30,898 nt of DNA. Origin: a virus. Location of the stretch: IMG/VR virus record IMGVR_UViG_3300020442_003505, positions 1-30,898 of that record; one strand, written 5' to 3'. The position numbers were made by a program, and so were the translations under genes. How positions within the stretch are numbered: position 1 is the stretch's first letter; the number at the start of each line of letters is the position of its first letter. Shown here piece by piece: positions 1 through 30,898 of this stretch. The notes beneath the pieces were generated by a model, which was not told where the DNA came from, ran no database searches, and saw only the letters and a list, made by a program, of their open reading frames with translations.

Positions 1-84
1 TTGTTGATTAGATGAAGCAGATTTAGCTGCATCATTCTTAAGTGCTTGTTGCACTTCTGGTGGTAATTGTGTTTCGTCTGCCAT
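1..84 (-). CDS. N-terminus of an unidentified late gene (partial)
   Basis: The first 28 codons of a minus-strand gene that runs off the left edge. The peptide starts MADETQLPPEVQQ and is Gln/Ala/Ser-rich and probably disordered. The ATG at 84 has an AAAAAGG Shine-Dalgarno-like stretch about 10 bases upstream and a late-promoter motif at 126-134, so the start is well supported. It lies downstream of the tail tube and a small unknown gene, so a tail or baseplate role is possible. Too little is present to name it. Confidence 0.7.
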   Translation of the reverse strand, partial: MADETQLPPEVQQALKNDAAKSASSNQQ

Positions 85-125
85 AATGTATAACCTTTTT
101 AATTTTTAAATACAATTTAATGTAT

Positions 126-134
126 ATAAATATA
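126..134 (-). promoter_or_regulatory. Late-promoter-like motif for the left-edge gene
   Basis: Minus strand reads TATATTTAT within a longer alternating AT run. It lies about 40 bases before the ATG at 84, leaving room for a leader with a Shine-Dalgarno sequence. It matches the motif upstream of most other transcription units here. Confidence 0.55.
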
Positions 135-181
135 TATTTGATGTCAAATATTTTATTTCAATATTTTTAATATTTTATTGA

Positions 182-523
182 CTAAATATCTGCCAATGAA
201 AAACTTAATATTTTTTTGTGGTCGTTATAATCAAAAAATTGATTATCTTTTCTACCTTTCCATGTTTTATTTGCAGTAACTCCGAGTTTCATGTCATTGA
301 AAACAATTTTCTTTCCACTACCGGTTTGAAATACCATTCTCCCAGAAGAGTCATCTATGTCATAATTTCTTAGAAACTTACCAACCTTAACTTGTTGTAA
401 TAAAAATTTTGCAAGTTTTGCATATGCACTGCTTAGACCCTCAATCTGTAACTCAGCTTGTTTATCGTTTTTAATTTCTTCAAAAATATCAAGTATTTGT
501 GTTTTTAGTTTTTCAGATTTCAT
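182..523 (-). CDS. Hypothetical protein, 113 aa
   Basis: Unrecognised protein. The N-terminal third (MKSEKLKTQILDIFEEIK) is a charged, likely helical segment; the rest is mixed, with short beta-type stretches around FQTGSGKKIVFNDMKLGV. No membrane segment or catalytic motif is visible. I place the start at the ATG at 523 rather than the in-frame TTG at 529, because the late-promoter motif at 529-537 overlaps that TTG. Only five bases separate the motif from the ATG and there is no Shine-Dalgarno sequence, so the mRNA may be leaderless. It is preceded by a terminator that closes the tail-tube unit, so it is its own late transcription unit. A minor structural or tail-assembly role is only a guess from position. 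Confidence 0.8.
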   Translation of the reverse strand: MKSEKLKTQILDIFEEIKNDKQAELQIEGLSSAYAKLAKFLLQQVKVGKFLRNYDIDDSSGRMVFQTGSGKKIVFNDMKLGVTANKTWKGRKDNQFFDYNDHKKILSFSLADI

Positions 524-528
524 TATCA

Positions 529-537
529 ATAAATATA
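529..537 (-). promoter_or_regulatory. Late-promoter-like motif abutting a start codon
   Basis: Minus strand reads GTATATATTTATTGATAATG, with the core TATATTTAT ending five bases before the ATG at 523. It follows directly after the terminator at 545-573. Confidence 0.65.
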
Positions 538-544
538 TACAAAC

Positions 545-573
545 AAAAAAAAACTTCCCAAGGGAAGTTTTTT
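545..573 (-). terminator. Rho-independent terminator after tail tube gene
   Basis: Stem AACTTCCC / GGGAAGTT with a very short loop, followed on the minus strand by nine T residues. It lies about 20 bases past the gp19 stop at 594. The flanking A tract makes it potentially functional in both directions. Confidence 0.85.
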
Positions 574-593
574 TTAAAACTGGAATTAAATGA

Positions 594-1085
594 TTAGTAT
601 TGAAGAATTGCGTAATCGTAAGAAAGTGTTAATTCAACAGTCATTGGATCACCAGTTGACCAATCAAGAGTACCAAATGTTGCATTGTTAATAAACGCAC
701 CTTTGATTTTCCATTCTTCAACTTTATCACCAACAGGTCCAAGCATATTGAAAACGAGATCCTTCTTGTAGAAATCTGCGTATCCATTTCTACCTGTAAC
801 TGATTCATGTGAAAGACGAACCCATTCCATTGTTGCTTGAGCGGCACTCGGAACAACTGGATCGTAAAGTGTCATTGTAATATCTTGCCATTCTGCTTTA
901 CCTGCACGAACTTTGCGTTTGATATTGATGTGATCGAGGGTGTTAACATCAATTGTTAATGATGGTCGGGACATACCCTTTACCAAATAAGCGGGAATTC
1001 CATCTACGTACATAATGAATCGATTTGATGTCTTCGGTTCAAATGCAGTAAAGAACATTTCATTTGCTGTAATTAAATCTGCCAT
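594..1085 (-). CDS. 19: Tail tube protein, gp19-like
   Basis: Homologue of T4 gp19, whose hexamers stack to form the inner tail tube through which DNA passes. At 163 residues it has the length expected for the family. It shows the typical N-terminal part (ANEMFFTAFEPKTSNRFIMY followed by VDGIPAYLVKG), the RPSLTIDVNTLDHINIKRKV segment near residues 40-60, and the C-terminal strand VELTLSYDYAI. The ATG at 1085 is preceded by a GGAG Shine-Dalgarno site 10 bases upstream. Two late-promoter motifs lie upstream (1124-1132 and 1186-1194) and a hairpin terminator follows, so it is probably a strongly expressed monocistronic unit, as expected for an abundant structural protein. Identification is by recognition of the family. 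Confidence 0.93.
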   Translation of the reverse strand: MADLITANEMFFTAFEPKTSNRFIMYVDGIPAYLVKGMSRPSLTIDVNTLDHINIKRKVRAGKAEWQDITMTLYDPVVPSAAQATMEWVRLSHESVTGRNGYADFYKKDLVFNMLGPVGDKVEEWKIKGAFINNATFGTLDWSTGDPMTVELTLSYDYAILQY

Positions 1086-1123
1086 AGTGTTTATTTCTCC
1101 AGTTTTGTTTTGTTTAACTTTTC

Positions 1124-1132
1124 ATAAATATG
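1124..1132 (-). promoter_or_regulatory. Proximal late-promoter-like motif of tail tube gene
   Basis: Minus strand reads CATATTTATGAAAAG, about 38 bases before the gp19 ATG. The TTTATGAAAA downstream context is shared with the sheath gene promoter at 4579-4587. Confidence 0.6.
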
Positions 1133-1185
1133 TTTTACAATTTCCAAAAAATCTTTTTTTTTAAAAAATTATTCAACTAACATTA

Positions 1186-1194
1186 ATAAATATA
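1186..1194 (-). promoter_or_regulatory. Distal late-promoter-like motif of tail tube gene
   Basis: Minus strand reads GAGTATATTTATTAATG, a second copy about 100 bases upstream of gp19 in the 129-base gap between it and the preceding gene. Two promoters may raise expression of the tube protein. Confidence 0.5.
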
Positions 1195-1214
1195 CTCTAA
1201 ATCAAAAAATATAT

Positions 1215-1916
1215 TTATTTATCTTTTCTTAATTTATTACCAACCAACTTTGCAGAACCATAAATTACTGCTCCAACAAATTGAATATGTTGTGGTCCTG
1301 GCCAAGGAAATGATAATCCGATAACACCAGTTGCAAATAATGTTAACAATGCCATACCTTCTGGTCCTGCAAATAATGTAGATAGTGTAAATCCCCCACC
1401 AAGTGCCATAATCATATCCCCCATATCAAAGTCGTAATCTGCATTACCGGTGAATGTCATGTTCAACCAAATATAAATTAGAATACCAGCAACTGCTATT
1501 CCTGCTATTCTTTTTGTTTTAGGATGCTTTGCCAAGAACGCATCTAAGTCTTTTAGTTTATCCTCAGTCCATCGGCCGACCTTGGTACTTGCCATATACT
1601 CACCTATTGCTTTTATTACTTGTTTGTATGCCTTAAATCCTTTTTTAACAAGATTAAATAAATAACTTAAACTAAATTTAATTTTTGCGAAGAACTTAAA
1701 TACAACTTTGTTTAAAAACAATTTTACTAAATCTTTCAGTTTTACTTTTATTATATCTTTTAATTCCGTCAAAAAAGACCAAATCTTTTTAAGTTTTCCA
1801 GGAATGACAAATTCATTTAGTTGGTTTTTATCGTTATCGAGTTCGTTTTCTTTTACAAAATTGCAAAACTCTTTATATTGAAGTTCGTGAAGAATTTCTG
1901 TTAACGACATATCCAT
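1215..1916 (-). CDS. Hypothetical membrane protein between sheath and tube genes
   Basis: Unrecognised 233-residue protein. Residues 40-110 are Lys-rich amphipathic helices. Hydrophobic segments follow at about 136-154 (IAGIAVAGILIYIWLNMTF), 167-184, 187-204 and 211-225, separated by short Gly/Pro turns, so it is likely an integral inner-membrane protein with a long basic N-terminal cytoplasmic part. The start is set at 1916 (MDMSLTEIL): the longer frame to 1982 runs through the terminator hairpin of the sheath gene and the promoter, so those 22 codons are spurious. The motif-to-ATG spacing is five bases, as at the gene starting at 523, and no Shine-Dalgarno is present. A membrane protein between gp18 and gp19 is odd for a T4-like cluster; a holin-like or host-envelope role is possible but not shown. 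Confidence 0.75.
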   Translation of the reverse strand: MDMSLTEILHELQYKEFCNFVKENELDNDKNQLNEFVIPGKLKKIWSFLTELKDIIKVKLKDLVKLFLNKVVFKFFAKIKFSLSYLFNLVKKGFKAYKQVIKAIGEYMASTKVGRWTEDKLKDLDAFLAKHPKTKRIAGIAVAGILIYIWLNMTFTGNADYDFDMGDMIMALGGGFTLSTLFAGPEGMALLTLFATGVIGLSFPWPGPQHIQFVGAVIYGSAKLVGNKLRKDK

Positions 1917-1921
1917 TTCTA

Positions 1922-1930
1922 ATAAATATA
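1922..1930 (-). promoter_or_regulatory. Late-promoter-like motif abutting a start codon
   Basis: Minus strand reads GATATATATTTATTAGAAATG; the core ends five bases before the ATG at 1916. It lies just downstream of the sheath gene terminator. Confidence 0.65.
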
Positions 1931-1940
1931 TATCTACACA

Positions 1941-1970
1941 AAAAAACCCCTCTGCGAACAGAGGGGTTTT
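1941..1970 (-). terminator. Rho-independent terminator after tail sheath gene
   Basis: Strong GC-rich stem CCCCTCTG / CAGAGGGG with a TTCG loop on the minus strand, extended by A-T pairs and followed by a T tract. It starts about 23 bases past the gp18 stop at 1993. Confidence 0.92.
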
Positions 1971-1992
1971 AAATTTATACAATGTTTATCTA

Positions 1993-4509
1993 TTATCCTT
2001 CAAAACTTGCACCAGTTGGTGTAAGATTGAAATCAAGGATAACAAACTCAATTGCTTTTGCAGGTTGCAAGAACACTTGACCATAAAGAATATTTCTGTC
2101 AATAAGATCAGGTGTATTATTTGATTCGTCCATTACGACACGATATGCATACAAACCATTTCTTTGTTGAACACTTTCAAGGTATGGATTTACTATACCG
2201 AGGAAACGATTTCTTGTTGCAGTTACGTTTTGTTCGAATATCAAGAACCTTGCAGTGCTTGCGATAAACTTCTTAAGAGCAATCATCAAACGACGTACAT
2301 TAACCCTATCAAGTGCAGAGGAACGACGTTGTAGTGTTTTTTGACCAAATGCTACAATACCTTGACCAGGAAATGCGGCGATTGGGTTAACTTTACCTTC
2401 GTATAATGTATCTCTTTCCGCAAAGTTAAGACGATCCATAACACCAACTGCTTTCTCGATACCACCACGATTTAAACCGGCAGGAGCAAACCATTCAGCA
2501 GAAACCTTGTCATTTGAAGCATAAACTGCTGGCATAACTGCACTTGGTGGAAACGGCATAATTCTATTTGTTGCAGGATCAATAACTTTCACCCAAGGAT
2601 AGTATGTAGCCGCATAATTTGAATCAAGTGTAGCAACTTGATCAACTGCATCGTCTACTCGTCCTGGTTGATTGTTTGCACCAACCGCATCTAAGATGTA
2701 GAATGTATCTTCACGTGTTTCGCACAAATCGACACCACGATTAATAACATTTCTATGTAGATCAAGTGACAAACCAGGTGTTACAAGAAGATTAATATCA
2801 AATTCATCTTGATTACTGAGGGCAGCGAATGCCTTCTTATACCCCTCTGTTCCCTCTGTGAATGGACCACTACAATCAAGACCTTGTGCATTTGAAGCAG
2901 TAATGTCTGCACCAAGATTAATCGGATGGGTTGGTGATTTTCCATCAAACCCACCTTGGAAACCAACAAGGAATCTTCTCTTACGAACATTATCATAGTC
3001 ACTTGATTCACCTAAGAATGAATCAATTGAAGGTGTTGCGTGTGCAACATTTTCTGCATCTCCGTCTTCAGTTGCGTCTAAACTTGTATATGTACCACCT
3101 TCGTCCATGTAAAAACCCTTACCGGTAGTTCCTGGATTTATTGGAAGTGGTGCAAATAACTCAATGGTGTTACGGGATGATTCGGGAAGACTTAGCAATC
3201 CGTCAGGACTAACTCCATTAAAAACCGTTCCGTTGAAATATCTTCCTGGATTTTTTTCATAATGGGAGGCATAACTCCACTCTGGTGCAGGAACATTAAT
3301 TCCACTTAAAGGTGACGAGTAAGGTGCAAATCCGTAAGGCATTGCGTTTGCAGGAGCAAAAGCATCGGCAGGCATCTCAATGCGAATCCAATTACTTTTA
3401 TTTCCGTAGTCACCGTGTTCAACTATCTTTCCATCGTTATTTGTTTCAACCCATCGGTCTCCAATTACACGTGGTAAATATTGAGGACTTGTTGGGTCGA
3501 GATTTAGATTATCATAATTTTCAAGAACTTCTTGGTTTTTATCATTGTCACCGAATTTTCTTACTATCAAACTGAATGTTCCGTAATCTGTTCCTTGTAA
3601 TGATCCAGGTGTCTTTATGTTATAGATACCAATTTTTATCTCACGATTTGCAAGTGTTCCCATATTACGAGTAACGACTTTAAAAAGATCGTATCTTTGA
3701 CCACTTATTTTCTGTGACTTGATCATCGGTGTATATGCTGAAGATACACCAACATCCGTAAAATCCAACGGACCATCACCAAGTTTGGAAGCATAATCCG
3801 GTGCAGTATTATCAGTTTGGGAAGCATTATTAATTACTTCGGCTATAAGTGAGTAACTCAATCCACCGGGTTGCATGGATTCATGTACCTTTCGTGCAGT
3901 ATCTTCAAAGTAAGAATACAAATATGCTGACTTTGAGTTTTTCTGCGCCGCACGTCCATAGACATTGTGAATACTATCGGGACTTGACGGATCGATTGAA
4001 AATTCGTTATCAATCATTCCGGGACCATCAGGATCATCCAAAGATAATGTTGCCAAATCGTCATTTACATTGATTTCACCATTTAATACAGTTGCATTTG
4101 GAAATCCGTCAAATCTTGCATCCGGATCTTTATCTCTTAAAGTATTTGCTAAAACACCGATTACAAATTCATCTCCTGCTTCAACTGATCCAGATGTTTC
4201 ATTTGCTACTGCTTTTACTATAACAGAGTTTTTCTGCTCATACCCACCAAGTGAACCAACTCTTACGATGGTAACTACACCTTGGTGCTTTAAATATTCT
4301 CGTGCTACCCAAGGTTGATAATACTTTCCGTCAGGAGCACCAAAAAGGTCCTCTAAATCTGCCTGTGATCTTACTACCGTTGGTGCGAATGCCGGACCTC
4401 TATCGAAAGGACCTACAATTGCTCCACCTATCTGGGATATTCCTTGTGCAAGGAAGGATTGATCTACCTCATTGGTAAATACTGCTGGACTTACTACTCG
4501 TTCTGCCAT
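1993..4509 (-). CDS. 18: Tail sheath protein, gp18-like
   Basis: Contractile tail sheath subunit that surrounds the gp19 tube and contracts at infection. The N-terminus (MAERVVSPAVFTNEVDQS, then GGAIVGPFDRGPAF) and C-terminal core (LMIALKKFIASTARFLIFEQ, and the segment ending VILDFNLTPTGASFEG) are diagnostic of myovirus sheath proteins. At 838 residues it is much longer than T4 gp18 (659), so the variable outer domains in the middle (about residues 100-550) are expanded. The ATG at 4509 has an AGGAG Shine-Dalgarno 11 bases upstream and a roughly 65-base leader from a late-promoter motif at 4579-4587. A strong terminator follows. The family is secure; the role of the extra middle sequence is unknown. 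Confidence 0.95.
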   Translation of the reverse strand: MAERVVSPAVFTNEVDQSFLAQGISQIGGAIVGPFDRGPAFAPTVVRSQADLEDLFGAPDGKYYQPWVAREYLKHQGVVTIVRVGSLGGYEQKNSVIVKAVANETSGSVEAGDEFVIGVLANTLRDKDPDARFDGFPNATVLNGEINVNDDLATLSLDDPDGPGMIDNEFSIDPSSPDSIHNVYGRAAQKNSKSAYLYSYFEDTARKVHESMQPGGLSYSLIAEVINNASQTDNTAPDYASKLGDGPLDFTDVGVSSAYTPMIKSQKISGQRYDLFKVVTRNMGTLANREIKIGIYNIKTPGSLQGTDYGTFSLIVRKFGDNDKNQEVLENYDNLNLDPTSPQYLPRVIGDRWVETNNDGKIVEHGDYGNKSNWIRIEMPADAFAPANAMPYGFAPYSSPLSGINVPAPEWSYASHYEKNPGRYFNGTVFNGVSPDGLLSLPESSRNTIELFAPLPINPGTTGKGFYMDEGGTYTSLDATEDGDAENVAHATPSIDSFLGESSDYDNVRKRRFLVGFQGGFDGKSPTHPINLGADITASNAQGLDCSGPFTEGTEGYKKAFAALSNQDEFDINLLVTPGLSLDLHRNVINRGVDLCETREDTFYILDAVGANNQPGRVDDAVDQVATLDSNYAATYYPWVKVIDPATNRIMPFPPSAVMPAVYASNDKVSAEWFAPAGLNRGGIEKAVGVMDRLNFAERDTLYEGKVNPIAAFPGQGIVAFGQKTLQRRSSALDRVNVRRLMIALKKFIASTARFLIFEQNVTATRNRFLGIVNPYLESVQQRNGLYAYRVVMDESNNTPDLIDRNILYGQVFLQPAKAIEFVILDFNLTPTGASFEG

Positions 4510-4576
4510 CTTATTCTGTCTCCTATGTTTTGAATTTTGGGTTAAATGATGTTAAAAATCTAAGTGTTGACTTTTT

Positions 4577-4618
4577 TCATAAATATAGACGAAAAATCTC
4601 AAAAACTTATATTTATGA
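4577..4618. repeat. Inverted repeat of the late-promoter motif
   Basis: Perfect 11-base inverted repeat: TCATAAATATA at 4577-4587 and TATATTTATGA at 4608-4618, 20 bases apart. The left arm is the minus-strand promoter motif of the sheath gene. The right arm is the same motif on the plus strand, pointing away from gp18 into the coiled-coil gene and gp15 as antisense. It could form a hairpin or a divergent promoter pair. Confidence 0.7.
4579..4587 (-). promoter_or_regulatory. Late-promoter-like motif of tail sheath gene
   Basis: Minus strand reads CTATATTTATGAAAA, about 70 bases upstream of the gp18 ATG. The gene has its own AGGAG ribosome site further downstream. Confidence 0.65.
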
Positions 4619-4630
4619 TTTTTTTTAAAT

Positions 4631-4903
4631 CTACACACTCACATATTGTGCAGAATTTATGTCAATCTGACCAGGTCCATATTTTGTTTCCAGTCGGGTG
4701 ATGAAATCAGTTTCTTTCTTTTTTAGACATTCAAAATCATCTTGTGCAATTACAAGTTCATTATCTAATTCTGATAATTGTTTTTGGAGTTGTGATTTTT
4801 TTAATGAAAGTTCACCTATTGTGAATATTATTGTTTGGTATTCTCCATTCAACTTTGCAATTTCAGCTCTTTCATCTTCTGTTAAATTATTTTCTTTTTT
4901 CAT
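4631..4903 (-). CDS. Small coiled-coil protein
   Basis: A 90-residue protein made of two long heptad-rich helices (about residues 8-72; for example FTIGELSLKKSQLQKQLSEL) with a short tail (KYGPGQIDINSAQY). This two-helix hairpin layout is common among small uncharacterised phage proteins, and no enzyme motif is present. It lies between the tail terminator gp15 and the sheath gp18, 37 bases after the gp15 stop. The ATG at 4903 has no clear Shine-Dalgarno sequence and no good promoter motif, so it is probably read through from the neck operon. A tail-assembly chaperone or minor structural role is possible from position only. Confidence 0.75.
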   Translation of the reverse strand: MKKENNLTEDERAEIAKLNGEYQTIIFTIGELSLKKSQLQKQLSELDNELVIAQDDFECLKKKETDFITRLETKYGPGQIDINSAQYVSV

Positions 4904-4940
4904 AAAATACTATTATGTAATACTTTTTAGAAAAAATCAA

Positions 4941-6170
4941 TTATTTTTTAAAAGATATTTCAAGTAGCAGAGACGAATATTCGTTAATCTTTAAAACGGC
5001 AGTATATCCGTTGTTCAAATCAATGTTCAAAGTCTCACCCTTTAATAGTTTTTTATCAGTATTATTAAAATCCCACAATATATAATCCTCACCTAAATCA
5101 TTCACAACAAAGGAAATCATAAAAACCTTATCTAATAATGATAATTCATAAAATGATTCATCATTCCAAGTTTCTACACGATAAACAATTTCAGGATCGT
5201 TAAGATACAAAATTCTTTGCTTTCTATGTAAGGTGAAGGAATTTCTTGAACTTGGTAATTTTTTTGGTTGTGTTTCTAATGTATTACTGGTATTTTCCCA
5301 ATTCCATACGACTTTTCTTTTAGTCAACCCCCGTTGTTTAGTTGTATTGTTATCAAATATATCCGGTAATAAATGTGCATTGATAGTTACTGAAAATGTA
5401 GTGCTTACTATTCTATCATCGTCACTTGGAACTTCAATCGTATTTGAAAAACTCTGTACAGATGCTCTAAATTTAAACCTTTTAGGATCTCCCCAATAGT
5501 CACCCTCGGCAAAGTTTACTCTTTCCACAATCATGTTCATTTGCTCTACATATTCTGTTATGATTGTGAAATCATAAGATAGTACAACATGATCTGGAAA
5601 TGTAATATTATGTACCTCGTAAGAAGGTTTTGCTCCTGTTATTGCACTGAACTTATCATACATATTATATTTATCAAATTTTTTTACAAAAGGCATTGTT
5701 AAGTATTTGTTAAACGTAACCAGTTCATTGTCCTTTTCCATTCCAGTACGAGTAAACACAATAATAGGTCTTTGTAACTGACCCTTTGCATCCCGCAAAA
5801 ACCCATCTCTTTGGATTGCAGCCCATCTTTCAGGTGAAGCATGTCGGATTGGAACACTAATTGCAATTCCATCAGGACCAACTACTTGGGGTGAAATTAC
5901 TTTAGTAAAATATTCGTATAAAACATTGTCTATATCTGTTAATGTGACTGAATAATTTTTAAAACTACCATCATTGTCACTTGCTTTTAGTTTGGTTGCA
6001 CGATTATCAGATTTTAGACCATGATCTGGTTTTTTAATACCCGACCTATTATCATCATACCCTATGCTCGGTGGGACTGTGTTTAATTGTGCTTTAAACT
6101 CACTGACTTGTCCATCCCCTCCTAATTTTTTTAAGGTAATAAACGGATTGCTTACATTTTCATAGTCCAT
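4941..6170 (-). CDS. 15: Tail completion / sheath stabiliser, gp15-like
   Basis: Homologue of T4 gp15, the hexameric terminator that caps the tail tube and sheath and joins the tail to the neck. Shared features include ISVPIRHASPERWAAIQRDG (about residues 103-122; T4 has IRVPITYASKEHF), LSYDFTIITEYVEQMNMIVE (about 200-220), and a segment near 255-275 matching the T4 strand before its WSLTFEVNGW. At 409 residues it is longer than T4 gp15 (272), with extra sequence at both ends. The ATG at 6170 directly abuts the TAA of the gp14-like gene, so the two are translationally coupled, and a GAGAG site precedes it. The gp13-gp14-gp15 order supports the assignment. Confidence 0.85.
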   Translation of the reverse strand: MDYENVSNPFITLKKLGGDGQVSEFKAQLNTVPPSIGYDDNRSGIKKPDHGLKSDNRATKLKASDNDGSFKNYSVTLTDIDNVLYEYFTKVISPQVVGPDGIAISVPIRHASPERWAAIQRDGFLRDAKGQLQRPIIVFTRTGMEKDNELVTFNKYLTMPFVKKFDKYNMYDKFSAITGAKPSYEVHNITFPDHVVLSYDFTIITEYVEQMNMIVERVNFAEGDYWGDPKRFKFRASVQSFSNTIEVPSDDDRIVSTTFSVTINAHLLPDIFDNNTTKQRGLTKRKVVWNWENTSNTLETQPKKLPSSRNSFTLHRKQRILYLNDPEIVYRVETWNDESFYELSLLDKVFMISFVVNDLGEDYILWDFNNTDKKLLKGETLNIDLNNGYTAVLKINEYSSLLLEISFKK

Positions 6171-6635
6171 TTAGTATTGTCTCTCTGCTATATTTAATTT
6201 ACTTAATCTTGACATATGTGCGTTGCACACAAAACTGTAATTTTTTTCGGGTTGACCACCAAGGAATTGATTTTCAATTACATTACTTATCTCAAAATAC
6301 GCAGTTTCCCAATTTACTATATCACCGACTTCCGGATATATTTCTTTTATCTCACACAATTTTTGATGAAATCTAAATAATGTACCCTTCTTTACATCAG
6401 GACCAAACCCCTCGTATAATGTAGATTGTGGGTCGGTTTCAACCAAACAGGTAGTGTGAACTCCCGGATAATAAAATTTTGTAATAGCTTCTTCATATAC
6501 ATTTGTTTTTGTTTCATTTGGATTTATCTTATATACAACTACACTTTGTTCTATTATATCATGTAACAGTTCACCGTTTATACTATTCATAAACCTCACA
6601 TCTCTTCTGCTATAATATCTTCCAAACGAATCCAT
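6171..6635 (-). CDS. 14: Neck protein, gp14-like
   Basis: Likely homologue of T4 gp14, a neck protein that closes the filled head and joins it to the tail. The match is mainly in the C-terminal half: YPEVGDIVNWETAYFEISNV followed by ENQFLGGQPEKNYSF resembles the T4 region [20 protein letters not shown] and YQLGQNAIRKITAGKF. At 154 residues it is shorter than T4 gp14 (256) and seems to lack the T4 C-terminal part. I choose the ATG at 6635 rather than the upstream TTG at 6644, because it follows the gp13 TAA by one base with GGAT nearby, a typical coupled start. Placement between gp13 and gp15 homologues is strong support. Confidence 0.78.
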   Translation of the reverse strand: MDSFGRYYSRRDVRFMNSINGELLHDIIEQSVVVYKINPNETKTNVYEEAITKFYYPGVHTTCLVETDPQSTLYEGFGPDVKKGTLFRFHQKLCEIKEIYPEVGDIVNWETAYFEISNVIENQFLGGQPEKNYSFVCNAHMSRLSKLNIAERQY

Positions 6636-6636
6636 T

Positions 6637-8013
6637 TTATCCAATATACATAAAATTAGGTACTTTTTTTAAGTTTTCTTGTAGATTATCAGATACTTGA
6701 TTCAGTTGCTCACTTGTAGTACTCCGACTGGTTACTTCTAAATCTTCTCTAAGTTCTGTTACTAATTGTTCCTTTTCCTGTTGTGCTTCTGATCTAAGTG
6801 CATCTCCATCAAGTGATGTTTCTCCTCCAGGAATTGGAATGCTCTGATACTTAGAACGAATAGCACCAAGTAATTCCTTGCAAACTGACAGGTAATATTT
6901 CATAATCCATCGTTTACCCACATCATTTATAGTTGAAAAACTATGAAATTGATAAGGTACATTACTAACATCAGTTACAGAGTTTGTTGAACCATCACTT
7001 AAAGTAGGTGATTCATTATTATTAACATCTGTGCTTGATGTATTTTTTGGAGTCCCATCATTTAACCCATTTGAGTTTTCAACCGAAACAACTTGTTGCG
7101 TTGTTTCTTCTGTAACCTGTGTTTGGGTCTTTGGCATAGTGTTAAATTCATCTGCATCTACATATCCTTGTACCGCTGCTATGTCTCGTTCTCTTTTATA
7201 TACATAATCAAACCACAATTTGAAATCTTTTGTAGGTGTTGGTAAAATCGTAAGTTTATTATTGATAATTTCAAATCCGTATGCACTCTTTCTCACCATC
7301 TCATTAAACTCAATTGCTTGTAATCTCATTAAATCTTCATTAACTGGTCTTAACAAAAATTGAGTACCGATTGGAGACATACCTCCCCAATTAAAGTCAT
7401 TTAATAAATTTGAATGAGACATTCCAGAGTTTGACATTGGGTCGTAAATTCGGTTTAGTGCAGGTGGTGGGTTGTGCCATATTCTCTTTACCTCAATTCT
7501 TTCTAATTTTTTCTCACCTGTTTTTGCATCAATGTAATATTGATTAAACAAACCCTGTAGGTCGTAGGTTTGCACTCCTGCTTTTACATCTAAACTTGCT
7601 TTTCTCCAATCAACATTTCCACCCACACCAACTTCTGCGCCGTAGGCCTCGGATAACTTAAGATAAAATGGGAGTGGTTGTGTCTGTAATATTGAAGTTG
7701 TTAAGTTAACACTTGTAGAAGTTCCTTTAAGACTATACAAATTTTGTTTTATTGAAAATTGATTAATCTGTGCACTGTATTCAGATACTGCTTCTTCGAG
7801 ACAAGCATAAAACTGCATATCAATCATTTCTATGTCTACTATTGGATACCCAAGTCTTCTTGCAGCCCAATCAGCTGCTCTTGGTGCAAATGATACAAAC
7901 TCTGAATCCGAATCAAAAAATCCAAAAGGAGTTTTGCCAACAGGAGAAGAAACCTGACCATCCCATCTGATTCGTTCTAATTCATTTTTATTCTCTATAC
8001 TTTCTTCTTCCAT
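6637..8013 (-). CDS. 13: Neck protein, gp13-like, with inserted low-complexity linker
   Basis: Homologue of T4 gp13, which binds the portal after DNA packaging. Two blocks match T4 closely: ARRLGYPIVDIEMIDMQFYA at residues 51-70 (T4 [20 protein letters not shown]) and the C-terminal IPIPGGETSLDGDALRSEAQ from about 392 (T4 [20 protein letters not shown]), including the run of charged helix after it. At 458 residues it is about 150 longer than T4 gp13; part of the extra is a Ser/Thr/Asn/Val-rich, probably disordered linker at about 293-352. The ATG at 8013 lies four bases from a late-promoter motif and has no Shine-Dalgarno sequence. It heads the neck operon gp13-gp14-gp15. Confidence 0.88.
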   Translation of the reverse strand: MEEESIENKNELERIRWDGQVSSPVGKTPFGFFDSDSEFVSFAPRAADWAARRLGYPIVDIEMIDMQFYACLEEAVSEYSAQINQFSIKQNLYSLKGTSTSVNLTTSILQTQPLPFYLKLSEAYGAEVGVGGNVDWRKASLDVKAGVQTYDLQGLFNQYYIDAKTGEKKLERIEVKRIWHNPPPALNRIYDPMSNSGMSHSNLLNDFNWGGMSPIGTQFLLRPVNEDLMRLQAIEFNEMVRKSAYGFEIINNKLTILPTPTKDFKLWFDYVYKRERDIAAVQGYVDADEFNTMPKTQTQVTEETTQQVVSVENSNGLNDGTPKNTSSTDVNNNESPTLSDGSTNSVTDVSNVPYQFHSFSTINDVGKRWIMKYYLSVCKELLGAIRSKYQSIPIPGGETSLDGDALRSEAQQEKEQLVTELREDLEVTSRSTTSEQLNQVSDNLQENLKKVPNFMYIG

Positions 8014-8017
8014 GTCT

Positions 8018-8026
8018 ATAAATATT
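8018..8026 (-). promoter_or_regulatory. Late-promoter-like motif abutting gp13 start
   Basis: Minus strand reads GAATAATATTTATAGACATG; the core AATATTTAT ends four bases before the ATG. It follows the major capsid terminator. Confidence 0.55.
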
Positions 8027-8050
8027 ATTCAATCAAGGTAATCGTTATAA

Positions 8051-8082
8051 AATAAAAGAGGGGTTCAAAAGAACCCCTCTTA
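8051..8082 (-). terminator. Rho-independent terminator after major capsid gene
   Basis: Long stem AAGAGGGGTTC / GAACCCCTCTT with a four-base loop, followed on the minus strand by a T-rich stretch. It begins about 25 bases past the gp23 stop at 8107. Confidence 0.93.
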
Positions 8083-8106
8083 AATTTTGTGTTATCCTTA
8101 ACAGAA

Positions 8107-9549
8107 TTACAGAGAATCTGTACCTGTGACGGAGAGTTTTCCGTAGAATTCTGGACGAACCATCTTCTTAGCATAACGAGTCATAACACCACGACGTGGA
8201 GTAAAGTTGACCGGATCGTATACCAAAGGAGTTTGGATCAACGGAATGTACGGAGCATAAACTGCACCTGTTTCAAGGAAGTTTGTTCCACGGAATCCGA
8301 TAAGAACGTCACCACTTGTCATGTATGGGTTCTTGTAGACTTGGAAACGGTTGTTCAATGCACCAACCTTGGTAACACCCATTGCGAACTGAGACTGATT
8401 TCCGTCTGTGTCAGCTGCGTATCCTGGGATACTTTCAAGAACGGTAGCAACTTGTGGAGAACAAACCAAGAAGTTTGCACCACCACGAAGAGTCAACTGA
8501 TGAATTTTATTACTTACAGACTGAATCTTTGTGCCGAGTTTCTGGAACAATGTTCCTTGAGTCTCACCACCTTCGAGTTTCGCATCTGCAGCGAATGTTC
8601 CACCGTCAACGTGTGCGTTAACAATAAGCATATCAAGAATTTCCAAATCAATTTCCATTGAAACGTACTCGGAAAGAAGAGAAGTCAATTCTGCTTCTGC
8701 GTCAATGCTATGGTATGCGTTTAAGTCTTGTGCCAACTCAGGTGTCCAAACTGCTTTCAACTTACGTGTCTTTGCAACGATTGGTTCACTTTTGAGTTCC
8801 AAGTTAACTTCAGGAATTCCGATGTCTTTTTGAAGTCCTGTGTCAGCTGCGTCAGCAGAGTCACCAAGATTATCTTCAAAATCACCACGACTTTCCGCAG
8901 TTGTTTGTGCATGATACTGAAGAGTACCTGCTTGTGTCATTTTGTTTTCTGCGTCAAGAACAAGTGCTTCACCGTCAACTTGGAATGCACGAATGCCTTC
9001 TAAGTCTGCGTCAGATGGAAGTGCGTCTCCAATTGCAACAGTAACTTGCTTGTCATTGATTGAGTAACCATGACGTCCTGTTCCGTAAAGACCACCTTCT
9101 GGTTTGTCGGTTGAACCGAATGTCTTTGCTTCTCCGCCATCTACTTCTCCTTTCTTTCCAGTTCCACCGAAAAGACTTCCACCACCTTGGAGTGATTGAT
9201 TTGTTCCATACTTAAAGTCTAAGTAGAAAATCAATCCGGATGGAAGATTCATTGGTTGAACGGAAACGAATTCCTTTGATGCGATTTCTGCGAACACACG
9301 GCGAACGAGAGGAAGTGCTACTCCACTCCATTCTTCGTTACCTCCACCTGTACCGGTGCGTGATGCTTCGTCGATCAACTGCTTTGCTTGGTTTTCTAAA
9401 AGAATGGACATACCACTCTTTTCGGTATCAGTTGTGATACCTTCTAAAAGTCCAGTTTTTTCCCACTTGGAAACAAGACCACGGGTTTCTGCCATGAGTC
9501 TAGCCTGAGGATTCTGGCTTTCACTTAACAATTTACTAATTTCGCTCAT
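8107..9549 (-). CDS. 23: Major capsid protein, gp23-like
   Basis: Precursor of the major head subunit. The segment VRRVFAEIASKEFVSVQPMN (about residues 82-101) with the following LPSGLIFYLDFKYG matches T4-type gp23, as does the KWEKTGLLEG stretch near residue 30 (T4 KWKPLLEG). At 480 residues it is slightly shorter than T4 gp23 (521). A gp21-type cleavage site, QLIDE|ASRTG at residues 61/62, sits where T4 gp23 is cut (after residue 65, LTE|A), so the first 61 residues are the predicted delta peptide. The ATG at 9549 has an AGGAAA site and follows gp22 by 35 bases, with a strong terminator after it. Base use is less AT-rich than its neighbours, as usual for a very highly expressed gene. Confidence 0.97.
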   Translation of the reverse strand: MSEISKLLSESQNPQARLMAETRGLVSKWEKTGLLEGITTDTEKSGMSILLENQAKQLIDEASRTGTGGGNEEWSGVALPLVRRVFAEIASKEFVSVQPMNLPSGLIFYLDFKYGTNQSLQGGGSLFGGTGKKGEVDGGEAKTFGSTDKPEGGLYGTGRHGYSINDKQVTVAIGDALPSDADLEGIRAFQVDGEALVLDAENKMTQAGTLQYHAQTTAESRGDFEDNLGDSADAADTGLQKDIGIPEVNLELKSEPIVAKTRKLKAVWTPELAQDLNAYHSIDAEAELTSLLSEYVSMEIDLEILDMLIVNAHVDGGTFAADAKLEGGETQGTLFQKLGTKIQSVSNKIHQLTLRGGANFLVCSPQVATVLESIPGYAADTDGNQSQFAMGVTKVGALNNRFQVYKNPYMTSGDVLIGFRGTNFLETGAVYAPYIPLIQTPLVYDPVNFTPRRGVMTRYAKKMVRPEFYGKLSVTGTDSL

Positions 9550-9584
9550 TGTATATTTTTCCTATTTTAATTTGTGATTATTGA

Positions 9585-10904
9585 TCAAACAATTCCTGCA
9601 AGTTTCTTGAAACGATTTGCGAGTTGATCGCCTTCCGTTAGAATCTGCTTTGATGGTTTTGTTGATTGGATTGCTTTAGATGCCATTCCTTCTGATAATG
9701 ATTTCTTTTCAGTCTTTGGTGCTTTTGGAGCCTTTGGAGCTTCTTCTGTCACTTCAGTCTTTACCGGAGTATCACTTGATCGGAAAGATTCACCTAATGT
9801 TGCGTAAACGAGTTTTGCTTCACGAACATTCTTCGTTAAGTCAAAACTTTCTACTACTTTCAATTTTTGATCTTCAGTTAATGCGTGTTGCTTAAACAAC
9901 TTGTTTGTATAAAGCAATTTTGCATTAAGAAGATTAACTTCGTTCAACTTACCACGCAAATATTTGTAAACTTTGCGGTATTCTTCATTTTCTTTTTGAA
10001 GCTTAGTGTTTGTTGCCTTTAATTCCTCAATTTCCGAAGATGATTCGTCTTCCTCAATATTGGTTTCTTCCTCAAGTTCCTTAAGGATTTCTTCAAGATT
10101 GATTTCTTCGTCCTCTTCTTCTTCAGACTCTTCAATTGATTCTTCAACTGCTTCTTCTTCAGATTCTTCAACAGATTCTTCAGATTCTTCTACAATCTCA
10201 ATATCAATTTCTTCATCAAGTTCTTCTGCTTCTTCAGCATCATCACTTTCTTTTTCTTCTTCTTCGGTAAGACTTGAACCTTGTGGGTCTTCACAGTCTT
10301 TGCAGTCTGCTACGTCCACGTGATTATCTTTCTTTCCAATTTCAGAGGAATCTGATTGTTCTTCAACTGCTTCTTCTTCATCGTCTTCTGAACATGAAGA
10401 TTCTTCAATTGCGTCTTCTTCTTCGGATTCTTCGTCTTCACCTTCTTCTTCTTCGGTTGTTAACTCACTTTCAAGTTCTGCGATGATAGAATCCAAGTCA
10501 AAAGAATCTTCTTCGATTTCTTCTTCGTCTTCAACTTCGTCTTCAACTTCAATTTCGTCTTCAACTGAATCTTCAGCAGGTGCTTCTTCTTCAGCATCTA
10601 CGTCAGCAACTTCGTCTTCTGCTTCATCGTCTTCAAGGTATGAACCCTCTTCAACTTCATCTTCAGCAGATGGTTCTTCAACTTCTACGTCGTCTTCGTG
10701 GTATGAACCTTCTTCAACTTCGTCAGAAACTTCGACTTCATCTTCTACACCATCTAACTCTGCCTCTTCCTCACGGAGTTTCTTGGTAAGCATACTTTGC
10801 AATCTAGGTGCAAATGCTTCTTCAAGAGCGAGACGTGCGTTAGCAAGTGCAGTTTCACGAACTGCTTTCGCATCAGCAATAGCTTCTTTTAATAATTTAC
10901 TCAT
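9585..10904 (-). CDS. 22: Prohead scaffold protein, gp22-like, highly acidic
   Basis: Likely main scaffold (prohead core) protein. It lies directly before gp23. The C-terminal third has the helix-rich pattern of T4-type scaffolds (LTEDQKLKVVESFDLTKNVR and REAKLVYATLGESF). Residues about 45-290 are an extreme Glu/Asp run with Val/Ser spacers, including two EVEEGSY-x-EDD units. The start at 10904 (MSKLLKEAIADAKAVRE) has an ACAGGAAA site; the in-frame ATG at 10934 lies upstream of that site and is unlikely. A gp21-type site LEE|A occurs at residues 29/30, so an N-terminal helix of about 29 residues may be removed. T4 gp22 is degraded by gp21 during maturation, and the same fate is likely here. 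It shares a Ser-rich block with the neighbouring gene at 11105-11905. Confidence 0.82.
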   Translation of the reverse strand: MSKLLKEAIADAKAVRETALANARLALEEAFAPRLQSMLTKKLREEEAELDGVEDEVEVSDEVEEGSYHEDDVEVEEPSAEDEVEEGSYLEDDEAEDEVADVDAEEEAPAEDSVEDEIEVEDEVEDEEEIEEDSFDLDSIIAELESELTTEEEEGEDEESEEEDAIEESSCSEDDEEEAVEEQSDSSEIGKKDNHVDVADCKDCEDPQGSSLTEEEEKESDDAEEAEELDEEIDIEIVEESEESVEESEEEAVEESIEESEEEEDEEINLEEILKELEEETNIEEDESSSEIEELKATNTKLQKENEEYRKVYKYLRGKLNEVNLLNAKLLYTNKLFKQHALTEDQKLKVVESFDLTKNVREAKLVYATLGESFRSSDTPVKTEVTEEAPKAPKAPKTEKKSLSEGMASKAIQSTKPSKQILTEGDQLANRFKKLAGIV

Positions 10905-10999
10905 GTGTTTTGTTTTCCTGTTTTCTAAAGTCATTTAGGACTTTAATGTAATCTTGAAACCTTTGATTGTTTCCAATAATTGTGGAAGCATTTTGATAG

Positions 11000-11008
11000 A
11001 TAAATATA
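11000..11008 (-). promoter_or_regulatory. Late-promoter-like motif of scaffold-capsid operon
   Basis: Minus strand reads AAGTATATATTTATCTATC, about 95 bases before the gp22 ATG, just after the terminator at 11047-11078. It should drive gp22 and gp23. The 200-base gap 10905-11104 otherwise holds only the leader and the terminator. Confidence 0.65.
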
Positions 11009-11046
11009 TACTTAAATACAAAAATATTAAAAAAATGAAATTATTA

Positions 11047-11078
11047 TAAAAAAAAAGAGTGGAAAACCACTCTTTTTT
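11047..11078 (-). terminator. Rho-independent terminator before scaffold gene
   Basis: Stem AAAAAAGAGTGG / CCACTCTTTTTT with a four-base loop and a T tract on the minus strand. It closes the operon that ends at 11105. Confidence 0.9.
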
Positions 11079-11104
11079 AAATTTTTTGTTGTTTTTTAGA
11101 AAAC

Positions 11105-11905
11105 TTATAGAACTTGACGATTTCCCAAAATTCTGTCTAATTTCTCAGATAATGAGATTTTTGACCAATTTTCACGAACCTTATATGTTTTTCCGTCAAC
11201 TTCAAATTCTTTTTCTCCGTCTTCTTTTGCTTTTTGCACAGCAGCTCCGAATGCGTTGCCTTCTTCTACATCGTCTTCGTCTTCTTCATGCGTTCCACAT
11301 GATGCTTCTTGGATATCTTCATCAATGTCAGCAACTTTTGGCATTTCATCGTCCTCTTCACCTACTTGTGCAGATTGAACTTCTGTACCAGCAGGAAGTT
11401 CTTCATCATCACTATCAGCAACATTGACGTGTTCTTCACCACCTTTACCTAGTTCAGATGAACTTGACTGCTCTTCAAGTTCACCGACAAATTCTTCAGT
11501 ATCTTCAACTTCTTCTGCTACCTTTTCTTTAAGTTGATAAGTTTTACCACCTACAACAAATTCAGAATCTCCATTTTCACGAGCTGCTTGAACCGCTGCA
11601 CCAAATGCATTTCCTTCTTCAATTGATTCTTCAACATCTTCTTTTTCTTCTGAATCATCTGACTTACCTTGCTTTTTCAAAATTGCTTTTTTCAAAGGTT
11701 CAGGAAGTTTTTCTTGTGCCTTCGTAAGACCTTCTTCTACATCTTCTTTTTCTTCGGAGTCATCAGACTTCCCTTGCTTTTTTAAAATTGCCTTCTTAAG
11801 CGGTTCTGGAAGTTTTTCTTGTGCTTTGGTAAGACCTTCAAAAAGTCCCATTTCATCTGCGACTTCTTGGATAATTTCTCTGAGTTCTGATTTGGTGATT
11901 TTCAT
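11105..11905 (-). CDS. Acidic repeat protein, probable prohead core or internal protein
   Basis: A 266-residue acidic modular protein. Residues 1-19 (MKITKSELREIIQEVADEM) form an amphipathic helix like a capsid-targeting peptide. Residues 24-58 and 59-93 are two identical 35-residue units beginning GLTKAQEKLPEPLKKAILKK. Residues 98-127 and 216-245 are two copies of a GNAFGAAVQ...GKTY module. Four modules begin just after [LIV]xE followed by Gly (E23|G24, E58|G59, E97|G98, E215|G216), and IQE|A occurs at 200/201; these resemble gp21 protease sites, [IL]xE before A or G. The Ser-rich block at about 145-164 resembles one in the gp22-like neighbour. The ATG at 11905 has an AAGGAAA site. By position and composition it is probably a scaffold or packaged protein cut by gp21; no direct homologue is named. 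Confidence 0.8.
   Translation of the reverse strand: MKITKSELREIIQEVADEMGLFEGLTKAQEKLPEPLKKAILKKQGKSDDSEEKEDVEEGLTKAQEKLPEPLKKAILKKQGKSDDSEEKEDVEESIEEGNAFGAAVQAARENGDSEFVVGGKTYQLKEKVAEEVEDTEEFVGELEEQSSSSELGKGGEEHVNVADSDDEELPAGTEVQSAQVGEEDDEMPKVADIDEDIQEASCGTHEEDEDDVEEGNAFGAAVQKAKEDGEKEFEVDGKTYKVRENWSKISLSEKLDRILGNRQVL
11171..11260 (-). repeat. Second copy of GNAFGAAVQ...GKTY module
   Basis: Encodes residues 216-245 of the acidic repeat protein. It matches the copy at 11525-11614 at G-N-A-F-G-A-A-V-Q, then E-F-x-V-x-G-K-T-Y, with other positions varied. The module recurs in proteins of marine T4-like phages as far as I recall. Confidence 0.8.
11525..11614 (-). repeat. First copy of GNAFGAAVQ...GKTY module
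   Basis: Encodes residues 98-127 of the acidic repeat protein. It is preceded by SIEE, a likely protease site, and is diverged from the second copy, so it is an older duplication than the 105-base tandem repeat. Confidence 0.8.
11627..11731 (-). repeat. 105-base tandem repeat, copy 2
   Basis: Encodes residues 59-93 of the acidic repeat protein. The protein sequence is identical to copy 1, while the DNA differs at 14 of 105 positions by my count, all silent. Confidence 0.9.
11732..11836 (-). repeat. 105-base tandem repeat, copy 1
   Basis: Encodes residues 24-58 of the acidic repeat protein, directly adjacent to copy 2. Each unit starts with Gly after a Glu, in a context resembling the gp21 cleavage consensus. 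Confidence 0.9.
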
Positions 11906-11919
11906 TGATTTATTTTTCC

Positions 11920-12651
11920 TTATAAAAACATACTATGTCCTGATATTATTCTTTGCATATTTTCAAATGCATTTCCTGATTTAAATGATTTTTTTCCACA
12001 TTGTGTTGGTAGTTCTGTTGATTCTTCTGTGGAGTGCTTTCTATTATCAAAGAATCTTTTTGATAATAATTGAGTTGCGTATTCATACTCTGATTCTGTC
12101 AGTTCTATTTCTTCGTCTGCAACAAACTTACACGATTGTTCAATCAGATATTCAAACAATTTTTTAAATTGTGTTTTATCGTACAATTTATTTTCAATTT
12201 GAGTTTCAATTTGTTCAAATACTAGCTGCGTTCTATCTGTGTTAAAATTTTCATCTGTGCAAATAAAACCAACAAGACTTTCTATATTTCTTGCGTCTAC
12301 TTCTGTGAGAACTTGATCATTTGTTCCACATATTCTAGAAAGTTGTTCACGTGCAGACATTGATGTCTCCATTAACTCACCGTAGAATTCTGGATTAGGT
12401 TCAAACTCATAGGAGGTCATTTCGTCTGAATAATGTCCTCCAAAATATGAATCCTCTTTCGTTGTAAAACTTAGATTGTTTTCTTTTGCAAATGAGTTTG
12501 CATCTTCTATTGTTCCTTCACATACACATTCACGTCTAATACCACTGAAACTTATTGTCTTTTTGAGAAGTTTACCTTCTACCGTTGGTGTTGTATCAAG
12601 TTTTTCAAGTAATATTTTTCTTACGAATCTTTTAAGATCATTGCGGTTCAT
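11920..12651 (-). CDS. Hypothetical head-cluster protein with targeting-like N-terminus
   Basis: Unrecognised 243-residue protein. It starts MNRNDLKRFVRKILLEKLDT, an amphipathic basic helix of the same style as on other proteins in this cluster; the rest is mostly acidic and helical with several Cys residues scattered (for example RRECVCEGTIEDA). I choose the ATG at 12651 because AAAGGAGAAATT lies just upstream; the longer TTG-initiated frame from 12675 runs through that ribosome site. It overlaps the end of the preceding gene (stop at 12638) by 14 bases, and the acidic repeat protein follows 14 bases after its stop. The position between protease gp21 and scaffold gp22 suggests a prohead core or packaged internal protein. 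No catalytic motif is seen. Confidence 0.75.
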   Translation of the reverse strand: MNRNDLKRFVRKILLEKLDTTPTVEGKLLKKTISFSGIRRECVCEGTIEDANSFAKENNLSFTTKEDSYFGGHYSDEMTSYEFEPNPEFYGELMETSMSAREQLSRICGTNDQVLTEVDARNIESLVGFICTDENFNTDRTQLVFEQIETQIENKLYDKTQFKKLFEYLIEQSCKFVADEEIELTESEYEYATQLLSKRFFDNRKHSTEESTELPTQCGKKSFKSGNAFENMQRIISGHSMFL

Positions 12652-13102
12652 TTGTAATTTCTCCTTTAATTTCAAAATATCTATTTAGAATATTCCCCAT
12701 ATCTTCATACAAACTTTGCATTCTTTGTGTGTATACTTGTCGTTCTTTTGCAGTTTTGTAAAAATCTTTTGCAAGAGTTTTTATTTCTTTTAAGTTGCGT
12801 TTAACACTTATTGAGTCAAACCAATCGTCAGTTTCGTTTAAAATACACTGAGATGCGTTTTCTACTATATTGCAGATATCTTCCGCGACATCCATATCCT
12901 TTGCTTCTAATGCAATAAATTTTTGGTATTTACCAAATTTTGAAATTTTTTCAGATGCAAGTCTTTTTTGTTCTGTTGATAAACCCTCGTCAGAAAATCT
13001 ATCTGTTTCAGGATTATATTCATTAAGCAATTTTTTTTCTTCTTTTAAAACTTCAAGAATCACTTCTTTTATTGCTTTTTTTACATCAGTATCTTTGCTC
13101 AT
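12638..13102 (-). CDS. Hypothetical helical protein following prohead protease
   Basis: Unrecognised 154-residue, strongly helical, charged protein. It begins MSKDTDVKKAIKEVILEVLK, another amphipathic N-terminal helix, followed by KKLLNEYNPETDRFSDEGLS and a C-terminal helix bundle. It overlaps the gp21 stop by four bases (ATGA) and has GGAGAG upstream, so it is translationally coupled to the protease. T4 keeps small core proteins gp67 and gp68 next to gp21, which makes a prohead core role plausible by analogy; no sequence match to them is claimed. Confidence 0.78.
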   Translation of the reverse strand: MSKDTDVKKAIKEVILEVLKEEKKLLNEYNPETDRFSDEGLSTEQKRLASEKISKFGKYQKFIALEAKDMDVAEDICNIVENASQCILNETDDWFDSISVKRNLKEIKTLAKDFYKTAKERQVYTQRMQSLYEDMGNILNRYFEIKGEITNEPQ

Positions 13103-13731
13103 TTTTGCTCTCCGATTTCTCCTAAGATTTCATGTATGATTCCTTCAACCTTACAATACTTGGTACATACACGACCACTTGTTACTACTTTAGAATCAGA
13201 TGATACAGACTCATTTAAATTTACTGGTTCAAGGAAAGCACCCCGTGTTGATGGATTGCTTACAAAATCAAATGCAACTAATTCAAAATCATCATTAACA
13301 AGAGTTTTACCTTCATGTTCACGGGTTGTTCCCATGCCACGTGAACTAATTCCGAGTGTGATGCCACTTTTAAATAGTTCTTTTAAAATATTTCCAGAAG
13401 GTGTACTAAGAACTTCAACCTTGCCTAACAGATTATCACCTTCCCACCACATTTTTGTAACATTGTGACTTACATTTTGTAAATTGACAACACTACTTTC
13501 TGGATGATCTAATTCACCTAAAGCTCTTCTATCACTTATTAACTCGTTGTACTTAGTTGCTTCTCTTTCAAGCAATGATCGTTCGTATACACGACCATTT
13601 TGATTTTGCTCTGACGCCTTTTGTAAAATACCTTGAACAATTAGACGTCCTGAATTTTGTTCTATACTTTCACTTATCTGCTCAGGAGTGAATTCAAACG
13701 GCATTGTAGTAACTAGTAATTTCTTTCCCAT
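13099..13731 (-). CDS. 21: Prohead core protease, gp21-like
   Basis: Serine protease that cuts the scaffold, capsid and internal proteins after head assembly, with the usual specificity for [IL]xE before a small residue. At 210 residues it matches T4 gp21 (212). The family motifs are clear: GRLIVQGILQKASEQNQNGR (28-47), GELDHP with catalytic His76, and GITLGISSRGMG with Ser129/Ser130 in the active-site position. The segment FELVAFDFVSNPSTRGAFLE near residues 170-190 is typical of the family. The ATG at 13731 lacks a Shine-Dalgarno sequence; a weak promoter-like TATACTTAT lies eight bases upstream. It is followed by an overlapping gene. Confidence 0.95.
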   Translation of the reverse strand: MGKKLLVTTMPFEFTPEQISESIEQNSGRLIVQGILQKASEQNQNGRVYERSLLEREATKYNELISDRRALGELDHPESSVVNLQNVSHNVTKMWWEGDNLLGKVEVLSTPSGNILKELFKSGITLGISSRGMGTTREHEGKTLVNDDFELVAFDFVSNPSTRGAFLEPVNLNESVSSDSKVVTSGRVCTKYCKVEGIIHEILGEIGEQK

Positions 13732-13784
13732 AATATTAAATAAGTATATACATATTTTTTATTTATTAGAGTTTTTCTAAGGAA

Positions 13785-14660
13785 TTATCTAATCAATGTC
13801 TCGTATTCTTTCTTTAATATTCTGTCCGAATGTCTAATTAAACCCTTAAAAGTATCAACTACTTCTTTCAAATCGTAATCATCACCGAGATCAAAATTAT
13901 ACAAATCGGACTTTAGATAGAAGTTTTGATCAAATTCAATAGTATGTGTTCTTCCATCAGTTTCTACAATAAATCCACTTCCTGTTCCTTCTATCTTATC
14001 AAAATTTTCTTCTGCAAGTAAAATGCTTAAATGATTCAAAGTATCATAATATTCATCAGTTGGCACTTTTTCAGGAAGATCATCATGATTAGTTTTTGCT
14101 AGCTTCTTTGTATCTTTGTCTGTCATGCCATTTGCAATCTTTTTTATCTTTGTGTATAAATCAGAATCTACATCACCTTTTTTTAATTCACCTTTATTAT
14201 ATGCGTGTACCATTCCGAACAATCTCTGCTGAGACTTTGACTTTGCTTCTTCGTTTACCTCTTCGTCATCCTCTTCGTCATCCTCAGGTTTTTCTTCGTC
14301 TGGTTCAGATTGAGGTTTTGGATCATCATTTGCACTAGAAGAATCATCAGATGTAGTTGGTTCTGAATCATCTGATTTTGTAATAGGTCCTGTCTTTTTT
14401 AATTCTAAATCTTCAGGTTCTGCTTTGTCTTTAAAACTCTCTAAATCATCTATACCAAGTTCAATCATTGAAACTGCCATTTTTGATTTTTTGATCAAAC
14501 TGATTATTTCAGACCAATATTCTGACGGAAGTTTTTTTCCTTCGGAAGACTTTGATAAATTTTTAGCAGACAATGCAAACTTTTTAATACAATGCTTGAA
14601 ATCATCCAATGCAGGATCATTTTCTTCTCTATCTTCTAAATCACGTAAATCAATATTCAT
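13785..14660 (-). CDS. Acidic head-cluster protein with DUF3008-like segment
   Basis: A 291-residue protein of three parts. Residues 1-75 are helical. Residues 76-138 are a low-complexity Asp/Glu/Ser/Pro linker. Residues about 138-199 (EAKSKSQQRLFGMVHAYNKG, then NGMTDKDTKKLAKTNHDDLP) resemble the DUF3008 family, small phage-associated proteins of unknown role. The C-terminal 90 residues look globular (GTGSGFIVETDGRTHTIEFD). The ATG at 14660 overlaps the preceding TAA by one base (TAATG), so it is translationally coupled. It lies between portal and protease, where T4 has gp67 and gp68. A prohead core or decoration role is possible; the DUF3008 match is from memory of the family pattern. Confidence 0.78.
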   Translation of the reverse strand: MNIDLRDLEDREENDPALDDFKHCIKKFALSAKNLSKSSEGKKLPSEYWSEIISLIKKSKMAVSMIELGIDDLESFKDKAEPEDLELKKTGPITKSDDSEPTTSDDSSSANDDPKPQSEPDEEKPEDDEEDDEEVNEEAKSKSQQRLFGMVHAYNKGELKKGDVDSDLYTKIKKIANGMTDKDTKKLAKTNHDDLPEKVPTDEYYDTLNHLSILLAEENFDKIEGTGSGFIVETDGRTHTIEFDQNFYLKSDLYNFDLGDDYDLKEVVDTFKGLIRHSDRILKKEYETLIR

Positions 14661-15148
14661 TATTTAAGTTCTTTCAATTTACGATTTATTCTTTGAATTT
14701 TTTCGTCTAATTTTAAAAGATATTTACTTGTTGTCTTCCAATAAGTTTGACTCGACACATTATTTTCATTTTTAAACTTAGATGCAACACTTAAAAACTT
14801 CTCAACTTCTGTAAGACTTTTATTTATATGACGCATAGTAACACCAATTTTTTGCTTTGGGGTCAAATCGGGATGATCACGAAATAAATGATATAAACTT
14901 TTACCTTCGTTTATTTTTACAGTATTGTTTTTTGTATTTTCTGTTGACTTATAATCAAACACCTCTGCTTTATCCTTAATTCTCTTTTTATGCTCATCTT
15001 CATCTGTACCAGCAAACGCATGAGGAGTTTGGTAACCTTCAATATTACCTGTAGTATTAATTTCTGACAGTTCTTTTTCTTGTTCAGAAATTATTTCTTC
15101 AATAAAACTGCGTATTAACTTTTTGAGGTTATTTCGTTGATTGTTCAT
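14660..15148 (-). CDS. Hypothetical head-cluster protein
   Basis: Unrecognised 162-residue protein, basic overall. It begins MNNQRNNLKKLIRSFIEEII, an amphipathic helix resembling the N-termini of several other proteins in this block, followed by a Gly/Thr-rich segment (EINTTGNIEGYQTPHAFAG) and a C-terminal helical domain (LYHLFRDHPDLTPKQKIGVT). I use the ATG at 15148, which has AAGGAA upstream; the TTG three codons earlier is less likely. It overlaps the preceding gene by 20 bases and the next by one, so it is part of a tightly coupled trio between portal and protease. A structural or prohead role is inferred from position only. Confidence 0.75.
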   Translation of the reverse strand: MNNQRNNLKKLIRSFIEEIISEQEKELSEINTTGNIEGYQTPHAFAGTDEDEHKKRIKDKAEVFDYKSTENTKNNTVKINEGKSLYHLFRDHPDLTPKQKIGVTMRHINKSLTEVEKFLSVASKFKNENNVSSQTYWKTTSKYLLKLDEKIQRINRKLKELK

Positions 15149-15995
15149 TCTTTTCAAGTTCCTTTATCAATTCATATGACATTAATACGGCAGAAACTTG
15201 TGAATCTTTAACAACCCGACCTTCTCTTACTTTATTGAGTTGTGAAGTTACTTCCTTGAGTTTTATTTTTACAACATCATCATCTATGTTTTCACTTAGT
15301 TTTTCAATCTTAGTCTTTATAACAGGAAGTTGTTCATTGATATATTCTCTTAAACTATTTGTATTTGAGATGTTGTTTATATAGTTTTTAAGTAATAACC
15401 TTTGATCTTCATTAAGTTCACTATACTTTTCGTTAAATCTGTCAACTAATAATTTATATGAAATAAGTCTTAAATCTTCATTGTGTTGGGCATAATTTTC
15501 TAGTTGACCTAAATCTTGACCAACAACTTTATCTTTACATAAACCATTTACGATTGTATTTTTAGACTCAACTATTTCACGTGGATCACAAAATACATCA
15601 GTTTTACTTCCTTCAAATAATTTATAGATGCTTGCATAAGTTTTATAGTTTCTTATTTTTGAACGAAAGAAATCATCAATTGGATATACATCTTTCATTT
15701 CTTTTACAAGTTCATATCTTAATCTTGATAAAACTTTTTTATCTAGTTTTTTATGTTCGGAAACAACTGCATCGACTAGTTTATACGCAGAACCCTCTGT
15801 GTTTGTGGTTTCTTCTAAAAGAACTTGGTAAAGTCTTTGCTCTTTTCCTAAGTCAGTATCTTCTCCAAAATACTTTTTGACTAACTTATTAGCAGCCGAC
15901 TCGTTACTATCGAGTATATCTGCGGTAATTTGTCTGATTAATAATTCAAACAAAATTCCTGTATTTTTGAATTTACTGTGCTTTAATTTTTTCAC
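15129..15995 (-). CDS. Conserved hypothetical protein downstream of portal gene, GTG start
   Basis: A 288-residue mainly helical, charged protein starting (V/M)KKLKHSKFKNTGILFELL. The opening and the block KDVYPIDDFFRSKIRNYKTY with ASIYKLFEG recall an uncharacterised protein conserved beside portal genes in T4-like phages of marine bacteria, as far as I remember. The start codon is GTG at 15995, inferred because the protein reads naturally from there and no good in-frame ATG lies nearby. No Shine-Dalgarno sequence is visible. Three late-promoter-like motifs stand in tandem upstream. It begins the three-gene set between portal and gp21. Function is unknown. Confidence 0.78.
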   Translation of the reverse strand: MKKLKHSKFKNTGILFELLIRQITADILDSNESAANKLVKKYFGEDTDLGKEQRLYQVLLEETTNTEGSAYKLVDAVVSEHKKLDKKVLSRLRYELVKEMKDVYPIDDFFRSKIRNYKTYASIYKLFEGSKTDVFCDPREIVESKNTIVNGLCKDKVVGQDLGQLENYAQHNEDLRLISYKLLVDRFNEKYSELNEDQRLLLKNYINNISNTNSLREYINEQLPVIKTKIEKLSENIDDDVVKIKLKEVTSQLNKVREGRVVKDSQVSAVLMSYELIKELEKNEQSTK

Positions 15996-16012
15996 GTGAA
16001 AATTTTATCTAG

Positions 16013-16049
16013 ATAAATGTATACAAACATAAATATGAATATAAATATA
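16013..16049 (-). promoter_or_regulatory. Array of three late-promoter-like motifs
   Basis: Minus-strand copies TATATTTAT (16041-16049), CATATTTAT (16029-16037) and TACATTTAT (16013-16021) stand in tandem in the 83-base gap after the portal stop. They precede the GTG-initiated gene at 15995. The outer copy is the best match; the nearest has one mismatch. Confidence 0.55.
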
Positions 16050-16078
16050 ATTATTGTTTATTTTCTTAAAATATTTAA

Positions 16079-17926
16079 TTATTTTGAATCCTCAACCTTG
16101 GACTCTTTGCTTTCTGATATTTCTTTTAGTTCTTTTTTTAGGTCAGTAATTTGCTCTGATTCAGTCAGAATTTGCTTTTTTTGTAATTTTTTGCTTCCAT
16201 TTTTACTTAAAAAATTATCTAATCTTTCAAGGTCTGCTTCTAATTTTAATGGACTTTCTGACCAATTTCTACCTGATACTTTTCTTTCGTCTCTTCCAAG
16301 TGGGTCTCTTCCCATTGGTTTATCATCTGGATGATCATATTCTTTATCAGCATTTTTTCGTTTCTTTTCTTCTTTTTCTCGTTCTTTTACCCGTGCTTTT
16401 TCTTCATCCGATAAGTTTTCAAAATTTCCAAAACCCCATTGATCATCTTCTTCCGAATCAGCAGACGCATTTGGATCGGCCGGATCAGTTCCTTCATTTT
16501 GAATTGCCTCAAGACGATAAAATTCTTTTGCATCATCTACGAATGAATTTCGTATTTCTTCTTGTTCGTCTTCTGACAAATTAAATATATTATTGTAAAT
16601 CCATTCTTTTGAGAAGAATTTAGCATCAACCATATCACGTGCAGTATTTAACTTTTCACTAAATATTCTAATACGTTCTTCTTCAAAAATAGTGGAAGGA
16701 TTTGTTAATTGTAAACTAAAATCTACTAATTTTGCATCAGTATATCCTTGTGAGTATAAATGTACTATTGCGATTTTGGTTAACTCACTTATTACAATTC
16801 GTTGAACTCGTTCTATAGTTCTTGCAAATCTGATATCTTCCGCTGCTAATGTTGCTTTACCCGTGATACCTTCTTCATAACCCAAGAATGCTTTTGGTAC
16901 TTTCAAAGCAGCCATCATTTTATTTCTTAAATACTCAATATCATCAGTTCCATCGTATGTCATTGCACCAAGATTTTCAATTCGTGTCCCACTATCACCA
17001 CCACGAACTGGCATAAAAAAGTCTTCGGTCATATTTTGTAGATTAAATTTTAAATTATAATCACCTGTTTTTTCATCAACGAATGGAACTTTTTTCATTT
17101 TGTTGATTGCTTTTTGCATGAAGTTATCCACTTCATTCGGTGGGATATTACCAATATCAATGTAAAACATTCTTTTTTCAGGTGCTCTCATTATTCTATG
17201 AATAAGCATAGCATCTTCCATTAATTGAAGTTGCTTCCATGTTCGTCTAGCAGGTTCTATTATACTTTTTCCATATGGAAGAAAGTTACTATCACCAAGC
17301 ATTCTAAAATGAGCAATTTCATAATTTTCATAAGATTCATTGTTTGATCCTTCTTGTTTAAACATGACATAGTTTGGTCTCTCTGGATCTAAATCTTCTA
17401 TTCTTGACATTTCGTATGTAGATATAGGTCTTACATTTAATATACCATAGTCGGGTTGTATTTCAAGATTGAGATAAAAATCACCGTATTTACACATATT
17501 ACGAGTCCATCCCCACAGATTAAACTCCACATTCAAAATTTCGTAAAATAGATTTTCAAGTATTCCTTTTATATTAGAATCGGAACTACTAATTCTGAGT
17601 ACATCTCCGAACTCACTTCTTGTTGTACATTCATCTGCGTATATATCCAATGCACTTGCAATAATTGGATCGTTTTCCATTGTGTCATAATCAGCAAATA
17701 ATTCTAATCTTGCAGTATGAAATCCAATATTATTATACTTGCTAACATAATCACTATATAGGGTGTGCATTCTTCCGTATCTATCTTTTGTTTTAGAAGA
17801 ATGTTGAATATTGTCTGTGTCAACAACCTTAAGTTTTTTTCCACCTACATTTCTAACCACTACATCGCTTGAAAATAATCGTTTCAATCCGCGTAATAAT
17901 TTATTTGTTTTGGTTTCGTCTGCCAT
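16079..17926 (-). CDS. 20: Portal vertex protein, gp20-like
   Basis: Homologue of T4 gp20, the dodecameric portal that initiates head assembly and is the DNA entry channel. At 615 residues it is somewhat longer than T4 gp20 (524). Family landmarks include ASALDIYADECTTRSEFGDV (about 90-110), GWTRNMCKYGDFYLNLEI, MLIHRIMRAPEKRMFYIDIG (about 240-260) and MMAALKVPKAFLGYEEGITG (about 340-360). The C-terminal 150 residues are charged and low in complexity (Glu/Lys/Asp-rich), beyond the conserved core. The ATG at 17926 has TAGGATAA upstream and a leader of about 55 bases from the promoter motif at 17980-17988. The gene follows the lipoprotein and precedes the prohead core genes. Confidence 0.95.
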   Translation of the reverse strand: MADETKTNKLLRGLKRLFSSDVVVRNVGGKKLKVVDTDNIQHSSKTKDRYGRMHTLYSDYVSKYNNIGFHTARLELFADYDTMENDPIIASALDIYADECTTRSEFGDVLRISSSDSNIKGILENLFYEILNVEFNLWGWTRNMCKYGDFYLNLEIQPDYGILNVRPISTYEMSRIEDLDPERPNYVMFKQEGSNNESYENYEIAHFRMLGDSNFLPYGKSIIEPARRTWKQLQLMEDAMLIHRIMRAPEKRMFYIDIGNIPPNEVDNFMQKAINKMKKVPFVDEKTGDYNLKFNLQNMTEDFFMPVRGGDSGTRIENLGAMTYDGTDDIEYLRNKMMAALKVPKAFLGYEEGITGKATLAAEDIRFARTIERVQRIVISELTKIAIVHLYSQGYTDAKLVDFSLQLTNPSTIFEEERIRIFSEKLNTARDMVDAKFFSKEWIYNNIFNLSEDEQEEIRNSFVDDAKEFYRLEAIQNEGTDPADPNASADSEEDDQWGFGNFENLSDEEKARVKEREKEEKKRKNADKEYDHPDDKPMGRDPLGRDERKVSGRNWSESPLKLEADLERLDNFLSKNGSKKLQKKQILTESEQITDLKKELKEISESKESKVEDSK

Positions 17927-17979
17927 GTTTTGATTATCCTATAAAATTATGATTGTAAATTATATATATGCGATTGTCA

Positions 17980-17988
17980 ATAAATATA
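17980..17988 (-). promoter_or_regulatory. Late-promoter-like motif of portal gene
   Basis: Minus strand reads ATATATATTTATTGACAATC, two bases past the lipoprotein stop codon. It gives a leader of about 55 bases to the portal ATG. Confidence 0.62.
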
Positions 17989-17990
17989 TA

Positions 17991-18596
17991 TTATTGAAAT
18001 TCACTGGCCGCACCCACAATATCCCCACCATCAAATCCTTGAAATGGTCCCAACGGATTTCGTTCACGTTCGTGTTTATCAATATTTTTTTCTCCAGAAT
18101 ATAAAACATATTCTACCGTATCATCTACAATTAAAATTAGAACACTTATATTCCATCCGGTGATGTGTATATTTTTTCTAAAATTAAGCATATCCAAAAT
18201 CAAACTTCCTTCTCTTTGATTTTTAAGTCTTTCTAAATTTATCTCGTATGTTCTTCCTTTTTCTCTTGCTTCCAATGTTTTTATTACTCCGTTGGGCAAT
18301 TCAATATCGTTAAAAATAGTATACCTAGACGGACTATCTAAATTAAACTTTCTCATTACATCAAGGTAAGTAAGTCGTTTTACGTTTGGAATTTTTTCTA
18401 AATCAAGTCCCATTCTTACTAAATCTGCATATTTTGTTTTACCAATTTTAATTTTGTTTACAACATTTTCTACCTGTGAATATGTATCAAAAGAAGATTC
18501 AGTATAAACTCCTTGTGTTGGAAGTAAGGATTGTGTTGCACAACCACTACTTAATAATACTAAAATTGCAATAAGTATATTTGCTGACGTTTTCAT
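17991..18596 (-). CDS. Predicted phage lipoprotein
   Basis: A 201-residue protein with a clear lipoprotein signal: MKTSANILIAILVLLSSGC, with a positive start, a hydrophobic core and an LSSGC lipobox (Cys19). Residue 20 is Ala rather than Asp, which in enteric bacteria would favour outer-membrane sorting. The mature part includes VVNKIKIGKTKYADLVRMGL (about 47-66), loosely like the start of BamE/SmpA-type small domains, but this is not a firm match. The ATG at 18596 uses an AGGAAA site that overlaps the terminase stop (TAGGAAA), so it is co-transcribed with gp17. A lipoprotein between terminase and portal is unusual. Receptor masking or superinfection exclusion, as by T5 Llp, or a role in lysis are possible inferences. 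Confidence 0.82.
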   Translation of the reverse strand: MKTSANILIAILVLLSSGCATQSLLPTQGVYTESSFDTYSQVENVVNKIKIGKTKYADLVRMGLDLEKIPNVKRLTYLDVMRKFNLDSPSRYTIFNDIELPNGVIKTLEAREKGRTYEINLERLKNQREGSLILDMLNFRKNIHITGWNISVLILIVDDTVEYVLYSGEKNIDKHERERNPLGPFQGFDGGDIVGAASEFQ

Positions 18597-18608
18597 GATA
18601 TTTTTTTC

Positions 18609-20210
18609 CTATTGTAATAACCAATCTAGGCTTTCCGTTCCACCATGTGGATTTTTCATTTCATAAGGATTTGTTTTTAAACCTGATTTAGCAAAGTTTT
18701 CACCAACATTTAAATTTGTCGTACTTCCCATATAATCAAACAATGATTTTTGAGATTGAACATTTTCAGACCTGAATCTTAGTGCAGTATCACGAACCCA
18801 CAATGAAATACACAAACTCATAACCAAGTCATCGTTGTAACCTTGCATTGCTTCTGCTTTTTGACCGTTCCAAACAAATGTAAATAATTCATCAAGTGTT
18901 CTTTCAGATTGTATTTCTACTTCTTTTTCACGCACATAACTTTCCATTTTACTTATGATAAGAGGGCGAGTTTTAATAGATGTAGTAAATCCAGGAACTT
19001 GTTTTTTCTCCATTCTATTTATTTTGTTGGTGTGTTGTGAAAATTCATCTATATATTGGTAATCTCTTTGTGTGTAATATAAATTATTGTATCCTTTATC
19101 AATAATTTGTTGTAATACTGCCCAACCGATATTTGCATTTTCCACGACCAATAGTGCTCCATTAAACTCACTTGCAACTGCTACTAATAAATTACCAAAG
19201 TCTTTTGTTTCTACTTCACCTTTAAATTCAGCAACTTGTTTAACATTTTCTACATCAAATACATGAAATGCACTTTTGTCTCTTCCATCACCTCGGGCAA
19301 CATCGGCCGCAACTACATAATCTTTATTATGGTTTGGATATTCCCATATCCAATATTCCTTGTTTGCACCTCGCTTTTCAACAGGTTCTTTCATCATCGT
19401 GTTTTTATACCACTCAATTAAACTTGCATCTACAACCGAACGACCACTGCTGATAAAGTCGCAATCACATTCTTGTGCGGCTTCTTTCTCACCAAGAACC
19501 TTAGTTTGCAAATCTCTCCATTCTTGCCCACGATCAGGATGTAAATTCCAATGAAGTTTTATTGGATTAAAGTCATTTGATCCATCCATAGATCCAACCC
19601 AAGTTTTGTGGAAAAAGTTACCGATACCATTTGGAGTTGATAATAGAATAGAACGACCACCAGTTGTAATTGTAGATTGTGATGCAGTCCATATATCTTC
19701 CATGTTTGTAATAAACGCACACTCGTCCACGATAAGTAAACTCAGAGAGGATGAACGAGAAGCATCTACACTACTAGAGGCTGCACGAATATTACTTCCA
19801 TTTTTGAAACGCATACTCAGTTTGTTTTTTTCCGTACACTCACTTCGTAACCAACTTGGCAAATGCTCTGACATATGGGTTACTTTGGTAACAATATTTT
19901 TTGCAGTCTCTTGGTTAATTGCAATACACAATATAGATTTATCTGTGAAAAAAGTCATTAACCACAAGGCATAACCTGAAACAAGTGTAGATATACCCAT
20001 TTGTCTTGCTTTTAATACAATATTAAATTGTTCGTCACGAAAACTTTCCAATGTCTTAGTTTGGAAGTCGTATAAAGCAAACGGAATTGTTCCGAGTGTT
20101 GGGTGTTGAATCTTGCAATACTTTTTCATAAAGTATGCAGGTGATTTTAAACACTCAGTATATTCTTGTTTTATTATTTCCCTTAATGGAATTTTTTCAT
20201 TGCCTGCCAT
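18609..20210 (-). CDS. 17: Terminase large subunit, gp17-like
   Basis: The ATP-driven DNA packaging motor and headful nuclease. The ATPase domain has the deviant Walker A LKARQMGIST (Lys67, lysine displaced to the front as in many terminases) and Walker B LLIVDECAFI (Asp162, Glu163), with the coupling motif near ILLSTPNGIGNFF (about 188-200). The RNase H-like nuclease has acidic residues at YVVAADVARGDG (Asp303), LLVVENAN (Glu357) and YNDDLVMSL (Asp460/461). At 533 residues it is a little shorter than T4 gp17 (610). The ATG at 20210 is six bases from a late-promoter motif and has no Shine-Dalgarno sequence. It follows a terminator and starts a unit with the lipoprotein and perhaps the portal. 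Confidence 0.96.
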   Translation of the reverse strand: MAGNEKIPLREIIKQEYTECLKSPAYFMKKYCKIQHPTLGTIPFALYDFQTKTLESFRDEQFNIVLKARQMGISTLVSGYALWLMTFFTDKSILCIAINQETAKNIVTKVTHMSEHLPSWLRSECTEKNKLSMRFKNGSNIRAASSSVDASRSSSLSLLIVDECAFITNMEDIWTASQSTITTGGRSILLSTPNGIGNFFHKTWVGSMDGSNDFNPIKLHWNLHPDRGQEWRDLQTKVLGEKEAAQECDCDFISSGRSVVDASLIEWYKNTMMKEPVEKRGANKEYWIWEYPNHNKDYVVAADVARGDGRDKSAFHVFDVENVKQVAEFKGEVETKDFGNLLVAVASEFNGALLVVENANIGWAVLQQIIDKGYNNLYYTQRDYQYIDEFSQHTNKINRMEKKQVPGFTTSIKTRPLIISKMESYVREKEVEIQSERTLDELFTFVWNGQKAEAMQGYNDDLVMSLCISLWVRDTALRFRSENVQSQKSLFDYMGSTTNLNVGENFAKSGLKTNPYEMKNPHGGTESLDWLLQ

Positions 20211-20216
20211 TAAAGG

Positions 20217-20225
20217 ATAAATATA
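20217..20225 (-). promoter_or_regulatory. Late-promoter-like motif abutting terminase start
   Basis: Minus strand reads AAATATATATTTATCCTTTAATG; the core ends six bases before the gp17 ATG. It lies between the terminator at 20250-20280 and the gene. Confidence 0.62.
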
Positions 20226-20249
20226 TATTTATTTAGATTTTCTATAATT

Positions 20250-20280
20250 TAAAAAGTTTCAGCGTATCGTTGAAACTTTT
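20250..20280 (-). terminator. Rho-independent terminator before terminase gene
   Basis: Stem AAGTTTCA / TGAAACTT with an inner loop around ACGATACGC, followed on the minus strand by TTTTTAAATT. Its 5' edge overlaps the stop codon of the gene ending at 20279. It closes the accessory operon. Confidence 0.82.
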
Positions 20281-20905
20281 AAAAAGTAATGTCAGCATAC
20301 TCTTGTAGATTTTCTTCAACTTCTTTTAAACGAGTTTCAAGTTCTTCTAAATCCTTTTCTAAATCTTCCATTACTTGATCTTTATTTGGAATGTTCCATT
20401 GTTCAAGTGAACCATCTTCATTTAAAAATTTTGGATCATTTGTAATATGCTCTCTTGATTCCACTAACTTTGTTTTGGTATCTAATAAAAAACTAAGTTC
20501 ATTTTCAAGCATAGTCTTTTTTTCATATGCTTCGTATTTACCTTCATCTTTTAATTTTTGCTCAAATTCTTGTACGCAATCAAAACACATACCTTTCATA
20601 GCAAGCATTCTTTTATCTAAATATTTTGTAGGATCAACCGTACACATTTTCTTTGGGCAATTTGGTGCTTCACGCAAACTCTTTCTAACTTTATCCATAA
20701 GAGTTTCAGTTCTCACCTTTGAATTAGTGCCTACCTGCTTCCACTCTTTTCCGTCTTTATCTGTCCAAACTTCTCCAGGTTGACGAATTACCAAGTCTTC
20801 AACTTCTCCTTCGTAACCATGTACTTTTGGAAGTTCTTCTCCTTGGAATAACTTACGTGATCGTTTGATCACATACTTTAAATCATCTTTATCCATTTTA
20901 GCCAT
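20279..20905 (-). CDS. Hypothetical Cys4 and coiled-coil protein upstream of terminase
   Basis: Unrecognised 208-residue protein. Four cysteines (Cys83, Cys88, Cys107, Cys110; NCPKKMC then GMCFDC) could bind one zinc ion. Residues about 115-203 form a long charged helix pair (EDLEKDLEELETRLKEVEEN), a probable coiled coil. The N-terminal part has a GEVWTDKDGKEWKQVG strand pair. It is directly upstream of gp17, where T4 has the small terminase gp16, and a coiled-coil DNA-binding protein would fit that role, but I see no sequence match to gp16. The ATG at 20905 lacks a Shine-Dalgarno sequence. A terminator overlaps its stop. Confidence 0.75.
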   Translation of the reverse strand: MAKMDKDDLKYVIKRSRKLFQGEELPKVHGYEGEVEDLVIRQPGEVWTDKDGKEWKQVGTNSKVRTETLMDKVRKSLREAPNCPKKMCTVDPTKYLDKRMLAMKGMCFDCVQEFEQKLKDEGKYEAYEKKTMLENELSFLLDTKTKLVESREHITNDPKFLNEDGSLEQWNIPNKDQVMEDLEKDLEELETRLKEVEENLQEYADITF

Positions 20906-20944
20906 AATAATTATTATGCCACTATTTTAGAGATTTGTCAAATA

Positions 20945-21346
20945 TTATGATAAGCTTTTAAATCTGCTTATACACACTTCCAAAAAAACATTTATTAAAA
21001 AGTTTTCGTACAATAATCTTTTCTTTTTTCTCTCTGAATCAGTAAGATCATATTGCATGAAAAAAAGATGATTATCACATGAACTTTTCTCACGGAATCG
21101 TTCCATTGTTTTTTTAATTATTAATTTTACACAAGCATGAAGTTCTCCGTATCCATAAAGGTAGTTCATTGATAAAATTAAATTGTGTGATTCTTCATGA
21201 ATCTTTTCAACAAACTCACGATCCATATACTTTACACTGTTAGGAACAGCCTTACGATGGGATGTATGAAAAAGTTTTTTTACATATTCAATCTCTTTTT
21301 CTACTTCTTCTATTTTTAAATAAACATTTCCGTTAAGTTTAATCAT
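20945..21346 (-). CDS. Hypothetical protein, 133 aa
   Basis: Unrecognised, mostly helical protein with a basic and aromatic-rich C-terminal half (SERKKKRLLYENFLINVFLE). I place the start at the ATG at 21346 (MIKLNGNVYLKIEEVEKEIE), which overlaps the preceding stop by eight bases and has AAAAGG upstream; the frame stays open to 21376 but that would overlap more. It contains HTSHRKAVPNSVKYMDREFV and a segment with two tyrosines near MNYLYGYGELHAC. No known domain is recognised. It is part of the accessory operon running from the kinase to the Cys4 protein. Confidence 0.7.
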   Translation of the reverse strand: MIKLNGNVYLKIEEVEKEIEYVKKLFHTSHRKAVPNSVKYMDREFVEKIHEESHNLILSMNYLYGYGELHACVKLIIKKTMERFREKSSCDNHLFFMQYDLTDSERKKKRLLYENFLINVFLEVCISRFKSLS

Positions 21347-22187
21347 ACTTGCCTTTTCTGAGTTCTTTCCGATCATATGCTTTTTTGTTTTTCATCGGAC
21401 GACTTTTTGGCAGTGTTGGTTTTCTAACTTTTTTATATGCATCCATGCGTGTCATTAACTTTTGCTTTTTGGACTCTGACAACTTTTGTATTTTATGAAC
21501 CAACATCTTTATATATTCTTTTTTACTACCACGACCTTTAAAATACGGACTTTTATCACTTAGCATTTTTGCAACATCAAGGATTGCTTTTAAATCTTTT
21601 AAATTCTCTTCTTTTTCTTTGTCTTCCATCATATTGTTTTCTCCGATTGGTCCATCAATTTTTGTAAACTCTACATAATAGTTACCATCTTGATCTTGTA
21701 TTATTTTACCACCAACTTTTTTTGAATGTTTTTTTGCATCTTCTTTACTATCAAAACGAAGTGGTTCTACATTTCCATTTTTGTTGATACCAGAAATATT
21801 CATTTCACCACCATCTATATGATGTTTGCTTATCGTAAATTGCTCATCAGTTTTTTGTCTTATTCGTTTAAGTCTTTCTTTTTCTTTTGCTCTCACCTTC
21901 GGAAGCAACTTCTTTGCAACTTTCGCAATAATTGCAGGTTTCAATTTATTATCAATAGTTTGTTTTTGACTAATACTTAAATCAGAATAAGATTTACCAC
22001 CAGTTAACTTTTTTACCAACACAGTTTTTGCAGCTTTCTTTGCAGTATTTCTTAACTTTTCAGGTGACTTTGGTCGTTTTGCTAAAAGTTTCTTTTTAAG
22101 TTGTCGTTTTTTTGCAGTTCGTTTAGCAGCCCTTGCCATTTTTCGTCTAGATGCAATTGACAATCTCTTTTCCTGTTGATGTTCCAT
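21339..22187 (-). CDS. Very basic two-part protein, probable nucleic-acid binder
   Basis: A 282-residue protein with an extremely Lys/Arg-rich N-terminal part (residues 1-120; for example KMARAAKRTAKKRQLKKKLL and KVRAKEKERLKRIRQK), a small mixed middle domain (about 130-185, DGNYYVEFTKIDGPIGENNM) and a basic C-terminal tail. The N-terminal pattern, including LTGGKSYSDLSISQKQTID, recurs as far as I recall in uncharacterised proteins of marine T4-like phages. The ATG at 22187 follows the stop of the NMNAT-ligase gene by one base, with ATGAGG as ribosome site, so the two are translationally coupled. DNA or RNA binding, perhaps helping the upstream ligase, is an inference from charge and context. 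Confidence 0.75.
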   Translation of the reverse strand: MEHQQEKRLSIASRRKMARAAKRTAKKRQLKKKLLAKRPKSPEKLRNTAKKAAKTVLVKKLTGGKSYSDLSISQKQTIDNKLKPAIIAKVAKKLLPKVRAKEKERLKRIRQKTDEQFTISKHHIDGGEMNISGINKNGNVEPLRFDSKEDAKKHSKKVGGKIIQDQDGNYYVEFTKIDGPIGENNMMEDKEKEENLKDLKAILDVAKMLSDKSPYFKGRGSKKEYIKMLVHKIQKLSESKKQKLMTRMDAYKKVRKPTLPKSRPMKNKKAYDRKELRKGKYD

Positions 22188-22188
22188 G

Positions 22189-24705
22189 CTAAAACCTCAT
22201 TATTCCCATAATTTGATTTATAGGAGCAAATGTACCTGTGAGTTTATATGTTCCTCCTTTATACTGAAATACTACTCCTTCGGTTGGTGCTATTGCTTTG
22301 CTTCCACCAATAGCATTAAGACGATTAAGATTTTTATTAAGTTTTTCCATGTCTTTCTTGAACTTATCTGGTGATTCTACCGAACCAATCTTTTTTGATT
22401 CTAATGTTTTAACATGAGCATCAAGTGCTTTTGCAATATCGTCACTTCCACCGGCTGCAACAAATCCTTTTACATTTTGTAGAACTTCTGCACCTAATTT
22501 CAAAAAGATGAATTGAAATGGCCACATATTTTCTTCAAATTGTTTTACAAGATTTTCTTTATCAAATTTATTTACCCACTCTTTTAACTTAGGTTGCTTT
22601 TCTAAATCCATACGGATTGTAGTTATTTTATTTGATTTATCGTTGTATGCCCAACGACGTATAAGTGCTTCAAACACTTTCGGTGGAAATGTTTCTTTTG
22701 ATTTTCTTTGTTGCTTGTTTAATAAATCTCTCCACCACGCATCGTGATACTTCATTACTTTATCGTTATCTTTTAATTTAAATTTCTTTTTTAGTTTGTC
22801 AAGCATTGCAGAATATTTTGCGAATGAATCACCAAAATTTTTACTTTTAGGTAGTTCCACTACAATCGGTGCGTTTAGTGAATATCTTTTTTGCACATCT
22901 GCATTTACTTGCTTTAACATACCTTTAAGCATTCTAGCAGAGTCTTTAAGTTCACTTGTTATATCGTTTCCATCAGAATCTACACTTACTGCTTTACCCG
23001 CAGAATCGTATGCTTGTGTTCCGTGAAATACCAACATATCTACATTTTGAGGAATGACATTTTGTGTAGCAGGTGTCATTACCTCAATATTCATAAAACG
23101 TTCACCTTCTTTGAATACTTTGTTTCGTTGCTTTTCACTTAACTTGGATATAGCAGATTCCAAATCAGTAACTGCACCAACAAACGCATCACGTATATTT
23201 TCAGGACGATCAGCAAATATGCTTTCAAATTCTTTTACATTAGGTGCAGCCGCACCTGCGTTTTTTAAATGACCTTGATTTCTTGCCGCTACTAATTGAC
23301 CCTCTTTCCAAGAAAACATTAAATTTTGACCATCAAGTTTTTCAGTAACTTCTTTTTCTACATTTAATTCACCTGCAAGTGATCTACGAATCATTTCTTT
23401 TAAATCAGAGAAAGTTAAATCACGATCATCAAATGGATGACTCATATGTCCAGCTGCACCTCCTTCTGTTAGCAACTCTTCGTTAATAGCATGACCCTCT
23501 ACTCCTTTGTCTATTTCATCACCATCCTCTGCTTTGCTTGTATCAATAGTATTTCCTGATTTCAAATCTTCATCACCTTGTTCGTCCTTTTTACGAACAG
23601 ATTTTTCAGAACCAAGAAAATCTACAAGTTTATATCCAGCAGTTTCCGCAACCCCATTAATAAACCCAACCCATTGTTCATGTGCAGTTTTAGATGCTTC
23701 AGTATCAATTTGATTCATTGGTGTTTGTGCATCTATATCACCAGCAGGATAGAAACTGACTGCTGGTACAGGACCTGCATACTTACCCCATTCACGATAA
23801 TCTGCATTTCTACCAAGTCCATTTTTACCGACTACATAATCTAGTAAATCATATCCAAGTTGCTCTGCTCTTTTGTTAGTGTAACCTTCGTAAGACTTTC
23901 CAGGATAAAACATACTAGGTCCATCGTCTACAAATGGAAGACCTTGACTTGCAATTGAACTTATCTCACTTAATAAGTTTGGAATGTTATTTACAAATTT
24001 ATTAAAATTAGGATATTCATTTAAAAAATTTTCAAACAGTTCTTCGTTCTCAAACAATGTAGAAAACTTCTTTGTAAGATACTGAAATATCTTTTCGTCA
24101 TACCAACCAAACAATTCTTCAAATGCTTGTGTTTTGGTCATTTTGTCGTGTTTAGGAGATCCAAGTAAATCTCTAATTCTTGTACCACTTACTTCTTTAC
24201 CAAGCACCTTAATGCTTACATGGGGAGCAACTATAAAATATCCATGTTCTGCAAATGGTTTTAAATTATTTTTGTTTTTATCATATGACTGATAATACGC
24301 AGGAGAACCATCTGCTTTTGTTGTTTTCAATCTACCTGCATCTTTTTCTCCGAAAATGTAAACAACCGCAGTTGTGTTTGGATCATATTTTTTTAATAGT
24401 TCTTCGCATACATATGGATTTTTTACTTTGACAACATTTCTAACTCCGTGCTTTGTCCATATCATTTTTTTCTCTTTGAAATTCAATGGACTTTTTGTAG
24501 AATCAGTTTTATCACTTGTAGCAACCCATGCTTCGTTAAACTTTCCGTCTAACCATTTGTATGTCTTATAATGATGAATACCAGCAGGTTGAAATCTACC
24601 AGGATAAATTCCGATTACCTTTTTTATTTTTGCTTCTTGAAGAATATCGTCAACGATATATGTCGTTAAATCCTCAGAAAGCAATTCTGATATTTTTGTG
24701 TTCAT
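22189..24705 (-). CDS. Fusion of NMNAT-like nucleotidylyltransferase and nucleic-acid-ligase-like domain
   Basis: An 838-residue two-enzyme fusion. Residues 28-200 are a HIGH-superfamily nucleotidylyltransferase, closest in style to NMN adenylyltransferases: GIYPGRFQP (32-40) and VSGTRIR (172-178). The usual HxGH is altered to G-I-H-H (42-45). Residues about 425-838 resemble a covalent nucleotidyltransferase (ligase/capping) fold: motif I EKLDGQN with Lys456, Arg475, motif III FMNIEVMTP (Glu541), motif IV TEGVVFQYKG (Glu809) and a motif V-like TYKLTG (Lys821), with about 260 residues inserted between III and IV. The N-terminal MNTKISELLSED resembles the gp23 N-terminus (MSEISKLLSES), and gp21-like sites LQE|A (24/25) and LTE|G (414/415) flank the first domain. 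It follows a P-loop kinase in the same operon. Substrates are unknown; NAD or RNA/DNA end metabolism is inferred. Confidence 0.8.
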   Translation of the reverse strand: MNTKISELLSEDLTTYIVDDILQEAKIKKVIGIYPGRFQPAGIHHYKTYKWLDGKFNEAWVATSDKTDSTKSPLNFKEKKMIWTKHGVRNVVKVKNPYVCEELLKKYDPNTTAVVYIFGEKDAGRLKTTKADGSPAYYQSYDKNKNNLKPFAEHGYFIVAPHVSIKVLGKEVSGTRIRDLLGSPKHDKMTKTQAFEELFGWYDEKIFQYLTKKFSTLFENEELFENFLNEYPNFNKFVNNIPNLLSEISSIASQGLPFVDDGPSMFYPGKSYEGYTNKRAEQLGYDLLDYVVGKNGLGRNADYREWGKYAGPVPAVSFYPAGDIDAQTPMNQIDTEASKTAHEQWVGFINGVAETAGYKLVDFLGSEKSVRKKDEQGDEDLKSGNTIDTSKAEDGDEIDKGVEGHAINEELLTEGGAAGHMSHPFDDRDLTFSDLKEMIRRSLAGELNVEKEVTEKLDGQNLMFSWKEGQLVAARNQGHLKNAGAAAPNVKEFESIFADRPENIRDAFVGAVTDLESAISKLSEKQRNKVFKEGERFMNIEVMTPATQNVIPQNVDMLVFHGTQAYDSAGKAVSVDSDGNDITSELKDSARMLKGMLKQVNADVQKRYSLNAPIVVELPKSKNFGDSFAKYSAMLDKLKKKFKLKDNDKVMKYHDAWWRDLLNKQQRKSKETFPPKVFEALIRRWAYNDKSNKITTIRMDLEKQPKLKEWVNKFDKENLVKQFEENMWPFQFIFLKLGAEVLQNVKGFVAAGGSDDIAKALDAHVKTLESKKIGSVESPDKFKKDMEKLNKNLNRLNAIGGSKAIAPTEGVVFQYKGGTYKLTGTFAPINQIMGIMRF

Positions 24706-25236
24706 TTATTTATTGAGTAATTCTGATAAAATTGTGCGAATTTGTTTGCGAAGTTTTTGCTCATAAACTCTGCGTTGAACAAATCTGTTGAATTCTCCTT
24801 TAGACATTTTTGATATTTCATCTGCCATCTCGTCAAATCCTTTTCTTTGTAGAAATGCAATAACCTTATCCTTTGCCTTCAGAATACTTGAGTGTAAACT
24901 TGACATAAAATTTATTGCCTTTTTATACTCATCACTTGTAATTTTTATTTCGTTTGTTGTTTCTTTCATTTTTGATTCCTCGTATTGAGACATATAAAAA
25001 TCTTCATCAGAAGCAGCTGACTCAAAATCTCTCCATGCTTGCTCTGCTTCTTTTCCCACCATTATTATTTTTCCTTTAGGATAATAAAGTATTTCATCAC
25101 CCTTCTTAAACTTAACACCACCTTTACGAAGTCTCCTTTGCACAGGCAATCTTTGCTCACCCGAAACACCATCATATTTAGACTTCATCCAAAATGGATC
25201 ATCTTTATATCTTTTGTATTCTTTTAAGTTGTTCAT
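24706..25236 (-). CDS. Hypothetical protein, 176 aa
   Basis: Unrecognised protein with an N-terminal region of beta character (KKGDEILYYPKGKIIMVG), a middle acidic stretch, and a helical C-terminal half ending EQKLRKQIRTILSELLNK, which repeats the LRxxIRxxLxE pattern seen at the N-termini of head-cluster proteins. The start is the ATG at 25236, one base after the TGA of the preceding gene; the alternative TTG at 25257 would overlap. Its TAA directly abuts the ATG of the NMNAT-ligase gene, so translation of the two is likely coupled and they may act together. Confidence 0.72.
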   Translation of the reverse strand: MNNLKEYKRYKDDPFWMKSKYDGVSGEQRLPVQRRLRKGGVKFKKGDEILYYPKGKIIMVGKEAEQAWRDFESAASDEDFYMSQYEESKMKETTNEIKITSDEYKKAINFMSSLHSSILKAKDKVIAFLQRKGFDEMADEISKMSKGEFNRFVQRRVYEQKLRKQIRTILSELLNK

Positions 25237-25237
25237 A

Positions 25238-25588
25238 TCAATCTTCAAAGTATTCAACTACTTTACCTGTTTTAATGTGTGTTTTGCAAGCCTTCTTTTT
25301 ATCACGATGCATATGTGGTGCTTTTGACAAATACTCATTTGTGCAATGAAAAATATATCCATCTACAATAGGTCCTTCAGATGACTCACCTTCACTAAAG
25401 ACACCAATAAACTTATAGTCATCTTTTTCTTTTTGAGTCAATTTATTTGCCACCGACTTTGCCCAATTTTCATTTCCACTTTTTTTTGACGAAAAACTAT
25501 ATCGTGCATGATTAGGTGCAAGTTCCACTTTCCAAGTTTCACCCAACTTATCTTCACGAATCAACTCATCAAAAATATTATCAAACAT
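25238..25588 (-). CDS. Hypothetical protein, 116 aa
   Basis: Unrecognised small protein with mixed composition. It has a strand-rich middle (FIGVFSEGESSEGPIVDGYI) and a His/Cys/Lys-rich end (PHMHRDKKKACKTHIKTGKV) that could bind metal or nucleic acid, though no standard motif is present. The ATG at 25588 overlaps the stop of the kinase gene by one base (TAATG) and has GGAG upstream, so it is translationally coupled to the kinase. Confidence 0.72.
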   Translation of the reverse strand: MFDNIFDELIREDKLGETWKVELAPNHARYSFSSKKSGNENWAKSVANKLTQKEKDDYKFIGVFSEGESSEGPIVDGYIFHCTNEYLSKAPHMHRDKKKACKTHIKTGKVVEYFED

Positions 25589-26631
25589 TACTTTTCTCCT
25601 TTGAACTTTAATGTTCTTATTTTGTGAAAATACTTGTTTACTTGATTACGATCAAGTTCAAGACTTTCCACTAATCTAGATAAAACTGCCAAATTTCTTC
25701 GTTCATTTAAATTAAATTTTTTAATAACATAAATAGAGCGACTTAGATGCCTTTCTAAATCCATAGGCAAAACTACATCTTCCATTTCAATCATATCCAA
25801 GTCTTCAGTAACACGATTTCGTTTATCACCACTTTTACTCATTTTGTCGTGTGCCATCATCATTTTAATCCACTTCTTTCCAATTGGATTACGAACTGGT
25901 TTGGAGATGAATCTTGCAACTTCTTTCATTAACCGTGGAACTAAATCAAGTTTACCTGGTTTCGTTTTACTGCGAGTATCTTCTGAATTGTCTACAATCA
26001 CAAAATTGCTTTTAAATAATCCTTGAAATTTGCCAAGATTTTTTTGCACATCTGTCCAAATATCTTTTACTATTTTACGTGGAAGTTTTCTTGCTCGTAA
26101 TGCGTTTCTTTCTTGTGCCACATCAAGTGTTGTGTTTACAAACACCATATAGCAATCGTATCCTAACTTTTCAAGTTCTTTCTTTTGCTTTGATATTTTA
26201 TCGTAGTTATCACCAGTTCCATCAACGATTACACCCAAACGACCATCTTTAAACAACTCGAATTGTTTAAGCATGATTTTCTTCGCACGTGAACGAATAC
26301 TGTTTGGATCATCACTCGTTACTTTGGCAAATGTTTTGTCATCCATTTTAGATAAGTTCAAGTCATAGCCTGCTTTTTTAAGTAATATTTCAAAAGCAGG
26401 ATCACTATTAACAATCTTTAATCCACTTGGTGAAAGATTCGCTGCACTCGGAGGGAAATCAAATAATGTGTTAACTGTAGCAGATTTACCTGATCCAGGA
26501 CCACCTGCTAAAAATACGGCTTTCAAAATACCAGGATCATATACTCCTTCTACGAGTGTAAAGTATCCTTTACGCAATCCTGCTTTAATAAGAGTTTCTT
26601 CTTGTGTTTGTTTTTCTTCGGAATTTTCCAT
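25588..26631 (-). CDS. P-loop kinase, zeta-toxin / polynucleotide-kinase-like
   Basis: A 347-residue phosphotransferase-type ATPase. The Walker A GGPGSGKSA (43-51) is followed by KIVNSDPAFE (72-81), the position where such kinases carry a substrate-binding Asp, then GVIVDGTGDNYDKI (about 135-148), and a likely lid with several Arg residues (ERNALRARKLPRK). This layout fits the group that includes zeta toxins and the T4 polynucleotide kinase domain. Residues 230-347 are an extra, basic helical domain. No phosphatase domain is seen. The ATG at 26631 is 20 bases from a late-promoter motif with no strong ribosome site. It is the first gene of the operon that contains the ligase-like fusion, so nucleic-acid 5'-end phosphorylation is plausible; small-molecule or protein substrates cannot be excluded. 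Confidence 0.8.
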   Translation of the reverse strand: MENSEEKQTQEETLIKAGLRKGYFTLVEGVYDPGILKAVFLAGGPGSGKSATVNTLFDFPPSAANLSPSGLKIVNSDPAFEILLKKAGYDLNLSKMDDKTFAKVTSDDPNSIRSRAKKIMLKQFELFKDGRLGVIVDGTGDNYDKISKQKKELEKLGYDCYMVFVNTTLDVAQERNALRARKLPRKIVKDIWTDVQKNLGKFQGLFKSNFVIVDNSEDTRSKTKPGKLDLVPRLMKEVARFISKPVRNPIGKKWIKMMMAHDKMSKSGDKRNRVTEDLDMIEMEDVVLPMDLERHLSRSIYVIKKFNLNERRNLAVLSRLVESLELDRNQVNKYFHKIRTLKFKGEK

Positions 26632-26651
26632 AAATACAATTCAGGTATATA

Positions 26652-26660
26652 ATAAATATA
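26652..26660 (-). promoter_or_regulatory. Late-promoter-like motif of kinase-ligase operon
   Basis: Minus strand reads AGATATATATTTATTATATA in the 43-base gap after the gp46 stop. No terminator is visible in that gap. Confidence 0.6.
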
Positions 26661-26674
26661 TATCTAAATATGTT

Positions 26675-29275
26675 TTATACTCCGTATTTTATTTTACTAA
26701 AAGAACCTTCTTTTTGAATTTCTATAATTTCGTCTACCATGTCTCGCATGACATCCAAGTGACTGATTACAAGTATGAACTCAAACTGACCCTTTAGGTA
26801 AGTAAATAAATTAAATACACTACTGATATTGTCTCCGTCTAAAGACCCCCAACCTTCATCAATAACAAGGAAATTAGAACGAGGGAGACTACTTACATTG
26901 ATAAGTGCGACACGCATAGCAATACTGCTTATGAATCGTTCCATGCCACTACACATTTCAAGTGGCCAGTGACGGTCTTCGTAAGTAATCTTTGAGTATA
27001 TGTGTTTTCCGTCCATTTCAAGTTGCATACCAAAATCAACGATTTGAGAAAGAATATTATTAACTTCACTTTCAATACTTGGAATTGTTTTTGAAATTAA
27101 CTCATATGAAATACCATCACGTTTAACAGCATCAAGGTAAAGTTCGTAACCTCTTTTCTTTCGTTCATACCCCTTTGCTTCTTCAATTGAAGCAAGTACA
27201 TCTTCGTGTTCTTTTTCAACAATTTTGACTTCACCAAATAAAGTTTGAAGTTTTTCGGTTTCTGTGTTTGCGATAGAATTTACATTTACGAGTTTATTTT
27301 GTAATTCGTCTACTTCAACTTGCAGTTTTTTATTAAATTCTATTATGTCTTTACATTCATAATATTCTTTAATATTTTTATCATTTAAAACTATATCCTT
27401 TTCCAGAGATTGAATCATACTAGATAGTGCTAGAACCTTTGAATCTGCTTCGTTTATTTCAAATATTATTTGTGATGATTTATTTTTTAAATCATTCAAC
27501 AATTCGTAATCTGATTCTATATCTTTGTTATCATCTAATGTTTTTGTTAAATTATTTTTTTGAGTGACCAGTTCGTCTGCAGCTGCTTTATCCTTATCAA
27601 GTTCATTTTTTGTTTGTTCAGCACTCTCAATTAAGTTTTTAGAATTAGTGACACAAAATTTACACTTTGGATCATATTCATGACAATCGTAGTGTTTTAA
27701 TTTATCTAACTTTGCATTAACAGATGTTCTTAATACTGCCAAATCTTTATCTACTTTTGTTATTTCCTCACGAACTTTTAATACCTCAATGTATGTTTCA
27801 TTTACACCATCTAGATCGTTGATTTGTTTTGTGTATTCTTTTTTCTGCTTATTCAATTTCTTTTTTCTAACAGATTCGTCTTCACGATTTTCAATTGCTA
27901 CTGATAGTCTATCTTTTAAGTTATTTTTATTGAATTCTAGTTTATCTATATCCACTGCATTTTTATCAAATGAACAAGTTTTAAATAAAGCATTTTTGTC
28001 AGCAAGTTCTTTGTTTAATCTTTTTTGCTCAAGAAGTGCAATGTTAGTCTTACTATCTTGTTGATTATACTGCTCATTTACATTATCAAGTTTTTCTTTA
28101 ACTTCGGCAAGAGTTTCATCAAAATCTTCACGATTAAATCGTTTTAACAATGCATTTATTTCTTTAATGTCTTCAGAAGCCGTAGAGTGCAATTGATCAA
28201 ATGTATCAATGCCCATAAATTGAGCAAGTAAATCTTTTCGTTCACTTTGACTTTTATCTATAAAAATTGCATTGTTGTTTTGCAAACTCAATGTTGTCAA
28301 AACAAAGTCATCGTATGAACCCACATGATCACGAATAATAGCATTTGTTCCCGCCCGTTGTTCACCGTTTAATGAAACTTTGTTGCCATCGGCATCATGT
28401 TTCCAAAAGTCAACTACTACGGTTACATCACCATTCTTTTTTGTTGTTGCTTGACGATCAATAAAATAATTCACTCCACTTATTTCAAAATTTAGTTTGC
28501 AATAAAACGAATCAGTTTGAGTGTTAAGAACATGGGCTGCTTTAAAAGCACGATCACATTTATCAAACAAACAAAAACTTAATGCACTCATGACACTACT
28601 TTTTCCACTTGCGTTTGAAGCAAATAAACCCATTACACTTTTCATATTGGAGAAATCAATTACATTTGCATCTCCGTAACTAAACATATTACCAAACTCA
28701 AATTTCTTTGGTTTCCAAATACAATTACGAAGAACCTCTTTTACTACAAGTTTATCATTAATTTCTTTATTAATGTCTAGTGCGGTTTTAATTTGATCAT
28801 CTTCAACTACAAAATTTCTGCGAAGATAATCTTCTATCAAGTCATTTTGAACCTGAACAAGTGATATGTCACCAAAATCAAACTTATTATCACGATCAAA
28901 CTTTTTTGCTTCGGATATGGCATCGCATCTTGTTACATTTAAATCTGTTATGTTAGTTTGTTTGCGAATCTCTGCAATAATTTCTTTAGTCTCAGTTGCA
29001 GTTGTATTAAATACTTTTACTCGTAATCTTGCCTTTTTTGGAAGTTTACTAAGATCACTTACACACTTGCCATCACGAACTTCAATTGTATAATAACCAT
29101 AATCATTTTGAACTTCGTGATGTGTGTGTTTTCTGTTTGGTATGTCCCATAATACATAACCATGACCATAAGGTTTTTCTCCATGATTCTGTTGAATCAT
29201 GCTACCAGAATAAACCACAACAGGTTTATTCTTGTTGTGTCTTGTTATTTTTATATAATTTTCTTTATCTTCCAT
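26675..29275 (-). CDS. 46: Fusion of Mre11-type C-terminal domain with Rad50-type ATPase (gp47C-gp46-like)
   Basis: An 866-residue protein. Residues 1-170 begin with VVVYSGSMIQQNHGEKPYGH and GYVLWDIPNR, which is the part of gp47/Mre11/SbcD normally found just after the last nuclease motif. From about residue 180 it is a Rad50/SbcC/gp46 ATPase: Walker A SNASGKSS (220-227), Q-loop LSLQNNNA (about 332), a long coiled coil with a CKFC zinc hook (538-541), signature CSGMERFISS (775-784), Walker B FLVIDEGWGSLD (802-813) and a switch His in VISHLD (839). T4 gp46 is 560 residues. The ATG at 29275 overlaps the stop of the glycosyltransferase gene (ATGGAAGATAA) with no close ribosome site, so it probably relies on coupled translation. 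It should form the end-resection complex with the nuclease part at 30133-30837. Confidence 0.9.
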   Translation of the reverse strand: MEDKENYIKITRHNKNKPVVVYSGSMIQQNHGEKPYGHGYVLWDIPNRKHTHHEVQNDYGYYTIEVRDGKCVSDLSKLPKKARLRVKVFNTTATETKEIIAEIRKQTNITDLNVTRCDAISEAKKFDRDNKFDFGDISLVQVQNDLIEDYLRRNFVVEDDQIKTALDINKEINDKLVVKEVLRNCIWKPKKFEFGNMFSYGDANVIDFSNMKSVMGLFASNASGKSSVMSALSFCLFDKCDRAFKAAHVLNTQTDSFYCKLNFEISGVNYFIDRQATTKKNGDVTVVVDFWKHDADGNKVSLNGEQRAGTNAIIRDHVGSYDDFVLTTLSLQNNNAIFIDKSQSERKDLLAQFMGIDTFDQLHSTASEDIKEINALLKRFNREDFDETLAEVKEKLDNVNEQYNQQDSKTNIALLEQKRLNKELADKNALFKTCSFDKNAVDIDKLEFNKNNLKDRLSVAIENREDESVRKKKLNKQKKEYTKQINDLDGVNETYIEVLKVREEITKVDKDLAVLRTSVNAKLDKLKHYDCHEYDPKCKFCVTNSKNLIESAEQTKNELDKDKAAADELVTQKNNLTKTLDDNKDIESDYELLNDLKNKSSQIIFEINEADSKVLALSSMIQSLEKDIVLNDKNIKEYYECKDIIEFNKKLQVEVDELQNKLVNVNSIANTETEKLQTLFGEVKIVEKEHEDVLASIEEAKGYERKKRGYELYLDAVKRDGISYELISKTIPSIESEVNNILSQIVDFGMQLEMDGKHIYSKITYEDRHWPLEMCSGMERFISSIAMRVALINVSSLPRSNFLVIDEGWGSLDGDNISSVFNLFTYLKGQFEFILVISHLDVMRDMVDEIIEIQKEGSFSKIKYGV

Positions 29276-30140
29276 TTGTCACGATTTTTAAAACTTCTTC
29301 TCCTACTTCACGATCACTCAAATATGGATCAAGGTGAATATGATTTCCAGTTGGAAAGTATTTCAAGGGACCTAAAAATGGTTCTGTATATTGTTTTGTT
29401 TTATCAGTTTTAGTTCCGTTAGGTCCATAAGTATAATGAATGTAATCAGTTGTAATGATAGTATTTACACCAAGTGCAGATGACATATTAGTTAGACATC
29501 CTTCGGGACCAATTACATAATCAGAGTTTTTAATTAAACTTGCAGTAAAACTAAATTTACTTGACGAATTTATACTTGGAAAGTTTTTGGAATCCCTTGA
29601 TTCAATTCCTATTGCAAATAACATTATTTTATCATTATTTTTCATAGGTTCTGTTATTGAATGAGCATTTCGTGTATTTGGTCTATCATCAGAATTATCA
29701 AGTAAATATCCTTTTCTGTCCCAATCCATAACATAACAGATTTTTATTATATCCGATTTCCAATAATCAATTTCAATTAACTCTTTCATACTAGACTCAA
29801 TTGCATAGTCACTGGTTTGATTTGTGAAAATTTCAAAGGTATCGTCGAAACTTTTTATTCCACACATTTGTTGATATTGTGATACAACAGAAGTGGATAC
29901 ATCCAAGTCGTGACTACTTTTGTTTAATAGATATGTTGTTGTATAGTCACTACCATTATTTTTGTAATATACATTATCTATATAAGGATTATTACTTAAC
30001 AACTCAAGTGTTTGTAAATAATTTACATTAAAGTCAACTTCACACGGAGGATTTTCTTGCTTAATTTTTTTTGCAACACTACTTGCAAATAATACATCAC
30101 CGATGTCAAGATTTTCGCACTTTATTAAAAATCTATTCAT
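29265..30140 (-). CDS. Glycosyltransferase family 9-like protein inside the gp47 locus
   Basis: A 291-residue protein with the layout of heptosyltransferase-type (GT9) GT-B enzymes: N-terminal NLDIGDVLFASSVAKKIKQE (10-29) with ELLSNNPYIDNVYY after it, and the C-terminal donor-site block KNSDYVIGPEGCLTNMSSAL then GVNTIITTDYIH, matching the family pattern D-x-x-I-G-x-[DE]-[GS]. The start is the ATG at 30140 (MNRFLIKCENL), overlapping the TAG of the nuclease fragment by eight bases; a longer frame begins at 30158. Its TAA overlaps the next ATG by 11 bases. A sugar-transfer role on host surface glycans or phage DNA is inferred, and the acceptor is unknown. The location between the two halves of a nuclease is very unusual. 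Confidence 0.75.
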   Translation of the reverse strand: MNRFLIKCENLDIGDVLFASSVAKKIKQENPPCEVDFNVNYLQTLELLSNNPYIDNVYYKNNGSDYTTTYLLNKSSHDLDVSTSVVSQYQQMCGIKSFDDTFEIFTNQTSDYAIESSMKELIEIDYWKSDIIKICYVMDWDRKGYLLDNSDDRPNTRNAHSITEPMKNNDKIMLFAIGIESRDSKNFPSINSSSKFSFTASLIKNSDYVIGPEGCLTNMSSALGVNTIITTDYIHYTYGPNGTKTDKTKQYTEPFLGPLKYFPTGNHIHLDPYLSDREVGEEVLKIVTNGR

Positions 30141-30837
30141 TGCAAGTGTCCCATCCATCTAATTTGTACGAGTCAAGTTTACTTTCTGGAATAAATCTAT
30201 GCTCAGTTTTATATTCTTGTAATACTTGATACTTGTGAATATCACCAAGCATAACAATATCATATCCATCAAATTGAGGAAGAGTTAAATCACCACCAAC
30301 TACAATATACCCAACATCAGTTGTGCTTCGTCTTATTGCTCCATGATATACTGCAATTTTTGTGTTAATTGATGGATCATCTATTTCGTCTCCGTGTATA
30401 TATTCAGTTGGTTCTTCAAAAATACCAAATACACTTATTGCAACATCACCTATTTTGTATACACCAGTATCTTTTAAATAATATAAATTGTCATCGTCCA
30501 TCATGCTCATAATTGGAGATAATACATCAAGACGATCAGGATTATTTAAATTACAATCGTGATTACCTGCAATTACAATAGTTGGATGCAATTGAGCACA
30601 TCTACGAAGAAAGTTTGAAATTTGCTGAATAAGTTCAGGTGACATTTCTGTTTTGGCATGAGCAATATCTCCACCAATAAAAATAATAGCATTTTCGTAG
30701 TTGTCGGATTTTACTTGTTCATAGAAATTGTCAAACACGGTTGAATACTCTGTGTGACGTTTTACATTACGAATATGAATGTCTGCTAGATGATATACTT
30801 TTTCTACATTCTTTAACTTATTTTTTAATTCAAGCAT
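30133..30837 (-). CDS. 47: Mre11/SbcD-type nuclease domain, gp47-like, split
   Basis: A 234-residue protein carrying all five calcineurin-type phosphoesterase motifs of gp47/Mre11: LADIH (Asp19, His21), GGDIAH (Asp57, His60), GNHD (91-94), VYHG (His165) and GDIH (198-201). The T4 protein is 339 residues; here the frame stops about 33 residues after the last motif, and the sequence that normally follows is found at the start of the protein at 26675-29275. The catalytic site is therefore complete but the capping domain is on another polypeptide. The ATG at 30837 has an AGAAG stretch upstream and overlaps the end of a likely preceding gene. In recombination-dependent replication this nuclease resects DNA ends together with gp46. 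Confidence 0.88.
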   Translation of the reverse strand: MLELKNKLKNVEKVYHLADIHIRNVKRHTEYSTVFDNFYEQVKSDNYENAIIFIGGDIAHAKTEMSPELIQQISNFLRRCAQLHPTIVIAGNHDCNLNNPDRLDVLSPIMSMMDDDNLYYLKDTGVYKIGDVAISVFGIFEEPTEYIHGDEIDDPSINTKIAVYHGAIRRSTTDVGYIVVGGDLTLPQFDGYDIVMLGDIHKYQVLQEYKTEHRFIPESKLDSYKLDGWDTCNE

Positions 30838-30898
30838 AACTTCTGTTGCATCAACTGACCAAAATCTAAAATGTCGGTTGAGTTGATTCTTTCTATAA
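30825..30898 (-). CDS. C-terminal end of an upstream gene (partial)
   Basis: A minus-strand frame enters from the right edge and reads IERINSTDILDFGQLMQQ then KLCLN before a TAA at 30825-30827, overlapping the gp47-like ATG by 13 bases. The overlap style matches other gene junctions here. Only 23 residues are visible, so identity is unknown. The frame of the nuclease itself is also open to the edge, so this call is tentative. Confidence 0.4.
   Translation of the reverse strand, partial: IERINSTDILDFGQLMQQKLCLN

Follow-up and report, generated by a model that had tools for sequence, protein, structure and literature searches.

A putative head polyprotein of T4-like phages joins NMNAT-type and RNA-ligase-type domains and may be processed by the prohead protease

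The DNA analysed here (hereafter the window) comprises 30.9 kb of a viral contig. It contains, on the minus strand, an 838-aa ORF with an ATG start and without internal stops, in which an NMNAT-type domain and a ligase-type domain are separated by a conserved middle region. Genes for the large terminase, the portal, a gp21-type prohead protease, a T4-type major capsid protein and the tail sheath lie downstream on the same strand, and these neighbours identify the window as the head region of a T4-like phage. Two small genes lie upstream, as do the genes for a Zeta/AAA_33-type kinase and an SbcC-like protein. The relevant features are as follows (a slash marks the junction before the ligase).

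22189..24705 (-), 838-aa ORF: NMNAT-type domain, middle region and ligase-type domain; putative processed head polyprotein
24625..24705 (-), N-terminal segment, aa 1-27, with three [LI]xE motifs (ISE, LSE, LQE)
24058..24624 (-), NMNAT/PPAT-fold nucleotidyltransferase domain, aa 28-216 (structure match and sequence matches of relatives)
24571..24600 (-), GRFQPAGIHH, aa 36-45 (H44/H45), the GxHH variant of HxGH
24172..24189 (-), SGTRIR motif, aa 173-178
23965..24057 (-), linker, aa 217-247, with four [LI]xE motifs (LFE, LFE, LNE, LSE)
23590..23919 (-), conserved middle region, aa 263-372 (DDGP...)
23458..23475 (-), junction LLTE/GG, aa 411-416, an LxE site before the ligase domain; in some relatives an internal start (Met behind a ribosome-binding site) is found here
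22192..23463 (-), RNA-ligase-like covalent nucleotidyltransferase domain, aa 415-838, whose motifs III and IV flank a large helical insert (structure model)
23329..23340 (-), motif I, KLDG, with the candidate nucleotidyl-lysine K456
22270..22281 (-), motif IV, EGVV, aa 809-812 (E809)
22234..22248 (-), motif V, YKLTG, aa 820-824 (K821 and T823 invariant)
25588..26631 (-), Zeta/AAA_33-type P-loop kinase, 347 aa (Zeta_toxin E 1.2e-11; phrog_12810 E 7.2e-41)
25238..25588 (-), 116-aa protein, member of the same tightly packed gene run
24706..25236 (-), protein of about 176 aa, ATG at 25236, its stop adjoining the ATG of the 838-aa ORF
18609..20210 (-), large terminase, head-gene context
13099..13731 (-), T4 gp21-type prohead protease (Peptidase_S77, E 1.4e-28), the proposed processing enzyme

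The 176-aa gene and the ORF are separated by one in-frame stop, but the two genes occupy different frames in most close relatives, which speaks against readthrough, and this reading was dropped. Another ORF of likewise 838 aa (1993-4509) is the tail sheath and is unrelated. Directly after the ORF, a 282-aa protein (21339-22187, minus strand) has a very lysine-rich N-terminal half and is possibly another internal head protein, and before the terminase a 208-aa protein (20279-20905, minus strand) carries a CxxC...CxxC-type zinc motif, with a same-strand homologue in 87 of 96 loci.

Structural comparison of aa 28-216 with the PDB returned the HIGH-superfamily nucleotidyltransferase fold, the best match being the nicotinate-nucleotide adenylyltransferase NadD (5vir; Z 11.6, 152 residues, rmsd 2.9), followed by archaeal NMNAT (1f9a; Z 11.0) with PPAT close behind. 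Given this near tie of NMNAT and PPAT, the fold leaves the choice of substrate to either type. Ten residues (R37, Q39, P40, H45, G119, K121, D122, G174, T175, and R178) are invariant in 120 aligned relatives, and these include the glycine, threonine and arginine of an ISGTxIR-type phosphate-binding motif (G174, T175, R178 in 120/120). The canonical NMNAT signature is HxGH; GxHH is found in the window and its clade, and the relatives divide into 90 with GxHH and 30 with HxGH, the second histidine being invariant. Searches of PDB sequences with the intact-HxGH relatives recovered archaeal NMNAT (E 2.5e-5 to 3.9e-5), CTP_transf_like lies above its Pfam cut-off in several relatives (E 0.03, below cut-off, in the window protein), and, outside the family, the annotated phage proteins nearest to it include a Vibrio phage NadM. 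Judging by fold and nearest relatives, we predict that this domain makes NAD from NMN and ATP.

The ligase-type part (aa 415-838), modelled alone, gave a pLDDT of 85.6 and a pTM of 0.83. Its fold matches are modest (Z about 8), with ATP-dependent RNA ligases ranking first, i.e., Naegleria Rnl (Z 8.2), T4 Rnl1 (8.1), T4 Rnl2 (7.5), and Trl1 (7.1). All 50 PDB matches listed are ligases or capping enzymes, i.e., covalent nucleotidyltransferases; LigA was not among these 50 but may nevertheless be related. A profile search of the same part against PDB sequences gave chance matches only, and the DNA_ligase_aden profile stayed below its Pfam cut-off both in the window protein (E 0.0066; 16.4 bits against a cut-off of 27) and in the relatives, two of which weakly match RNA_ligase instead (E 0.022 and 0.027). 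Across 155-157 ligase domains E455, K456, D458, G459, R475, N476, E541, E809, G810, K821, and T823 are invariant, so that nucleotidyltransferase motifs I, III, IV, and V are each represented by an unvarying residue (K456xDG, E541, E809, and K821). Motif V of the superfamily is usually KxK; the second lysine was not found here, and K821-x-T823 (KxT) occurs in 157/157. A family-specific C-terminal domain after motif V is also absent, as the protein ends 14 residues past it. From sequence and model, the domain thus appears to resemble an RNA ligase in its core, yet to lack two features of the known RNA-ligase families, and it may well use ATP and act on RNA.

A sequence-only reading of this DNA had placed NMNAT-like and ligase-like folds in one polypeptide. 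This is borne out, since all the motifs were found in the ORF, the invariance of their residues across aligned relatives argues against chance occurrence, and structure models support each part, including a nucleotidyltransferase fold for the C-terminal one.

Relatives are encoded in at least 581 confirmed viral stretches recovered by alignment search, mostly from marine T4-like phages, and close relatives of the ORF number in the dozens; for one single-copy query (L002), no further viral loci were found. In an annotated phage collection the family was found in only three records, Microcystis phage Mel-JY01, a cultured member of the family on which our literature search found no paper, and two huge uncultured phages. 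Many members are longer mosaics (up to 2463 aa) that include a P-loop kinase, a CCA-adding enzyme, an HD domain and other regions. The Zeta/AAA_33-type kinase, a separate gene in the window, is fused upstream of the NMNAT domain in relatives, and the PolyA_pol/CCA domain is clearly recognizable in three polyproteins (E 5.5e-31 in L186, 1.5e-29 in L187, and 6.8e-30 in L073); no CCA enzyme was found in the long records of the window's own clade, and no NAPRTase in its near relatives. The HD domain was dismissed as a common partner, a wide seed having matched linkers and a narrow one leaving five clear cases. Domain order is shuffled (NMNAT-ligase, NMNAT-insert-ligase, ligase-NMNAT in L188, and adjacent genes in L003), and still the NMNAT and ligase pair stays together, as in LR756500, where the NMNAT-type domain lies in the gene next to a ligase-only gene.

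Several regions of these mosaics deserve separate mention. The gene after the ligase-only form in L003 (7268-9226) encodes 653 aa with a C-terminal NMNAT-type domain (GRFQPFTLGH), and its N-terminal part may hold another nucleotidyltransferase. In the 1909-aa polyprotein of L187 (829-6552), the region between the CCA enzyme and NMNAT (about aa 739-1028) has no Pfam or PHROG matches and bears, by eye, a faint resemblance to ADP-ribosyltransferases. Ahead of the ligase and behind the NMNAT part, L152 (4344-9272, aa 880-1232) and L186 (1896-9284, aa 1416-2040) have inserts that resemble each other in their motifs and lack profile matches, and the LR756508 protein (L002, 5587-8331) carries an additional ParB_N-like domain at its N-terminus (E 4.4e-4, below cut-off). 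The contigs filed as bacterial or archaeal (L189, L187-L192) are probably phage contigs binned with cells, some having a terminase and portal beside the gene.

The setting among head genes is widely conserved. Of the 96 loci with enough sequence, 94 have the large terminase on the same strand and no more than 6 kb downstream. Peptidase_S77 was above cut-off in all 15 records tested and in none of 14 control genomes, and a T4-type capsid protein was present in 13 of 14 records. The protease of this type in T4, gp21, cleaves after L/I-X-E (PMC9026906). In an alignment of 74 members, the linkers (6117 residues) contain 332 [LI]xE motifs and the domains (49130 residues) 128, i.e., 5.43 vs 0.26 per 100 residues (20.8x), a contrast that depends on zones whose borders were drawn by hand after viewing the sequences. 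The ratio is 15.3x in eight representatives below 55% identity, and control motifs give ratios of 0.6-3.7x for all members and 0.7-2.7x for these eight. Composition-keeping shuffles of the latter predict 17.0 +/- 3.7 linker sites and 34.4 +/- 4.9 domain sites, where 36 and 16, respectively, are seen, and [LI]xD, [LI]xK, and [VMF]xE show no such domain deficit. For the window protein alone, Fisher's test gives P 2e-6. With hand-set zones and related sequences, we regard these statistics as strong but exploratory. The sites thus sit at the ends of the putative mature parts, with some departures from the pattern: kinase regions show no depletion, with 183 sites against 138 expected, and [LI]xE also lies inside the ligase domain of several distant relatives (Mel-JY01, LR756508, and L190). 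The first 27 residues, which carry three of these motifs, resemble the beginning of the major capsid protein (MSEISKLLSE) and may have a capsid-targeting role.

At the junction before the ligase, most members have [LI]xE/GG, kept even in Mel-JY01, LR756500, L188, and L190 (LR756508 is without a junction site), and others have LLLM/GG. The methionine form was found in 39 distinct ORFs behind a strong ribosome-binding site, AAGGAG or GGGAG standing at the appropriate distance in 39/39, with the intervening leucine codons varying. At other K/R-E pairs of the same ORFs, GGAG was present in 2 of 323 cases. We rely on this codon comparison because a looser GGAG count is inflated by GGA-GCN codons, which explain its many matches at GGxxGHM. 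No internal start with a ribosome-binding site was seen at the NMNAT border in 60 fused proteins. In a FastTree phylogeny of the ligase domain, which contains long branches, the junction state changed 10 times, at least seven of these changes being forced by well-supported branches. An N-terminal methionine before glycine is normally removed, so the protease and internal-start routes would both yield a ligase starting with GG, and the recurrent swap between them suggests that the ligase is released as a protein of its own. This is the observation hardest to explain otherwise.

We therefore lean, with little more than even confidence, towards a mosaic polyprotein that is packaged in the head, processed by the gp21-type protease and delivers enzymes for RNA-end repair and NAD synthesis. 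The chain would be made late, together with the head genes, and carried into the prohead by its short N-terminal targeting segment, where the prohead protease would cut at the [LI]xE sites in the linkers. Cleavage would free the NMNAT-type and RNA-ligase-type enzymes and, in other members, the P-loop kinase, CCA-adding enzyme, HD domain and further parts, with internal initiation serving in part as an alternative to the protease. The freed enzymes may then accompany the DNA out of the head and act immediately on reaching the new host, most likely undoing damage inflicted by host defence: kinase, CCA enzyme and ligase could mend cleaved tRNA or other RNA ends, and the NMNAT-type enzyme could remake NAD from NMN and ATP. 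The RNA-repair reading follows from the ligase fold and the fused CCA enzyme and kinase; the latter resembles zeta toxin as much as polynucleotide kinase. The fuller picture of an injected, ready-made repair kit, i.e., one chain released within the head by the prohead protease, or for the ligase of some lineages through an internal ribosome-binding site at the same residue, we put forward tentatively, with somewhat less than even confidence. If it holds, the enzymes for RNA repair and NAD synthesis would arrive preformed, and the phage could oppose defences that cut tRNA or deplete NAD even before expressing any gene. Lineages that exchange protease site and internal start at a single residue also provide a clean natural experiment on the release of polyprotein parts, and the cultured Mel-JY01 makes the proposal testable.

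The sequence-only reading had envisaged something different, namely a bifunctional enzyme in which the NMN released by NAD-dependent ligation is converted to NAD again by the attached NMNAT. Both folds do share one ORF, their association survives domain shuffling, and DNA_ligase_aden, although below cut-off, is the best Pfam match of the window's ligase half. However, NAD-dependent ligases require an Ia domain, and its absence, already suspected in that reading, is confirmed by the 421-aa ligase-only homologue (L003/L185, LR756500), which starts 18 residues before the GG..GH block and thus leaves no space for one. With ATP-dependent RNA ligases heading the structural matches, two relatives weakly matching RNA_ligase instead, and a protease-type site or an internal ribosome-binding site and ATG between the halves, which makes it probable that the two enzymes do not work as one polypeptide, self-recycling is extremely improbable, and the chain is instead probably cleaved by the head protease that the phage itself encodes and enters the cell along with the DNA. 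The hedge attached to the idea, that the ligase may use ATP and act on RNA ends, fares better than NAD-dependent sealing. It is rather unlikely that the domain is no ligase at all, i.e., another covalent nucleotidyltransferase of RNA capping-like or protein-modifying type: motif V with its universal KxT ends the domain with nothing after it, and capping enzymes also appear among the structural matches, but RNA ligases outrank them and the fusion partners are RNA-processing domains. For the NMNAT-type domain, another enzyme of the same fold, e.g., a Namat-like nicotinamide-ADP-ribose transferase or a PPAT-like adenylyltransferase, is somewhat unlikely. It is favoured by the tie of NMNAT and PPAT, by the prevalence of GxHH over HxGH (90/120), and by the existence of a phage enzyme with a function in the same area, Namat in the NARP1 pathway (PMC12774641); archaeal NMNAT and phage NadM, the annotated sequences closest to the intact-HxGH relatives, speak for NMNAT.

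The whole protein could also be an ordinary intracellular fusion for RNA repair and NAD supply, neither cut nor packaged, with the terminase neighbourhood and the [LI]xE motifs as by-products of late expression and helical linkers. Leucine and glutamate are abundant in linkers, the motif is not purged from kinase regions, and packaging is deduced here from sequence. Against this, the linker excess and domain deficit persist in the eight representatives when composition is kept by shuffling, the control motifs [LI]xD, [LI]xK, and [VMF]xE lack the deficit, and a swap that recurs at one position is difficult to account for in a protein whose halves remain joined, so we judge a purely intracellular role rather unlikely and retain the processed head polyprotein as our working proposal.

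The content of known head-packaged effectors (T4 Alt and polyvalent proteins) is usually host-modifying or DNA-protecting. Polyvalent proteins (Iyer et al. 2017) are many-domain phage chains of mosaic order with predicted injection along with the DNA, and our family resembles them in each of these respects as far as the covered sections of that paper describe them (PMC5512222). RNA ligases are mentioned in those sections only as not associating with 2H domains, and the set of NMNAT, CCA enzyme and ligase, prohead-protease sites between domains or an internal start at a junction were not found there. Phage RNA-repair sets, e.g., T4 Pnkp/Rnl1 and the ligases, kinases and CCA enzymes of jumbo phages, likewise bring kinase, CCA enzyme and ligase together, but the sections covered describe them as separate genes (PMC7824862), unlike the fused forms seen here, which neighbour the terminase and are connected with an NMNAT-type domain. 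Phage NAD synthesis is represented by NadM/NadR/NadV (PMC7824862, PMC9503650, in the parts covered) and by Namat of NARP1 (PMC12774641); the HIGH-superfamily adenylyltransferase domain is common to NadM, NadR, Namat and the present family, which lacks the Nudix or kinase fusion of the NadM/NadR type. The covered parts of the two surveys (PMC7824862, PMC9503650) do not describe the domain set, the inter-domain protease sites or the internal-start alternative, and our literature search found no paper on packaged RNA ligases. With NAD-dependent DNA ligase LigA the ligase-type domain shares the KxDG nucleotidyltransferase core, and it differs in having no Ia domain before this core and no OB, zinc, HhH or BRCT parts after it. 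Injected multi-domain proteins and T4 Alt are thus known kinds, and it is the RNA-repair/NAD set, the protease sites between domains and the internal-start alternative that appear undescribed in the literature as covered here. The closest parallel is with T4 itself, whose Alt and internal proteins IPI-III are head-packaged proteins that gp21 cleaves after L/I-X-E and that are ejected with the DNA (PMC9026906): the genomes of the present family share with it the T4-type protease and capsid protein, the short [LI]xE-bearing N-terminal segment and the location among head genes, whereas the packaged enzyme of T4 is a single ADP-ribosyltransferase and here several unrelated enzymes, of RNA-repair and NAD-synthesis types, are joined in one chain.
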